Source: Pseudomonadota bacterium
GTDB lineage: Bacteria > Desulfobacterota > Desulfobulbia > Desulfobulbales > Desulfocapsaceae
Reading direction: 5' to 3'
Assembly: GCA_030671085.1 (NCBI GenBank)
Contig: DAOVAI010000002.1
Span: 1 to 59,118, forward strand
DNA: 59,118 nucleotides
The notes beneath the pieces were generated by a model. The model made no database searches. It saw only the letters and a list, made by a program, of their open reading frames with translations, and was not told the DNA's origin. Positions 1 to 59,118 of the stretch are shown here, piece after piece (position 1 is the stretch's first letter; the number at the start of each line of letters is the position of its first letter). Made by a program: the position numbers and the translations under genes.

Positions 1-206
1 TCCTGGAAGATATCTTTCATATCGCCAAGTTTTTCCACCTTGGCTCCCAGCATACTGTAGATAATGGGAAGGTAGTAGGCGGTGTTGGGAAAGGAGACTT
101 CCTTATCCTCACCAAATTTTTTCACAGCATCTTCATAGCTGTTTTCGGCCATATCTATAATTTTCTGCGCTCCTCGGATGGCTGCAGAACAAATTATTTT
201 CGACAT
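1..206 (-). CDS. acsB: Acetyl-CoA synthase (CODH/ACS complex, beta subunit), N-terminal part
   Basis: Only the first 68 codons are in the window; the gene runs off the left edge. The N-terminus (MSKIICSAAIRGA) and the later stretches FPNTAYYLP and LGDMKD are characteristic of AcsB/CdhC, the Ni-Fe-S enzyme that joins CO, a corrinoid-bound methyl group and CoA into acetyl-CoA in the cytoplasm. The ATG at 206 lies 57 bases after the stop of the upstream MetF-AcsD fusion gene on the same strand, and an AGGGAGCT-like purine run precedes it, so it is probably the fourth gene of the folD-cooS-metF/acsD-acsB operon. The metal-binding A-cluster region is outside the window and cannot be checked. Confidence 0.9.
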   Translation of the reverse strand, partial: MSKIICSAAIRGAQKIIDMAENSYEDAVKKFGEDKEVSFPNTAYYLPIIYSMLGAKVEKLGDMKDIFQ

Positions 207-263
207 ATCTTAAGCTCCCTGTATTAATCCTTAATGTGCTACGTTTCAGCTTAGTTCAGATAA

Positions 264-2963
264 TCAGTCCATGAGACCTGCAATAAGTGACTTGGTCAAG
301 GCAACGGCCTTGGGATGACGCATGATCATCACCTCTCCACCTGCCATCAACATACAGCTGGCAGTAAGTGCTTCCATCATGATACCACGGGTCTCCTGGT
401 CACCAATCATGTCATCACTTGGAAGTTTGGTCTCCTTCGCCTTCCACACCTCGCAACCAAGGTTACAGATGATGGGAACCTGGAGTTTGTCATCCTGCTG
501 AGTGAGAGCGGCAATGCGAATACGCTCCATGACCGAATAGGTGTATTCAATACCGTAGCCCAGAGCACCTACAGAGGGATCCATGAGGACGGTATCAAGG
601 GATACACCAAGATTTTCCAGGAGAATGTTCAGCTGTTTTGCCAGGTTGACATCAATGGGAGAAGCGGCAACGATCGGATGCTGGAAGGCCATGGCTGTGG
701 CACCGATGGTGCGGTAATTAGCGTCTTCCAGAGGTGAAAGACAGACCTTTTTGTCACCAATAACCGAGGTGATATCTCTTAAGGTCTCAGTGTCTTTATC
801 AGAATTCCCACAACCCCAGACAATGATGGGGACATCTACGGCTGCAATGACATCGGCTGCTACTTTTGCGGCATCTGCAGCTGAGCGATTCATGCCATTG
901 GGATCGGTAGAACCAAGGGAGATAGCAATCGCCTCTGCGCCATAGGTCTTCACACATTTTTGAGCCCAGGCAACAGGATTGTCCAGGACATCGCTGAAGT
1001 GGCTGGATACTGTCTCCGGCCATTCATCAGGTTTCACATCTGTTACTTCCATGGCAATAAGAGGCTTGTTGGGATGATCTCCCTCAAAGAGCTGGAAGGG
1101 CATGGAGGTACTGCCACCAACGGTCTTCACATTGTCGCCATTGCCCATATTCACTGAACGAATGGCTCCGCTGTAATTTGTCTGGTAGCTCTTTGGATCA
1201 ACTTTAGTGCTTCGATCCGCAAGAGGTGTTGTTTCTTTGGCAAGCTCAGCAACGCCGGTATCAGCTGCAGGGGCAGGTGCTGCTGCTTTTGCGGCCTCAG
1301 TAGCTTTGGCATCGGCCTCTGCTTTGGCCTTGGCTGCTGCCTCTGCCTTGGCTTTCGCCTCATCAGCTGCCTTTACCTCAGCTGCTGCTTTTGCATCTGC
1401 ATCAGCTTTCACCTTTGCTTCTTCGTCAGCCTTGGCCTTGGCCTCGGCTGCTGCTTTTGCCTCTTCATCAGTCTTTGCTTTGGCAGCTGCATCGGACTCG
1501 GCTTTTGCCTTTGCATCGGCAGCGGCCTTGGCTTCTGCCTCTGCTTTTGCCTTAGCAGCAGCCGCAGCTTTTTCAGCAGAGTCGTCTGCAGGAGCAGCTG
1601 GAGTGACAGGCGCCGCAGGAGTTGCTGCAGCAGGTATTGCCTCAGGCTCCCTTTTCAAGATGGCATGGGCACCTGCAAAACTTGTCAAGGCATCAAACTG
1701 GTCATCGGTTAATCCATATGCCTTCTTCAATGCGGCAAGGCCAAGATTTACAGAATCAAGGGCCATGATCCGTTCTTTCTCATTCATTTCATGCTCTCCT
1801 GAATCATCCGTACCCTGGGGTACGGCAGTTGTTGTGCTGATGGTCGTATCAATGGATGCCGCAGCAACAGCTTGCAGGGCATCGCTTTTGGCCTGTTGGA
1901 TGAGTGTATCGGCCTCGGTACGTGCTGCGGCTATAATCTTGGCTGCCTCTGTCTTGGCTTCTTCGAGCACCTTGTCAGTATCAACTGCCTGAACAGTGAT
2001 AGCCTCCCTGGGTTCTTCAGCTTTAGCAGGCGCCTCAGCTTCTGTGACACCCGGCCTTGGAAGAAGCCCTGCTCGATTGAGGATCTCAGGAACTGCGCTT
2101 TCCCACTCAATGGCCATGCAGTGGACTCCGGCAACTCCCTTTATCTCTTTCACCTGATTGATGATGTCAACACAGATCTGGATACCCTCGTCCTGCTTAT
2201 CCTTGGCATCCTTCATCCGCTGAATCACATCATCAGTCACATCCATGCCTGGAACATAATTCTTCATGTAACGAGCCATACCCAATGACTTGGGAGGCGT
2301 CACACCGGCAAGGATATAACATTTTTCATCCAGGCCAAGATCCCTCACCATTTCCATAAACTTGGCAAATTTCTCGACATTGTAGATGATCTGAGTCTGA
2401 ATAAAGTCAGCACCTGCGGTCACCTTTTTTCCAAGGCGAACAGCCCGGTACTCAAAGGGATAGGCAAAGGGGTTGGCAGCGGCTCCGAGGAAGAGCTTTG
2501 GTTCATCGCTCTTGATCTCTTCTCCGCACTGGAAGCGCTTCTCGTCACGCATTCCCTTCATCATCCCCAGCATCTGGATGGAGTCCATATCAAAGACTCC
2601 CTTGGACCCAGGATGATTACCAAACTTCTGGTGGTCACCGGTGAGGCAGAGCAGATTTTTCAGGCCAAGGGCTGAGGCTCCAAGGATGTCCGACTGCATG
2701 CCGATCCGGTTACGGTCTCGGCAGGTCATCTGGATGACAGGCTCAACTCCTTCCTCTTTTGCAATCAATCCGGCTGCAATGGATGACATGCGTACAATTG
2801 CTGTCTGACAGTCTGTAATATTGACTGCATCCACATTTCCTTTCAACAGCCGTGCTTTTTCACGAACCGTCTCCGGATTTCCGCTTTTAGGGGGGCCAAG
2901 TTCGCCAGTTACAGCAAATGTCCCCTCTTTTAATATTTTCTCTAGATTACTGCCCGACTTCAT
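264..2963 (-). CDS. MetF-like methylenetetrahydrofolate reductase fused to corrinoid protein small subunit (AcsD/CdhD)
   Basis: An uninterrupted 899-codon frame with two enzyme modules. Residues 1-303 resemble short MetF (5,10-methylene-THF reductase; motifs VTGELGPPKSG, NITDCQ, LCLTGDH, AIEWESAVP). Residues 580-899 resemble the delta/small subunit of the corrinoid iron-sulfur protein (SLGSTDPNG, IIVWGCGN, DPSVGALGYGIEYTYS), the partner that carries the methyl group to acetyl-CoA synthase. Between them lie a charged linker (304-392), a small helical segment (393-440) and about 140 residues of Ala/Lys/Glu-rich TolA-like sequence, probably one long helix. The ATG at 2963 is preceded by AGGAGGGG at good spacing, which is better than the TTG 27 bases upstream. 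AcsD alone is usually near 320 residues and short MetF near 300, so the fusion is unusual. A second AGGAG-ATG signal at 1785-1800 may produce the AcsD half separately. Confidence 0.88.
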   Translation of the reverse strand: MKSGSNLEKILKEGTFAVTGELGPPKSGNPETVREKARLLKGNVDAVNITDCQTAIVRMSSIAAGLIAKEEGVEPVIQMTCRDRNRIGMQSDILGASALGLKNLLCLTGDHQKFGNHPGSKGVFDMDSIQMLGMMKGMRDEKRFQCGEEIKSDEPKLFLGAAANPFAYPFEYRAVRLGKKVTAGADFIQTQIIYNVEKFAKFMEMVRDLGLDEKCYILAGVTPPKSLGMARYMKNYVPGMDVTDDVIQRMKDAKDKQDEGIQICVDIINQVKEIKGVAGVHCMAIEWESAVPEILNRAGLLPRPGVTEAEAPAKAEEPREAITVQAVDTDKVLEEAKTEAAKIIAAARTEADTLIQQAKSDALQAVAAASIDTTISTTTAVPQGTDDSGEHEMNEKERIMALDSVNLGLAALKKAYGLTDDQFDALTSFAGAHAILKREPEAIPAAATPAAPVTPAAPADDSAEKAAAAAKAKAEAEAKAAADAKAKAESDAAAKAKTDEEAKAAAEAKAKADEEAKVKADADAKAAAEVKAADEAKAKAEAAAKAKAEADAKATEAAKAAAPAPAADTGVAELAKETTPLADRSTKVDPKSYQTNYSGAIRSVNMGNGDNVKTVGGSTSMPFQLFEGDHPNKPLIAMEVTDVKPDEWPETVSSHFSDVLDNPVAWAQKCVKTYGAEAIAISLGSTDPNGMNRSAADAAKVAADVIAAVDVPIIVWGCGNSDKDTETLRDITSVIGDKKVCLSPLEDANYRTIGATAMAFQHPIVAASPIDVNLAKQLNILLENLGVSLDTVLMDPSVGALGYGIEYTYSVMERIRIAALTQQDDKLQVPIICNLGCEVWKAKETKLPSDDMIGDQETRGIMMEALTASCMLMAGGEVMIMRHPKAVALTKSLIAGLMD

Positions 2964-3020
2964 CGGTTGGACCCCTCCTGCCAAATTCAAACTCGTTCAA
3001 GAATGATATTCTCGTTAGAA

Positions 3021-5009
3021 TTACTTATGTCCACATCCCACTCCGGGAATACCCTCTCCGGCACCAAGATCACGACGCATCTCCATATCAAAGAGGACAC
3101 GATCCTGTTTCTTATTAATACCAAGGGCATCACGTTTTCCGTCAATGGCCTTAATCATCTTCTGGGCAAGCTTGATGGGATCTTCCTCATAATCCCAACT
3201 CGCGCCATATTCTTCTGCCATTCCCTTGAGGACAAACTCGTTCATCTCTTTGGAACCGGTCACCGGCAGGTTCTGGAAGATAACATGGGCGCCAGAGGTG
3301 ACAAAATACTGGCCAATGGCAATGGCCTTCTCACTCATCCATAGAGGTGCGGTGCCGCAGGCAGGCAGCTCAGAGATATCATCACCAAGCCCACCTTCTT
3401 TAACCATTGCAGTAAGGGCAATAAGCAGGCGACTGTTATCAACGCAGGAGCCCACATGGAGAACCGGAGGCATACCTACGGTCTCGCAGACCTCTGCAAG
3501 CCCTTCACCGCAGTACTCGGCTGCAGCCTCGGGCCGCATCAATCCCATTCGTCCCAAGGCCTGGGCCGCACAACCAGTTGCCAGGACAAGAACGTTGTTT
3601 TTCAAGAGTTCGCAGGCAATCTTAAAATGCACATCATCGGAATATTTATAGTGCTCACAACCAACGAGTGCTCCAATACCTTTAATACGACCATTGATGA
3701 TATTATCATTTAAGGGGCGATAACTCTGACGGAAATGACCGCCCAGCATGTAGTTGATGGTCTCATGACTAAAGCCGACAACCACATCAAACTTATGCTC
3801 TTTGGGAATATAATATTCGCCACGTTTCTTAAAGTTGTTAATGGCATGGGTCAGAATCCTCTTGGCAGAACCCAATGCATCTTTTTCCTCAAACTGCATA
3901 TGAATCGCATCCGGCATCTTGGCGCGGTAGTTGGTGGTGATAATATCAGTATGCTTGTTCTTTACCACTTGGGCCACAGACTGCATCACACACTGGACGT
4001 CGACTACCATGGCCTCAACAGCGCCGGTTGCCAAAACCATTTCCTGCTGGATAAAAGATCCTGCCACCGGAATTCCACGGCGCATGAGAATCTCGTTTCC
4101 AGTACAGCAGACACCGGCCAGATTAATGCCCTTGGCACCAACTTTCTTGGCCAGAGCCAGTATCTCTTCATCTTCAGCTGCCAGACAGAGGGCCTCTGCA
4201 AGCAGTGGCTCATGCCCATGCACAGTGACATTGACCTGCTCTGCATCAAGGACACCAAGATCAATGAGGGATCTTATGGGGACCGGGGTACCGAACATGA
4301 TATCAGTGAGTTCAGTGGAAAGCATGGAAGCCCCCCAGCCGTCCGCCAGAGAACAGCGGGCAGCCTGCTTCATGATATTTTTGTATTCCTGATCTACACC
4401 CATATGGGTACGATGCATGGTCTCCACCACCTCACGATCAATTCCACGCGGTTCGACACCTTTTTCCTTCCAGATCTTCTGCTGTTTTTCAGGAGCACGC
4501 TTGAGCATGGTGAGCGTTCCCTGCTGCTGGCCAAATTCAGACAGGGCCTTTTCACCAAGCTCCAGGGCAATCTCGTTTTTATCCCTGCCCTCAGTCTCAA
4601 TACCGTAGATATCTGCCAGAGTATGCAGCTTAGCAACGTCTTTGATCTCATGGGGGGTGTTGCCCTTGGCAGTCTCGATAAATCCCATGACCATCTCACG
4701 GGCATGGTCAGTATGGGCCGCAGTTCCGGCAGCAACAAGACGGGCAAAGTTCCTGGCGACAACGGTGGCAGCCGTGGCACCACAGACGCCGATCATTTGC
4801 TCAACACCATCGATGATCTGACAGGGTCCCATGTTACAGATACGGCAGCAGGTTCCCCCTGAACCAAAAAGACAGGCTGACATGCCTCGATCCTCAATAC
4901 GGTCGTAAGCAGTCCTTACCTGTTTAGCCAAATCCTGATTGAGCAGGTCTTTGGTTGAAGCACCGGTGATTTCGTTACAGGATTCACATCCACCTTTGCT
5001 GTTGCTCAT
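3021..5009 (-). CDS. cooS: Anaerobic carbon monoxide dehydrogenase catalytic subunit
   Basis: A 662-residue protein, normal for CooS/AcsA. It oxidises CO, or reduces CO2 to CO, at a Ni-Fe-S C-cluster in the cytoplasm and feeds CO to acetyl-CoA synthase. The N-terminal cysteine cluster (CLFGSGGTCCRICNMGPC, residues about 46-63) matches the B/D cluster ligands. The stretches VTVHGHEP, GVCCTGNE, VVDVQCVMQ, GCEHYKYSDD and ATGCAAQALG carry the His and Cys positions expected around the C-cluster. I prefer the ATG at 5009, which has GGAGG seven bases upstream, over a longer frame six codons earlier. The gene sits between folD and the MetF-AcsD fusion, which ties it to the acetyl-CoA pathway and not to a respiratory CO operon; no cooF- or hydrogenase-like gene is nearby. 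Confidence 0.96.
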   Translation of the reverse strand: MSNSKGGCESCNEITGASTKDLLNQDLAKQVRTAYDRIEDRGMSACLFGSGGTCCRICNMGPCQIIDGVEQMIGVCGATAATVVARNFARLVAAGTAAHTDHAREMVMGFIETAKGNTPHEIKDVAKLHTLADIYGIETEGRDKNEIALELGEKALSEFGQQQGTLTMLKRAPEKQQKIWKEKGVEPRGIDREVVETMHRTHMGVDQEYKNIMKQAARCSLADGWGASMLSTELTDIMFGTPVPIRSLIDLGVLDAEQVNVTVHGHEPLLAEALCLAAEDEEILALAKKVGAKGINLAGVCCTGNEILMRRGIPVAGSFIQQEMVLATGAVEAMVVDVQCVMQSVAQVVKNKHTDIITTNYRAKMPDAIHMQFEEKDALGSAKRILTHAINNFKKRGEYYIPKEHKFDVVVGFSHETINYMLGGHFRQSYRPLNDNIINGRIKGIGALVGCEHYKYSDDVHFKIACELLKNNVLVLATGCAAQALGRMGLMRPEAAAEYCGEGLAEVCETVGMPPVLHVGSCVDNSRLLIALTAMVKEGGLGDDISELPACGTAPLWMSEKAIAIGQYFVTSGAHVIFQNLPVTGSKEMNEFVLKGMAEEYGASWDYEEDPIKLAQKMIKAIDGKRDALGINKKQDRVLFDMEMRRDLGAGEGIPGVGCGHK

Positions 5010-5096
5010 AATTATCCTCCGGAACAATGATAAACGGTACGAGTAACCCGCCTTATAAACTCTTGTTTCTAGATATCAAGTAAATTGTACGAACCA

Positions 5097-5984
5097 CTAA
5101 ACAAGATTAGCTGCCATCTTGGCGGCCTGTACAGTATTTTTCATCAACATGGTAATGGTCATGGGGCCGACACCGCCAGGTACCGGGGTAATACAGGAAG
5201 CCTTTTCTTTCACAGCTTCAAAGTCAACATCACCGGCCAGAATCGCCTTACCGCTGGAAGCCTTACCGATACGGTTGACACCGACATCGATGATAGCTGC
5301 ACCATCTTTTACCATATCTGCGGTGACCATCTTGGGGACACCAACGGCTGCAATGATGATGTCAGCACGTCTGCAGTGTTCTGCCATATTTTTGGTCCGG
5401 GTGTGACAGAGGGTAATAGTGGCATTTCCCCCCTCACGCTTCTGCAGCATCAGGTTGGCAATGGGCTTGCCAACAATGTTGGAACGACCGATAATCACGA
5501 CCTCTGCACCGCTGGTCTCCACACCGCTTCTGGTAAGGAGTTCAAGGATACCGTGCGGAGTACAGGGCAGGAAGCACTGCTCGCCTAGGACCATCTTCCC
5601 GACATTTACAGGATGAAAGCCGTCAACATCCTTATCAGGATCAATGGCATAAAGCACTGCTGCCTCGTTGATATGCTTAGGCAGAGGCAGCTGAACGAGA
5701 ATGCCGTTAATTTTTGGATCGTTATTGTACTTGTCGACCAGGGCCAGCAGATCCGCCTCGCTGGTATCAGGATCAAGGGTAACCTGCTCAGAATGGATGC
5801 CCAGGGCGTGGGCAGTCTTGTTTTTGGCGGCAACATAAGATTGAGATGCTGGATCCTCACCCACAAGAATAGTCACAAGACCGGGTACAATATTATGTTT
5901 TTCTTTCAATTCAGCAATTTCAGTAGTCAACTCCTCACGAATTGTCTTCGCAATCTCTGTTCCGCTTATAAGCTTTGCCGTCAT
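5097..5984 (-). CDS. folD: Bifunctional methylene-THF dehydrogenase / methenyl-THF cyclohydrolase
   Basis: A 295-residue FolD of standard length. It interconverts 10-formyl-, 5,10-methenyl- and 5,10-methylene-tetrahydrofolate using NAD(P), the steps just before MetF in the methyl branch of the acetyl-CoA pathway. Visible signatures are VGEDPASQSYVAAKNK (substrate-site Lys in the YVxxK motif), QLPLPKH, DVDGFHP, and VIIGRSNIVGKP with CHTRT for the nucleotide domain, ending in PVPGGVGPMTI. GAGGAA lies upstream of the ATG at 5984. As the first gene of the folD-cooS-metF/acsD-acsB cluster it probably carries the operon promoter in the long spacer to its right, though no clear promoter was found there. 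Confidence 0.97.
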   Translation of the reverse strand: MTAKLISGTEIAKTIREELTTEIAELKEKHNIVPGLVTILVGEDPASQSYVAAKNKTAHALGIHSEQVTLDPDTSEADLLALVDKYNNDPKINGILVQLPLPKHINEAAVLYAIDPDKDVDGFHPVNVGKMVLGEQCFLPCTPHGILELLTRSGVETSGAEVVIIGRSNIVGKPIANLMLQKREGGNATITLCHTRTKNMAEHCRRADIIIAAVGVPKMVTADMVKDGAAIIDVGVNRIGKASSGKAILAGDVDFEAVKEKASCITPVPGGVGPMTITMLMKNTVQAAKMAANLV

Positions 5985-6552
5985 TTATTCATTCCTCAAA
6001 TAATTATGATGACCGACACTATTATGGAACAACGTCGAATCATCCTTTGGTTAACTGTGGGGCGAGCCGCTCTCGAGAATCTCTATAGCTACAAGATGTT
6101 ACCAGAACAATTCAGAAAGAATCTCCTCCAACCACCCTAGATTAGGAGACTAACAGGGGAATAGGAGTGGCCAAATTAATAGGTTTTTCAATTTTTTTCA
6201 AGTAACAGATCAATATTTTTTGATTTATTGTTAAAAAAAATCGATATAGAGGCAGACAGTCCCTTCACTAGCCCTCCCAAGAACAATAAAACAGCGTGAC
6301 ACAGCAAAAAAAAATATCCGGGCAAACGGTGAATGGGACGTAAAGAGAGAAATGAAAGTTTCTGAAAAACGTTTTTACCCTTACGGACAAAAGGGGTGAT
6401 GATGTTAAAAACAGGAATAGCCTTCCCGGAAAGCTACTCCCTTGAGCATATGGACTGCAGGCCACAGGTTCGCAAGTATAATGAGGGGAACACGGGGCGG
6501 GTGAACAGGAGAGAGGATCTGCAATTGAAGAAACAGCCTGCACCACTAACTA
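5985..6552. other. Intergenic spacer upstream of folD
   Basis: This AT-rich spacer separates folD from the palindromic repeat. It holds runs of A and T around 6190-6240 and a short motif pair (GGGCAAAC at 6320, GGGACGTAAAG at 6335) that recalls a c-di-GMP riboswitch but lacks its P2 stem. A 67-codon plus-strand frame starting near 6396 runs into the repeat and is not convincing. The folD promoter is presumably here, but no consensus sigma-70 or sigma-54 element stands out. Confidence 0.4.
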
Positions 6553-6711
6553 GTGTTACGTCAAGGATGAAATGTCGTATATTGCGCCACCATTTTTAGT
6601 GCTTGCGAGGCACGGATTGATAAGCATAGTTGTGCTATGTGAGTCAAGCCGTAACGAAGCAAGCGCGAAAAAAGGTAAGTAAGATGCGTCATTTCAGAGT
6701 TGACGGGACAC
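6553..6711. repeat. 159-bp imperfect palindromic element
   Basis: The ends are inverted repeats: GTGTnnCGTCAAnnnTGAAATGnCGnAT reading in from 6553 matches the complement reading in from 6711. An inner pair (GCTTGCnnnnnnACGGnTTGA and its complement) continues to a CATAG/CTATG core near 6627-6640. The whole segment can fold into one long interrupted hairpin. There is no reading frame of its own. It resembles a miniature inverted-repeat element or large REP-type repeat. The inner AACGAAGC is shared with the repeats near 15691 and 26150. Confidence 0.7.
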
Positions 6712-6787
6712 AAGCTAAAGGCAACAAATCCAAACAGAGCTCGGCTGCACCCGCAATATTACTGGGAACAGCCGAACATCCCTTTTT

Positions 6788-8524
6788 CTACATGGCGACA
6801 ATGGGAAGATACTCGGGTTCCCAGCGCATCTTGCGTAGGAGCTCACTCATTCGTGCCTCATCTCCGTCATGCTGAAACGAGGAAAAAACACAGGGACGAC
6901 TGACTTCGTTTTCTACAGCAGACATGGCCACGGCCAAGGCCACCTTACTGCTCACCTCATTCAGGGAGTGCACAGGCGGTACGAGACAGCCTTCATTCAT
7001 TTCCGCCTTGGACACGCAGGCAGACACGGCATGGGCAGCTGCGGTAAAAAACTGCGGCAGTACCTCACGGGCACCGGAACCCAGTACTCCAAGCCCAACA
7101 CCAGGGAAGACAAAGACGTTATTGCACTGACCAACCCGATGGGTGACTCCATTATGGGTCACCGGGTCAAAGGGACTCCCGGTAGCCACCAGGGCCTTGC
7201 CATCTGTCCAACGATAAATATCTTCAGGCAGGGCCTCGGTCATATCCGTAGGATTGGACAGGGGCATGATTACCGGACGCTCGGTATTGGCAGCAACACC
7301 CTCCACCACTTCCCGGGTGAAGCAGCCGCCTTGCCCTGATGTGCCGATCAGAACCGTCACACCGGCCTGTTTCACCGCACCAAGCAGGGAGAGGTTGACA
7401 GGATCCTGAAGCCAGGGAAAGGCCTCCTTGTCCTTGGCAAACTTCATCTTGTACTCTTCCATTTCACGGTCAGTTGTCACTACCCCACGGGAATCCAGGG
7501 TGAAGATACGATCCCGGGCCTCTTTCTCAGTGAGTCCCTTCTCCACCAGGGCCACACCGATCTGCTCGGCAACACCGACACCGCCGGCACCTGCGCCGTG
7601 GACAAGAAAAACCTGGTCTTCCAGCTTTTCCAGTTTGATCTTCATAGCTGTAAGAATTCCAGCCAGGGTGACAGCACCGGTCCCCTGAATATCGTCGTTA
7701 AAGGAGATCAGATCGTGGAGGTAGGTATCACGAATGGCAAAGGCATTCTGCTTGGAAAAATCCTCCCACTGGCAGAGGGCATTGGGAAAGACATTTCTGA
7801 ATGCACAGGCAAAGCGTCGAAGAAATTCAAGGTACTCATCGCCTGTCAGACGATGGTGGCGCCAGCCCAGGTAATCGTTATCTGCCAGCAGTGCTTCATT
7901 GTTGGTTCCCACATCCAGAGAAATGGGCAGACAATGCCAGGGAGCAACTCCTGCCCCTTGGGTATAAAGCATGAGCTTGCCGAGACAGATGGCAATCCCC
8001 CCTGCTCCCTGATCCCCGATCCCCAGGATTCCCTGATTATCAGTAACTACAGCCACTCTAATATCCCTGTGAATATAGCGACGAAGGATATCCTCGGCCT
8101 GATCGATATTGCCAGGATAAAAATGGAGCCCGTTGGCCTGACGGAACATGGATGAATACTGCTGAACCGCAAGACCTACAGTGGGGGTATAGATAATACC
8201 CATCAACTTCTCAATGTCACTCTTGATAAGCGCATGGGCAAGGGTCACGTTCCGATCAAAAAGAGAACGCAGATAGATAAATTTTTCTATGGGCTTTTCT
8301 TTGGAATTCACCTTAATTTGTGAATTTTCAACTTGATGCTCCAGGCTGCGGACAGCTGGCGGCAGTGCTGCTTCAAGGCCCATCCGTTTTCTTTCTGACC
8401 GAGTAAAAGAGGTTCCCTTATTCACAAAACTGATACTATTTACTGTGGTACCACTGGCGTAAACCAGAATCTCTCTGGTGTTTCCGTATTCATCGTATTT
8501 GAAACCGTATTGATTCTCTGACAT
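6788..8524 (-). CDS. NAD-dependent malic enzyme
   Basis: A 578-residue malic enzyme of the large type (as E. coli SfcA/MaeA). It decarboxylates malate oxidatively to pyruvate and CO2 in the cytoplasm. Seen: YTPTVGLAVQQYS, VVTDNQGILGIGDQGAGG, LDVGTNNE, and FNDDIQGTGAVTLAG with the metal-binding acidic residues, then VHGAGAGGVGVAEQI as the dinucleotide-binding loop and LSNPTDMTEA near the C-terminus. The ATG at 8524 has a GAGG-type ribosome site; a longer frame extends upstream without one. It is divergent from the KamA-like gene with about 60 bases between starts. Together with mdh at 22276 it connects C4 and C3 pools. Confidence 0.94.
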   Translation of the reverse strand: MSENQYGFKYDEYGNTREILVYASGTTVNSISFVNKGTSFTRSERKRMGLEAALPPAVRSLEHQVENSQIKVNSKEKPIEKFIYLRSLFDRNVTLAHALIKSDIEKLMGIIYTPTVGLAVQQYSSMFRQANGLHFYPGNIDQAEDILRRYIHRDIRVAVVTDNQGILGIGDQGAGGIAICLGKLMLYTQGAGVAPWHCLPISLDVGTNNEALLADNDYLGWRHHRLTGDEYLEFLRRFACAFRNVFPNALCQWEDFSKQNAFAIRDTYLHDLISFNDDIQGTGAVTLAGILTAMKIKLEKLEDQVFLVHGAGAGGVGVAEQIGVALVEKGLTEKEARDRIFTLDSRGVVTTDREMEEYKMKFAKDKEAFPWLQDPVNLSLLGAVKQAGVTVLIGTSGQGGCFTREVVEGVAANTERPVIMPLSNPTDMTEALPEDIYRWTDGKALVATGSPFDPVTHNGVTHRVGQCNNVFVFPGVGLGVLGSGAREVLPQFFTAAAHAVSACVSKAEMNEGCLVPPVHSLNEVSSKVALAVAMSAVENEVSRPCVFSSFQHDGDEARMSELLRKMRWEPEYLPIVAM

Positions 8525-8587
8525 ACCTTTGCCCTCACCCTTTGCGCCTGCATTGGGAAATTGACTTTTGCCCTGCAATCTTCCATA

Positions 8588-9646
8588 ATGCGCCCCATGA
8601 CACAATGGAAAAAAATATTGCAGAAATCCGTGACCAGTCCCGAAGAGATCGCTCATCGGTTCGAGATTGATTGTAACGTATTGGATACGGTTTTAGCAAC
8701 CTTTCCCATGCGGATTAATTCGTATTATTTGGGCCTTATCAAAACGGTTGGGGATCCAATCTGGAAACAGGCTGTTCCCGACCCAAAAGAAATTCGTGAT
8801 TCCGTATGCATGCCAGATCCTTTGGCAGAAGAAGACCTCAGTCCCATCCCCAATCTGGTGCACAAATATCCAGATCGAGTTCTCTTTCTTGTTACCAATG
8901 AATGCGCCATGTACTGTCGCTTCTGCACTAGAAAAAGAAAAGTCGGCACAGCCAGAATGCAGATCACTCAAGACACCATTCAGGCCGGTATTGACTATAT
9001 TCGAGACAACAAGCAGATCCGGGAGGTCTTGATCTCAGGTGGTGACCCCTTACTGCTTACCGACGAAAAACTGGATTCCATCCTCACCCGTCTTCGTTCC
9101 ATTCCTACGCTGGAGGTGATCCGGATCGGCACCCGGGTTCCCTGCACCCTGCCCATGCGAGTGACCAAAGAGCTTACGGCCGTACTCAAAAAACACCACC
9201 CTCTCTATATCAACACCCATTTCAACCATCCCGACGAGCTCACCCAGGAGGCGGCCAGGGCCTGCAATCTTCTTGCCGACGCCGGAATTCCACTGGGCTG
9301 TCAGACCGTCCTCCTCAAAGGAGTAAACGATGATTCCGAAACCCTTCGCAGCCTTTTTCTGGGACTCCTGCGCCTCAGGGTAAAGCCCTATTACCTCTTT
9401 CAGGCAGACCTGACCAAGGGCACCAATCATTTTCGGACCCATACGGAATCAGGCATAGCAATCATGGGTCAACTCATCGGCAATATTTCAGGCATGGCCA
9501 TTCCCACCTACGCCCTGGATGCCCCGGATGGCGGAGGGAAGATTCCCCTTACACCAGACTATATCGTGGACAAAGGAGACGATTTAAGGTTTCACAATTA
9601 TCTTGGAAAACTTTGTACCTATCCTGAAAATGGCGATCCTCTCTAA
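8588..9646 (+). CDS. KamA-family radical SAM protein (lysine 2,3-aminomutase-like)
   Basis: About 352 residues. The radical SAM cluster motif is CAMYCRFC (three Cys spaced CxxxCxxC, near residue 106-113 from this start), followed by GGDPLL, RIGTRVP, NTHFNHP and PTYALDAPDGGGKIPL, all typical of lysine 2,3-aminomutase and of EpmB. The chain ends soon after LGKLCTYPE, without the C-terminal zinc-binding cysteine cluster seen in clostridial KamA. It is therefore closer in build to EpmB (EF-P lysine modification), but no epmA or efp is in the window and no ablB follows, so the substrate is unresolved. The start is uncertain: ATG at 8588 or 8597, neither with a clear Shine-Dalgarno. Confidence 0.85.
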   Translation: MRPMTQWKKILQKSVTSPEEIAHRFEIDCNVLDTVLATFPMRINSYYLGLIKTVGDPIWKQAVPDPKEIRDSVCMPDPLAEEDLSPIPNLVHKYPDRVLFLVTNECAMYCRFCTRKRKVGTARMQITQDTIQAGIDYIRDNKQIREVLISGGDPLLLTDEKLDSILTRLRSIPTLEVIRIGTRVPCTLPMRVTKELTAVLKKHHPLYINTHFNHPDELTQEAARACNLLADAGIPLGCQTVLLKGVNDDSETLRSLFLGLLRLRVKPYYLFQADLTKGTNHFRTHTESGIAIMGQLIGNISGMAIPTYALDAPDGGGKIPLTPDYIVDKGDDLRFHNYLGKLCTYPENGDPL

Positions 9647-9675
9647 TTTTTTTCTTTATTATCCCTTCCATTTTC

Positions 9676-9705
9676 TTGATATTCACTGCCCGGACAAAAT
9701 ATACT
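9676..9705 (+). promoter_or_regulatory. Sigma-70-type promoter for the HDOD-GGDEF gene
   Basis: TTGATA at 9676-9681 and TATACT at 9700-9705 with an 18-base spacer match the -35 and -10 consensus at five of six positions each. They lie 56 bases upstream of the ATG at 9761. Confidence 0.5.
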
Positions 9706-9760
9706 CTATTCATGATCCATCTTTCATTCGCCCATCAATTCAGGCCCAAAGAGTGATCTT

Positions 9761-11311
9761 ATGAACCAGGAACAAACCCTTGCCGCAATACTCGAATCCG
9801 ATGAACTGCCCACCCTGCCTGTGATTGCCTCCGACATCATCACCTTGACGGCTGGTGAAGACACCTGTCTTTCAGACATTGACAATCTGGTATCAAAGAA
9901 TACGGACCTCTCTGTAAAAATTCTCAAGGTCTCCAACTCGGCTTTTTACAGTTTTCCCCAGCAGATCCGTTCCATAAAGCAGGCACTTTCCATCCTTGGT
10001 ATCAAAGCGGTCAGGAGCCTGGTCCTCTCTTTCTCCTTTCTCACCATGAAGGCCGGAAAAAAAAAGGGCCATTTTAATTTTGAAAATTTCTGGAATAAAT
10101 CCCTGGCAGGAGCAGTGGCCTCAAAACTCATCCTCGAACGGGTGAAAGGGGCAAACAGTGAAGAAATATTTATCTGTGGACTGTTGCAGAATCTCGGCGA
10201 GCTGATCCTTGCCAGAACCTTTGCCGAAGAATACGAAGAGGTGTTAAAAAAGCTTAAGAAGGGACAGTATGATGCCCTTAATGTCGAAGAAGACGCATTC
10301 GGCACCTTCCACCCTACTATCGGCTATGAGGTCGCTAAAAGCTGGGGATTTCCTGAAGTTCTCCTCCTCCCTATCCTCTATCACCACGATCCTTCTCTCT
10401 ATAAGGGAAGAGACACAGAGATAGAGACCAACACAAAGGCCCTCTATCTTTCAGATCTGCTCATCAGTATCCTCTACTCCGACAAACCTGAAGAATTTTA
10501 CAAACGTTTTACCGGGGAGGCCAAAACCCTCCTGGGGTTAAAGAATAAAGACGTAGAACATATCCTCAACGAAATCCATATCCAGATAGACCAGGCAGGT
10601 GAATACTTTGGGATGCGCATAAAAAACACCAACTCCATCCAGGAAATCCTTCAGGAGAGCAACATCCGTCTCAGTCTGACAAGCCTCGACTTTGAGCAAA
10701 TGAACAAAGAACTTATCCGAACAAAAGTCGAGCAGGCGAGTCTCAGCAAAGAGCTTGATGCAAAAAATAAGAGGCTTGCCAGCCTGCCAAACATGGATGA
10801 GCTCACCGGGATTTACAATCATCACTATTTCCAAAACGCTCTCGAGAACGAAACAAGCCGTGCCATCCGTAACGAAAGACAACTCTCTCTCCTCTTGATA
10901 GACATCGATCATTTCAAGAAGTTCAACGACACATACGGCCATCAGGCTGGAGATTTCATCCTTATAGAATTCAGCCGGATACTCAAAGAAAATATTCGCA
11001 GATATGACACCCTTGCCAGGTATGGTGGAGGGAAATTCACTGTCATTCTGCCTGACACCAACGCTGAGGAAGCATTAGCCATTGCAGAGAAACTCAGGGA
11101 GACAGTGGACGAGGCAAGGTTTGAAGAGAACAGAGAAGAGTACCATATCACTGCCAGTTTTGGTGTCGCCTCTGTACGGCCAGGGGCCATTGACAAGTTC
11201 GAAAAGTCCATTTTTATAAGCCAAGCCGATGCTGCCCTTTATGAAGCCAAAAAGGCTGGAAGGAATAGGGTGGTCATCCATGCTGCGAAGAAAAAATGGT
11301 CTGATTTCTGA
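9761..11311 (+). CDS. HDOD domain / degenerate GGDEF domain protein
   Basis: 516 residues. The N-terminal half (about 10-280) is an HDOD domain (LPTLPVIASDIITL, VSNSAFYSFPQQIRSIKQA, LGIKAVRSLVLS), a fold used by bacterial signalling proteins. A short coiled segment (about 310-345) leads to a GGDEF domain beginning at MDELTGIYNHHYF. The signature position reads GGGKF (residues 422-426) in place of GG(D/E)EF, so the metal-binding acidic residue is missing and cyclase activity is unlikely. The c-di-GMP inhibitory-site motif RxxD (RRYD, 413-416), five residues before it, is intact, which suggests a c-di-GMP sensor role. No membrane segment or signal peptide is visible, so it should be cytoplasmic. 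It appears to be transcribed alone. Confidence 0.92.
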   Translation: MNQEQTLAAILESDELPTLPVIASDIITLTAGEDTCLSDIDNLVSKNTDLSVKILKVSNSAFYSFPQQIRSIKQALSILGIKAVRSLVLSFSFLTMKAGKKKGHFNFENFWNKSLAGAVASKLILERVKGANSEEIFICGLLQNLGELILARTFAEEYEEVLKKLKKGQYDALNVEEDAFGTFHPTIGYEVAKSWGFPEVLLLPILYHHDPSLYKGRDTEIETNTKALYLSDLLISILYSDKPEEFYKRFTGEAKTLLGLKNKDVEHILNEIHIQIDQAGEYFGMRIKNTNSIQEILQESNIRLSLTSLDFEQMNKELIRTKVEQASLSKELDAKNKRLASLPNMDELTGIYNHHYFQNALENETSRAIRNERQLSLLLIDIDHFKKFNDTYGHQAGDFILIEFSRILKENIRRYDTLARYGGGKFTVILPDTNAEEALAIAEKLRETVDEARFEENREEYHITASFGVASVRPGAIDKFEKSIFISQADAALYEAKKAGRNRVVIHAAKKKWSDF

Positions 11312-11409
11312 CACCACTGTTAATACATTTGTATTTTCCGGCTGAGATATTGGTCAAATTCTGTTATAATTTAATATTAAAAGAATATGAATGATCACTT
11401 CTCACATCC

Positions 11410-11429
11410 GGTCACACTGTATTGTGACC
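11410..11429. promoter_or_regulatory. Perfect 7-bp inverted repeat upstream of the 11483 gene
   Basis: GGTCACA-N6-TGTGACC, a perfect dyad 54 bases before the ATG. It could be an operator or a small mRNA hairpin. The half-sites are in the opposite order to the CRP/FNR consensus (TGTGA-N6-TCACA), so a CRP site is not claimed. A TATAAT hexamer at 11365-11370 lies upstream, without a good -35. Confidence 0.4.
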
Positions 11430-11482
11430 TTATTCTACGGACTTGATCGTTTCTGCGTAACTGCGTAACAAACAAAGAGTCT

Positions 11483-12163
11483 ATGACAGAGATCACCTTC
11501 AACTACTGCTTTGATTTTCCTGACAACAGAAAGAAACGATTTCTGATTCAGTTAGATCCTGTGACGTTTGAGTACAAATCCTCCAGCAATACCCCACCGG
11601 ACTGGGCCCTTCTCGATGTCGCCCGCTGCCAGTGCTGCCAACTTGAACTCTCCAAGCATGACTACTGCCCCATAGCAGCCAACATTGCTGAGCTGGTCAT
11701 AGCCTTTAAAGACATACCCTCCCAGAAATCCTGCCTTGTCTCCTGCATCTCAGCGGCCAGGACCTGCAGTAAGGATAGCACGGTCCAGGATGGACTGGCC
11801 TCAATCATGGGAATCCTCATGGCCACCTCCGGTTGTCCCAGCATGTCCATCCTCAAACCCATGGCCTGCTTTCACCTGCCCTTTGCAACCGTTGAAGAGT
11901 CCCTGTTCCGTTCAGTGTCCGCCTATCTCCTTCGCCAATATTTCTCCCACAAAAAAGGCGAAAACAGCGATTTTATCATGCATCGCATCAAGGACTATTA
12001 TGCTGAGGTTCAGCAGGTGAATGAAGGGATCCTGAAACGGATTAGTATGACCTCGGAAATGGATGCAGACAAAAACGCCATCATCACTCTCAACTCTCTG
12101 GCCCAGATCCTGGTGAAGGAGGTTGACGAAGACCTGGACTCCTTTAAGCAGTTGTTTCTCTAA
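11483..12163 (+). CDS. Conserved hypothetical protein with N-terminal cysteine motif
   Basis: 226 residues, function unknown. The N-terminal 75 residues open with a beta-rich stretch (FNYCFDFPDNRKKRF) and then CQCCQLELSKHDYCPIA, a spaced Cys set that could bind a metal or cluster. The pattern CxxC...CPxAxNIAELV resembles a family I recall as DUF6901; that assignment is from memory and should be verified. The remainder is mostly alpha-helical, with further Cys residues (SCISAARTCS, SGCPSMS). No signal peptide or membrane helix. It stands alone between the HDOD protein and the convergent priA gene. Confidence 0.75.
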   Translation: MTEITFNYCFDFPDNRKKRFLIQLDPVTFEYKSSSNTPPDWALLDVARCQCCQLELSKHDYCPIAANIAELVIAFKDIPSQKSCLVSCISAARTCSKDSTVQDGLASIMGILMATSGCPSMSILKPMACFHLPFATVEESLFRSVSAYLLRQYFSHKKGENSDFIMHRIKDYYAEVQQVNEGILKRISMTSEMDADKNAIITLNSLAQILVKEVDEDLDSFKQLFL

Positions 12164-12229
12164 AAACCGATAACCCAATGCCCAACGTTTCTCAAAAGAA
12201 ACAACACATCACGTGCACTTCTCTGGAAG

Positions 12230-14728
12230 TCACATCATACTCTCCGGATCCACATCCACAGCAATCCTGACATCTCCCCTGGCAAGGATTGACTGATTCT
12301 CCAGAATATTGTTACAGGCAGCATGGAGCGCTGATGGGTGTCCCCCTTTCAGTAAAACCTGCCAGCGAAAGCGGTCACGGATCCGATCGATGGGTGCCGG
12401 TGCCGGGCCCAGTACTTCTATTTTCTTTTTCTGAGATGAGCGGCAAAGCTCTGCTGCAAGTCCTGCTGCTCTCTGCACCTCGGCCTCACTGGTGCCGGAA
12501 ATCTTCACATTCACCAGACGCAGATAGGGTGGAAAGAGTGGATTGTTTCGTATCCCCATCTCCTTTTCATAGAGCTGCTCATAGTCATGGGCCTGGGCCA
12601 GCTGGATTGCATAATGTTCCGGACGCAGGGTCTGGATGATCACCCTGCCTGGGTGATCCCCTCGCCCTGCCCTGCCCGTTACCTGGGACAGGAGTTGATA
12701 GGTGCGTTCAGCAGCGCGAAAGTCAGGCATACTCAATCCGCCATCGGCCCAGACGACACCGACCAGGGTGACGTGGGGGAAATCGAGCCCCTTGGCTATC
12801 ATCTGGGTGCCGATGAGAATATCGATCTCACGCTGATGCATTTTCCTGAGCAGGGAAAGAAATTTTCGTCTATCCGTTGCCGTATCTGAATCAATGCGGG
12901 CCACACGGGCCTCTGGAAAGAGACCTGCTATTTCCTGTTCGATCCGCTCCGTGCCAAATCCCACTGGAATGAGCTGGTCAGATCGACAGGATCCACAGAC
13001 AGTATTCTGTTTAAGCACATAGCCACAGTAATGGCAGACCAGTTTTGCCGCTCTTTTATGATAGGTCAAGGAGACATGGCAATGAACACAACGCACCGGT
13101 TCGCCACAGTCACGACAGAGGTAGATGGAAGAAAAGCCGCGACGGTTCAGAAGAAGAATGGATTGTTGGCCTTCTTCAAGATTCAGGGCCAATTCCCGTT
13201 GCAGTTTCCGGCCAATGGCCTGCCCTCTTTCCTTTTCTTCTTTTTTTCTGAGATCAACAATGGAGACCTGAGGCAGAGGACGATCACCCACCCTCTTTTT
13301 CATGCTGAGCAGGGTGAATTTTCCTTTCATTGCCTTGGCGTAGCTGGTAATGGTTGGAGTACCTGACCCAAGAAGGACCACAGCCTTATTATAGCTGGCG
13401 CGAAGGATGGCCAAGTCTCGACCGTGGTATCGCAGACCATCCTCCTGTTTGAAACCCGAGTCATGCTCCTCATCCACTACAATCAGCCCAGGATCAGCCA
13501 GGGGCGCAAATACTGCAGACCGAGCCCCGATCACAACTCTGCCCTCACCTGTAGCTGCCAGACTCCACTGGTCAAACCGTTGGCCTGGGGTCAGTCCGGA
13601 ATGGAGGAGGACCACCTTCTCACCAAACCTGGAGACGAAATGGGCTTCAAGCTGGGTGGCAAGGGCAATTTCAGGAACCAGAATCAGAACATCGCGTCCC
13701 AATTCCAGGGTAAGTTCTGCAGCGCGCAGATAGACCTCTGTCTTGCCGCAGCCAGTGACCCCATGGAGAAGAAAAGGAGCGAAGGAGTGTTCTTTTATGG
13801 CGGGTAGAATCTGGTCAAGGACCTGTTCCTGCTCGGAGCTGAGCATTTCCGGCTTTTCAAAAAACGGCAGGGCTTCCCCAAAGGGATTCCGATAAATACG
13901 GCGCTTCACTGAACGAACCAAACCCCGCTGCTCAAGCTCAAGCAAAGCCTTGGATGCCCCACTGTAGACACGTCGCAGGTCTTTTGCAGCCACAGCCTCC
14001 TGCCCCTGCTCACGGGAAAGGGCAGAGAGATGAAAAAGAGTACGCACCAGAGGAATGGTCAGCACCTCTCTCCCCTCTTGTTTGGCCACAGCAGCCAGTG
14101 CCTTTCGCCCCTCCTTTCCCTCTATGGATTCAGGAAGTTCCATTGCTGTCTCTAAGACAAAACAGCGTTCATGCTTCTCACCAATTTTTGCTTCATCAAG
14201 AGTGTCTTTATAACAGATCAAGCCCTGTTTAAGAAAATTTGCAAGAAGTTTTCGCCACTGTTTGTCTGCCTCAAGCTTTTTGGAGAGTGGAGAACCGAGC
14301 TCCCCTTTTTCCAGAAGGAGTGCAAACCAATCCGGTTCGGCCTGGTTAGAGAGTGGCCAGCAAACGAGTTCCTTTCTCCCGGACGGGGTTAATTGGATAA
14401 TTTTCCGATTGCGTGAGGTCAAACCACCCGGAAGTGCGGTCCGGATGACCTCACCTATGGGATAATGATAATAGTCTGCAATCCAGCGAAAAAAAGAGAC
14501 AAGATTTTCAGGAAACAGGGCCTTCCTGTCCAGGAATCGAATAACGGGGAGGATCTTATAACTGACATCTTCTTCAGGAAGCAGGCCCAGCACATATCCT
14601 GTAACCCTCTGTCTCCCCATGGGGACAAGAACCCTTCTCCCAACAGGGTCACCACTTTTTTCAGGATCAAAGGAGTAGGACAGAGTCTGAACCAGGGGGG
14701 CGGCAACAGCCACCTCGATTCGGATCAT
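12230..14728 (-). CDS. priA: Primosomal protein N' (replication restart helicase PriA)
   Basis: 832 residues, slightly longer than E. coli PriA (732). It recognises stalled or repaired forks and loads the replicative helicase. Features in order: N-terminal DNA-binding domain (VAVAAPLVQTLSYSF), helicase Walker A GVTGCGKTE near residue 320, DEEH box (VVDEEHDSGFKQ), a zinc-binding module with eight cysteines (CRDCGEPVRCVHCH through VCGSC), then VGTERIEQEI-like and QVTGRAGRGDHPGRVIIQT motifs. The ATG at 14728 overlaps the galU stop in an ATGA arrangement, so the pair is translationally coupled. Confidence 0.97.
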   Translation of the reverse strand: MIRIEVAVAAPLVQTLSYSFDPEKSGDPVGRRVLVPMGRQRVTGYVLGLLPEEDVSYKILPVIRFLDRKALFPENLVSFFRWIADYYHYPIGEVIRTALPGGLTSRNRKIIQLTPSGRKELVCWPLSNQAEPDWFALLLEKGELGSPLSKKLEADKQWRKLLANFLKQGLICYKDTLDEAKIGEKHERCFVLETAMELPESIEGKEGRKALAAVAKQEGREVLTIPLVRTLFHLSALSREQGQEAVAAKDLRRVYSGASKALLELEQRGLVRSVKRRIYRNPFGEALPFFEKPEMLSSEQEQVLDQILPAIKEHSFAPFLLHGVTGCGKTEVYLRAAELTLELGRDVLILVPEIALATQLEAHFVSRFGEKVVLLHSGLTPGQRFDQWSLAATGEGRVVIGARSAVFAPLADPGLIVVDEEHDSGFKQEDGLRYHGRDLAILRASYNKAVVLLGSGTPTITSYAKAMKGKFTLLSMKKRVGDRPLPQVSIVDLRKKEEKERGQAIGRKLQRELALNLEEGQQSILLLNRRGFSSIYLCRDCGEPVRCVHCHVSLTYHKRAAKLVCHYCGYVLKQNTVCGSCRSDQLIPVGFGTERIEQEIAGLFPEARVARIDSDTATDRRKFLSLLRKMHQREIDILIGTQMIAKGLDFPHVTLVGVVWADGGLSMPDFRAAERTYQLLSQVTGRAGRGDHPGRVIIQTLRPEHYAIQLAQAHDYEQLYEKEMGIRNNPLFPPYLRLVNVKISGTSEAEVQRAAGLAAELCRSSQKKKIEVLGPAPAPIDRIRDRFRWQVLLKGGHPSALHAACNNILENQSILARGDVRIAVDVDPESMM

Positions 14729-15597
14729 AGTCCGGCGGCCAGTTCCTTAATATGCTCCTTCAGATCCGATCCCAATTTTTCATGGCGCATACCGTAGGCC
14801 AGAATAGCCTTCAGGTAGCCAAGTTTATCCCCTGCATCATAACGGGTCCCCTCAAACTCGTAGGCGTACATGGAACGGAGATTCTTCAGGGCAAGGAGGG
14901 CATCGGTGAGCTGGATCTCGCCACCGTGCCCGGGGGTGGTTCGTCCCAGGAGATCAAAGATTTCAGGGGTGAGAATATAGCGGCCGATGATGGCCATATC
15001 CGAATCAGTGGTCCCAGGAGCAGGTTTTTCCACCATCCGCTTTACCATATGGGTGCGCTCTCGATCAATTTCTTCTCCCTCGACAATACCGTACTGATGG
15101 GTCTGCTCTTTCGAGACTCGCTGCACGGCCACAATAGGCTCCTGCAGTTCATCAAACAGATCGAGCATCTGTTTGGCACAGGGAGTCTCAGCAAGGACCA
15201 GGTCGTCACCAAGCAGGACCATGAACGGTTCATTGCCAACCACATGGCGGGCCGTCCAGATGGCATGCCCGAGCCCTAATGGTTTTTTCTGACGCACCGA
15301 AACAATATCAATGAGGTTGGAAATTGAATCCAGTTCTTCACAGAGATTTCTTTTGTTTTTTTCCTTGAGTACGCAGTCAAGGTGAAAATCATAATCAAAA
15401 TGATTCTCTATGGCAGACTTGCCTTCACTGGTAACAAAAATAATCTGGTCGATCCCGGAGGAGACTACTTCTTCGACAATATACTGGATGGTGGGCCGAT
15501 CCACGATGGTCAGCATCTCTTTAGGGATAGCCTTGGTCGCTGGCAAGAACCTGGTACCAAGCCCTGCCACGGGAATGACCGCTTTACGAACCTTCAT
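14725..15597 (-). CDS. galU: UTP-glucose-1-phosphate uridylyltransferase
   Basis: 290 residues; makes UDP-glucose from UTP and glucose-1-phosphate, the precursor for UDP-glucuronate (ugd at 55594) and envelope glycans. Signatures: AVIPVAGLGTRFLPATKA (nucleotide-binding loop), PKEMLTIVDRPTIQYIVEE, LGLGHAIW, VEKPAP and GRYILTPEIFD. The ATG at 15597 has GAGGAA seven bases upstream, so the frame's earlier start 14 codons upstream is not used. The 3' end overlaps priA by four bases. Confidence 0.97.
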   Translation of the reverse strand: MKVRKAVIPVAGLGTRFLPATKAIPKEMLTIVDRPTIQYIVEEVVSSGIDQIIFVTSEGKSAIENHFDYDFHLDCVLKEKNKRNLCEELDSISNLIDIVSVRQKKPLGLGHAIWTARHVVGNEPFMVLLGDDLVLAETPCAKQMLDLFDELQEPIVAVQRVSKEQTHQYGIVEGEEIDRERTHMVKRMVEKPAPGTTDSDMAIIGRYILTPEIFDLLGRTTPGHGGEIQLTDALLALKNLRSMYAYEFEGTRYDAGDKLGYLKAILAYGMRHEKLGSDLKEHIKELAAGL

Positions 15598-15690
15598 AAA
15601 TTGTTTCCTCTTTTTCAATGACAGATAGTAACTATTCAAGTATTCAGGATATGGAATTCAGGGATCAGCATACTATCACCCGGCTTCTTT

Positions 15691-15754
15691 GCAACGAAGC
15701 AGATGAAGTTTTTTACTTAGCCATCGATAATTTTTAGTTTTTACGAGATTGTCA
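15691..15754 (+). repeat. Partial copy (R1) of the ATGAAGTTTTTTACTTAGCC hairpin repeat
   Basis: A right-arm-only copy of the element also found at 26109-26333 and 30455-30612. The shared core runs ATGAAGTTTTTTACTTAGCC and then TTTTTACGAGATTGTCA with few differences. It is preceded by GCAACGAAGC, the complement of a left-arm motif in the other copies. It lies in the 300-base spacer between galU and hrpA, which otherwise shows no gene. Confidence 0.7.
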
Positions 15755-15904
15755 TTCTTTCATCATGCACTAAAAGCGCCTGAATGGAGTCTGACTGGTG
15801 GCTGCTGACTCCTGAATATCTGAGCAGTTACAAGAGATATCTTCCTGTATTTAAAAAAACAGGGTCAAACATACCATACTTATCGTTCAACATCACCCTC
15901 TTCC

Positions 15905-18900
15905 ATGCAACTCAACTATCCTGCAGAACTTCCCATAGTCTCATATCGAGAATCCTTTCTTGAACTCCTGCGGGAGCATCAGGTGATTATTGTTTCAGGG
16001 GAGACCGGCTCCGGGAAGACCACTCAATTGCCGAAATTCTGTCTCGAATCCTTTCCAGACAAGCCTTTTCTCATTGGCTGCACCCAGCCACGACGGGTGG
16101 CAGCAACTTCAGTTGCTTCCCGCGTCTCTGAAGAGCTGAAGACGCACTCCGAGCTTGTCGGGTATAAAATCCGTTTTCACGACAAGACCAGCAAGGCCAC
16201 CAGGATAAAATTCATGACCGACGGTGTGCTTCTTGCTGAAACCAGGCAGGATCCACTCCTCAAACGCTATGGGGTGATTATTATAGACGAGGCCCATGAA
16301 CGCAGCCTGAACATCGATTTCCTCCTTGGCTATCTCAAAAAACTCCTGCCCAGGCGTCCAGACCTGAAACTGATTATCACCTCTGCCACCATTGATACGG
16401 AAATCTTTTCCCGTCATTTTAACAAGGCCCCAATTCTCAATGTGGAAGGCCGCAGCTATCCAGTGGACATACGCTATCAGCCACTCACAAAAAAGGAGGA
16501 AAAAGACGATCTTTCCTATGTGGAACATTGCGTGCAAACCATCATGGAGTTGCATCACAGGGAACCACCTCGCGATACTCTGGTCTTTCTTCCCACGGAA
16601 AAAGATATCAGGGAATGCTGCTCACTCCTGGAAAACAAACTTTCCTCAAGCCTCATTCTCCCCATGTTCGGCAGGCTGCAGGCTGCTGATCAACAGAAGA
16701 TCTTTAAAACGTCTCCATTGACCAAGATCGTGGTGGCCACCAACGTGGCAGAGACCTCTATTACCGTACCTGGTATCCGATACGTCATAGACACTGGTCT
16801 GGCCAGGATTTCCCATTACAACATCCGGGCCAGGACTACCAGCCTGCCCATCACCAGAATATCCCGAGCCAGTGCAGACCAGCGCAAAGGCCGATGTGGT
16901 CGGGTGGGCCCTGGAATCTGCATCAGGCTCTACGAGGAAGAAGATTACCTGGAACGGGACCAGTACACCCTGCCGGAGATCAAACGTTCCAATCTGGCTG
17001 AGGTCATCCTGCAGATGATTGCCATGAATCTGGGCTCCCCCCTCGACTTTCCTTTTATTGAACCGCCCCATCAGGGAGCCATCCGCGACGGCTACTCCCT
17101 GCTCGAAGAGTTGGGGGCACTTGAAAGTCGCAGCAAGCTGAGCAAGACAGGTCAGCTCATGGCCAGGCTCCCCATTGATCCTCCCATCTCCCGCATCCTC
17201 ATAGCCGCCAGGGAAAACAACTGTGTGAGAGAAATCAAAATCATTGCCCCTGCCCTGGCCATCCAGGACCCCCGAGTGCGTCCTGCTGACCATGAAACTG
17301 AAGCCGATAATGCACACAAAAAATTTGCTCACGAACAGTCAGACTTTCTTACCCTTCTGAACATCTGGAATCTCTTTCATTCTGTCAAAGAAAAAGGGCT
17401 TTCCTGGAACCGATTAAAAAAATTCTGTAAAAGCAACTACCTCTCTTTTCAGCGAATGCGTGAGTGGATAGACCTCCATGACCAACTGGCCACTCTTCTC
17501 AAAAGGGAAAAAGGCTTCAGCGAAAACCGGGAACCTGCCTCTTACCAGGCCATTCATAAAAGTCTGTGCACCGGTTTCTTACGTACCATTGGCCTGAAAA
17601 AAGAGAAAAAAATCTACCAGGGAGCAGGCAACAAAGAGCTGATGATCTTTCCCGGTTCCCACCAGTTTCACAGTTCGGGAAAATGGATCATTGCAGCCTC
17701 TTTCCTGGAGACCAATCGCCTCTACGCGCTCACAGTAGCCAACATTGACCCTGAATGGCTGATCGAGACTGCTGATCATCTCTGCCGCCGGTCTTGGTCC
17801 AACCCCCGCTGGCAGAAAAAAAGCGGCCAGGTGGTGGCTGATGAGAAAATCACTCTCTTTGGTCTGATCCTCAGCGCTGACAGGCGTGTCAACTTTGGTA
17901 GGACATCAGAGAAAAACAGGGAAGAAGCCAGGCAGATCTTTATTCAGCACGGGCTGCTGGAAAATGAGTTGAATGGCAACTATCCATTCTTAGGCAAAAA
18001 TCGTGATATCCTGAGAAGTTGGCAGCAGACAGAGGAGCGTCTCAGAAAACGAGACCTGCTGGTGGACGACAGCAGTCTCCACCAGTTTTACGACCAGCGG
18101 CTTCCTTCCGGGGTCTATGATCGTTTCACCCTGGACCGTTTTCTTCGCAAAAAAAAGGACCATTCCTTTCTGGAGATGCAGGAAGAAGACATCCTTTCCC
18201 GCAAACCCGAAGAGCAGGAACTGCAGGATTTCCCCAGGCAGCTCACTGTGGGCTCCCGCAGGTTCCGCCTCCAATATCATTTTTCCCCGGGTGACAAAGA
18301 TGACGGGGTTACGGTGCGTATCCCCTTAGATGCTGCCGACTCTGTTGCGGAAAGCAGCTTTGAATGGCTGGTCCCCGGGCTCATACGGGAAAAAGTCACC
18401 TTCTTACTCAAAGGTCTGCCCAAACGGCTGCGCAAGCACCTGATCCCGTTGAACAACACGGTTGACATCCTCCTGGATGACTGTACACACTACCAGGGAT
18501 CTCTTTACGATGCCCTGGAACTCGGCATCTTCAAGATGTTCCGTATCCAGGTTGGACGTGCAGACTGGCCCAGGCAGCTGCCACCCCATCTGTGCATGCG
18601 CTTTCTCCTCTATGACCAGCACGGCAGAACCATTGCTGCAGGGAGAGAACTGCACAAACTGGTCCACGATGCCGACAGACCTCCTGCCAAAAAAATCGCC
18701 CCGAACCAGGCAACCCTGCAACGTCTCTCCCTTTGGCAGGACAAACTGTTTACAACCTGGGACTTTGAAGGATTGGAGAGGCGAATCCCGCTCTTTCATT
18801 CAGGAAAGGAGATGGGGGGCTCACTCTACCCGGCCCTGCATGTGGCAAGAGATCGCGGTGGAGTCACTCTCTCCTTTGAGCAAGACAAAAAGAAGGCCAT

Positions 18901-19663
18901 GGATCTCAACCGTCAGGGGATGCTCTTTCTCTACCAGCTGCATTTTGGAGAACAGTTCAAAAACCTAAAGAAATATTGCCATACCAGCCTCTCAGGTCCC
19001 TCATCACTCTGGCTCAGCAGTATGATCGGCAACCGAAAAGAGGCAGCAGACAGACTGCTCGGATTTATCATGAAAACACTCTTTGCCAGAGATCTGGACA
19101 AAATACCTGAAAAAGAGGTCTTTGATCAGGAGATCAAGAAAGTGCAGCAATGGGGACTCTACCGAAAAGGTCAGGAAATTTGTGACTCGGTTCTCCTCCT
19201 CCTGCGCAAACGAAAAGAAGCCTCCGACCATATCAACCGCTTTTCCAGGCTGGCGCAGCAGAGTCGTTCTTTTGCTGCAACTCGCTACCAGGAGTATACA
19301 AATCTGCTGGAAGAGATCCTCCCTGTAGATTTTCTAGAGAGCAGAACTTTCGATGAACTCGAAGGCTGTGAGCGCTTTTTTCAGGGTCTCATGATTCGTA
19401 TCGAGCGAGCCCATGCCAACCCAGGCAAAGACCGGACAAAGGCTATGCAGCTTGAGCCGTATCTGCAGAGAATCAAGAAGATACCGGCTGATTGTGCCGA
19501 CCTTCCCGGAGAATGTAGAGAGGCCCTGTCTCTTTTTCAGAGAATGGTCAGCGAATTTCGAATTGCTCTCTTTGCCCCGGAAATAAAAAGAGGGATGCAG
19601 GTCTCTGAGAAAAAGTTAAAACAGCAGTGGCAACTCATCAGCTCCTCCTGCCCCGGCCTTTAA
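15905..19663 (+). CDS. hrpA: ATP-dependent RNA helicase HrpA (DEAH-box)
   Basis: 1252 residues, close to E. coli HrpA (1300). A cytoplasmic DEAH/RHA helicase implicated in mRNA processing and ribosome-related quality control. Walker A is GETGSGKTT (residues 32-40), motif II DEAHERSLNIDF near 128, motif III SATIDTEIFS, and motif VI QRKGRCGRVGPG. The helicase-associated and OB regions follow, and the C-terminal 500 residues carry the DUF3418-type extension specific to HrpA. It is monocistronic. The stop is followed after three bases by a hairpin-forming repeat that may shape its mRNA 3' end. No clear Shine-Dalgarno precedes the ATG. Confidence 0.96.
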   Translation: MQLNYPAELPIVSYRESFLELLREHQVIIVSGETGSGKTTQLPKFCLESFPDKPFLIGCTQPRRVAATSVASRVSEELKTHSELVGYKIRFHDKTSKATRIKFMTDGVLLAETRQDPLLKRYGVIIIDEAHERSLNIDFLLGYLKKLLPRRPDLKLIITSATIDTEIFSRHFNKAPILNVEGRSYPVDIRYQPLTKKEEKDDLSYVEHCVQTIMELHHREPPRDTLVFLPTEKDIRECCSLLENKLSSSLILPMFGRLQAADQQKIFKTSPLTKIVVATNVAETSITVPGIRYVIDTGLARISHYNIRARTTSLPITRISRASADQRKGRCGRVGPGICIRLYEEEDYLERDQYTLPEIKRSNLAEVILQMIAMNLGSPLDFPFIEPPHQGAIRDGYSLLEELGALESRSKLSKTGQLMARLPIDPPISRILIAARENNCVREIKIIAPALAIQDPRVRPADHETEADNAHKKFAHEQSDFLTLLNIWNLFHSVKEKGLSWNRLKKFCKSNYLSFQRMREWIDLHDQLATLLKREKGFSENREPASYQAIHKSLCTGFLRTIGLKKEKKIYQGAGNKELMIFPGSHQFHSSGKWIIAASFLETNRLYALTVANIDPEWLIETADHLCRRSWSNPRWQKKSGQVVADEKITLFGLILSADRRVNFGRTSEKNREEARQIFIQHGLLENELNGNYPFLGKNRDILRSWQQTEERLRKRDLLVDDSSLHQFYDQRLPSGVYDRFTLDRFLRKKKDHSFLEMQEEDILSRKPEEQELQDFPRQLTVGSRRFRLQYHFSPGDKDDGVTVRIPLDAADSVAESSFEWLVPGLIREKVTFLLKGLPKRLRKHLIPLNNTVDILLDDCTHYQGSLYDALELGIFKMFRIQVGRADWPRQLPPHLCMRFLLYDQHGRTIAAGRELHKLVHDADRPPAKKIAPNQATLQRLSLWQDKLFTTWDFEGLERRIPLFHSGKEMGGSLYPALHVARDRGGVTLSFEQDKKKAMDLNRQGMLFLYQLHFGEQFKNLKKYCHTSLSGPSSLWLSSMIGNRKEAADRLLGFIMKTLFARDLDKIPEKEVFDQEIKKVQQWGLYRKGQEICDSVLLLLRKRKEASDHINRFSRLAQQSRSFAATRYQEYTNLLEEILPVDFLESRTFDELEGCERFFQGLMIRIERAHANPGKDRTKAMQLEPYLQRIKKIPADCADLPGECREALSLFQRMVSEFRIALFAPEIKRGMQVSEKKLKQQWQLISSSCPGL

Positions 19664-19666
19664 CCA

Positions 19667-19834
19667 GTGTCTGTCCATAAATGAGATTTTTTCTTCTAAA
19701 TCGAGGCGCTCGATGAATTTAACCGAAGATGCCCCGCAGGAAATACCCTTGGGGTGCATATATCTGATATTCCAAGGATTAAATTTTTAGAGCAACGAAG
19801 AGTTAGGAGAAAAAGGCCATTTATGGACAGGCAC
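19667..19834. repeat. 168-bp element with terminal inverted repeats (R4)
   Basis: Ends GTGtCTGTCCATAAATG (19667-19683) and its complement (19818-19834) pair with one mismatch, extended inwards by A/T-rich pairing. The interior carries a CCCC...GGGG imperfect stem (GATGCCCCGCAGGAAATACC then CTTGGGGTGCA) that is nearly the same as a module inside the R2 repeat at 26164-26196. It also carries GCAACGAAG, shared with R1 and R2. There is no reading frame. It sits between hrpA and the convergent YvcK-like gene. Confidence 0.7.
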
Positions 19835-19870
19835 TAACTAGGTTCTGGACAGCTGCTTTTCACCTTGGAA

Positions 19871-22207
19871 TCAGTGGCTGAAAACGACCTCTCTGAAAAA
19901 AACGATTAGGTTTTCCCTGCGGCTCCTCATTTTCACCTGTTCCGGAATAAGATCAGAGTGGTCAACCTTGATAAGCGCCATCTTGTATTCTATGTGGGAG
20001 GCAAAACGATTGTCCAGGTACCAGGCATAGGTAAGCCCAAACAGGAGCCCGGGCGGGGTAAAGCCCTCTGTACCATTGATGAGTCGGGTGAAATGGTTCT
20101 GATCGGCGGGATCCTGCACCATCCTGGCAAGGGCCAAATAATCAGAAAGATCCTCATCGGATAAATAACAGCCCCTTTCAGCAAAGGGTTTGAGGTAGAG
20201 ATGATAGGCTTTGCCCATGTGGGTCCCCCCCTCCTTCACCGGAAGCATCTCCTTGGTCTGGGCGTAATTACCAAGTAACGACTGGCCAAGGGCAACGAGG
20301 AATGCAACCTCCAGAGCAGCTTCCTGAAAAAACTGATCCTGACGTATTTTTATCAGACCATCATAGGGGTCAAAAAATGAATAGACCCGATCCCACTTCT
20401 GATTCCGTTTCCACTCCTCTGTCTCTATACACTGTATTCCCTTGACAAACTGCAGGTGGGCAAGGGGGATATCCTTATGATTCCATAAAATCTTCTGCAG
20501 GAGTTTGCGTATAGACTCAACATCTTTTTCTGTCTTACCTTGCAGTTCGATGGAGATGGTTGCCAGATAGTCCCGGATCTTGCTGTAACGTATGGAAGGA
20601 ATCTCAGAGCTTGTCAGAAGATGCCTTTCTTTTTCAGGAGCTGATTCTGTGATAGTCAGGTTCTTCTCCGGTACATGACGAAAGGCGGCCCACAACGTGC
20701 GAACAACCAGGGAAAACTGTTGCGGATCGTGTCGGATAACACCATGCTCTAGTAGAACGGAAGGCGAATACATGCCGCATTCAAGGGGAACAATCCCCTG
20801 TGAACGTACCTTTTCCCGGTCAAGGTAAATAGGGATTTTGCCTTCCACGGCATAGTTCTGCAAGACTGTTGCCGGAACGTTTTTGAGCGACAGACACAAC
20901 ACCTGATCAAAAAGCCCGCTGGTCCCCCCTGGAATATTGCGTTCATAGGCCTTTAACAGGTCGGAAAGGTGAAATTTTCGTTCCGGATCAACCATACTGA
21001 GATCAGTTTCACCGGTCTGTACCCAAAGATTGGAGACAAGTATCTTCAACGCCTTATCATTCTTTTTAACGGCTTCGGGAATGCCTGGAACCTGGAAAAT
21101 CGGGATAAGGGAGCTGTACAGACTCCCTGGTGCCATAATCATGATATCTGCGTTTTCGATAAGATCGAAAACAGCAGAGGATACATCAGGCTCACCGCAG
21201 AAATTAACAAAGGCGCGATCTATGGGATAGCCACGCTTGGCGTTTCCTGATTTATATTCTCCATTAATCTGAGTCCCATTGGTATAGCGCAGACTCAACT
21301 GAGCAGAAACAGAGGTGCAAGGCAGGACGGCCAGTTCATCTGCGCCAAGCAGTGCACAGAGTGATGTAATTCCGCGATAGAGATGTTTCCGGACCAGAAG
21401 AGGCTCTAAAGCTAACCGAATATTCTCATAACGATCTGGAATACGTTTATAAACAGATGCAGCAAGAATCAAATTGCCAAGGCAATGCGGTATGGCGTGC
21501 GTATTGTGCAGCCGGGCATCATCAAAGAGGTGATGAATATTTTTTTCAAGCCCTTCCTGGATCGCTTTGGGGAGGATATTGCGTCCCCCAAGGCCGCAGT
21601 CCTGCAAAAGTTGCTGGGAGTTCTCAGGGCATGTAGAAAAGCGATAGTTAAAAACAGTTGCAAGGAGCTCTACAGTCTGTGCCGCCTGCGTCTCTGTCAG
21701 GCCGTACAGCTGCTGAAGAAGGGAAAGCTGTATGGAGGAAAGGAGTACATGACGGATGTCGCCTAGTGCTATCAGGGGAAGATCTGTGAGCAGTTCGCCG
21801 GTGGATCCTCCGTCGTCAGTGACACAGACTATGGACCGCGTATGAGGAAACAGGCTCTTCAGGCCGTAAAATGGATTCCTGGGCCAGGAACTACTGCGGC
21901 TGTCTCCTCCGATAATGGTGGACAGACCGGTGCCGCCGCCAAAAACCACGACATTGAGATCTTCCACCGGCTCACTGGCCAGGGCATCCCGCAACTGCTG
22001 CAGACCGTAAGCGGTTTCTGCGGGCAGTCCTGGAGGCACCCCGGACAGGGCTAATTCAACCAGTTTTTCCCGCAGGTCTTCGTGGGGAAGGAGGTCCAGC
22101 GGCGACAGCTGTTTCCCACCAATCTGTTTCAGACTCTCAGCGAGACCAGCCTCTTGTTCTTCTCTGTGGTTCTGCAATATATTTCCGGTGCACAGCTTTC
22201 GGTTCAA
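19871..22207 (-). CDS. YvcK/CofD-like protein with long C-terminal extension
   Basis: Up to 778 residues. The N-terminal part (about 85-420) has the CofD/YvcK nucleotide-binding signature VVFGGGTGLST, followed by VTDDGGSTGELLTDLP, GDIRHVLL and IMAPGSLYSSLIP. YvcK proteins influence gluconeogenic growth and wall synthesis; CofD relatives transfer phospholactate. Usual YvcK proteins are 300-400 residues. Here about 300 further residues (from ESAPEKERHLLT to the end) have no recognisable motif and could be a separate domain. The only start at the 5' end is TTG at 22207 with no Shine-Dalgarno, directly after a hairpin; an in-frame TTG 11 codons later is an alternative. It lies downstream of mdh on the same strand. 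Confidence 0.8.
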   Translation of the reverse strand: MNRKLCTGNILQNHREEQEAGLAESLKQIGGKQLSPLDLLPHEDLREKLVELALSGVPPGLPAETAYGLQQLRDALASEPVEDLNVVVFGGGTGLSTIIGGDSRSSSWPRNPFYGLKSLFPHTRSIVCVTDDGGSTGELLTDLPLIALGDIRHVLLSSIQLSLLQQLYGLTETQAAQTVELLATVFNYRFSTCPENSQQLLQDCGLGGRNILPKAIQEGLEKNIHHLFDDARLHNTHAIPHCLGNLILAASVYKRIPDRYENIRLALEPLLVRKHLYRGITSLCALLGADELAVLPCTSVSAQLSLRYTNGTQINGEYKSGNAKRGYPIDRAFVNFCGEPDVSSAVFDLIENADIMIMAPGSLYSSLIPIFQVPGIPEAVKKNDKALKILVSNLWVQTGETDLSMVDPERKFHLSDLLKAYERNIPGGTSGLFDQVLCLSLKNVPATVLQNYAVEGKIPIYLDREKVRSQGIVPLECGMYSPSVLLEHGVIRHDPQQFSLVVRTLWAAFRHVPEKNLTITESAPEKERHLLTSSEIPSIRYSKIRDYLATISIELQGKTEKDVESIRKLLQKILWNHKDIPLAHLQFVKGIQCIETEEWKRNQKWDRVYSFFDPYDGLIKIRQDQFFQEAALEVAFLVALGQSLLGNYAQTKEMLPVKEGGTHMGKAYHLYLKPFAERGCYLSDEDLSDYLALARMVQDPADQNHFTRLINGTEGFTPPGLLFGLTYAWYLDNRFASHIEYKMALIKVDHSDLIPEQVKMRSRRENLIVFFREVVFSH

Positions 22208-22208
22208 G

Positions 22209-22264
22209 GAAAGTGGTTAACAAAAACAATTGTCCAGGGACAAATCGTTCAGCTAACCACTTTC
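22209..22264. other. Two-tier hairpin between mdh and the YvcK-like gene
   Basis: GAAAGTGGTTA (22209-22219) pairs perfectly with TAACCACTTTC (22254-22264). The loop itself contains TTGTCC/GGACAA. There is no terminal T-run on the minus strand, so it is not a standard terminator. It lies between the mdh stop and the first possible start of the next gene, where it could process or pause the message or control translation. Confidence 0.5.
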
Positions 22265-22275
22265 AACTCTCTTTT

Positions 22276-23202
22276 TTACAGTCCTGTTGCCGCCATCTGT
22301 TTTTCAACGGCCTGGACAGAAAGCTGCAGGGCTTCTTTCTCTTCAGCTGTCAGCTCAAACTCCAGGATCTTCTCGACGCCCTGCTCACCAATCACCACAG
22401 GGACACCTAAGAAATACCCGGAGACACCAAACTCTCCTTCAAGATAGGCGGCACAGGGAAGGACTCGTTTGGAGTCGGTGAGCACGGCCTCTGCCATCTC
22501 CACGGCAGCTAGTCCTGGAGTGTAAAAGGCAGAACCGGTCTTCAGATGATTAACGATCTCAAGACCACCCTTCTGAGTCCGTTCGACGATGGCATCAATT
22601 TCATCACTGGAAAGGAGGTCGGTGATGGGCACACCGGCGACGTTTGCCAGCCGTACCAGGGGCATCATATTATCCCCGTGAATTCCCATGACCAGGGCAT
22701 TGACATCTTTAGGAGCCACGCCAAGGGCGCCGGCTAGAAAGGTCCGATAGCGGGCAGAATCAAGGACACCGGCCATGCCGATCACCTTCTTTTTGGGATG
22801 CCCTGTCACCTTGAAGGCGGTGTGGACCATGGCATCAATGGGGTTAGTCACCACAATGAGGACACAGTCCGGTGAATGCTTGACCGCCTCTTCAGCACAG
22901 GACTTGACAATAGCCACATTAATTGCCAGAAGATCGTCTCGCGACATACCGGGTTTGCGTGCCAGTCCTGCCGAAATGATTACTACATCGGAGTTTGCCG
23001 TATCAGCGTAATCATTACTGCCCATGACTGAGTAATGAAACCCTTCCACCGGGCCGGCCTGGGAAAGATCCAGGGCCTTTCCCTGAGGAATCCCTTCAGC
23101 TACATCAAGGAGAACAATATCACCCAGGTTTTTGGCTGCGGCCCAATGCGCAGCGGTGGCGCCAACGTTTCCGGCACCGATGACGGTAATTTTTTTCCTC
23201 AT
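22276..23202 (-). CDS. mdh: Malate dehydrogenase
   Basis: 308 residues of the LDH-like malate dehydrogenase type; interconverts malate and oxaloacetate with NAD in the cytoplasm. Seen: [16 protein letters not shown] (Rossmann loop), [16 protein letters not shown] with the NAD-selecting Asp, [16 protein letters not shown] (substrate Arg residues), VTNPIDAMV, and [13 protein letters not shown] with the catalytic His. AAGGAAAG precedes the ATG. It belongs to the minus-strand run kdsB-mdh-yvcK-like. Confidence 0.97.
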
Positions 23203-23271
23203 AGTCTTTCCTTTTTGACAAAATAGTTATCACAGACCGGGACGCAGTGCGTAACCATCGGTCTCATCTTA

Positions 23272-24096
23272 TTAAGCTTGGTTCTCTATAATAAATTCTT
23301 CCACCCTTTTCAAATCTTCAGCTGTATCCACCTCAATGGAATCATGGGTTGTCAAGACAACCTTGACCCTGTAGCCGTATTCAAGGGCCCGTAACTGTTC
23401 GAGCTTTTCAAAACGCTCCCACTCTCCTTCCGGCAAGGCAACAAAGGTCAGCAGGAATCCTTTCCGGTAGGCATAAAACCCCAAATGTTTATAATAGGTA
23501 GGCGCGATTTTTTCTTCAGGATTACGCTGAAAGGGAACCGGTGACCTGGAAAAATAGAGGGCATTCATTTCATGGTCAAAAACAGTTTTCACATGATTCG
23601 GATCGTTGATTTCCTCTGGCCTGATGATCTTGTAGATGAGGGTGGACATGGGAAGTGCCGGATCGTCCAGCAGGGGCCTTGCCACCTGTTCAACAACCTC
23701 TGGAGCAAAAAGAGGCTGATCGCCCTGGATATTGACCACCACATCATGTTCGGATATATCAAGAAGTTCAGCAGCTTCGGCAAGACGGTCGGAACCTGAG
23801 ACATGGTCATCGCGGGTAAGAACATATTCTCCACCAAAAGATGCCACACAGTCTGCAATACGCATGTCATCTGTTGCCACCACCACCCGGCTCAGCAGTT
23901 CCACGGCACGCGCACGCTCCACAACATGCTGAATCATCGGCTTGCCATTAATTAAGGCCAGCGGCTTTCCTTCAAAACGATTGGAATGGTATCGGGCCGG
24001 AATGATGGCCACCACTTTAATTTTTTGCTGTTTTCCTGTTTCCATCTGTTGTGGTCTTGTATGAGGTTTTAAAAAAGAAGGCTTACAAACAGCCAT
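23272..24096 (-). CDS. kdsB: 3-deoxy-manno-octulosonate cytidylyltransferase (CMP-KDO synthetase)
   Basis: Activates KDO with CTP for lipopolysaccharide inner core synthesis, so the cell has an LPS-type outer membrane. Family motifs: VVAIIPARYHSNRFEGKPLA, GKPMIQHVVERA, VVATDDMRI, GSDRLAEAA, VVNIQGDQPL and YFSRSPVPF. The frame starts at 24096 (AGAGG upstream). A second ATG at 24045 would give a protein of more usual length (257 residues), so the first 17 residues may not be translated. Confidence 0.95.
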   Translation of the reverse strand: MAVCKPSFLKPHTRPQQMETGKQQKIKVVAIIPARYHSNRFEGKPLALINGKPMIQHVVERARAVELLSRVVVATDDMRIADCVASFGGEYVLTRDDHVSGSDRLAEAAELLDISEHDVVVNIQGDQPLFAPEVVEQVARPLLDDPALPMSTLIYKIIRPEEINDPNHVKTVFDHEMNALYFSRSPVPFQRNPEEKIAPTYYKHLGFYAYRKGFLLTFVALPEGEWERFEKLEQLRALEYGYRVKVVLTTHDSIEVDTAEDLKRVEEFIIENQA

Positions 24097-24311
24097 TGAA
24101 CAAAGAACCTCTCGGGTCTGTAATCTCTCAATTTTTCTTGTTCTTCAACCAAAGACAGTTGACCTGAAGTCTGTTTAGTTGTCAAGGTACAAATTCTCCG
24201 TACGCCTGTATCCCTTTTTCTGATATTTGTCAAAATCCGACCTTTTCCATTGTTTTCCGAGAAATGGCCTGCTAGGATTCATGGCAGATACATTTTACAA
24301 TAACACACCCG

Positions 24312-25115
24312 ATGAACCATGATCCCCAGCCACCAGACTCCTCGCCGCTTTCTCTTGCTGTCACCTATGTTGCGGGAAATACGATGCTCCAGGACAAGGC
24401 CTTAATCCTGGCAAAATCATTGCACCTGCAAGTGGTTGACCCTGCACTGGTTCAGGAGAATAACCTGCTCCTTGTTTATACGGAAAGAGGGTTACAACTG
24501 CAACTGAGGAAGAATGGAAAAGGCAAGGGAACACTTTACGTAGATTTTCTCTCAGGGGCGCAGACCTATCGCCGCCTCCATGGAGGCGGAATCAAACAGC
24601 CTCTGGCCAGGGCCGTAGGCATAAAATCCGGAATACGACCGTTCATCCTTGATGTTACAGCCGGCCTTGGCAATGATGCCTTTCTCCTTGCAACACTTGG
24701 ATGCAGAGTAAGTATGGTGGAACGTTCTCCTGTGCTGGCTGCTCTACTCCGGGATGGTCTGGAACGGGCTGCCTCTGACCCGGAACTGAGGGAAATCATA
24801 GAAAACAGGGTCGCTCTGCTTGAAGGTGATGGCCGCACTATCTTAGCAGATTTGCAAGAGAAGCCGGATACCATCTACATGGACCCCATGTATCCGCATC
24901 GAAACAAATCAGCACTGAACAGGCAGGAAATGCGGATCATCCGCTCCCTGGTCGGCGATGACAAAGACGCCGACCAGCTTTTGCGTGCAGCCCTTCTTCA
25001 GGCAAACAAACGAGTGGTGGTCAAACGCCCCAAGGGTGCCCCCCAAATCGACAAGCAAATCCCCAGCCACGTCATCAGCATGAAAAACAGCCGTTATGAT
25101 GTGTATATGGTGTGA
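24312..25115 (+). CDS. rsmJ: 16S rRNA (guanine-1516-N2)-methyltransferase
   Basis: 267 residues, class I SAM-dependent methyltransferase of the RsmJ/YhiQ family, acting on 16S rRNA G1516. Visible: LDVTAGLGNDAFLLATLG (SAM-binding loop), VERSPVLAALL (acidic residue for ribose), and the catalytic DPMYPHRNKSAL. VVVKRPKGAP and SRYDVYMV at the C-terminus are family-typical. No strong Shine-Dalgarno. Flanked by divergent kdsB and convergent rlmH. Confidence 0.93.
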   Translation: MNHDPQPPDSSPLSLAVTYVAGNTMLQDKALILAKSLHLQVVDPALVQENNLLLVYTERGLQLQLRKNGKGKGTLYVDFLSGAQTYRRLHGGGIKQPLARAVGIKSGIRPFILDVTAGLGNDAFLLATLGCRVSMVERSPVLAALLRDGLERAASDPELREIIENRVALLEGDGRTILADLQEKPDTIYMDPMYPHRNKSALNRQEMRIIRSLVGDDKDADQLLRAALLQANKRVVVKRPKGAPQIDKQIPSHVISMKNSRYDVYMV

Positions 25116-25170
25116 TGGATAGTTGAGAGTGAAACATTTCGATCTTGCAATCATCATTACAAGAAGCTGA

Positions 25171-25214
25171 AAACTTCGAAATTCAGTACTCCCTGTTCGA
25201 CATTCTGCAGTTCG
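25171..25214. repeat. Short intergenic repeat, copy 1 (CCCTGTTCGACATTCTG type)
   Basis: AAACTTCGAAATTC followed by CTCCCTGTTCGACATTCTGC and AGTTCG lies between the convergent rsmJ and rlmH genes. A diverged copy with five mismatches over 26 bases lies at 30427-30452. Confidence 0.5.
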
Positions 25215-25218
25215 TTTT

Positions 25219-25686
25219 TTATTTATGATACTTTTCCCCGGCCTTGATGGTGTAGGCCCGGTATAACTGCTCCAGGAGGAACAGACGCACCATGTCGTGG
25301 GTAAAGGTCATTTTGGAGAGTGAGAGGCTGTAATCAGCGCGGTCAAGTACTTCAGGAGCATGACCGGTGGGACCGCCGATGAGAAAGGCAGCCTGCTTTC
25401 GTCCCTCCATTTCCCAGCGGGAAAGGAGATCGGCCAGACCCTCGGAGGTAATCTGCCTGCCGCGGCTGTCAAGGACCACCGTGACGGTTGCAGGAGTGAG
25501 AGCTCCAAGAAGAAGTCGTCCCTCCTCGTGGCGTTCCTGCTCTTCTGTCCACCCCTTTTTCTTTTTCGCTTTCAGAGTGGTCAGCTTCAGAGCGGTGTAA
25601 TGTTTGAGCCTCCCGGCATACTCGTTAATTCCTTGCTCTATGAAGGAGTCCTTGGTCTTGCCGAGTAAAAGAAGTTCAAGCTTCAT
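25219..25686 (-). CDS. rlmH: 23S rRNA (pseudouridine-1915-N3)-methyltransferase
   Basis: 155 residues, the standard length of RlmH (SPOUT family), which methylates pseudouridine 1915 in helix 69 of the large subunit. Typical elements: LLLGKTKDSFIEQGINEYAGRL at the N-terminus (seen in two parts), VVLDSRGRQITSEGLA, FLIGGPTGH, LSLSKMTFTHDMVRLFLLEQ and the C-terminal YHK. It starts four bases after the YkgJ-like gene and is in one operon with it. Confidence 0.97.
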   Translation of the reverse strand: MKLELLLLGKTKDSFIEQGINEYAGRLKHYTALKLTTLKAKKKKGWTEEQERHEEGRLLLGALTPATVTVVLDSRGRQITSEGLADLLSRWEMEGRKQAAFLIGGPTGHAPEVLDRADYSLSLSKMTFTHDMVRLFLLEQLYRAYTIKAGEKYHK

Positions 25687-25690
25687 AAGC

Positions 25691-26092
25691 TTAGCAGTGA
25701 ACAGTTCCCTGTGCCGCCATGATCTCTTTTAAGATGCGGCAAAAGTCCTCATAGGACACCTCGCGCTTGATCCCGGGACATGATGCACGGATGGTCTCGA
25801 AGTTATCGCGGTCAGAGAGTATGGAGGGGTGCAGCGGCCATTGTGCGCAGCGCCAGGGACGACCTTGGTGAACCGTACAACCTTCATCATAAAAGATGCA
25901 GTGCCCATCTACAATCTTCATCTGCACCACACTCCCGGTGACTCGCCAGTACTTTTCCCTGACCTCAGCCTCTGAGATGGCCAAGGCTTCCACCATTCGT
26001 TTTTGATCATTTTCATCCAGGGACACAGTAGTCTCCCCCTGGCAACAGTAGCCGCATTGGGTGCACTCAAAGATATCTTTTAAATCAGCCAT
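25691..26092 (-). CDS. YkgJ family cysteine-cluster protein
   Basis: 133 residues. The N-terminal CTQCGYCCQGE plus later CIFYDEGCTVHQGRPWRC gives the eight-cysteine zinc/iron-binding pattern of the YkgJ/UPF0153 group. Its biochemical role is not established. The C-terminal half (FETIRASCPGIKREVSYEDF) is family-typical. It heads an operon with rlmH; that pairing is suggestive but not proof of a link to translation. Confidence 0.88.
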   Translation of the reverse strand: MADLKDIFECTQCGYCCQGETTVSLDENDQKRMVEALAISEAEVREKYWRVTGSVVQMKIVDGHCIFYDEGCTVHQGRPWRCAQWPLHPSILSDRDNFETIRASCPGIKREVSYEDFCRILKEIMAAQGTVHC

Positions 26093-26108
26093 GGTCTCTT
26101 TTTAATAA

Positions 26109-26333
26109 GTGATGGTGTCGTATTTATACCTTTTTCAGGTGAAAACTCTTCATCTGCTTCGTTGATGCGCCCCACAGGAAGTGCCCTTGGGGTGCAAATT
26201 TTATATCATTACGACCTACTAATAGTACGCCGAAACAATATAAAATTTACACCAAAAAACTGGCATAAACGCGCCTCGCATATGAAGTTTTTTACTTAGC
26301 CATCTTGAAATTTTATTTTTTACGAGATTGTCA
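26109..26333. repeat. 225-bp hairpin repeat R2
   Basis: A long copy of the repeat at 30455. It begins GTGATGGTGTCGTA, includes CTCTTCATCTGCTTCGTTG, an inserted CCCC...GGGG stem (26169-26192), and a diverged palindrome around 26196-26248 (ATTTTATATCATTACG and partner). It ends ATGAAGTTTTTTACTTAGCC then TTTTTTACGAGATTGTCA. It fills the spacer between yqgE and the YkgJ-like gene. No coding capacity. Confidence 0.75.
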
Positions 26334-26354
26334 ATAAGTGTAAAGTTGAACAAC

Positions 26355-26930
26355 TCAGGCGTTCCCGACAAAGTCGCGGAAGGTGGAGATGTCAATGCCA
26401 TAGAGGGCAGCAGCTTGCCGCCATTTCATATCATCCGGTACATCAAAGATGATGGAATCCTGGGCAGGAATGGTGAGCCAGCCCTGGGACACAAGTTCCT
26501 CTTCCAGCTGCCCCGGTCCCCATCCGGCATAGCCGACGATAAAGAGAAATTTTTCAGGGCCGCGCTGGTAGGCAATATCCTCCAACACCTTATTTTCCCG
26601 GGACAGGTAGACAGTGGAACTGACTGCTATCTGCTGTTCTGTTGAATAGTCGGACTGGTACAGAACAAATCCGGCATTCATCTCCACCGGCCCACCCATA
26701 TAGACGGGAGCAGTTGTTTCTGGTGGAACCGGAAAATTATTGGAGAGAAGCACTTCCGCAAGAGTCAACTGAGGATTTGGTTTATTTATAGCGACTCCCA
26801 TGGCCCCTTCATGGTTATGGGCACAGATATAGATCACCTGTTCAGCAAAGCGGGAATCCGGCATCTGTGGCGTAGAAAGAAGAAAGGAACCAGTTAAGGA
26901 ATCAATTACTGTATGTTGCGTGTCTTTCAT
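26355..26930 (-). CDS. YqgE/AlgH family protein
   Basis: 191 residues from the ATG at 26930 (GGAAG upstream), the usual YqgE length; a longer frame reaches 27005 but has no better start. Family signature: GSFLLSTPQMPDSRF, VIYICAHNHEGAMGVAINKP, VYMGGPVE and FIVGYAGWGPGQLEEEL. The biochemical role is not settled (AlgH was linked to alginate control in Pseudomonas). Cytoplasmic by lack of signal sequence. Monocistronic and divergent from glgB. Confidence 0.95.
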   Translation of the reverse strand: MKDTQHTVIDSLTGSFLLSTPQMPDSRFAEQVIYICAHNHEGAMGVAINKPNPQLTLAEVLLSNNFPVPPETTAPVYMGGPVEMNAGFVLYQSDYSTEQQIAVSSTVYLSRENKVLEDIAYQRGPEKFLFIVGYAGWGPGQLEEELVSQGWLTIPAQDSIIFDVPDDMKWRQAAALYGIDISTFRDFVGNA

Positions 26931-27154
26931 ATCCTCTTCCACTTCGAGAAATCGATCATCGAGTTTTAAGAAATCACAATAGCAGATTTCTCCAAGAAGC
27001 GTCAAGCAGAGTCACAAGGAATGTGTTCCTCTTTTTTTTGAAACGGAAATCCCTCCCTATTCCTACTTTGTCCTATGTTTTCCTGTGACTATTTGCTAAT
27101 CTGATTATAAGGAATATTATCTTCGCATCATGATCAAAAGCCTCAACCTTACAC

Positions 27155-29362
27155 ATGGATATGAATGAACAAATAGATCGCCTGCTTCACGCAGAACATT
27201 ATGATCCTTTCCAGGTCCTGGGCGTCCATTTTTCCGAAAAAGATCCCCATACAGCCATTATTCGCTGCTTCCAACCCCATGCCCGCAGTGTTGACCTGCT
27301 GATTGATGAACACGTTATCCCCATGGACAAGGTGCGGGATGAAGGACTGTTTGAGAGCTCCATTGACAGGAAGGAGGTTGCAGACAGTGATCTTGATCCC
27401 TACAACTACCAGTACAAAATCACCTACCACGATGGTGTTGTCCAGACAATCAACGACCCCTATCGTTTCCTGCCGCTCCTTGGAGAAGAGGACCAATATC
27501 TCTTTAATTTTGGCACCAACTACGAGCTCTACAAACACATAGGCGCCCAGCCGGGCATGTATTCGCAAATTAAAGGAACCATCTTCCGCGTTTGGGCACC
27601 GTCTGCCACCCGGGTCTCTATCCTGGGCAACTTCAACAGCTGGGACGGTCGAATTCACCCCATGCGCAGCCTGGGAAGCTCCGGAATCTGGGAACTTTTT
27701 CTTCCCGGTATCAAAGAGGACGAACTCTATAAGTTTGAGATCCGAACACAACGGGGTGAAATTCTCGTCAAATCAGACCCCTTTCAGTTCTGGGGTGAAC
27801 TCCGCCCCAAGACTGCTTCTGCAGTGCGCTACCTGGACCACTATCAGTGGAACGATGAGCAGTGGCAGGAATCCAAAGGAAAGAAGAATCCCTATGACAG
27901 CCCAATGTCCATCTACGAGGTGCACCCAGGGTCCTGGCAGCGTGACCCTGCCCAGCCCGACCGCTTTCTCACCTTTACAGAACTTGCCGACAAACTGATT
28001 CCCTATGTCAAAAAACTGGGCTTCACCCATATCGAACTGCTCCCGGTAATGGAACACCCTTTGGATGAATCCTGGGGATACCAGATTACCGGGCCATTCA
28101 GTATGAGCAGCAGATACGGAGTCCCCGAAGACTTTATGTATTTTGTTGATGCCTGTCATCAGGAAGGTATCGGGGTCATCCTCGACTGGGTTCCAGCCCA
28201 TTTTCCCAAAGATAAGCACAGCCTGGCACGCTTTGACGGAACCGCTCTTTTTGAACACGAAGATCCCAGACAAGGAGCTCATCCGGAGTGGGGAACCTTT
28301 ATCTACAATTACGGCCGTAAAGAGGTGAGCAACTTTCTCATTGCCAATGCCCTCTTCTGGCTGGACATATACCATATTGACGGTCTGCGAGTGGATGCCG
28401 TGGCCTCCATGCTCTATCTCGACTACTCACGCCAAGAAGGTGAATGGCTGCCCAATGTCTACGGAGGAAGGGAAAATCTCGAGGCAATCGAATTCATACG
28501 TCATCTCAACTCGATTATCTATGACCGCTATCCTGGAACGCTGATGATTGCAGAGGAGTCCACCAGTTTTTACGGTGTCTCAAAACCGGCTGATGCCGGA
28601 GGCCTCGGATTCGGTTTCAAATGGAATATGGGTTGGATGAACGACACCCTGAGTTATTTCGAGAATGATCCCATCTACCGAAAATATCACCATAACAATC
28701 TGACATTCTCCCTCGTATATGCCTTTTCCGAAAACTTCATCCTGCCCCTGTCGCACGATGAAGTTGTCCATGGTAAACGCTCGCTTATTGACAAGATGCC
28801 CGGAGATCTCTGGCAGAAATTTGCCAATCTCCGCCTCCTGCTCCTGACCATGTGGATGCATCCAGGCAAGAAACTGCTTTTTATGGGAGGAGAGTTTGGC
28901 CAACGGCATGAATGGAACTGTAAGCAGAGCATGGATTTCCATCTCCTCCAGGAAAACGATATGCATGGGGAAATGTTAAAATTTGTTGAGGCTCTCAACA
29001 AAATTTATAAAGACAATGCCAGTCTCTGGGAGCAGGACTTCACCCACCATGGTTTTCAGTGGATGGATCTGGAGGATCGTGAAAACTCGATCATCTCCTA
29101 TGCCCGCTACGCCAAAGATCGAAATGACCACGTGGTCTGCCTGCTCAATTTCACCCCGCAAACCTTCTTCAATTACAAAATGGGGTTACCCACCGGCTCA
29201 AACTATGAACAAATTTTCTGTTCCGATCACAGTCGGTTCGGCGGAAGTAATGCCAGCAATAAGACCATTTACAAATCCATAGCCGAACCCTATGGTCAGG
29301 CCCCATACCATGCCAATGTAGTGGTTCCCCCTCTTGCGGGAATCATCTTAAAACCCTGCTGA
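27155..29362 (+). CDS. glgB: 1,4-alpha-glucan branching enzyme
   Basis: 735 residues, full-length GH13 branching enzyme that introduces alpha-1,6 branches into glycogen. Domains in order: an N-terminal carbohydrate-binding module (HYDPFQVLGVH), a second CBM48 (FRVWAPSATRVSILGNFNSW), and a catalytic barrel with GLRVDAVASMLYLDYSR (nucleophile Asp near 413), MIAEEST (acid/base Glu near 466) and LPLSHDEVVHGK (transition-state Asp). The C-terminal beta domain ends PPLAGIIL. The ATG at 27155 has a second in-frame ATG two codons on. No other glycogen gene is in the window, but a small protein gene follows closely. Confidence 0.97.
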   Translation: MDMNEQIDRLLHAEHYDPFQVLGVHFSEKDPHTAIIRCFQPHARSVDLLIDEHVIPMDKVRDEGLFESSIDRKEVADSDLDPYNYQYKITYHDGVVQTINDPYRFLPLLGEEDQYLFNFGTNYELYKHIGAQPGMYSQIKGTIFRVWAPSATRVSILGNFNSWDGRIHPMRSLGSSGIWELFLPGIKEDELYKFEIRTQRGEILVKSDPFQFWGELRPKTASAVRYLDHYQWNDEQWQESKGKKNPYDSPMSIYEVHPGSWQRDPAQPDRFLTFTELADKLIPYVKKLGFTHIELLPVMEHPLDESWGYQITGPFSMSSRYGVPEDFMYFVDACHQEGIGVILDWVPAHFPKDKHSLARFDGTALFEHEDPRQGAHPEWGTFIYNYGRKEVSNFLIANALFWLDIYHIDGLRVDAVASMLYLDYSRQEGEWLPNVYGGRENLEAIEFIRHLNSIIYDRYPGTLMIAEESTSFYGVSKPADAGGLGFGFKWNMGWMNDTLSYFENDPIYRKYHHNNLTFSLVYAFSENFILPLSHDEVVHGKRSLIDKMPGDLWQKFANLRLLLLTMWMHPGKKLLFMGGEFGQRHEWNCKQSMDFHLLQENDMHGEMLKFVEALNKIYKDNASLWEQDFTHHGFQWMDLEDRENSIISYARYAKDRNDHVVCLLNFTPQTFFNYKMGLPTGSNYEQIFCSDHSRFGGSNASNKTIYKSIAEPYGQAPYHANVVVPPLAGIILKPC

Positions 29363-29399
29363 TTTACTGAAGAATATTTTGCAATAACAGGAAAAAACC

Positions 29400-29585
29400 A
29401 TGTCATCACAACACCCGACCCAACGCCCGGGAGACAAAAAAAAACAGGCCCTGGCCGAACTCTCGGCACTTGTCAAAAAATACCCTGAGAAAAGCAGAAA
29501 AGCCCTCCTCCAGCAGGTGGAAATACAATTCGATCTGACTCCAAAAGAGTGCGAGTTTCTTGACAAGAACTTTCAAGAGCACTGA
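29400..29585 (+). CDS. Small hypothetical protein, 61 residues
   Basis: A short, highly charged frame 37 bases after glgB with AGGA eight bases before the ATG. The sequence is helical and basic at the start (PGDKKKQALAELSALVKKYP), with a conserved-looking LTPKECEFLDKNF at the end. No motif, signal or membrane segment. The good ribosome site and position argue for a real gene, probably co-transcribed with glgB; function unknown. A weak hairpin (CTTGCC/GGCAAG at 29593-29610, followed by a T-run) may end the transcript. Confidence 0.6.
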   Translation: MSSQHPTQRPGDKKKQALAELSALVKKYPEKSRKALLQQVEIQFDLTPKECEFLDKNFQEH

Positions 29586-29705
29586 TCAACCCCTTGCCAG
29601 CAGAGGCAAGACTGATTATTTTTTGCAGGATAGCGTCGTTGCCGGAGGTGGAGGTACTTAAACTCTCCATGAGGCAAATTATTTTCACAACACAGAGGGG
29701 ACAAC

Positions 29706-30371
29706 ATGGATGCATATCAGCAACTTATCACGACCATTTCCCTGACTATGGGAACGGCCTGGGCAGCGGGGATCAATCTCTATGCAACCATTGCTGTCTT
29801 AGGGTTTCTTGGTCTGACTGGAAACGTTGTTCTGCCTGAACAGTTACTGATACTTCAGGATCCGATGGTGATAGGTGCTGCAGCCTTCATGTATCTGATT
29901 GAATTTTTTGTTGATAAAACACCTGGGGTGGATACTGGCTGGGATGCCATTCATTCTTTCATCCGTATCCCGGCAGGCGTACTTCTTGCCGCAGGAGCTG
30001 TAGGAGAGGTTAATCCGAGCATGGTTATTGTTGCCGGCATCCTTGGAGGAGGCGTTGCCGCCACTACCCATACAATCAAGGCAGGTACCAGGGTCCTAAT
30101 CAACACATCACCAGAACCTTTCAGCAACTGGACGGCCTCTGTCCTCGAGGATGTCACAGTGATAGGAGGATTATGGGTAGCACTGCATTACCCCCTCGCT
30201 TTCCTTATCTTCTTTGTCGCCTTTCTCCTGACTGCCATATGGATCTTGCCAAAAATCTGGGCAGGGGTCAAAACCGTTTTCCAGACTCTGCTAAGCTTTT
30301 TTTCACGCAAGACGCCGCCACCTACCCTTGGTAATGACCAGCCAAGAACAAAGGAATTACCGCTATCTTGA
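29706..30371 (+). CDS. DUF4126 domain membrane protein
   Basis: 221 residues, a polytopic inner-membrane protein of unknown function. Hydrophobic segments lie near residues 15-40 (AAGINLYATIAVLGFLG), 55-68, 95-115 (VAGILGGGVAATTHTIKAGT) and 155-185. The Gly/Ala-rich AGINLYAT and GGGVAATTHTIKAGTR stretches are the family hallmark. A proline-rich cytoplasmic tail follows. GAGGGG sits six bases before the ATG. It is followed by two intergenic repeats. Confidence 0.85.
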   Translation: MDAYQQLITTISLTMGTAWAAGINLYATIAVLGFLGLTGNVVLPEQLLILQDPMVIGAAAFMYLIEFFVDKTPGVDTGWDAIHSFIRIPAGVLLAAGAVGEVNPSMVIVAGILGGGVAATTHTIKAGTRVLINTSPEPFSNWTASVLEDVTVIGGLWVALHYPLAFLIFFVAFLLTAIWILPKIWAGVKTVFQTLLSFFSRKTPPPTLGNDQPRTKELPLS

Positions 30372-30380
30372 CAACAAAAA

Positions 30381-30452
30381 ATGTCGAATATCGAACCACA
30401 GAAGAAACAACATCAAAGTTCGTCATTCCCTGTTGGACATTCTGTTGTTCAA
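30381..30452. repeat. Short intergenic repeat, copy 2
   Basis: Contains TTCCCTGTTGGACATTCTGT followed by TGTTCA (30427-30452), a diverged copy of the motif at 25189-25214. It is preceded by TGTCGAATATCGAACCACAG (30382-30401), roughly its inverted counterpart. It lies directly after the DUF4126 gene and abuts the R3 hairpin repeat. Confidence 0.5.
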
Positions 30453-30454
30453 TT

Positions 30455-30612
30455 GTGATGGCGTCGTAAAAACTCTTCATCTGCTTCGTTGCTGCAAATT
30501 TTCTATCATTACGGCGTACTAAAGTACGCCGTAATGATAGAAAATTCACGCGCCTCGCAAATGAAGTTTTTTACTTAGCCATCGATTATTTTTAGTTTTT
30601 ACGAGATTGTCA
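30455..30612. repeat. 158-bp hairpin repeat R3 with perfect 24-bp palindrome core
   Basis: The core, 30497-30520 and 30523-30546, is a perfect inverted repeat of 24 bp separated by two bases (AATTTTCTATCATTACGGCG then TACT on the left arm). It is flanked by GTGATGGCGTCGTAAAAACT with CTTCATCTGC on the left and CGCAAATGAAGTTTTTTACT, then TTTTTACGAGATTGTCA, on the right. The outer arms are again partly inverted. Related copies are at 15691 and 26109. It lies between the ends of the convergent DUF4126 and sensor kinase genes. Confidence 0.8.
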
Positions 30613-30633
30613 ATTGTGACAACAACAGCTGGA

Positions 30634-32460
30634 TCAGCATGGGATCTTCACAGTCACTGAAGTTCCCCGCCCCTGTTCTGAGGCTATCTTGATACTGCCT
30701 CCGTGCTCTTCCACAATCTTTGCTGACATAGCCAGTCCCAAGCCAGTGCCTTCAGGCTTTGTGGTGAAATAAGGATCAAATACCCTGTCGAGACTTTCAG
30801 GCTCTATTCCGCATCCGGTATCACTGACTGTAATAACCATGGTGCCGTCTCGCGCGTCTGCAGATACGGCAAGCTTCCCCCCCTGCTCCATTGCCTGGAT
30901 AGCATTTAAAAAAAGATTGAGAAAAACCTGATTCAATCTATCCGCGTCGGCAAGGATCTTCGGCAATGGCTCTTGAAATACTGATGTCACCTCTACCCCT
31001 GCTGCCTCGGCATCAATACGAATCAAAGAAACTGCCTTTTGTAACAGCTGCTGGAGATCAACCGTCTCCTTCTGCAGCTTCTGCGGTCGCGCGTAGTCCA
31101 GCAGTTCGCTAATACTTCTATTGAGTCGCTCCACCTCCTGAACCAGAATATCGGCAGTCTCCGTATCACTGTTTTTCCCGGTAAATCGAGATTGCAGAAG
31201 AAGGGCAAGCCCCTTGATCGAACTGAGCGGGTTCCGCAATTCATGAGCAACCCCTGCAGCCATTTTACCAAGGGCGGCAAGGCGCTCACTTCTTCTCAGC
31301 TCCTCCTCAAGCTTTTTTACCTGACTGAGATCCTGGATCATGAGCAGGGTACCGACAAATCGTTCATCCCTATCAATAATAGACAGACAATTAAGCTGCA
31401 GGGTACGGGAAATCCCTTTATCCAGGACGATCTGAATCTCTTTCTGAAAAGGGACTCCAGGCTGTTCTCCTGCAGCCTCAAAGGGTTCCCCCAATTCCGG
31501 AGTAAGTACAACACCAGGATCTCCACCTAGGGCATTTTTTTCGGAAACCCCAGTCAACTCCTGAGAAAATTGGTTGTACAGAATAATCCGGCCTGCATTG
31601 TTGGTGGCAATGAGCCCGACAGGCAGGGAGGATATGAGTATATCGCGAAAGGCCTCCACCCGCCTCAACCTGGACTGGGATCCCTTCAAGCCTTCAAGGG
31701 TCAAAATTGAAAGCCATCCTCCAACGCCAACAAGGAGCAGAACAATGGAGAGGATGACAATTTCAAGTTTCTGTCGTCCCAGAGATTTATTGAACTGCTC
31801 CAGATCCAATTCAACCAGGATAAAAATTTTTTTCTTGCTCAACTCTTCCAACTGGGCAACCCATCCCGGATTCATGCCATGCTGTCGTTTCATCCTTGCA
31901 AACATCTTTCCATCATTGTGCCGGCCAGCCATACGTGGAGCAAAGTTGTTCGAAAAACGTTTTCCAAAAGGTGAGAACAGTGCAGCAACCTGGAAAACGG
32001 CCGGTTTCTCATCATGGTTTAGGTGATAGCGAAACTTTCCGTTATCGGGAATGTCCTTTTTCAGAGTGGAAAGAAAATACCGTGTCTGCTCGGAGACCTG
32101 ACGCTTACACTCATCAGGGGCAGAGCAGGCCTGGATAATACCTTCTGCGTCGACGAGAGCAAGAAACCGAACTCCGGGATGTTCTGAAGCATGTTCCAAA
32201 ACCGGCTGCACATGCTCAGGCCAGAGATTGAGAATATCCTCGCCGGTTCGCAGTCCGTTAAAGAGAGAACTTCTTGCACTCGATCCGACGAAACGGATAA
32301 GAGTAGTACCTTTCTCCAACAGGATATCAGTCATCAAGGCCTTATCACGCCGGTAGTTATTTACGGCAAAGACTGCAATGATCACGGTGAGCAGGCCACA
32401 GGCTGCAGCCAATACCCAGGGAGAGACATGGGCAAGGCGCTGTTTTTTTACGATTCTCAT
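30634..32460 (-). CDS. Membrane sensor histidine kinase (PAS, HisKA, HATPase)
   Basis: 608 residues. Membrane helices at about 13-32 and 230-252 enclose a periplasmic sensor of roughly 200 residues; then a PAS domain (about 275-385, SLPVGLIATNNAGRIILYN), a HisKA box LGKMAAGVAHELRNPLSSIK with the phospho-acceptor His, and a HATPase domain (NLFLNAIQAM, VSDTGCGIEP, FDPYFTTKPEGTGLGLAM). The layout resembles ZraS/HydH kinases. No response regulator gene lies beside it. Its ATG overlaps the stop of the upstream 566-residue gene by four bases, so the two are translationally coupled. Confidence 0.94.
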   Translation of the reverse strand: MRIVKKQRLAHVSPWVLAAACGLLTVIIAVFAVNNYRRDKALMTDILLEKGTTLIRFVGSSARSSLFNGLRTGEDILNLWPEHVQPVLEHASEHPGVRFLALVDAEGIIQACSAPDECKRQVSEQTRYFLSTLKKDIPDNGKFRYHLNHDEKPAVFQVAALFSPFGKRFSNNFAPRMAGRHNDGKMFARMKRQHGMNPGWVAQLEELSKKKIFILVELDLEQFNKSLGRQKLEIVILSIVLLLVGVGGWLSILTLEGLKGSQSRLRRVEAFRDILISSLPVGLIATNNAGRIILYNQFSQELTGVSEKNALGGDPGVVLTPELGEPFEAAGEQPGVPFQKEIQIVLDKGISRTLQLNCLSIIDRDERFVGTLLMIQDLSQVKKLEEELRRSERLAALGKMAAGVAHELRNPLSSIKGLALLLQSRFTGKNSDTETADILVQEVERLNRSISELLDYARPQKLQKETVDLQQLLQKAVSLIRIDAEAAGVEVTSVFQEPLPKILADADRLNQVFLNLFLNAIQAMEQGGKLAVSADARDGTMVITVSDTGCGIEPESLDRVFDPYFTTKPEGTGLGLAMSAKIVEEHGGSIKIASEQGRGTSVTVKIPC

Positions 32461-34157
32461 AGGACCGGGAGAGGCGGATTGATTATTTTCTCAAGAAATA
32501 CCCTGGTGATCATATAAGTGGGTGCAATTCCGTCAACCCCCATGGATCCGGATGCCAGTGTGTGTCCGCTAAGTAGTGGATTGTCCGAGGCATAGTATGC
32601 ATATCTGGTTTTGACATTTTTTGAAATATGTCCCTGGATGATTGCGGCGCTGATGGCACGTTGGAAATGCCCTCCTTCCATTTCCAGGCCAACGGCCTTC
32701 CAGTTAGAGGTATGAAATCTTGACAGGATATCTCGATTCTGTAGAGATGTTCCGAGGACCGTAACCATTGGACCGACATGGATGGGATAGCCCTCATCAA
32801 AGTCTTTGATATCGAGATCGTTGTCAACAATATAGTTATTGGTAGTACCTTCCATGACGTAAGCGGTGGCAAGCATAATGTCCCCTTTTTTCCCAGGAAG
32901 TGTCCCAGCCTTACCCATAACATTGATAGACTCAATGTGAAAAACCACTGTTTTCTCGTCCAGGTGGCAGGGACAGAGCAGTTCATCGAAGATATCAAAG
33001 GCCTGGGTTCCAAATGCATAATCGATTACGAGTATAACAGGGCGCTCCTTTTCCAGGTAGTCAAAGTCGCAGCGGATACTTTCATGCAGGTTAAAGGGTT
33101 TGTTTGCTGCGGTATCGATAACCATAACATCAATGCTGGACTCTGAGGTGTCAACAAGAAAGCTGAAACCGAAATCTGCGGCATAAGCGTTCACCTCCTT
33201 GTCAAAATCACGGACCTCTGAAATCATGTCATAGAGATCCTCCGGGACACTCTTGCCGATTGCCTTAAGATATCCTGCCCCATAAAAAATATTTTTCATG
33301 GAATGCATATTGGCACTGACAACATGAATTGATCTATCGTGCAGGCCAAGGTTATAGAGATGATGTTTGACATTTTTTGCCCAGAGCGAGGCGTACTTGT
33401 GATGCCCGATCATATCCTGCAGCGAAGGTGTAAAGTAAATAGTGAGGAGGTCATCCCTGGATTTGGTCTCCTCGATTATTTTTTGTCCCATGGAATAAAT
33501 TATAGAAAAAAGTCCATTGTTACTGTTTTCTTTTTTATTATGATGGCGTTCCAGGGATTCAAAACTGCTCCTGGTCTCACGATAGGTTCTGCCTACTATG
33601 ATGGAAAGATTCCAGATAGCCTGATCCAGATCGGCACCTTCCAGCAGATGCTGCTGGGTGGCAGCATGCTCAAGGTCATGCCATTCAGAACAGGTTCCGC
33701 CTTCCTTATTACAAATCTGGCTGTGAATCTTTTGTGACTCGATGTTCAAAAAGGTAATGTGGGTGAGAATATCGTATATTTCAGTTAATCCCCGACTGAT
33801 GACAAAACAGATTTCTTTCTCTGAGACGATATAGGAATGCCTCCTTCTCTTCAGGGGTGTCACCTTCTCAAACGTGGTATCTTGAAAATCCTCATCAGCC
33901 GTTAAAATGATACGGTTGCACTTTTCTATGCCCCTGGGCATCCGATCCATGACATATTCGAGCCCTTTTAGTTCCACGATTCGAGGATCGCTCATGGTAC
34001 CGTATATTTCAGGATTAAAGAGCTTCAGAGACTCGGCCAGTTTCTCTCCTGATCTCCCTGAAGGCTTATAGTATCCACGTAAAATCAAGGCGTCAGCTAT
34101 GGTTTTAAAGGTGCGTATTGCCAGACGTGCCCGTTGTGACTTTGAAAGCTCTTCCAT
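32457..34157 (-). CDS. 566-residue protein of unknown function (possible nucleoside phosphorylase-like C-terminus)
   Basis: A cytoplasmic protein without a known catalytic assignment. The N-terminal half is helical, with ALILRGYYKPSGRSGEKLAE, RIVELKGLEYVMDRMPRGIE, LKRRRHSYIV and EIYDILTHITFLNIES; I associate this pattern with the family catalogued as DUF6909, from memory. The C-terminal third contains TVLGTSLQNRDIL and AVGLEMEGGHFQRAISAA. The EMEG stretch recalls the purine-binding Met-Glu of nucleoside phosphorylases and MTA/SAH nucleosidases, so nucleotide or nucleoside binding is possible but unproven. GGAG lies six bases before the ATG. The stop overlaps the sensor kinase start (ATGA). 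Confidence 0.8.
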   Translation of the reverse strand: MEELSKSQRARLAIRTFKTIADALILRGYYKPSGRSGEKLAESLKLFNPEIYGTMSDPRIVELKGLEYVMDRMPRGIEKCNRIILTADEDFQDTTFEKVTPLKRRRHSYIVSEKEICFVISRGLTEIYDILTHITFLNIESQKIHSQICNKEGGTCSEWHDLEHAATQQHLLEGADLDQAIWNLSIIVGRTYRETRSSFESLERHHNKKENSNNGLFSIIYSMGQKIIEETKSRDDLLTIYFTPSLQDMIGHHKYASLWAKNVKHHLYNLGLHDRSIHVVSANMHSMKNIFYGAGYLKAIGKSVPEDLYDMISEVRDFDKEVNAYAADFGFSFLVDTSESSIDVMVIDTAANKPFNLHESIRCDFDYLEKERPVILVIDYAFGTQAFDIFDELLCPCHLDEKTVVFHIESINVMGKAGTLPGKKGDIMLATAYVMEGTTNNYIVDNDLDIKDFDEGYPIHVGPMVTVLGTSLQNRDILSRFHTSNWKAVGLEMEGGHFQRAISAAIIQGHISKNVKTRYAYYASDNPLLSGHTLASGSMGVDGIAPTYMITRVFLEKIINPPLPVL

Positions 34158-34332
34158 ACCAAACTCCAGTAAAAAATAGTCTATACTCTCTTCAGGAATT
34201 GCCGAACGATCTTATTTACCATTATTTTACCGTATTACGATGGAGGCTTCCATGAATCTTTTCTCGTTCATGAAGTGAAAAAGCTCTACGTTAAAAAAAA
34301 ACAAGAAATGTCAAAGGGGAGGGAAAGGAAAC

Positions 34333-34372
34333 AAAAAAGGGGTAAGCCGTAGAAACGGCTTACCCCTTTTTT
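34333..34372 (-). terminator. Rho-independent terminator after the cold-shock gene
   Basis: An 18-bp perfect stem (AAAAAAGGGGTAAGCCGT, 34333-34350; partner 34355-34372) with loop AGAA. The GC-rich part is flanked by A and T runs on both sides, so it can act in both directions. It lies 25 bases beyond the csp stop. Confidence 0.92.
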
Positions 34373-34397
34373 TAACAGACAGTAAATATGTCTTACA

Positions 34398-34598
34398 TCA
34401 TATTTTTGACACGTTAGCTGCTGCAGGACCTTTAGGACCTTCGGTGATTTCAAACTGTACTCTGTCACCTTCATTCAAAGTTTTAAAACCTTCTGAAACA
34501 ATAGCTGAGTAGTGAACAAAAACATCTTTTCCACCATCCTGCTCCAGAAAACCAAATCCTTTTGCCTCATTAAACCATTTAACTGTGCCTTCTAACAT
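34398..34598 (-). CDS. Cold-shock protein (CspA family)
   Basis: 66 residues. A single cold-shock domain with RNP1-like KGFGFLEQD and RNP2-like VFVHYSAI; binds single-stranded nucleic acid and works as an RNA chaperone. Begins [17 protein letters not shown] and ends AANVSKI, as in many Csp proteins. AAGG precedes the ATG. The spacer upstream (34599-34888) is very AT-rich and probably provides a long 5' untranslated leader, common for csp mRNAs; no clear promoter hexamers were found. A strong terminator follows. Confidence 0.97.
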
Positions 34599-34888
34599 AA
34601 TAAACCTTGAACCCCTCAGTACTGATCAACTTCGTGATCATGCTTTTTCTTTTGTACAGCAACAAATTTTTCCACTGGAATAGTAGAAAAGGATGACTAT
34701 TCACTACGTTGCAAACCGCCACCATTCGTACCGCACAATTTATACGTATTCGTATATTACTGGAGGAAATAAAAAAAAACCAGAAAAAACATTCAAAAAC
34801 TTATTTTTTTCTATTTCTTACAAGAAAACAAAAGGATACAAATCTTTTCATATCAATACCCCTGGGAAATTCAAGGGGCTGCCGCCAC

Positions 34889-36526
34889 CTATCCCTTTTT
34901 TTCTTTTAATTGTAAAAGCGAGGGTTCGTAGTCTTTCGGAGCCTGAAATCCCAAGAGGTTCAAAACAGTTGCTGCCACATTGGCAAGTCCGGGATTCTGC
35001 ACCTCGCAAAGGGAAAAGGAATTAACTCCACTGAAATCCTTCACGATAAACGGGACAGGATTTTTAGTATGGGCCACCATTGGAGTTCGCACCCCGTCTT
35101 TCTCGGTCCACATACAATCTGCGTTTCCATGATCGGCGGTGATTACAGCAACCCCGCCGGCCTTTTTCAATACCGGGAGGAGTCGTTTCAACATGAGATC
35201 CACGGTTTCCACAGCAATTCGCACAGAAATCGGAACCCCTGTATGACCAACCATATCGCCGTTGGCAAAATTTAAGCGGATAAACTTATATTGACTGCCT
35301 TCAATGGCTGCTATCACCCTGTCTGCAATCTCTGATGCCTTCATCCAGGGACGGAGATCAAAGGTGATTCGGTCGGACTCTATTTCCACATAGGTTTCCA
35401 ACTCTTTATTAATATAGCCGGATTTGTTGCCATTCCAGAAATAGGTTACGTGGCCGAACTTCTGGGTCTCTGAGATGGCATAAGAGCTGACTCCTGCTGC
35501 ACAGAGATATTCCCCAAGGGTTCGATTGATGGACGGTGGTTCTACAAGATAATGCTTGGGAATTTTGGCATCACCGTCATACTGCATCATACCGCAAAAA
35601 AAGACATCGGGATTACGCTCTCGATCAAACTCATCAAATTCCGGCTCATCAAAGGCCCTGGAGAGCTCTATGCTACGATCTCCACGGAAATTAAAAAGGA
35701 TAACCGCATCACCATCCTCTATCGTCCCCACTGCTTTTCCATCACGTTCTATGACAAAACTGTCCATGTATTGATCGCTAAGATCTGGATCTTCATCGTA
35801 ATAGGTTCTGATCGCCTCACAGGCTGAAAAAAAGCCACGGCCTTTGCCAAGAACATGAGCCTGCCAGCCCCTTTCCACAATCCTCCAATCAGCCTCATAG
35901 CGATCCATGGTGACGACCATACGCCCGCCACCTGACCCTATACAGTAATCCCTGCCATCCTCTGACATGGAGGCCAGCTTTTTTTCCAAGGGGGCGAAAT
36001 AGTCAAGAGCAGTCTTTGGCCCCACATCCCGGCCATCCAACAGGCCATGAACCCGTACTCGCTCTATCCCCTCCTCCTGGCACTGGTTCAACATCCTCTC
36101 CAAATGGGCTATATGACTGTGTACATTTCCGTCAGAAACCAACCCAATAAAGTGAAGGGTTCCTCCATTATCAGTCTTCTGCCTGGCCTTCTGCCAGGCA
36201 TCTCCCTGAAAAATCGCGCCGGAGTGCAAGGCCTCATTGACCAGCTTTGCCCCTTGCGCAAAGATCCTTCCTGCCCCTAGTGCATTGTGGCCAACCTCAG
36301 AATTTCCCATATCGCTATCAGAAGGTAAGCCTACTGCCTTCCCATGCGCCTTTATCCTTGTGGCAAGATTTCCCTGCAAAAGCGAATCAAAGGTTGGGGT
36401 GTAGGCCATATGCACGCCATCACTTTCATCGCAGGGACCGATTCCCACACCATCCATAACAACGGTGACAACTGGCCCTGGAAAAGTTTTGTAGCCGGGA
36501 AGTGAAGGAAGTGACAAATCAGACAT
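34889..36526 (-). CDS. gpmI: 2,3-bisphosphoglycerate-independent phosphoglycerate mutase
   Basis: 545 residues from the ATG at 36526 (AGAGGA upstream); interconverts 3- and 2-phosphoglycerate with Mn2+ in glycolysis and gluconeogenesis. Seen: VMDGVGIGP (metal Asp), DSDMGNSEVGHNALGAGR with the nucleophile Ser76, HGLLDGRDVGPKTA, GGRMVVTMDRY, NFRGDR, and ITADHGNADCMW with metal ligands. Slightly longer than the usual 510 residues. The gene is monocistronic by spacing from aroK (237 bases, no convincing gene between). Confidence 0.95.
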   Translation of the reverse strand: MSDLSLPSLPGYKTFPGPVVTVVMDGVGIGPCDESDGVHMAYTPTFDSLLQGNLATRIKAHGKAVGLPSDSDMGNSEVGHNALGAGRIFAQGAKLVNEALHSGAIFQGDAWQKARQKTDNGGTLHFIGLVSDGNVHSHIAHLERMLNQCQEEGIERVRVHGLLDGRDVGPKTALDYFAPLEKKLASMSEDGRDYCIGSGGGRMVVTMDRYEADWRIVERGWQAHVLGKGRGFFSACEAIRTYYDEDPDLSDQYMDSFVIERDGKAVGTIEDGDAVILFNFRGDRSIELSRAFDEPEFDEFDRERNPDVFFCGMMQYDGDAKIPKHYLVEPPSINRTLGEYLCAAGVSSYAISETQKFGHVTYFWNGNKSGYINKELETYVEIESDRITFDLRPWMKASEIADRVIAAIEGSQYKFIRLNFANGDMVGHTGVPISVRIAVETVDLMLKRLLPVLKKAGGVAVITADHGNADCMWTEKDGVRTPMVAHTKNPVPFIVKDFSGVNSFSLCEVQNPGLANVAATVLNLLGFQAPKDYEPSLLQLKEKKG

Positions 36527-36763
36527 AAGGAATCCTCTCAATGGGAAATATTTACAGACAACTATTTTTCAAAGCAGGAATACTGTAAGCATTTTTTTCT
36601 GCTTTTACACTGGAAACTTGCATCCATCCCCCTGAACCAACCTGTGTCTTTTTCAGGGTGGAATACTTTCCGGCAACTGACAAAGGATGACCGCCTGGGA
36701 GACAGGCAACAGCAAGTGAATCGCGGAGTGACAAGCAGGAAACAGCGGAAAAAGCCTCTCTTT

Positions 36764-37285
36764 TCAGGAAGTAATCCCTGAAAGATGTTGAAGAATATCG
36801 TCTACCACCTCATCAATACTCCTACCGCCAACTTCGATTTCATAATCGGCAATATCTCTGTACAGGGGCAAACGCTCATTAAAAAGCGCTTCAGCTTTAC
36901 CCAGGTTCTGCAGCAACGGACGTTTTTTGATCTTCTTTTTGGCTTTGGAGTGACCATGGATGGCCTGGAGAATCTGATCAAACTCTGCGTGCAGATACAC
37001 CACTGTTCCGATTCTGCGTATGTTGGGTACCTTAAAAAACCCACCGCCGGTAGAGATGATGGTGTTGCGCACCTGTTCTTCCAGCCAGATTGCCGCCTGT
37101 TGCTCCAATTCCCGGAAACGAAGCTCTCCGTGACGAGCGAAGATCTTTTTCACCTTCAAATTGGTAAAGCTCTCAATCAGATCATCACAATCCACTGCAA
37201 ATTTACCGCTTTTTTCCGCCAGCATCCTGGCTGTTCTCCCCTTGCCCACACCCATAAATCCGATGAGAACGATGTTGCCGGTCAT
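36764..37285 (-). CDS. aroK: Shikimate kinase
   Basis: 173 residues, normal for AroK; phosphorylates shikimate in chorismate synthesis. IVLIGFMGVGKGRTA is the P-loop; the residue after Lys is Gly where Ser or Thr is usual, similar to the GKGT loop of adenylate kinases. DCDDLIE (substrate Asp), ISTGGGFF (shikimate-binding glycines) and RPLLQ (lid Arg) are present. It follows the queuosine mannosyltransferase-like gene by 27 bases and is probably co-transcribed with it. Confidence 0.92.
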   Translation of the reverse strand: MTGNIVLIGFMGVGKGRTARMLAEKSGKFAVDCDDLIESFTNLKVKKIFARHGELRFRELEQQAAIWLEEQVRNTIISTGGGFFKVPNIRRIGTVVYLHAEFDQILQAIHGHSKAKKKIKKRPLLQNLGKAEALFNERLPLYRDIADYEIEVGGRSIDEVVDDILQHLSGITS

Positions 37286-37312
37286 ATTTTCTTCCTCACT
37301 TTAGCCAAGACC

Positions 37313-38398
37313 TCAAAAGAGCCATTGCTTGTATTGATCTTTGCACTCATCCCAATCAAAACGCTGGGTCAGAGTGGAAATCGCATCATGCCCCAGATGG
37401 ATGGGATAAGCAAGAAGCTCTTCCAGGCGATGGGCAAGCTTTCCAGGTGGATAGAGAAATATATCATCATAGAGTTCCGGATAGGAAAGAGCTGCCGGAA
37501 GCAGCGGATAGCACCCTGCCCGAATGGCCTCCAGAACAGCAATACCGAAAAACTCGTGTCTTGCTGTGGAGACTACCACATCTCCCCGGCCGAGTAACTC
37601 TCCATACTGTTCCGAGGACTGGGCATAGCCAAAGTGGATCGTTTCCTTTGTCAGTCGTCTGCGTGCTTCCTCAAAACATTCCGGACTATTTGCAAAAGAT
37701 TGACCCAGTACAATGAGACGAAAAGCCACCCCTTTTTTCTGCAGCAGATAGAGCGCATCAAAGAAGAGTTCCGGCCCCTTATCATGCTCCCAGCGATGAT
37801 TCCAGACGACAACAGGTGGGCCCTCTTCTCTTTCCTGGGACTGAATCCGGTCCACAAAGGAGTAGTCCATTCCCGGGTAGAGGACAAGACTCTTTTCCCT
37901 GATCGCAGGAACACAGCCCTTCAACTTCATATCTGTTGCTTTTTTCAGATATGACCGAATTCCAGCGAGAAAGGTCTCCAAATTAAAACTGGAGTTAAAG
38001 GCGCAACTATCTGATGCCAGGGCTGTGGTAAAATTAATGGAAGTGAAGCGCTGAATGGTTGCATCTGCAATTTGGGTTGGATAGGCAAACTGGTTTTCAT
38101 GAAAATAGGTGCAAAAGCGTGCTCCATGATTCCACCCTGGTATGGTGGTCAGAAGGGAACGCAGGACAGCAACATCAACAAAGGTGGAACAGAGCACTGT
38201 ATCAAAAAATCGCTGCTCCACAGGAATCAGTTTGATCTGCTCGACGAACCAGAGTGCTGAGAGCTGCATGCGCATCTTCCACTTGCGGGCTGGAAGGGTT
38301 AACAAGGTGTAGTCGGCTTGCACAGTCCGCTGCAGTCCCTGGAGAAAAACCTTATGAGAGCCCCCGTAATAGGGCTCAAGGATCAAAACACGCTTCAT
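37313..38398 (-). CDS. DUF3524 glycosyltransferase, related to tRNA-queuosine alpha-mannosyltransferase
   Basis: 361 residues, GT-B-type glycosyltransferase. The N-terminus VLILEPYYGGSHKVFLQGL is the signature of the DUF3524/GTDC1 family, whose animal member QTMAN mannosylates queuosine in tRNA-Asp. The C-terminal half has PVVVWNHRWEHDKGPELFF and STARHEFFGIAVLEAIRAGC, the latter the nucleotide-sugar site with its EFFG..VLEA pattern. Cytoplasmic; no signal. The bacterial substrate is inferred only from the family. Upstream of aroK in one operon; its start overlaps the end of a possible 62-codon frame. Confidence 0.88.
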   Translation of the reverse strand: MKRVLILEPYYGGSHKVFLQGLQRTVQADYTLLTLPARKWKMRMQLSALWFVEQIKLIPVEQRFFDTVLCSTFVDVAVLRSLLTTIPGWNHGARFCTYFHENQFAYPTQIADATIQRFTSINFTTALASDSCAFNSSFNLETFLAGIRSYLKKATDMKLKGCVPAIREKSLVLYPGMDYSFVDRIQSQEREEGPPVVVWNHRWEHDKGPELFFDALYLLQKKGVAFRLIVLGQSFANSPECFEEARRRLTKETIHFGYAQSSEQYGELLGRGDVVVSTARHEFFGIAVLEAIRAGCYPLLPAALSYPELYDDIFLYPPGKLAHRLEELLAYPIHLGHDAISTLTQRFDWDECKDQYKQWLF

Positions 38399-38583
38399 TT
38401 TTCTTTCTCTTTCTTTACGTTATCTGCAAGGTAATGACTGAAGGGACTGGTTCCATGATGGTGATCCCCACAGCCTGGAGGCAGGGTTCCTCCGCAAAAG
38501 TGCAGGGTCTTGTCCGGAAAATTGAAGACAGCCCTGCTGAGCCTTGTGGATGCTCTGGAAACATTTATATTCCGGATCATCAC
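38395..38583 (-). CDS. Possible small Cys/His-containing protein, 62 residues
   Basis: A candidate only. The ATG at 38583 has GAGGTG six bases upstream, and the TGA overlaps the ATG of the DUF3524 glycosyltransferase in a coupled ATGA arrangement. The C-terminal half reads LHFCGGTLPPGCGDHHHG followed by a lysine-rich tail, a plausible metal-binding patch. No homologue is recognised and other frames are open in this stretch, so it may be chance. Confidence 0.3.
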   Translation of the reverse strand: MMIRNINVSRASTRLSRAVFNFPDKTLHFCGGTLPPGCGDHHHGTSPFSHYLADNVKKEKEK

Positions 38584-38835
38584 CCGTCACCTCTCTACAA
38601 TCCCCTTTCCAACGCAACCATCCGCGAACATTTTTCCTTTTTCCAATGAATCGCATGCGAAAAGAGTGAATCAGTCCTTTGAGGGAACTAGAGGGGAAAA
38701 GCTGCATAATCCGGGACATGGTTACTCTGTCTTCCTGCATTGTGAAAGAGAAGACTTTCAGGAGGTTCCATTTTCTGCTACAAAGAAGAGACATCACCCC
38801 CTACGATAAACGAAAGCAACGGTGGAGACAAGCAG
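38399..38835. other. Divergent spacer between the glycosyltransferase and ppsR
   Basis: 437 bases that must hold the promoters of both divergent units. Apart from the possible 62-codon minus-strand frame, several overlapping short frames are open, but none has a convincing ribosome site or motif. No clear promoter hexamers or strong hairpins were seen. Confidence 0.4.
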
Positions 38836-39654
38836 ATGTGGCATTCGAAGGATGTTTATTACCTGTCAGGAAGTACAGGTATACTGGCTGAAGACCTTGG
38901 CAAGGCATTGCTTTGTCAGTTTCCGGAAATCAGTTTCAATGAGGAAAAGATTCCCTTCATTCGCACCGAGGAAGATGCGTGCAAGGCCTTAAAGTATATC
39001 CTTTCCAGATCAGCGGCCCGCTACCCCCTTGTGTTTTCCACCATCATGAACAAATACCTCATCGAGATCCTTGATTCTCCAGAGGTGGAATTTTTCAACA
39101 TCTGCGACAGTTACCTGGAGCGACTGCAAACCATCCTTGAAGCCGAACCCTTGAGGGAATCAGGATTTTCACGGCATCTGGACGACACCACCATGGCCAA
39201 ACGGGTCAGTGCCATCCAGTACTGTATTTCCCATGATGACGGCACCCGACTCAAGGACTATGACGAGGCCGAAGTTATTCTCCTGGGAGTCTCTCGTTCC
39301 GGCAAGACACCTATTTCAGTTTACCTGGCCACCCAGATGGGCATCAAGGCCGCAAACTACCCCCTTGTTGCCGACGATCTCGACGCCTATCGCCTACCGC
39401 CGGCCATCATTCGCAATAAGGCCCGGGCCATCGGCCTGTCCACCTCTCCGGAAAATCTCCACTTTATCCGGGAAAAACGATACAAGGGAAGTAGTTATGC
39501 CCAGTTGAGCACCTGTACCAACGAACTCAGACAGGCCAATCAGATCTTCCTCAACCACAATATACCAATCATAGCCTCAGACGGTAGCTCCATTGAAGAA
39601 ACCGCAACCCAGGTGGCCCAGCAAATGTCGCTGAAACGGCTGCCGCGCCTGTAA
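38836..39654 (+). CDS. ppsR: Pyruvate,water dikinase / pyruvate,phosphate dikinase regulatory protein
   Basis: 272 residues, DUF299 family. These bifunctional proteins phosphorylate (with ADP) and dephosphorylate (with Pi) a threonine beside the catalytic His of PEP synthase or PPDK, switching PEP formation from pyruvate. The P-loop is LLGVSRSGKTPIS; YYLSGSTGILAEDLGKALL opens the domain, and HHDDG-like SHDDGTRLKDYDEAEV and KARAIGLSTSPENLHFIR follow. GGAG precedes the ATG. The target kinase is not in the window. First gene of a three-gene unit. Confidence 0.94.
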   Translation: MWHSKDVYYLSGSTGILAEDLGKALLCQFPEISFNEEKIPFIRTEEDACKALKYILSRSAARYPLVFSTIMNKYLIEILDSPEVEFFNICDSYLERLQTILEAEPLRESGFSRHLDDTTMAKRVSAIQYCISHDDGTRLKDYDEAEVILLGVSRSGKTPISVYLATQMGIKAANYPLVADDLDAYRLPPAIIRNKARAIGLSTSPENLHFIREKRYKGSSYAQLSTCTNELRQANQIFLNHNIPIIASDGSSIEETATQVAQQMSLKRLPRL

Positions 39655-39674
39655 TTCACGACAAAGGAAAGTTC

Positions 39675-39902
39675 ATGCAATTGATTGACAATATCCCTCT
39701 CTCTATTCTGATCATATTGACCATTCTTCTAGGTCTCGCCCCATTTGTACCTGAACCGCATATCGTGGAAAAACTCCGCATGCTGAGCCAGGGAACTCTG
39801 CGTAAACCCATTGACATCTTTGATCTCTTTTACCACGCAGCCCCCTTTATCCTGCTCATCATCAAACTGATTCGTCTAAAAAGCGCAGGATCACCCCAAT
39901 GA
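39675..39902 (+). CDS. Small conserved membrane protein, 75 residues
   Basis: A hydrophobic helix at about 8-25 ([17 protein letters not shown]), then a conserved-looking central part ([20 protein letters not shown]) and a second hydrophobic helix at 51-66. Proteins of this pattern occur widely in proteobacteria, sometimes mislabelled as RND transporters; the function is unknown. It starts 20 bases after ppsR, and its TGA overlaps the next ATG by four bases. Confidence 0.8.
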
Positions 39903-40384
39903 ATATCGAGAACAACTGTCCCTGCGGCAGTAACAAACCCTTTGCTGCCTGTTGCGCCCCGATTTTAGACGATCAGAGCAAGGCAGAAACAGCCGAACAG
40001 CTTATGCGTTCCCGCTACTGCGGATATACCCTGGCGAGGAATGAATATCTCATGGAGAGCTGGGCGCAAGAGACACGACCTGCGGAACTGGACGTGGAAG
40101 ACGATAGCATCCAGTGGCTGGGGCTTGAGGTGGAAGAATGCGCAAAAGGAGGGAGAGAAGACAAGGAAGGAACAGTGACCTTCACTGCCAGCTTTCTCAG
40201 CTCCGACCACCTCTGCAAGCTGCATGAGAAAAGCAGGTTTGTCAGGCACGACAATCTCTGGTACTACCTGGATGGAGAGACTGAAGCCACAACTGCAAAA
40301 GTCGGGAGAAACGAGCCCTGCCCCTGCGGCTCGGGAAGAAAGTACAAGAGATGTTGTTTAGGGAGACCCAAGACTGCAGGCTGA
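39899..40384 (+). CDS. YchJ-like protein with two SEC-C zinc motifs
   Basis: 161 residues. A SEC-C motif at each end, [13 protein letters not shown] (N-terminal) and [13 protein letters not shown] (C-terminal), brackets a YchJ-type NTF2-like middle domain ([45 protein letters not shown]). The zinc motif is the same as at the SecA C-terminus. The function of YchJ is not defined. Translationally coupled to the preceding small membrane protein. Confidence 0.93.
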
Positions 40385-40439
40385 AGGGTGTAAGCAAAGA
40401 GCAGAAAACTTCCCCTTCAGCCTCTCTGCTCTATGCCAT

Positions 40440-41189
40440 CTATTCCGGAATAGACACCATAGAGGCAAATTTCGGCTCATGAAGGGGCAGGAGGATATCC
40501 GCCTCCTTCTTGATCCGCAGCATGATATCATAGGCCTCATTGACATTGACATGGGTCCCCGGCGGAATTACCTCCATCTCCATGGCTGTGACCTGCTTGG
40601 GGGGAAAGAAATTTTCCAGCAGGCAGCAGAAACCGGTGATAATGGCCGTGCCTTTCCTGGTCTCCACTGCCACGGAAAGCCCTCCTGCCGTGTGGGCAGG
40701 GGTGTGGAGAACACGAATACCGGGAACAATCTCGGCGTCACCGGTCACTGTCCGAATCTGGTTATTTTCGCTGATCTCGTAGATAAAATCTTCCAGATAA
40801 CGAAAGTCCAGGGGGTGAGGATCACGAATATGGGCCAGTTCCTTTTCATGGACATAAAAAACAGCGTTGGTGCACTTGTAGTCATTCTCACAATGATCGT
40901 TATGCAGATGGGTGTGGATCACGATATCAATATCATCTGGCTTGAGCCCCCACTGAGCCAATCCCTCTTCAAAGGTTACCACCTTGCCGCCGATGGCCTG
41001 TTCCCGATCCTCTGATTGAATTGGATGCATCTCTCCAGTATCAACAAGTATCTTTTTATCTCCGCCTTCGATATACCAACAATAAATAGGAATGGTATAA
41101 GACTTACCGTAATCATGCTGATAGGTCATCATGCCCTTATCGAAGACCTTGGTCCCCATTACCATGGGGTGGAGAGTAAAAGTTGTCAT
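40440..41189 (-). CDS. Metallo-beta-lactamase fold hydrolase (N-acyl homoserine lactonase-like)
   Basis: 249 residues. The zinc motif HTHLHNDHCEND, LHTPAHTAGGLSV and a final PLHEP give the ligand set of the AHL-lactonase/glyoxalase II-like branch. CWYIEGGDKKILVDTG is the usual strand before the active site. The substrate cannot be told from sequence. The ATG at 41189 has GGAGG five bases upstream. Lone gene, convergent with the ychJ-like gene, with a 240-base upstream spacer that shows no further gene. Confidence 0.9.
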   Translation of the reverse strand: MTTFTLHPMVMGTKVFDKGMMTYQHDYGKSYTIPIYCWYIEGGDKKILVDTGEMHPIQSEDREQAIGGKVVTFEEGLAQWGLKPDDIDIVIHTHLHNDHCENDYKCTNAVFYVHEKELAHIRDPHPLDFRYLEDFIYEISENNQIRTVTGDAEIVPGIRVLHTPAHTAGGLSVAVETRKGTAIITGFCCLLENFFPPKQVTAMEMEVIPPGTHVNVNEAYDIMLRIKKEADILLPLHEPKFASMVSIPE

Positions 41190-41438
41190 ACACACCTCCA
41201 GACTGGATTTTTTTTTTAAATTTCCCTATAGTTGTTGAGCTAATAGGTGTTAGCCTCCTAACCCGGCAGAGCTTGGTAAGATCCTCTACACTCCCAAAAC
41301 ATAGCTGGGTTGAACAAACTATTCGCAAATCATTAACATTTTTGAATAGATGGTTCACCAGAGGCTCTACAAGGCCAAGCATTTAAAGAATACATTAAAT
41401 ACTTTCAGAAGCAACATTTTTCCGCAGGAGTTTTTTTC

Positions 41439-42275
41439 ATGCAGGAATATTCCAAACTCGATCAGCCAGCTGTTCTCTCTTCCATCTTTTATCCGCGCAG
41501 CAGTGAACGCACCCCTCTCCCCCCCGGGGCAGCAGATGTTGAGATTGAAACGGAACCGGGAATCACCATCGGCTGCAGATTTTATATCCGTGACCCCAAA
41601 GCGCCAAACATCCTCTTTTTCCATGGTAACGGTGAAATCGCAACCGACTACGACGAGATCGGTCCGCTCTACAATGAAGCTGGTATGAACCTGCTCATGA
41701 CCGATTATCGAGGATATGGCTGGAGCAGCGGCAGGCCAACGGTTACCAACATGTTCACTGATGCCGAGGTCCTGTTCCAGGAAATCAAAAACTGGCTCAG
41801 CTATTCCAATCACACGGGTCCCCTCTTTTTCATGGGCCGTTCTCTGGGATCGGCCCCTGCCATAGACCTTGCAACCCGGCATGCAGATGCGATCAAGGGA
41901 TTGATCCTGGAAAGTGCTATTGCCGACACCCTGCCCCTGGCTCGTACCCTGGGTATAGATCCAGAGAGAATGAGAATCACGGAAGAGGATGGATTCAACA
42001 ACCTGAAAAAGATCGAGTCGATCAAAACGGCTACCTTTATCCTTCATGGTGCACGGGATGAATTGATTCCTGCTGACCAGGCGGAAAAGCTGCAGTCATA
42101 CAGCGGAGCAAAGTCCAAGGAGTTTGTGGTGATTCCCGGTGCTGAACATAACACCATGATAACCATTGGCGGCAAACTCTATTTCCAGACCATAAAACAG
42201 TTCATCGACAAGGTTACCGGTGTCACCAACTGGCGAAGACGCCGTAAAAAAACTTCCCTGCGGACAGGAGAATAA
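41439..42275 (+). CDS. Alpha/beta hydrolase
   Basis: 278 residues of the BEM46/ABHD13-like alpha/beta hydrolase type. LFFHGNGEIATDYDEI is the oxyanion region, FFMGRSLGSAPAIDLA the nucleophile elbow with Ser, LHGARDELIPADQAE supplies the acidic residue and IPGAEHNTM the catalytic His. No signal peptide, so cytoplasmic. Substrate unknown. It is followed after three bases by the solute-binding lipoprotein gene and then a dCMP deaminase gene, forming one transcription unit. Confidence 0.9.
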   Translation: MQEYSKLDQPAVLSSIFYPRSSERTPLPPGAADVEIETEPGITIGCRFYIRDPKAPNILFFHGNGEIATDYDEIGPLYNEAGMNLLMTDYRGYGWSSGRPTVTNMFTDAEVLFQEIKNWLSYSNHTGPLFFMGRSLGSAPAIDLATRHADAIKGLILESAIADTLPLARTLGIDPERMRITEEDGFNNLKKIESIKTATFILHGARDELIPADQAEKLQSYSGAKSKEFVVIPGAEHNTMITIGGKLYFQTIKQFIDKVTGVTNWRRRRKKTSLRTGE

Positions 42276-42278
42276 ATC

Positions 42279-43085
42279 ATGCAGAAAATCAGTCCCCTCT
42301 TTCGTCATTTCATACTCCTGCTTGCACTCTCACTTCCCCTGTTGCTGTCAGCCTGTACAGCTTCCGATGAGTTCTCCCGTACCGCAAAAATCGGTCCTGA
42401 TCCCTCTCTCCTGCGGGTAGGTGTCTCTGCCAACGCCCCTCCTCTTATCTACAAGAAAAATGGAAAGATCACTGGCTTGGAGGCGCAGCTGGCACGTAAT
42501 CTGGGAAGGTTTATGGGAAAAAAGATAAAATTTGTCGAACTCAAATGGGAAAATCAGATTGATGCCCTGGAAAACAATGAAATCGATATCATCATGTCCG
42601 GGATGTCTATCACCACTGCCAGACAATACCGTATCGCCTTCAGCGACCCCTATCTTCGTGCCGGCCAGATTATGCTGGTCCGACTCAGGGACAAGGCCCT
42701 TTTTTCCACTGGTATCTACAGCCTGATGAACTCCAATTACATCATCGGAACAGTCAAGAACACCACCGGCGACCTCTTTATTACCCAAACCATTAACGGG
42801 GCAAAAATAAAGTCCTTCACCAAGTCTTCTGATGCGGTCCAGGCACTCATCAATAAGAAGATTGATGCTTTTGTTTACGATGCGCCCATGGTCTGCCACT
42901 ATGCAGCAATTAATGAAAATGCAAAACTGGCACCTATTCTCACCCTGGCTACAGAGGAATATCTGGCTTGGGGAATCCGTAAGGAAGACAGGCAACTCCA
43001 GACACAGGCAAATGAGTTCCTCCAAGAGCTGAAAAACAGGCAGGAATTACAACGAAAAATCCGCACCTGGATTCCTTATATGTAA
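42279..43085 (+). CDS. Periplasmic solute-binding lipoprotein (family 3)
   Basis: 268 residues. Signal peptide of the lipoprotein type with lipobox LSAC (Cys26); the +2 residue is Thr, compatible with outer-membrane sorting. The mature part is an SBP_bac_3 domain (LRVGVSANAPPLIYKKNGKI, LARNLGRFMGKKIKFVELKW, DIIMSGMSITTARQYRIAFS) as in amino-acid ABC binding proteins. No permease or ATPase gene is adjacent, so it may serve as an orphan binding protein. GGAG precedes the ATG; operon with the hydrolase and dCMP deaminase. Confidence 0.92.
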   Translation: MQKISPLFRHFILLLALSLPLLLSACTASDEFSRTAKIGPDPSLLRVGVSANAPPLIYKKNGKITGLEAQLARNLGRFMGKKIKFVELKWENQIDALENNEIDIIMSGMSITTARQYRIAFSDPYLRAGQIMLVRLRDKALFSTGIYSLMNSNYIIGTVKNTTGDLFITQTINGAKIKSFTKSSDAVQALINKKIDAFVYDAPMVCHYAAINENAKLAPILTLATEEYLAWGIRKEDRQLQTQANEFLQELKNRQELQRKIRTWIPYM

Positions 43086-43097
43086 GGGGCTAGACAA

Positions 43098-43604
43098 ATG
43101 ACTGCAGCATCACAAAAACGACAGGACTATCTCAGCTGGGACGAATATTTCATGGCTGTCGCCCTGCTCTCTGCCGAGCGCAGCAAAGACCCCAACACCC
43201 AGGTGGGAGCCTGTGTTGCCAATAGTGACAATAAAATCGTGGGAGTGGGATATAACGGTTTTCCCTGGGGATGCTCCGATGACGAACTCCCCTGGGCCCG
43301 TGAAGGCGATCTCCTTGACATCAAGTACCCGTATGTCTGTCATGCGGAACTCAATGCGGTACTCAACTCCATCTCCTATAACCTGAAGGGATGCAGAATC
43401 TACGTGGGGCTTTTTCCCTGTAATGAGTGCACCAAAGTGATCATCCAGTCAGGGATTAGAGAAATTATTTATATGTCGGATAAGTATGCGGAGAGTAATT
43501 CGGTAAAGGCATCCAAGCGTATGCTGGATCTAGCAAAGACCAGCTATCGGCAGTTTCAAGTGAGGGCCAAGGAAGTGACCCTGAAACTCTTTCCCGAGGA
43601 GTAA
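43098..43604 (+). CDS. Deoxycytidylate (dCMP) deaminase
   Basis: 168 residues, zinc-dependent dCMP deaminase (ComEB type) converting dCMP to dUMP for thymidylate synthesis. Ligands and catalytic residue are CHAELNA (His82, Glu84) and PCNEC (Cys108, Cys111). [28 protein letters not shown] and RASKRML-like [11 protein letters not shown] match the family. Last gene of the three-gene plus-strand unit; converges on thiL. Confidence 0.94.
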
Positions 43605-43643
43605 TGCTGGAGCAGGAAACTCTCGGGAAAAGGAGCTGAAGAT

Positions 43644-44633
43644 TCAGTGCTCGTATCCCTGGAAGGATATCTCTTCTTCTCTTGAGTCTTTCTGCAGAAA
43701 GACTCCCTGACCGTGCCGGACTGCCCCTATCTGAAAAACGTGCCTTCCCTTTTCCTCCATGAGCCGGAGCAGCTCTCTTTCACATCCCATGCGTACGGTG
43801 AAAACCAACTGGTAATCTTCTCCGCTGCGCAGAATAAGATCTTCTACATTCAACCCTAACACCTCCGCAGCCGAGGAGAGCTCAGGGAGAAAAGGCAGTT
43901 GATCAACCTGGATCAGGGCCCCGGTTCCAGAGGCCTGGCAGATATGGGCAAGATCTGTGGCAATGCCGTCGGAAATGTCCTGCATGGCTGTCACCAAGCC
44001 ACTCTCTGCAAGCTCCATTCCAAGGTCTATGCAGGGAAGCGGATCCAGATGGGCATCCAGTAGGGGCTGCCACCTGGACAGATCAAGCGATCCGGGATTC
44101 CTTTTCTCGACAGCAAGGAGTTCTAGGCCGCCACCGGCAGAACCGAGAGCTCCTGAAACCCAAACAGTGTCACCCACTGAGGCACCGGAACGATAGATGG
44201 CACCGTTGCCCACAGGTTCACCAAGGACCGTGACCGTCAAGACCAGTCCTTTGCCCTGCACAGTATCACCGCCAATCAGCCGACAGTCAAATTGTTGAAG
44301 CATCTCCAGGACTCCGTCCAGCCACCTACTGATCCATTCCACGTCAAGGTCCTCGGGCAGACAGAGCGACAAGAGGACAAATCGCGGCCTTCCACCCATG
44401 GCTGCGATATCGCTGAGATTCACAGCCAGGGATTTCCGGCCGAGCAGCTCTGGCAGGTGCCAACTCCGGTCAAAATGGATGGAATCGACCAGGGTATCTG
44501 TACTGATCAACCAGGAACCCGAAGCAGTCACCTCACAGCAGTCATCACCAATGCCCTTGACCAGGCCATCAGCAGAACCATTGCATGCCTGACGAATTTT
44601 ATGAATAAGTTCCCGTTCAGACCAGCAAGTCAT
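43644..44633 (-). CDS. thiL: Thiamine-monophosphate kinase
   Basis: 329 residues, normal ThiL. Phosphorylates thiamine monophosphate to the pyrophosphate cofactor. Motifs: GIGDDCCEV (metal-binding Asp pair), STDTLVDSIHFD, GRKSLAVNLSDIAAMGG, LIGGDTV, VSGALGSAGGGL and MQDISDGIATDLAHI. The ATG shares its A with the TAA of the upstream 125-residue gene, so translation is coupled. Confidence 0.96.
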   Translation of the reverse strand: MTCWSERELIHKIRQACNGSADGLVKGIGDDCCEVTASGSWLISTDTLVDSIHFDRSWHLPELLGRKSLAVNLSDIAAMGGRPRFVLLSLCLPEDLDVEWISRWLDGVLEMLQQFDCRLIGGDTVQGKGLVLTVTVLGEPVGNGAIYRSGASVGDTVWVSGALGSAGGGLELLAVEKRNPGSLDLSRWQPLLDAHLDPLPCIDLGMELAESGLVTAMQDISDGIATDLAHICQASGTGALIQVDQLPFLPELSSAAEVLGLNVEDLILRSGEDYQLVFTVRMGCERELLRLMEEKGRHVFQIGAVRHGQGVFLQKDSREEEISFQGYEH

Positions 44634-45010
44634 TACTTCACCCGCTTGAGAAAGGAATCCTTTTTTTTGGACTTCTCCTGGATTGCCTGCCTATCTTGGG
44701 GTGGTTTACTGGCACTGGGGGCAAAGTCCACAGCCTTTACAAAACGCTCTTCTCCGCCCATGGTAAAAACCTCCATACCAGTCATCTGCGCAGTTCGCAA
44801 AGTCCAGGTGATTTTCTGAGGAGGTACCGAAAGAAAGGTGAGAGCGATATTCCACCATTCGGCCTTGCGTGTGGTATCACGGCTGATATCGGTTACCAGG
44901 GCATAAATTAGCATCTGAGGCTCTTTGGAGGCTATCAAAACGATATCTCCGATGTCGGTAGTGTCCTTGAAAGGTACAATCTGTCGCAATTCGGATACGA
45001 GTTTTTCCAT
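44633..45010 (-). CDS. Hypothetical protein, 125 residues
   Basis: No recognised family. A mixed alpha/beta, soluble protein with LVSELRQIVPFKDTTDIGDI, LIYALVTDISRDTTRKAEWW and VFTMGGEERFVKAVDF, ending in a basic, low-complexity tail (KSKKKDSFLKRVK). It overlaps thiL by one base and follows the 570-residue membrane-anchored protein by 21 bases, so all three form an operon. The ATG at 45010 is preceded by a GGAGCC-like site. Confidence 0.7.
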   Translation of the reverse strand: MEKLVSELRQIVPFKDTTDIGDIVLIASKEPQMLIYALVTDISRDTTRKAEWWNIALTFLSVPPQKITWTLRTAQMTGMEVFTMGGEERFVKAVDFAPSASKPPQDRQAIQEKSKKKDSFLKRVK

Positions 45011-45031
45011 GCATGGCTCCGGTAAAAAAAC

Positions 45032-46744
45032 TTACTGAATTACACTGGTTGTCGATTCCAGCATAATCGTGTCGTTTCCAATGATACTCCGTGACCCCAG
45101 CTTTGAGTACATGGCAAAGCCATCGAGCAGGGGCAGGATAATCTGCTCAAGCAGAACATGTGATGTGCGTGCGGCTTCAGGGCCTTGAAGTATTGCCATC
45201 GAACTAGCCCAGGAAGCCAGATCTTTCAAGACATCTGCCAGACCGGCAATATCGATATAGGCTGCCGAATTATTCTCTGAAAGGAGGCCACTCCCAATTC
45301 GCTGTATGTCATGATTTTCAAGAAAACTTTTTTTGGGGTCATTTTTCAAGTCAACAATCTGTTTGATGACGTCGATAGAGTTGGAGAGAAGAAGATATTC
45401 CCCCTGAACAGTGAATGCCGGCTGTAACCCACCCTGTGGAGCAAGCCCCCAGTAGGTAATGGTCTCATCACCATATTTTTTCTTGCTGATGGGGATCTCC
45501 GCTGCGTCAAGGAGATTTTCAAAAATGGGAATGAATGATTCAGGTTCTTTGAGCTGGACCACAAGGGCTGCCTTGGGCAAAGGGATGCCATTGGCGTCGA
45601 TATCTCTAATCAGAAAGGCAAACTCTTTTCCAACCATGGCCAGGAGAGCTTCGAGTTCAGCTCCAGTGGCCTCTCTCACCTCCTGACGCAGCACATTGAG
45701 ATCACCTGACTGATCCAGTAATCGGGGTGAATAGATATCCCAGATAAGGGGCAGGTTGAAGGTGTTGGTCCAATAGTAAAAAAGCACATCTGCCGGGACC
45801 ATTGTCAGAGTATTATTGGGCGTAGGTTTTACCGCACAGAATTCTGCCACCTTCGAATCGAGTTCCTGGGCATCAAAAATAATCACAGCCTTATCATGAA
45901 TCAAACCCTCTTCCTGCCAAGCCCCGTAAGCTGCTTCCCCCCAACCCTGCCACTGATTAAGGAGAGTGAGGAGCATTTCCTGATCCTCTTTGGGAAGTTT
46001 CTCTGAAATTTTGCGCCCCTGTTCACAGAGTGCAGGCAGGGAGAGGTAGGTGAACAATTTTGCCTGCTTCAGGCTCTGTCGCAATCTCTGAAATTCCTTA
46101 TTCTGCTGGAGAGTATTCTGCTTCTCATCATAACAGTCAAGACTCTTTCGCACTAATCGCTCATCAAAACCAGCCAGCACCATTCCTTTTACCGTGACCG
46201 TGGAAAGAGTTCTTTGTTCGTCCGTTTGGTACCGAGTGATGGTGTGACTTCCATAGCGGACAGTTGTCTGTTGGATGTCTCCGGTAAAGAGAGGGGTAAG
46301 AAACTGCAAAACCTGACCATTATGGCGAGGACGGGCAATCAGCAGCAGCCTTTCTTCCAAGGCGCGGGCAGGATTTGCCGCAGAAAATGAGTTTGCTGGA
46401 AACAGGGCTACGGAGAACTCCTTGCCAAACAATTCCTGGAAGGCTGGGCTTGCCAGGAAATCACTGACCTTTTGGCGATGCGTCTCAAACTCGTGATTTT
46501 TTTCTGCAGATAAACCAAGTTCAGCAGCAGTTCCGGAGTAATCCAGGCGGGCAAGGGTCCTCCCCAGACGAGAGCGCTGAAACTCCTGATACATGAAAGA
46601 GAAATCCTGCTGCTCTGCATAAAACAGCACATTCTCGGGAAGGAATTCTGCAGCCACCACCTCTTCCTCCTGCCGAGATACCAATAACACGACAAGACCA
46701 AGACAGCAGCAGACAAAAAACAGTCCTACTCCTATTTTTTTCAT
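45032..46744 (-). CDS. Membrane-anchored protein of unknown function (DUF3352-like)
   Basis: 570 residues from the ATG at 46744 (GGATGGAAG upstream); the frame extends 16 codons further but without a ribosome site. An N-terminal hydrophobic helix (VGLFFVCCCLGLVVLLV) acts as anchor or signal, with the rest periplasmic. The layout resembles DUF3352 proteins: repeated PENVLFYAEQQDFSFMY-type and ADVLFYYW segments, and LLLSNSIDVIKQIVDLKN. This family link is tentative. First gene of the operon with the 125-residue protein and thiL. Confidence 0.72.
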   Translation of the reverse strand: MKKIGVGLFFVCCCLGLVVLLVSRQEEEVVAAEFLPENVLFYAEQQDFSFMYQEFQRSRLGRTLARLDYSGTAAELGLSAEKNHEFETHRQKVSDFLASPAFQELFGKEFSVALFPANSFSAANPARALEERLLLIARPRHNGQVLQFLTPLFTGDIQQTTVRYGSHTITRYQTDEQRTLSTVTVKGMVLAGFDERLVRKSLDCYDEKQNTLQQNKEFQRLRQSLKQAKLFTYLSLPALCEQGRKISEKLPKEDQEMLLTLLNQWQGWGEAAYGAWQEEGLIHDKAVIIFDAQELDSKVAEFCAVKPTPNNTLTMVPADVLFYYWTNTFNLPLIWDIYSPRLLDQSGDLNVLRQEVREATGAELEALLAMVGKEFAFLIRDIDANGIPLPKAALVVQLKEPESFIPIFENLLDAAEIPISKKKYGDETITYWGLAPQGGLQPAFTVQGEYLLLSNSIDVIKQIVDLKNDPKKSFLENHDIQRIGSGLLSENNSAAYIDIAGLADVLKDLASWASSMAILQGPEAARTSHVLLEQIILPLLDGFAMYSKLGSRSIIGNDTIMLESTTSVIQ

Positions 46745-46888
46745 ATTCTTCCATCCACAAAATAGAGGTGACATGGACTGAAATTCGCTCATGCCGGACC
46801 ATAGTTTAAAAAGCTCAACGAATCTCTTTTGCCGTAACAGGACTTAGCAAAAGAAACTTTTCCCAGGGTGTTACAAAAACAATAACGC

Positions 46889-46921
46889 AAAAAGGCCTGC
46901 TCTTAAAGAGCAGGCCTTTTT
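46889..46921 (-). terminator. Rho-independent terminator after the acidic-protein operon
   Basis: AAAAAGGCCTGCTCTT (46889-46904) and its complement (46906-46921) form a GC-rich stem with a T-run on the minus strand, 21 bases past the stop of the 1220-residue gene. The symmetric A/T flanks would also work on the other strand. Confidence 0.92.
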
Positions 46922-46942
46922 ACCAAGTAACAATTAACTTCT

Positions 46943-49900
46943 TTACCTGCGATCTGCTAATTCTTTACGCAACATGCTGATCTCATCATGAAATATTTGC
47001 CGCATCTGCGTCATTTCCTGCTGAACAAAAGTCATGAGAGCATTTTCTTTTTCAGATGTGGCAGAACTTTCAACTTCTTGAGTCTCAACTTCCTCCATGG
47101 TTATGGGGTCAGCTGTCATTTCAGCAGAGGCGTCCTTTGTTTCGTCTCCATTCCCTGCCGACTCTCTGCTGCTGATATTTCTCTGCTGTAAGAGCAATAC
47201 CTGACTGGTACACTCGAGCAGTTGCTGTTGTATCTGGTCTGTCGAAGGTGGAGCTGAAGCACTAAGTTCAAGAGCGGAAAAGACTTTCTCCAACAACTGA
47301 AAGGAAGCAGGCCGAGAAGCAGTCTCCCAAGTTTCCAAATGTTGACCGATACTGGAAAGAAGCTGCAGGAATATTTTTTCAGTATAGGTAAAATTCCGTT
47401 GATTTCTCAACACATTAATTGCATTGAACAGAGCTTGAATCCCCGCCCCATTTATTTCCCCTTGCAGACTATGGACACAGGATTGCAGCAATGCGAATTC
47501 ATCGCTGTCAGAGCCGGTAACCGCCTCTGTTGTGTCGGTATCTGGTTCAAAATCAGGAGAAACTGGTTCTTCCTCTGCAGTTTCTGCAGCAATTGCGACA
47601 ACCTCTTCAGCCTGATCTTCCTGTTCTGCTTCAGAGAACAGATCTGTTCCATCCTGCTCAAGCAGATCCTCATCTGGCTGAGAACCAGGCAGATCGGGTG
47701 AGTATTCGTCATACTCACCTTCCTCTTGCAATAAGGTCTCCTCTGATAATGCTTCCGTCTTATCAGTTGATTCCGCACTTTCTTCTGAAAAAAGATCCTG
47801 TTCTTCCTCATCTGTTTCTTGAGAAATCACAGCAGCAACAACTTGTGACGATCCAGGTAATTCTGGGGCATAGTCTTCAAAGAGTTGTTCGTCCTCTTCA
47901 TCATCTAGGGCAGAAACCGGTTCTTCCTCAACGACCTCAACAAATTCGACAGTCTCTTCTTCCGCAGTTATGTTGCTAGAGCTCAGAACATCAGAGTCTT
48001 CACCGGGGAGAGGATCGACTTCAACATCATCATCCACGGCCTCAAACACCACTTCCTCACTTTCCTGCAGGTCTGAAGAGACAGGGGCCTGGTCTGTTAC
48101 AAACTCTTCTCCTGGGACAATGAATTCTATGATATCATCGTCCCCGCTTTCCTCTTCACTCACAGACTCAATTGCTTCGTCAGAAACTTCTTCCCCTGGA
48201 ACAGTAAATTGAATCTCCTCTCCCGTTGACACCTCCTCTGCAAAATCAACAGGGCGAGGTTCTGTTTCGTCAATCAAACCTTCCTCAGCCGCTTGCTCAT
48301 CAGTCTCATCTGCAATCGGAGCAGTAACTTCATCCTCATCCAGGAAGGACAAGCTTTGGGAGACTTCTTCTGCTATCTCCTCATCCTCGGCTGCAGGATG
48401 CTCACCAATCTCTTCATGGGCTGGCGCAGGTACTTCCTCATCAAGGAATGACAGCTCTTCAGAGACGTCTTCTTCCGTCACAACATCCTCAGCTGCAGGA
48501 TATTCATCGGTCTCTTCAAGAGCTAGTGCTGGTTCTTCATCCAGAAAGGACAACCCCTCAGAGACCTCTTCTTCCGTCACAACATCCGCAGCTGCAGGAT
48601 GCTCATCAATCTCTTCATGGGCTGGAGCAGGTACTTCCTCATCAAGAAAGGACAGCTCTTCAGAGACCTCTTCTGCCGTCACAACATCCTCAGCTGCAGG
48701 ATATTCATCGGTCTCTTCAAGAGCTAGTGCTGGTTCTTCATCCAGAAAGGACAACCCTTCAGATACTTCCTCTTCTGTCTCTACATCCGCAGCTGCAGGA
48801 TATTCATCGGTCTCTTCAAGGGCTGGCGCTGGTTCTTCATCCAGGAAAGACAGCTCTTCAGAGACGTCTTCTGCCGTCACAACATCCTCGGCTAAAGGAT
48901 GCTCATCGCTCTCTTCAAGAGCTGGCGCCGGTACTTCCTCATCAAGAAAGGAGAGTTCTTCAGAGACGTCTTCTGCCACAAAGAGAGTCTGCCCCTCATC
49001 CTCATAAACATCACTTACCGCGGCAACAACACTCTCGTCATCAACAGATTCTTCTGTACTCTCCTTCTCTTCTTTCGAGCTCCACTCTTCAGAGGAAGAT
49101 TCAATTTCATCACTAAAAAAGGATTCGAGCCTATCCTCCAAATCGCCAGAATCGGTCTCTCCAAATTCTGCAGCAGTATGCTCTTCATCCAAACCGAGTT
49201 CTTCATCACTGCCCAACAAAGCAGGTGCCAGCGCCCCTTCTTGCAATGGAAGAGCTTCCTCTTCTGAATCGTCATCCGCCTCAGTTTCAACCTCAACCCC
49301 CTGAAGAACATCCTCTGCTGGTTCTTCAGGTTCCAGACCTGCATCCTCCTTTGATCCAGCTAACTCATCGGCTAAGCTGTCTACGCTGAAACTGCTTTCC
49401 TGTTTCACATCAGCCAAAGCCGGGGCAATAGTGCCATCTGTGTAGGGCAAGGCCTCTTCATCAGAATCATCGTCGGCCTCAGTTTCGACATCTATCCCTG
49501 CAAGAGCACTCTCCTCTGAGGCAGCAGACTCTTGCTGTTCCTCAAACTCATCACCAAAAACAGAAGACAGGCGAGCTTCCACATCAGAGGCTACTTTTAA
49601 GCTGTTATCATCTTGAACTGTTGTCTCACCACTCTCATCACCAGAAAAAGCGGGAACAGGGCTTTCTGCAGCAGGTGATAGCTCACCCCGCTCACTATCA
49701 GCCTTTGCATCACTTATACCTGCAGGAGTGGCAGATTTTTCTCCAGAGATCTCTGCCTTAAAAGCATTAAACTTCTCAACTTCAGCAAGAAGGATCTCTT
49801 TTTCCTCTTCTCCTGAAATTTCAGTAAGACTTATCTTTTCCAGAGTACTATAAAACGAGTGAAGAAGGGTAAAGGCATTGGAGTTGGACTGGCTCCCCTT

Positions 49901-50605
49901 TTTACCGATATAAGAGCCGAGTACACCAATACCCTGGAGCAGGATAAGCTTGGCCTTACTTTGGCTGAATACTCCCTCCAGTCTCCCCACTTCTTCACTG
50001 AGTTTTCCTAGATCCTGATCATTAATCTCCCAATCAATCCCCAACACCAGTCCTTTGAGAGCCTTGAGTTCACTTTCATTTTCCTGCTCACTTCTCGCTT
50101 CTGATGCAGCTGGTTGCTTTTCGACCGTTTCTTGTGCAGTCGACTGGGGACCTGATTCAGTAATCTGCCCCTTTAGCTGATCAAATTTTTTAACATCTTC
50201 CAGGAGAATCTTTTTTTTCTCTTCCTCACTTATTATCTCTTCAGAAGAAACAATTTTTTCCAGGTTATAGTAAAATGTGAGGAGCAGTTTGATGGCATTG
50301 GGATGGGCATTGGCTTTTTCTTTGTAGATATACTTCCCTATCTTGTCCAACCCCTGAATATAAACCTGTTTTATTTTATCACCGGCCCAGACGTCATTCA
50401 GATCGAGAAGCTCCTCCTCCAGCTCTTGAAGGATTTTATCAGTTATTTCCCAATCAATGGAGAGGATGATTGCTTTCAAACGGGCAATGGGAGATTCCTC
50501 ATCGCCGCTAAATTCGAACAGATTAATAGAATCCGTAGAAAAGGACTCATTTTCATCCATGCCAACGGTCAGATCATCATATTGATTTTCACTATGCTGT
50601 GTCAC
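46943..50605 (-). CDS. Giant acidic repeat protein linked to an MglA-like GTPase
   Basis: 1220 residues, no recognised family. Two similar helical domains open the protein (about 38-149 and 178-286; both contain IDWEI followed by a pattern of Leu, Gly-Lys and NLEKI/TLEKI). A third, diverged copy is at about 1037-1115 (LQGEINGAGIQALFN, EKIFLQLLSSIGQHLE). The centre is extremely rich in Glu, Asp, Ala, Ser and Val and includes seven tandem 33-34-residue repeats built on LSFLDEE, two copies of VETEADDDS(D/E)EEAL, two of VPGEE, and two LPGS motifs. The C-terminal 35 residues are coiled-coil-like (VQQEMTQMRQIFHDEI). No signal or membrane helix. It starts 11 bases after the GTPase gene, so it is a likely partner or effector. 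Confidence 0.85.
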   Translation of the reverse strand: MTQHSENQYDDLTVGMDENESFSTDSINLFEFSGDEESPIARLKAIILSIDWEITDKILQELEEELLDLNDVWAGDKIKQVYIQGLDKIGKYIYKEKANAHPNAIKLLLTFYYNLEKIVSSEEIISEEEKKKILLEDVKKFDQLKGQITESGPQSTAQETVEKQPAASEARSEQENESELKALKGLVLGIDWEINDQDLGKLSEEVGRLEGVFSQSKAKLILLQGIGVLGSYIGKKGSQSNSNAFTLLHSFYSTLEKISLTEISGEEEKEILLAEVEKFNAFKAEISGEKSATPAGISDAKADSERGELSPAAESPVPAFSGDESGETTVQDDNSLKVASDVEARLSSVFGDEFEEQQESAASEESALAGIDVETEADDDSDEEALPYTDGTIAPALADVKQESSFSVDSLADELAGSKEDAGLEPEEPAEDVLQGVEVETEADDDSEEEALPLQEGALAPALLGSDEELGLDEEHTAAEFGETDSGDLEDRLESFFSDEIESSSEEWSSKEEKESTEESVDDESVVAAVSDVYEDEGQTLFVAEDVSEELSFLDEEVPAPALEESDEHPLAEDVVTAEDVSEELSFLDEEPAPALEETDEYPAAADVETEEEVSEGLSFLDEEPALALEETDEYPAAEDVVTAEEVSEELSFLDEEVPAPAHEEIDEHPAAADVVTEEEVSEGLSFLDEEPALALEETDEYPAAEDVVTEEDVSEELSFLDEEVPAPAHEEIGEHPAAEDEEIAEEVSQSLSFLDEDEVTAPIADETDEQAAEEGLIDETEPRPVDFAEEVSTGEEIQFTVPGEEVSDEAIESVSEEESGDDDIIEFIVPGEEFVTDQAPVSSDLQESEEVVFEAVDDDVEVDPLPGEDSDVLSSSNITAEEETVEFVEVVEEEPVSALDDEEDEQLFEDYAPELPGSSQVVAAVISQETDEEEQDLFSEESAESTDKTEALSEETLLQEEGEYDEYSPDLPGSQPDEDLLEQDGTDLFSEAEQEDQAEEVVAIAAETAEEEPVSPDFEPDTDTTEAVTGSDSDEFALLQSCVHSLQGEINGAGIQALFNAINVLRNQRNFTYTEKIFLQLLSSIGQHLETWETASRPASFQLLEKVFSALELSASAPPSTDQIQQQLLECTSQVLLLQQRNISSRESAGNGDETKDASAEMTADPITMEEVETQEVESSATSEKENALMTFVQQEMTQMRQIFHDEISMLRKELADRR
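48280..48975 (-). repeat. In-frame tandem repeats, seven units of about 100 bp, inside the acidic-protein gene
   Basis: Seven successive units each encode LSFLDEE followed by PAPA/ALAL, an EExDE(H/Y)PAAxD stretch and a (D/E)VSE(E/G) join. Units alternate between two subtypes (VPAPAHEE..HPAA and PALALEE..YPAA), pointing to duplication of unit pairs. The nucleotide copies remain very similar, so the array is a likely site of slippage or length variation. Confidence 0.85.
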
Positions 50606-50616
50606 CGTTCATTTCC

Positions 50617-51222
50617 CTAGAGTAATTTTTTCTGTATAGAGACAACTGTTGAAGAAATAATTTTCTTCAACGTTGCTGCAACATTGTACCCGGTTATGGC
50701 ACTTGCCTCGCAATCAGGCACCTTTAATCGGCTGTTCAGGTCATTTCGCAAAACAGCCGTGGGTAAAATAGGCACACCATGATCTTTCAGATCAACTTTA
50801 TTGTACTGGATAACCAGTGGAATTTTAAAGATAGACTCTTTATAGTCCTGAAGATTCTCATGAAGCTGGTTCAGAGAACGGATATTTTTCTCCCGTTGTT
50901 TCTCCATGGCATCGGCAACGAATACAACCCCATCTACACCTTTTAACACAAGTTTACGTGTTGCATTATATTTTACCTGCCCGGGAACTGTGTAGAGCTG
51001 AATTTTAATATCGTAGCCTTTAATCTGCCCCATATCAAAAGGGAGAAAATCAAAGAACAATGTACGATCGCCGTGTGTTTTCAGGCTGACCATTTCCGAT
51101 TGAATCTGGTCTCGAAATTTACGGTTAATATATTCAAGATTTGTCGTTTTCCCACAGCGGCCAGGTCCGTAATAAACAATTTTAACCTGTACGACCTTAT
51201 CCTTTAAATTGATAAAACTCAC
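50617..51222 (-). CDS. MglA-like small GTPase
   Basis: 201 residues, Ras-like GTPase of the bacterial MglA family, which in Myxococcus sets cell polarity for gliding and type IV pili. P-loop GPGRCGKT (residues 19-26), switch II with the MglA-type TVPGQVKYNATRKLVLKGVD where Ras proteins have DxxGQ, NKVD (specificity) and SAITGYNV near the end. The catalytic Gln follows PG as in MglA. It lies between a roadblock gene and the giant acidic protein gene on the same strand. Confidence 0.94.
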   Translation of the reverse strand: MSFINLKDKVVQVKIVYYGPGRCGKTTNLEYINRKFRDQIQSEMVSLKTHGDRTLFFDFLPFDMGQIKGYDIKIQLYTVPGQVKYNATRKLVLKGVDGVVFVADAMEKQREKNIRSLNQLHENLQDYKESIFKIPLVIQYNKVDLKDHGVPILPTAVLRNDLNSRLKVPDCEASAITGYNVAATLKKIISSTVVSIQKKLL

Positions 51223-51281
51223 GCTTCACCCTCTACATAAATTTATCTATATCCTACAGGGAATTGATGCCGAATAAACAA

Positions 51282-51686
51282 TCAACCATTACTGCCTTCC
51301 CAGACCTTTCGAATCTGTTCAATGGCCTCAACTACATTCAACCTAAGAAACCCAAGTGAGATTTCCTTACCGAACATGGAAATGAGGAGAAGCTCGTCAT
51401 CGATCTTACTGAAATGAATATTAGACTCCTGGCCTTTATGAAAGAGAAGTGAGAACTCTGCCTCTCCTACAAGTTTGGCCATTGCATCTACTGTGGCAAA
51501 ATTGCCTGCGGCCAGGGCAGCAAAAGAATACACATCATACTTGCTTTCACCGTTATCTTTGGCGGTAATAATATTCCCAGCCATGTCAATAATGATGACA
51601 CAATTGACACCAAGTTTTATTAGTTTGTCAGACAAAATCGTATCGATTTGCTCAAGCTGCTCCTGACTGACGATTCCATAATTCAT
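51282..51686 (-). CDS. Roadblock/LC7 domain protein (MglB-like)
   Basis: 134 residues, a single roadblock/LC7 domain (IDTILSDKLIKLGVNCVIII, DMAGNIITAKDNG, FAALAAGNFATVDAMAKLVG, LLFHKGQESNIHFSKIDDEL). MglB-type roadblock dimers act as GTPase-activating partners for MglA; the adjacent MglA-like gene supports that role here. AGAGGT eight bases before the ATG. First gene of the roadblock-GTPase-acidic protein operon. Confidence 0.92.
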   Translation of the reverse strand: MNYGIVSQEQLEQIDTILSDKLIKLGVNCVIIIDMAGNIITAKDNGESKYDVYSFAALAAGNFATVDAMAKLVGEAEFSLLFHKGQESNIHFSKIDDELLLISMFGKEISLGFLRLNVVEAIEQIRKVWEGSNG

Positions 51687-52058
51687 GCCAAGTACCTCTT
51701 TCCTTAATTACGAACCACTACTTTTGGTTCCTCTTGATTCTATTTGCTCTGTTGCTCTGCCCATCATTCGAGAAAAACATCTTACTTATCAGGCTGTTAA
51801 GTCATCTGCTCTTTTTTCTGCCTCACCATTGGGCTAAATTTTCCAAAACTGCACTGTCCTTTTCATTAAAAATTGAGAGAATCCACAAACAATACGATTG
51901 TCAGTATACGACAGATTTATATCGATATGAAGTTGTTTTTTTCATTTTTTCTAAAAAAATCATAGCGATATAGCAAGACAGGTTTCCCCATTGACAAGGC
52001 GTAACCTAACACAGTGATTTCACTAACCTTATAACAAGCACAACTGGTCCACACCGTT
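51687..52058. other. AT-rich spacer upstream of the GTPase operon
   Basis: 372 bases between the roadblock gene and ade, both on the minus strand. It contains one plausible promoter (51903-51931) and long A/T runs. A 79-codon plus-strand frame near 51734 is hydrophobic, lacks a ribosome site and is not accepted as a gene. Confidence 0.4.
51903..51931 (-). promoter_or_regulatory. Possible sigma-70 promoter of the roadblock-GTPase-acidic protein operon
   Basis: On the minus strand TTCATA (-35, 51931-51926) and TATACT (-10, 51908-51903) are separated by 17 bases. The match is four and five of six. This would give a leader of about 210 bases before the roadblock ATG. Confidence 0.35.
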
Positions 52059-53792
52059 TCATACCCATAGGCCTACATGCTGAAATGTATCTACATCAAC
52101 GAGACCAAGGTCCGTCATCTTGAGATGAGGAATAACAGGAAGGGCAAGAAAACTCATGAGCATAAAAGGATCCTTTACCAGAACCCCAAGCTCTGCAGCA
52201 GACGCGAGTAAAGATGAGAAGTCATCAGCAACTTCCTGAGCTTCAGCGGTAGACATCAATCCCGCCACATTTAAGGAGAGGGAGGCAAGAACTCTTCCAC
52301 CTTCAACCACGGCAAGCCCACCACCTTGACGAACAATGGTTTCAACCGCCAATGTCATATCTTGATCATCAACCCCCACCACCGTGATATTGTGAGAATC
52401 ATGACCGACAGTAGAGGCGAGTGCCCCTCTTTGCAGTCCTATCCCCTGTACAAATCCCAAGCCCTTATTTCCTGTAAACTTGTGCCGTTCAATAACAGCG
52501 AGTTTTGCAACATCATTCTCTGGATCGGCGACAGCCATACCGTTGATGATTTTAACGGGAAGTTCTACTGCTTCGGTGATGAGCTGATCTTTTACAATCC
52601 TGATTACCCTTGCCAACTTAGCCTTTGCAGGGATGGTGAAGGAAATTTCTTTTATATCCACGTGCACCGAGGCAAACACCTCAGGAAATCTGTTGGCCAG
52701 CACCGCCGTATTGGTTTTTCCGGTGTTGTTTTTTTCCACCACCTGTTTCCCTCCTGCAAAGATCATCCTGGGCCTGATATCAGAGAGATCATCAAAAAGA
52801 ACAAGATCTGCTCGATATCCTGGGGCAACAGCACCTCGGTCAACCAGATGAAAATAGTTGGCCACATTAATTGTCACCATCTGAATAGCTGTAACAGGAT
52901 CAAGTCCTAACTTGATTGCTTTGCGTAAAATGCGATCGAGATGTCCATCAACCAAAAGATCATGGGGGTGACAGTCATCCGTGACCAGAAGGCATCGATG
53001 ACTGTTTTTCTCTGTAACTGCAGGAAGCAGTGCTGCAAGATTTTTAGCAGTGGATCCCTCACGTATAAAAAGAAACATTCCTGCACAAAGCTTTTCCTTA
53101 CCCTCTTCTGCCGTGGTACATTCATGATCCGACATGATCCCGGCAGTGACATAGGCCTGAAGATCTTTACCTGACAAACCGGGGGCATGCCCGTCCACAG
53201 GAACATTCTTGTTTTTACCCAGTAGAAGTTTCTTGAGCACCTCCTCATCCCCGCACAGGACTCCCGGGAAATTCATCATCTCTGCAACACCTACCACCCG
53301 TGAAGAATGAAGTATTTTTTCCATATCTATGGAATCCAAAGAAGCTCCCGAAGTCTCTAGGTGCGTCGCCGGGACACAGGAAGGGGCCATGATATAAAAA
53401 CTGCACAACAGATCTGCACTTTCTTCCAGCATAAAGTCTATTCCTGCAGTCCCTGCAACATTGGCAATTTCATGGGGATCACAAACAACCGTTGTTGTCC
53501 CATGGGGTAAAACAGTCCTGGCAAACTGCTTTGGCGAGAGCATGGAACTTTCAACATGAATATGCCCTTCCATAAATCCCGGACAGACATAGGAACCGTT
53601 GCAGTCAATTTCCTTTACCCCGGAATAATCACCTATTCCTGCAATTCGTTCCCCACAGATCGCCACATCAGCCTGCACAATTTCTCCACAGAACACATCT
53701 ATAATACGGCAATTTTTCAGCACACAATCTGCCGGCTCCACACCTCTTGCCTGCTGAATCCTTGTTCGCATTGTTGTTCCTGTCTCCATCAT
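52059..53792 (-). CDS. ade: Adenine deaminase
   Basis: 577 residues, amidohydrolase-family adenine deaminase converting adenine to hypoxanthine in purine salvage. Signatures: CPGFMEGHIHVESSMLSP (first metal ligands), VVCDPHEIANVAG, DGHAPGL, SDHECTTAEE, LVTDDCHPHDLL, GAVAPGYRADLVLFDDL, and VGHDSHNITVVG near the C-terminus. The start at 53792 has AGAGG upstream; an ATG seven codons later with AGGA is an alternative. Monocistronic. Confidence 0.95.
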   Translation of the reverse strand: MMETGTTMRTRIQQARGVEPADCVLKNCRIIDVFCGEIVQADVAICGERIAGIGDYSGVKEIDCNGSYVCPGFMEGHIHVESSMLSPKQFARTVLPHGTTTVVCDPHEIANVAGTAGIDFMLEESADLLCSFYIMAPSCVPATHLETSGASLDSIDMEKILHSSRVVGVAEMMNFPGVLCGDEEVLKKLLLGKNKNVPVDGHAPGLSGKDLQAYVTAGIMSDHECTTAEEGKEKLCAGMFLFIREGSTAKNLAALLPAVTEKNSHRCLLVTDDCHPHDLLVDGHLDRILRKAIKLGLDPVTAIQMVTINVANYFHLVDRGAVAPGYRADLVLFDDLSDIRPRMIFAGGKQVVEKNNTGKTNTAVLANRFPEVFASVHVDIKEISFTIPAKAKLARVIRIVKDQLITEAVELPVKIINGMAVADPENDVAKLAVIERHKFTGNKGLGFVQGIGLQRGALASTVGHDSHNITVVGVDDQDMTLAVETIVRQGGGLAVVEGGRVLASLSLNVAGLMSTAEAQEVADDFSSLLASAAELGVLVKDPFMLMSFLALPVIPHLKMTDLGLVDVDTFQHVGLWV

Positions 53793-53947
53793 CTACCTCT
53801 CATCATTTGTACAACATCCTGTCTTTTCACAAAAAACATCAACCACCTGTCACAGAGAAGAACAGATCCAAATATAAATGTGTTTCTTTACGCCACAAAA
53901 CTCTTTTTTCAGATATTTCGCCATTGCAGTAGCTGGTTGAATCTGCT

Positions 53948-54796
53948 ATGAAACACCTGGTGATTCATATGAAAAAAGAAAAACCTTCCATACCGTCTGT
54001 TGACAGCAAAAGCTTTTTCGTAGATACCCATTGCCATCTCGACATGGAGAGCTATACGGGTGACCTGGATAAAACCCTGGCACGGGCTAAAGAGCATGGG
54101 GTGCACTCCATCATCACCATTGGTATCGATGAAAAAAGCTCAATTGGTGCGGTTGATCTAGCAAAAAAACATGCCATAATCAAGGCCACCGTTGGTATCC
54201 ATCCCCACGATGTTGACCAGATAAGGCCTGGCACCTATCAACGTTTACAAACCCTAGTCGCAGAAAACAAGGAGCACATCGTTGGCTATGGAGAAATCGG
54301 CCTCGACTATGCAAAACGTTACGCAGAACCCTTTGCTCAAAAAAAGGCCTTTTGCGAACAGCTGGAGCTGGCCAAAGAACTTGAGCTGCCGGTTATTATC
54401 CATGATCGAGATGCCCACAGCGACACACTGTCCCTCCTTCACCAGTCAGGACCATTCCCCCAGGGCGGCGTTATGCACTGCTTTTCCGGTGACATTCAAC
54501 TGGCAGAGCAGGTAGTGGAGATGGGTTTCTATCTCTCCATCCCGGGTGTTGTCACCTTTAAAAACGGTATTGAACTGCAGAAAGTTGCAGCTGCAGTTCC
54601 CCTTGAATCTCTGCTCCTGGAAACCGATGGTCCATTTCTTGCCCCTGTTCCCTGGAGAGGCAAACGCAATGAACCCTCCTACCTGCCCTACACAGCCGCA
54701 AAAGTAGCAGAACTCCGAGGAATCACTCTTGAAGAGGTGGCAGACCAAACCAGCATAAATGCCCAGACTCTCTTTCGATACAGTGTATCCCATTAA
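53948..54796 (+). CDS. tatD: TatD family hydrolase (metal-dependent DNase-like)
   Basis: 282 residues. FVDTHCHLDMESYTGD gives the HxH metal ligands; TVGIHPHDV, GYGEIGLDYAKR (Glu ligand), VIIHDRDAHSDT, MHCFSGDIQLAEQ and LLLETDGPFLAPVPWRGKRNEP complete the TatD active site. Probably cytoplasmic nuclease or quality-control function. An in-frame ATG seven codons downstream is an alternative start. Followed five bases later by yggS in the same orientation. Confidence 0.94.
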   Translation: MKHLVIHMKKEKPSIPSVDSKSFFVDTHCHLDMESYTGDLDKTLARAKEHGVHSIITIGIDEKSSIGAVDLAKKHAIIKATVGIHPHDVDQIRPGTYQRLQTLVAENKEHIVGYGEIGLDYAKRYAEPFAQKKAFCEQLELAKELELPVIIHDRDAHSDTLSLLHQSGPFPQGGVMHCFSGDIQLAEQVVEMGFYLSIPGVVTFKNGIELQKVAAAVPLESLLLETDGPFLAPVPWRGKRNEPSYLPYTAAKVAELRGITLEEVADQTSINAQTLFRYSVSH

Positions 54797-54801
54797 TTTC
54801 C

Positions 54802-55497
54802 ATGATTGCTGACAACCTGCAAACAATCCGCAAGACAATAACAGATACCGCCTTGAACTGCGGCCGAGATCCCTCCACCATTAAACTTGTTGCTGTCTCT
54901 AAACGTCACCCCTCAGCAAGTATCAGGGAGGCCATGGCAGCAGGCCAGGATCTGTTTGGAGAAAATTACATTCAGGAAGCAGCAGAAAAATATCGTACCA
55001 TCGGTACTGGGGCTTCATTTCATTTTATCGGCCACCTGCAGTCCAATAAGGCGAAGCTTGCCGCTGAACTGTTTACCATGATTGAAACAATAGATCGATA
55101 TAAGCTGGCGAAAACTCTCCATGGCCACCTTGAGAAACTGGGCAAGAGCTTAGACGTTCTCGTCCAGGTGAACATCGGCAGGGATCCCAAAAAGTCTGGT
55201 GTCCTGCCCGAAGAAACAGAAGTTCTCTTGAAAAAAATTGCTCCTTTTTCCAGGTTACGCATTAGGGGCTTAATGACCATGCCGCCTTTTACCATGGATC
55301 ATAATGAGAGCAGGAGTTATTTCAAGGCGCTTCGTCTCCTGGGCCTTGAGCTGGGAGAAAAAAGCCTTTTTTTCGACAATGAATCCATAGAACTTTCCAT
55401 GGGGATGTCTCACGACTTTCCTGTGGCCATTGAAGAGGGCGCGACAATTATCCGTATCGGAACAGCGATTTTTGGCGAAAGACCTCTTCAGCAGTAA
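54802..55497 (+). CDS. yggS: YggS family pyridoxal-phosphate homeostasis protein
   Basis: 231 residues, single-domain PLP-binding protein (PROSC/PLPBP family) that buffers free pyridoxal phosphate. LVAVSKRHP carries the PLP-binding Lys; GENYIQEA, HFIGHLQSNK, QVNIGRDPKKSGV, IRGLMTMPPF, ELSMGMSHDFPVAIEEGAT and RIGTAIFG are all family motifs. Forms a pair with tatD. Confidence 0.96.
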   Translation: MIADNLQTIRKTITDTALNCGRDPSTIKLVAVSKRHPSASIREAMAAGQDLFGENYIQEAAEKYRTIGTGASFHFIGHLQSNKAKLAAELFTMIETIDRYKLAKTLHGHLEKLGKSLDVLVQVNIGRDPKKSGVLPEETEVLLKKIAPFSRLRIRGLMTMPPFTMDHNESRSYFKALRLLGLELGEKSLFFDNESIELSMGMSHDFPVAIEEGATIIRIGTAIFGERPLQQ

Positions 55498-55593
55498 GTG
55501 ATCAAAGGAGAGTGGCACCCGGAGGGCGCTCAACCTGCAACCAAGTAAGTTCATTCACCATTGACCTTACATTAATCTAAGAGAAACAAAACT

Positions 55594-56904
55594 ATGAAAA
55601 TCACAATGATAGGCACTGGGTATGTGGGACTGGTCACCGGTACCTGTTTTGCTGAATTCGGCCACCATGTCACCTGCGTAGACAAAGATACAGCAAAAAT
55701 TGACAAACTTCTGCATGGCTCTATCCCCATCTACGAACCAGGTCTTGACGCCTTGGTAGACAAGACTGTCAGGGAAGGCCGCTTGCAATTCACCTCGGAC
55801 CTGAAAGAGGCCGTTGCAGGTGCAGAGGCGATTTTTCTTGCCGTTGGCACACCGACCAGCAGGCGCGGAGACGGCTATGCCGATCTCACTTACATTTACC
55901 AGGCCAGTAAAGAACTGGCAGTCCACCTCCAGGGCTATACCGTGATCATCGACAAAAGCACTGTCCCCACCGGGACTGCTAATGAGGTGGCAAGGATAAT
56001 CAGAGAGACCAATCCCGATGCTGATTTTGACGTGGCCTCAAATCCCGAATTTTTACGAGAGGGAGCAGCAATAACTGACTTCATGCGTCCAGACAGGGTT
56101 GTTATCGGTGTTGAAACCGAGAGAGCAGAAAAAACACTGCGGGAAATCTACCAACCTCTCTTCCTCCAGGAAACACCCATTGTCAAAACCGATATTCAAA
56201 CAGCCGAATTGACAAAATATGCAGCCAACGCCTTTCTCGCCGCCAAAATCAGCTTTATTAATGAAATTGCTCTCCTCTGTGACACCATTGGTGCAGACGT
56301 AATATCTTTGGCCAAGGGTATCGGCATGGATGGTCGAATTGGTTCGAAATTCCTTCACCCCGGCCCCGGATACGGTGGTTCCTGCTTTCCCAAGGACACC
56401 CTGGCACTCATGCGGATTGCCCAGGAGCATGGTCAAAACCTGCGAATTGTTGAAGCAACGGTGGAAGTGAATGCAGCCCAGAAGGCAAAAATGGTCAAAA
56501 AAATACGCGATGCTGTGGGTGGGAGTGAAGCAGGAAAGACCATCGCGGTCCTAGGTCTTACTTTCAAACCTGAAACCGACGACATGCGGGAATCCCCTTC
56601 TGTCACTATCCTCCCGGCCCTTTTGGAAAAAGGTGCAACAATCAGGGCACATGACCCCTTTGGCATGGAAGAGGCTGAAAAAATCATGCCCCCTGGTATC
56701 GATTACACCGAAAATGCCTACGATGCATGCACAGATGCCGATGCGGTCATCCTGATGACTGAATGGAATCAGTATCGAGCCCTGGATCTCAACAAACTTG
56801 CCGGGCTCATGCGCCATCAGATTTTTATCGACCTTCGCAATGTCTATGCCCCTGAAACGGTTAAGGCTGCAGGCTTTCAGTACGTGGGAGTTGGCAGGTC
56901 TTAA
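55594..56904 (+). CDS. ugd: UDP-glucose 6-dehydrogenase
   Basis: 436 residues; oxidises UDP-glucose (product of GalU) to UDP-glucuronate for envelope polysaccharide. MIGTGYVGLVTGTCFAEFGH is the NAD-binding loop; VDKDTAKID, KSTVPTGTA, NPEFLREG, HPGPGYGGSCFPKDT (catalytic Cys264) and FKPETDDMRESPS follow in the usual order. Strong bidirectional terminator 59 bases downstream. Confidence 0.97.
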   Translation: MKITMIGTGYVGLVTGTCFAEFGHHVTCVDKDTAKIDKLLHGSIPIYEPGLDALVDKTVREGRLQFTSDLKEAVAGAEAIFLAVGTPTSRRGDGYADLTYIYQASKELAVHLQGYTVIIDKSTVPTGTANEVARIIRETNPDADFDVASNPEFLREGAAITDFMRPDRVVIGVETERAEKTLREIYQPLFLQETPIVKTDIQTAELTKYAANAFLAAKISFINEIALLCDTIGADVISLAKGIGMDGRIGSKFLHPGPGYGGSCFPKDTLALMRIAQEHGQNLRIVEATVEVNAAQKAKMVKKIRDAVGGSEAGKTIAVLGLTFKPETDDMRESPSVTILPALLEKGATIRAHDPFGMEEAEKIMPPGIDYTENAYDACTDADAVILMTEWNQYRALDLNKLAGLMRHQIFIDLRNVYAPETVKAAGFQYVGVGRS

Positions 56905-56962
56905 GCTCTTTTACCACCTGACACCGAGGGGTGAAACTCCTGTCTCTGCAAAACCAGGAAAC

Positions 56963-57004
56963 AAAAAAGGCGTCGTTCCATTGTATTGGAACGACGCCTT
57001 TTTT
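56963..57004 (+). terminator. Bidirectional Rho-independent terminator between ugd and the PxxKW gene
   Basis: AAAAAAGGCGTCGTTCCA (56963-56980) and its perfect complement (56987-57004) with loop TTGTAT. A- and T-runs on both sides serve both converging genes. Confidence 0.94.
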
Positions 57005-57032
57005 TTTGGGAAAATAATCCTTAAAGCGACAA

Positions 57033-57281
57033 TCAGACTTTTTTGGCAGAAGCACGCTTGGCTGCTTTCAAAGGATTAATACGTACGGTGACCACCTTAA
57101 TCTCAGGCTTGGCATGGGTAGCAAAATTACAAATCCCAAGGCGCCATTTTGCTTCTGGTTTGAGATAGGACTGGCAGAATTGTGCACCGGCCTCTTCCAC
57201 AATCCTCCCACACCCTTCACACTTTTCAACAACAGGTTGAAAATTCCTTTCGCTATAACTCATGGCAGCTTGACTCTGCAT
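57033..57281 (-). CDS. PxxKW family cysteine-rich small protein
   Basis: 82 residues. CEGCGRIV, a third Cys in AQFCQSYLKP and a fourth in GICNFATH flank PEAKW, the PxxKW motif that names this small family of anaerobe proteins. The C-terminus is basic (PLKAAKRASAKKV). Function unknown; a four-Cys metal site is likely. GAGGAG lies six bases before the ATG. Stands alone, convergent with ugd. Confidence 0.88.
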   Translation of the reverse strand: MQSQAAMSYSERNFQPVVEKCEGCGRIVEEAGAQFCQSYLKPEAKWRLGICNFATHAKPEIKVVTVRINPLKAAKRASAKKV

Positions 57282-57691
57282 ATTGTTCTCCTCAAGGTAT
57301 AAAAACCAATGCTATTATTTTATTGAATATCTGAGAGCTCCGCTCACAGCTTGCTATCGGAAATCCACAGAACTTTATATTTTACCAGGACAGCCCATTT
57401 AAAACAAGAACAAAAAAACAAAAGGAGAAGATACCGCCTTAAAAAAACATCACTTGATCACAAAAGATGACCCTCTTGGGGAAAATGACATCCTCCCATT
57501 GAGTGTCTCCCCATCTCGAGAGACATCATTCTTTGTCTTTCTTCAAAAAAAATAAAGATATCAGTAGACTTCCTTGTAATCTCCAACTTCATGATATAGA
57601 ATGACATTTGTTCCATTGAAACAATTAATCCATGCATTCATTATAGTTACATCCAACCCAGACGAATTCGGATTTAGCAGGAGAGAACATA
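57282..57691. other. Divergent spacer upstream of pilC
   Basis: 410 bases, AT-rich. One modest hairpin (TGTCTC/GAGACA around 57510-57530) and no acceptable reading frame. Promoters for the PxxKW gene and pilC should be here, but no good consensus pair was found. Confidence 0.4.
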
Positions 57692-58903
57692 ATGCCTATC
57701 TACACATGGAAAGGTATCAATTCACAAGGTGTCAAACGTAAGGGGGAAATCGAGTCCCCTAATCAGGCTGCAGCTCTTGCCCATGTCAAGCGCCTTCGCA
57801 TTCAAGACCCGATTATTAAGGAAAAGCCCAAAGACATCCTGGCGAATATCTCCTTTTTTAAACCAAAGGTAACCGGCAAGGATTTAGTCATCTTTGTCAG
57901 GCAGCTCTCCACCATGATTGATGCCGGCCTGCCGTTGGTTCAGGGTCTGGAGATCCTAGGCAAACAGCAGGAAAACTCCACCTTCAAAAAAGTCCTTACT
58001 GACATCAGGATGGATGTCGAAACTGGAACCACCTTTGCCGATGCCATGCGGAAACATCCCAAGGTGTTTGACAACCTCTTTGCCAACATGATCGAAGCCG
58101 GAGAAACCGGAGGTATCCTAGACACCATCCTTGGTCGCCTTGCTCTCTTCATGGAAAAATCCATGGCCTTGAAGAAAAAGATCAAGGGAGCCATGACCTA
58201 TCCAGCGATCTGTCTTGCCATTGCCGCTCTCATCCTTGTGGTCATTTTGGTATTCGTCATTCCTGTATTTGAAGAGATGTTTGCCAGCTTTGGCTCAGCA
58301 CTCCCCATGCCCACCCAGATCGTGGTAAATATGTCCAACACTTTCAAATCCAATTTTCTCTGGATAGGCATGGGAGTAGTTGCTGTTTTTTATACTATCA
58401 AAAAGATATACAATTCGGAAACAGGGCGAAAAAAGATGGATGCCATGATTCTCTGGGCCCCTGTTGCCGGCCCCCTGGTAAGAAAAGTTGCTGTTGCCAA
58501 ATTCACCAGGACCCTCAGCACCATGCTCCAGAGTGGTGTACCCATCCTTGATGCATTACAGGTCGTTGCCAAGACCGCCGGTAATAAGGTTATTGAGGCT
58601 GCAGTATTTAATGTTGCCGACAGTATTGCTGAAGGCCGCCCCATAGCCGAACCCCTTGAAGAAAGTGGCGTATTTCCCAACATGGTTGTGCAGATGATCA
58701 ACGTTGGTGAATCGGTTGGTGCCCTGGACACCATGCTTGCCAAGATTGCTGATTTTTATGATGAAGAAGTTGATCAGGCCGTGGAAAACCTGACGGCAAT
58801 GATCGAGCCTTTTATGATGGTTTTTCTTGGAGGAATGATTGGTGGTCTCGTCATTGCCATGTATCTTCCGATTTTTTCAATGGCGAGTGCTGTTGGCGGA
58901 TAA
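57692..58903 (+). CDS. pilC: Type IV pilus / type II secretion inner-membrane platform protein (PilC/GspF)
   Basis: 403 residues, full-length PilC. The N-terminus MPIYTWKGINSQGVKRKGEI is typical; two T2SSF domains follow, each with a cytoplasmic helical bundle (FVRQLSTMIDAGLPLVQGLE; FTRTLSTMLQSGVPILDALQ) and the MIEAGETGG / MINVGESVGALD motifs, and three membrane helices near 170-190, 220-240 and 375-395. It works as the inner-membrane base of the pilus assembly ATPases. AGGAG precedes the ATG. No pilB, pilT, pilD or pilin gene flanks it within the window. Confidence 0.93.
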   Translation: MPIYTWKGINSQGVKRKGEIESPNQAAALAHVKRLRIQDPIIKEKPKDILANISFFKPKVTGKDLVIFVRQLSTMIDAGLPLVQGLEILGKQQENSTFKKVLTDIRMDVETGTTFADAMRKHPKVFDNLFANMIEAGETGGILDTILGRLALFMEKSMALKKKIKGAMTYPAICLAIAALILVVILVFVIPVFEEMFASFGSALPMPTQIVVNMSNTFKSNFLWIGMGVVAVFYTIKKIYNSETGRKKMDAMILWAPVAGPLVRKVAVAKFTRTLSTMLQSGVPILDALQVVAKTAGNKVIEAAVFNVADSIAEGRPIAEPLEESGVFPNMVVQMINVGESVGALDTMLAKIADFYDEEVDQAVENLTAMIEPFMMVFLGGMIGGLVIAMYLPIFSMASAVGG

Positions 58904-58920
58904 AAAAAACACTCTGACGG

Positions 58921-58948
58921 TTGACTTTATTCTCCTGACGCATATCAT
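58921..58948 (+). promoter_or_regulatory. Possible sigma-70 promoter of ihfA
   Basis: TTGACT (58921-58926) and TATCAT (58943-58948), 16 bases apart, five of six matches each, about 50 bases before the ATG at 59000. Confidence 0.45.
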
Positions 58949-58999
58949 TAAGTACGGAGTTTAAAAAACAATTGACTATTTACAGAGGAGGATTCAATC

Positions 59000-59118
59000 A
59001 TGACCCTTACAAAAGCTGACTTGGTACAACAGGTATACAAATCCCATGGTTCTTTGACAAAGGCCCAGGCCACTGATTCTGTTGAGGCCTTTCTTCGTAT
59101 TTCAAAATCGTCTCTTAT
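59000..59118 (+). CDS. ihfA: HU/IHF family DNA-binding protein (IHF alpha-like), N-terminal part
   Basis: The first 39 codons before the right edge. MTLTKADLVQQVY and LTKAQATDSVEAFL match the helical dimerisation part of IHF alpha/HU proteins, which bend DNA. GAGGAGG is well placed before the ATG. The DNA-binding arm is outside the window, so IHF alpha versus HU cannot be settled with certainty. Confidence 0.85.
   Translation, partial: MTLTKADLVQQVYKSHGSLTKAQATDSVEAFLRISKSSL

What the first reader, a model, noticed from the sequence alone, without database searches (positions are those of the whole stretch)
264..2963. MetF and the corrinoid-protein small subunit are fused through a long Ala/Lys/Glu helix
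The frame joins an approximately 303-residue MetF-like reductase to a 320-residue AcsD/CdhD domain, with about 275 residues of charged linker between them. Physically tethering methyl-THF production to the corrinoid methyl acceptor would be a scaffold for the Wood-Ljungdahl methyl branch. The textbook arrangement has these as separate genes, and the MetV partner normally next to metF is not seen in this window.
Basis: partly seen in the sequence, partly recalled or inferred. Interest (0 to 1): 0.7.

Follow-up and report, generated by a model that had tools for sequence, protein, structure and literature searches.

The report
MetF–AcsD fusion with hidden internal start
Across a whole order of sulfur-cycling bacteria, two carbon-fixation proteins are made as one long chain from one gene, and a strictly preserved second start signal in the middle of that gene very probably also makes the back half as a separate protein, so one gene would yield both the tethered and the free form.

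Summary
Window 264–2963 (minus) is one open frame of 899 aa: MetF (1–303), a ~287-residue connector, and AcsD (590–899). It is not a sequencing error. The same fusion is found in 9 families of the order and about 10 further families of the phylum. The gene lies in the order folD–acsA–metF::acsD–acsB–acsC.

The connector is not one charged helix. It contains a conserved two-helix domain (393–440) followed by a ~96-residue Ala/Lys/Glu helix.

That domain starts at Met393, preceded by a Shine-Dalgarno sequence (AGGAGA, 7 nt, ATG). GGAGA-N7-ATG is present in all 66 intact fused genes of the order examined. The Gly389 codon is always GGA: zero third-position changes on a 64-gene tree, against a mean of 22 (next lowest 11) for 132 comparable codons. 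Outgroup fusions keep the domain but mostly have Leu there. One relative has metF and acsD as separate genes, with acsD starting at the analogous place.

Best reading: one gene, two products, the 95-kDa MetF–AcsD and a 53-kDa AcsD. The tethering function is plausible but unproven. MetV and AcsE are encoded elsewhere. No report of the fusion or the internal start was found in the papers searched.

The parts
264..2963 (-). metF::acsD fused open reading frame, 899 aa, 95.1 kDa
2972..2979 (-). Shine-Dalgarno of the main start (AGGAGGGG, 8 nt before ATG 2963)
   Evidence: sequence; duplex energy -10.8
2055..2963 (-). MetF (methylenetetrahydrofolate reductase) domain, residues 1-303
   Evidence: Pfam PF02219 E 2.7e-37; model matches solved MTHFRs with target-normalised TM about 0.8
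1788..2054 (-). linker 1, residues 304-392; contains a predicted helix 329-367 and ends in a low-confidence stretch 364-393
1795..1800 (-). internal Shine-Dalgarno AGGAGA; GGAGA invariant in the order
1785..1787 (-). internal ATG (Met393), proposed start of free AcsD (507 aa, 52.7 kDa)
1644..1787 (-). conserved two-helix domain (MNEKER...FAGAHAILKREP), residues 393-440; no Pfam match
1197..1643 (-). linker 2, residues 441-589, Ala/Lys/Glu/Asp-rich; predicted single helix 463-558
267..1196 (-). AcsD/CdhD (CFeSP small subunit) domain, residues 590-899
   Evidence: PF03599 E 1.1e-42; phmmer 2h9a_B E 1.5e-81; Foldseek 4djd_D, 2h9a_B
3021..5009 (-). acsA/cooS (CO dehydrogenase), upstream neighbour in the operon
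   Evidence: Pfam Prismane/CODH E 1.2e-150
5097..5984 (-). folD
   Evidence: Pfam THF_DHG_CYH
1..206 (-). 5' part of acsB, cut by the contig end; continues on contig C34, followed there by acsC
   Evidence: same gene order in relatives

Best explanation
The locus is a gene fusion that encodes two proteins. Translation from ATG 2963 gives a 95-kDa chain in which the methylene-THF reductase MetF is tethered by a long, mostly helical connector to AcsD, the small subunit of the corrinoid iron-sulfur protein. Translation from a conserved internal ribosome-binding site (AGGAGA-7 nt-ATG, Met393) gives a free 52.7-kDa AcsD that carries the two-helix domain and the Ala/Lys/Glu helix at its N-terminus. 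Both would pair with AcsC, so a subset of CFeSP would carry MetF, and the CFeSP:MetF ratio would be set by how often ribosomes start inside the gene. Shown: the fusion, its conservation and operon; the internal SD and ATG and selection on them at the RNA level. Inferred: that ribosomes use the site, that both products are stable, and that tethering concentrates methyl-THF production at the CODH/ACS machinery.
For: Fusion in 9 families of the order and in about 10 more families of the phylum. Gene order folD-acsA-metF::acsD-acsB-acsC conserved (acsA missing from that place in G051). GGAGA-N7-ATG at the same alignment column in all 64 genes aligned, including members with GC3 0.8-0.9 where GGA is rare. 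Gly389 third position 0 parsimony changes versus mean 22.1, sd 5.3, next lowest 11, over 132 conserved fourfold columns. Third-position changes in codons 389-397 are the fewest of 748 nine-codon windows (60 versus median 174). GC3 falls to 0-0.27 at several codons around the site against 0.56 gene-wide. The 40 nt around the ATG are among the least structured 4.5% (median) of gene windows. SD strength equals that of acsB in the same operon (-7.4 each). Outgroup fusions keep the two-helix domain without this SD and, in most, with Leu at the Met position, so the protein domain does not require it. In G146 metF ends with TAA and a separate acsD begins 15 nt later with its own ATG (MQNEKEL...), at the analogous place. 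Three other relatives have a different strong SD+ATG at that place (L180, L181, L183).
Against: No protein or ribosome-profiling data were available. Relatedness inflates raw counts, although the tree-based test addresses this. An RNA-level signal at a GGA could also be a regulator site. The full-length model has pTM 0.49, so the relative placement of the two barrels is unknown. Many more distant fusions have no clear internal start, so free AcsD is not universally needed.
Confidence: 0.77

Rival explanations
1. Pure scaffold: only the full-length fusion is made and the connector simply tethers MetF to CFeSP for local methyl-THF supply.
For: The frame is uninterrupted and the main start has the strongest SD of the five starts examined in the operon. 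Fusions without an obvious internal start exist in other lineages.
Against: Does not explain the invariant GGA codon, SD-ATG spacing, silent-site constraint and unstructured AT-rich context. AcsE and AcsC are not in the chain.
Confidence: 0.12
2. The GGAGA element is an elongation-pausing or RNA-binding-protein site (for example a CsrA-type GGA motif) that times co-translational folding of MetF or regulates the operon, and no second protein is made.
For: Silent conservation shows RNA-level selection but does not by itself say what the RNA does.
Against: Met393, its 7-nt spacing from GGAGA and the A-rich codons after it are conserved too, which pausing or CsrA binding would not need. G146 uses the analogous place as a real gene start.
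Confidence: 0.07
4. Sequencing or assembly error merging two genes.
For: The window comes from a metagenome-assembled genome at 81% completeness, and the contig ends close by.
Against: The same frame occurs in dozens of independently assembled genomes, one of them a single contig of 3.1 Mb. Two relatives with apparent splits (L085, L092) have runs of N in linker 2.
Confidence: 0.01

Closest known systems
Separate metF and acsD genes of bacterial Wood-Ljungdahl clusters (acetogens and most Desulfobacterota)
   Same: Same two enzyme families; same operon partners acsA, acsB, acsC, folD.
   Different: Here one reading frame with a ~287-residue connector. Most other families of the phylum that match have MetF as a frame of about 310-340 aa.
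MetV-MetF(-HdrABC-MvhD) methylene-THF reductase of Moorella-type acetogens (described for SRB in PMC10553843)
   Same: MetF-family reductase; the genome has metV next to a 4Fe-4S gene and an MvhD/FlpD gene.
   Different: metV is not adjacent to this metF; this MetF is fused to AcsD instead. A second gene in relatives is itself a MetF-MetV fusion.
Corrinoid iron-sulfur protein small subunit AcsD (2h9a_B, 4djd_D)
   Same: The whole AcsD domain aligns over ~300 residues at 41-42% identity, TM 0.89-0.93 to the solved structures.
   Different: Carries an N-terminal two-helix domain, a long helix and MetF, none present in the solved proteins.
Genes with an in-frame internal translation start giving two products (e.g. 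Cas11 from cas8/cas10, PMC11899642; Salmonella N-terminal proteoform pairs, PMC11005335)
   Same: Same principle: internal SD and ATG in frame, C-terminal part made separately.
   Different: Here the long form is a fusion of two whole metabolic enzymes and the short form is one complete enzyme subunit; not reported in the papers searched.

Membership tests
Methylenetetrahydrofolate reductase (MetF, PF02219) | Full-length MTHFR barrel | tested here: met
   PF02219 positions 2-287 of 287, E 2.7e-37; Foldseek to 8eac, 1v93, 1b5t with target-normalised TM 0.78-0.84
Methylenetetrahydrofolate reductase (MetF, PF02219) | Catalytic acidic residues equivalent to E. coli Glu28 and Asp120 | not tested
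   Glu21 and Asp110 are invariant in 56 fused proteins and look equivalent from memory; no residue-level alignment to the E. coli structure was made
MetVF-type reductase | MetV partner encoded next to metF | tested here: not met
   No metV in the operon; metV lies on another contig
MetVF-type reductase | A metV gene in the genome | tested here: met
   PF12225 in 12 of 12 genomes searched, including the window's own
AcsD/CdhD (CFeSP small subunit, PF03599) | CdhD fold over the full domain | tested here: met
   PF03599 E 1.1e-42; NF003376 373 bits over its cut-off of 280, NF040759 310 bits under its cut-off of 430; 2h9a_B E 1.5e-81
AcsD/CdhD (CFeSP small subunit, PF03599) | Partner AcsC with an N-terminal 4Fe-4S domain in the same operon | tested here: met
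   acsC (FeS + CdhD domains) after acsB on contig C34 and in relatives
AcsD/CdhD (CFeSP small subunit, PF03599) | Binds the corrinoid together with AcsC | not testable with these tools
   Needs protein or a complex model
Gene with a functional internal in-frame start | SD-ATG in frame at usable spacing, conserved | tested here: met
Gene with a functional internal in-frame start | Constraint at silent sites confined to the site | tested here: met
Gene with a functional internal in-frame start | Short product detected in cells | not testable with these tools
   No proteomic or Ribo-seq data available

The most novel reading that the evidence does not exclude
A conserved dual-coding arrangement in carbon fixation: one gene makes both a MetF-CFeSP tether and free CFeSP small subunit from an internal start under selection across an entire bacterial order, so that translation sets the share of corrinoid protein carrying its own methyl-THF reductase. 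Similar start sites may have arisen separately in Thermodesulfobacterium-like lineages.
Probability: 0.6. Interest if true: 0.75.

Novelty: new variant of a known kind. Interest (0 to 1): 0.62.

Why it matters
It joins the methyl branch and the corrinoid carrier of the Wood-Ljungdahl pathway in one chain across a large group of sulfur-cycling bacteria, apparently including cable bacteria (a locus labelled Candidatus Electrothrix) and Desulfocapsa. It also shows that automatic annotation can hide AcsD: a published genome of this group lists acsABC and two metF but no acsD (PMC7117923), although its gene is the fusion (locus L079). If the internal start is used, it is a clean case of translation setting the ratio of tethered to free enzyme, and one silent-codon change would test it.

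Tried and rejected
Sequencing or assembly error: rejected by dozens of intact orthologues. Apparent splits in L085 and L092 are runs of N in the low-complexity linker. Idea that the two-helix domain is the N-terminus of ordinary standalone AcsD: standalone AcsD of other genera in the same family (525-551 aa) lacks the domain and is long at its C-terminus instead. Protein-only constraint on GEHEMNEKER: rejected by silent-site data. Ranking all conserved Met codons by SD strength alone did not single out Met393 (Met881 ranks higher on average); the signal is in the invariance, not the strength. My first regular expression for the site used the wrong spacing and reported zero; corrected. The best Pterin_bind hit in each genome is dihydropteroate synthase, not AcsE. 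NCBIfam gave no name for MetV. One region request used an unassigned handle and failed. Literature searches for the fusion found nothing (text of PMC12827605 and PMC4911364 checked). The dataset of 67 GGAGA-N7-ATG genes includes one distant gene (L181) that may be coincidence or convergence.

Full report
Check of the observation. Window 264–2963 on the minus strand is one open frame of 899 residues, 95.1 kDa. Pfam finds MTHFR at residues 7–299 and CdhD at 604–882. phmmer aligns residues 597–892 with the CFeSP small subunit 2h9a_B at E 1.5e-81. AlphaFold2 with 56 fused homologues gives two confident barrels, a helix at 329–367, a helical pair at 391–436 and one 96-residue helix at 463–558 (mean pLDDT 77.7, pTM 0.49). 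Foldseek matches the AcsD part to 4djd_D and 2h9a_B (target TM 0.89–0.93) and the MetF part to solved MTHFRs (about 0.8). The connector is not one homogeneous charged helix.

Is it an artefact? No. Searching 56 genomes, the relatives and the window's own, found complete fused frames in 9 families of the order (f1, f2, f3, f4, f5, f6, f8, f9, f14), at 65–100% MetF-domain identity, one of them on a single-contig 3.1-Mb genome (G038). A phylum sample of 297 genomes added fused frames in about ten more families, while most others that matched carry MetF alone in a frame of about 310–340 aa. A scan of named genomes returned loci labelled Desulfocapsa, Desulfobulbaceae, Candidatus Electrothrix, Desulfurivibrionaceae and Thermodesulfobacteriales. 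The contig of G012, in the window's genus, has the same length (40,682) as a Desulfocapsa sp. MC-05 contig, so the window's genus is probably Desulfocapsa as labelled in public records.

Context. The gene order folD – acsA – metF::acsD – acsB – acsC, followed by NAD(P)-linked molybdopterin/4Fe-4S oxidoreductase genes, is the same in relatives, except that acsA is not at that place in G051. In the window's own genome acsB is cut by the contig end and continues on contig C34 with acsC and the oxidoreductase genes. metV is in the genome but on another contig, behind a 4Fe-4S protein gene and an MvhD/FlpD gene. A relative also has a second MetF that is fused to a MetV-type domain. acsE lies next to a RACo-type activator gene on contig C180. 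So the statement that MetV is absent from the window is true, but the genome does not lack it, and the methyltransferase that must act between MetF and CFeSP is not in the chain.

Aligning the fused proteins showed that linker 1 is variable in sequence and length up to residue ~386, and that conservation starts abruptly at (D/E)(S/A)GE-x-x-MNEKER. The DNA there reads GGA GAR nnn nnn ATG in all 30 genes first examined. In the larger set GGAGA-N7-ATG is in frame in 67 genes: 66 of this order and one distant gene. In the 64 aligned ones the ATG falls in one alignment column. The spacing and strength are those of a normal bacterial start: the duplex energy with the anti-SD, −7.4, equals that of acsB in the same operon.

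Is it more than protein conservation? Four tests say yes. (a) The codon of Gly389 is GGA in 64 of 64 genes; on a tree of these genes its third base changes 0 times, against a mean of 22.1 (sd 5.3, next lowest 11) for 132 conserved fourfold-degenerate columns. In the first 25 genes the gene-wide share of GGA among Gly codons was 5–30%. (b) Third-base changes summed over codons 389–397 are the lowest of 748 nine-codon windows, 60 against a median of 174, and the constraint fades within about ten codons on either side. (c) GC3 drops to 0–0.27 at several codons around the site against 0.56 overall; even genes with GC3 of 0.8–0.9 use GGA and mostly A-rich codons such as AGA here. (d) The 40 nt around the ATG are less structured than about 95% of windows in the gene (median, 32 genes). 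SD strength alone does not single the site out among Met codons; its invariance does.

Evolutionary controls. Fusions outside the order keep a recognisable two-helix domain (e.g. LTSREQMALNALKQGLAALRKA), in several cases followed by what look by eye like TPR repeats, but lack this SD; the Met position is Leu in seven of the sampled outgroup sequences, Ala, Val or Met in single cases, and unaligned in others. The start signal was therefore gained in, or kept only by, this order, and the protein domain does not need it. Thermodesulfobacterium-like genomes show the reverse natural experiment: L180, L181 and L183 are fused with a different strong SD+ATG just before the corresponding helices, others of the group have no such ATG (L186–L188), and G146 has metF ending in TAA and a separate acsD starting 15 nt later as MQNEKELLK…. 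AcsD carrying this N-terminal helical segment is thus made as its own protein in at least one species, if that gene is expressed.

Mechanism proposed. Ribosomes starting at ATG 2963 make MetF–AcsD; ribosomes starting at ATG 1787 make 52.7-kDa AcsD with the two-helix domain and stalk. From the known structures, AcsD is the partner that holds the corrinoid together with AcsC and is not the methyl acceptor alone (general knowledge of CFeSP). The tether would thus place methyl-THF production near CFeSP, AcsE and ACS, while free AcsD would keep enough CFeSP for the carbonyl side. Shown: the gene structure, its conservation and RNA-level selection on the start site. Inferred: use of the site, stoichiometry and channelling.

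Comparison with the literature. Internal in-frame starts that give a second functional protein are known, for example Cas11 from cas8 or cas10 (PMC11899642) and N-terminal proteoforms in Salmonella (PMC11005335). I found no report of a MetF–AcsD fusion: a 2026 study of Wood–Ljungdahl evolution in Desulfobacterota does not mention it (PMC12827605), nor do the T. dismutans genome paper (PMC4911364) or the D. rimicarensis paper, which lists acsABC and two metF but no acsD (PMC7117923); the fused gene of that strain is locus L079. Only open-licence papers were searchable, so prior mention elsewhere cannot be excluded.

Verdict. Real, conserved, and more interesting than described. The parts are known kinds; the arrangement is new as far as could be searched. 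I rate it a new variant of a known kind, interest 0.62.

Noticed in passing
L159:3557-5164 (relative G009) and ~510-540 aa frames in other genomes: A second MetF in these genomes is fused to a MetV-type PF12225 domain (507 aa), while a standalone metV also exists in most of them: three methylene-THF reductase arrangements in one genome.
   Followed up: partly
L035:6663-8240 and similar frames in L036, L037, L043, L044: Standalone AcsD of other genera placed in the same family is 525-551 aa with a ~200-residue C-terminal extension that has no Pfam match, and is only ~51% identical to the fused type.
   Followed up: partly
L061, L062, L063, L113, L118, L119, L125, L126, L128 (connector): In fusions outside the order the connector looks like a coiled coil, the two-helix domain and TPR repeats (judged by eye), suggesting a docking function for the connector.
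   Followed up: partly
L189/L199 (G146): metF and acsD are split by a TAA at the natural end of MetF, with a separate acsD start 15 nt downstream, inside a genus whose other sampled members have the fusion.
   Followed up: yes
L018 (G017) and L034/L041 (G052): Single in-frame TAG codons inside the fused frame (in MetF and AcsD respectively) in draft genomes; errors or decayed genes, not resolved.
   Followed up: no
L113, L168, L062, L167, L174 near residue 375: Some outgroup fusions have a GAGGAGG-like stretch 8 nt before an in-frame ATG within the coiled coil; possibly another internal start, possibly only Glu-Glu-Ala codons.
   Followed up: no
window 1-206 and G000:C34: The window contig ends inside acsB, and contig C34 begins inside the same gene, so the two contigs are neighbours in the genome.
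   Followed up: yes
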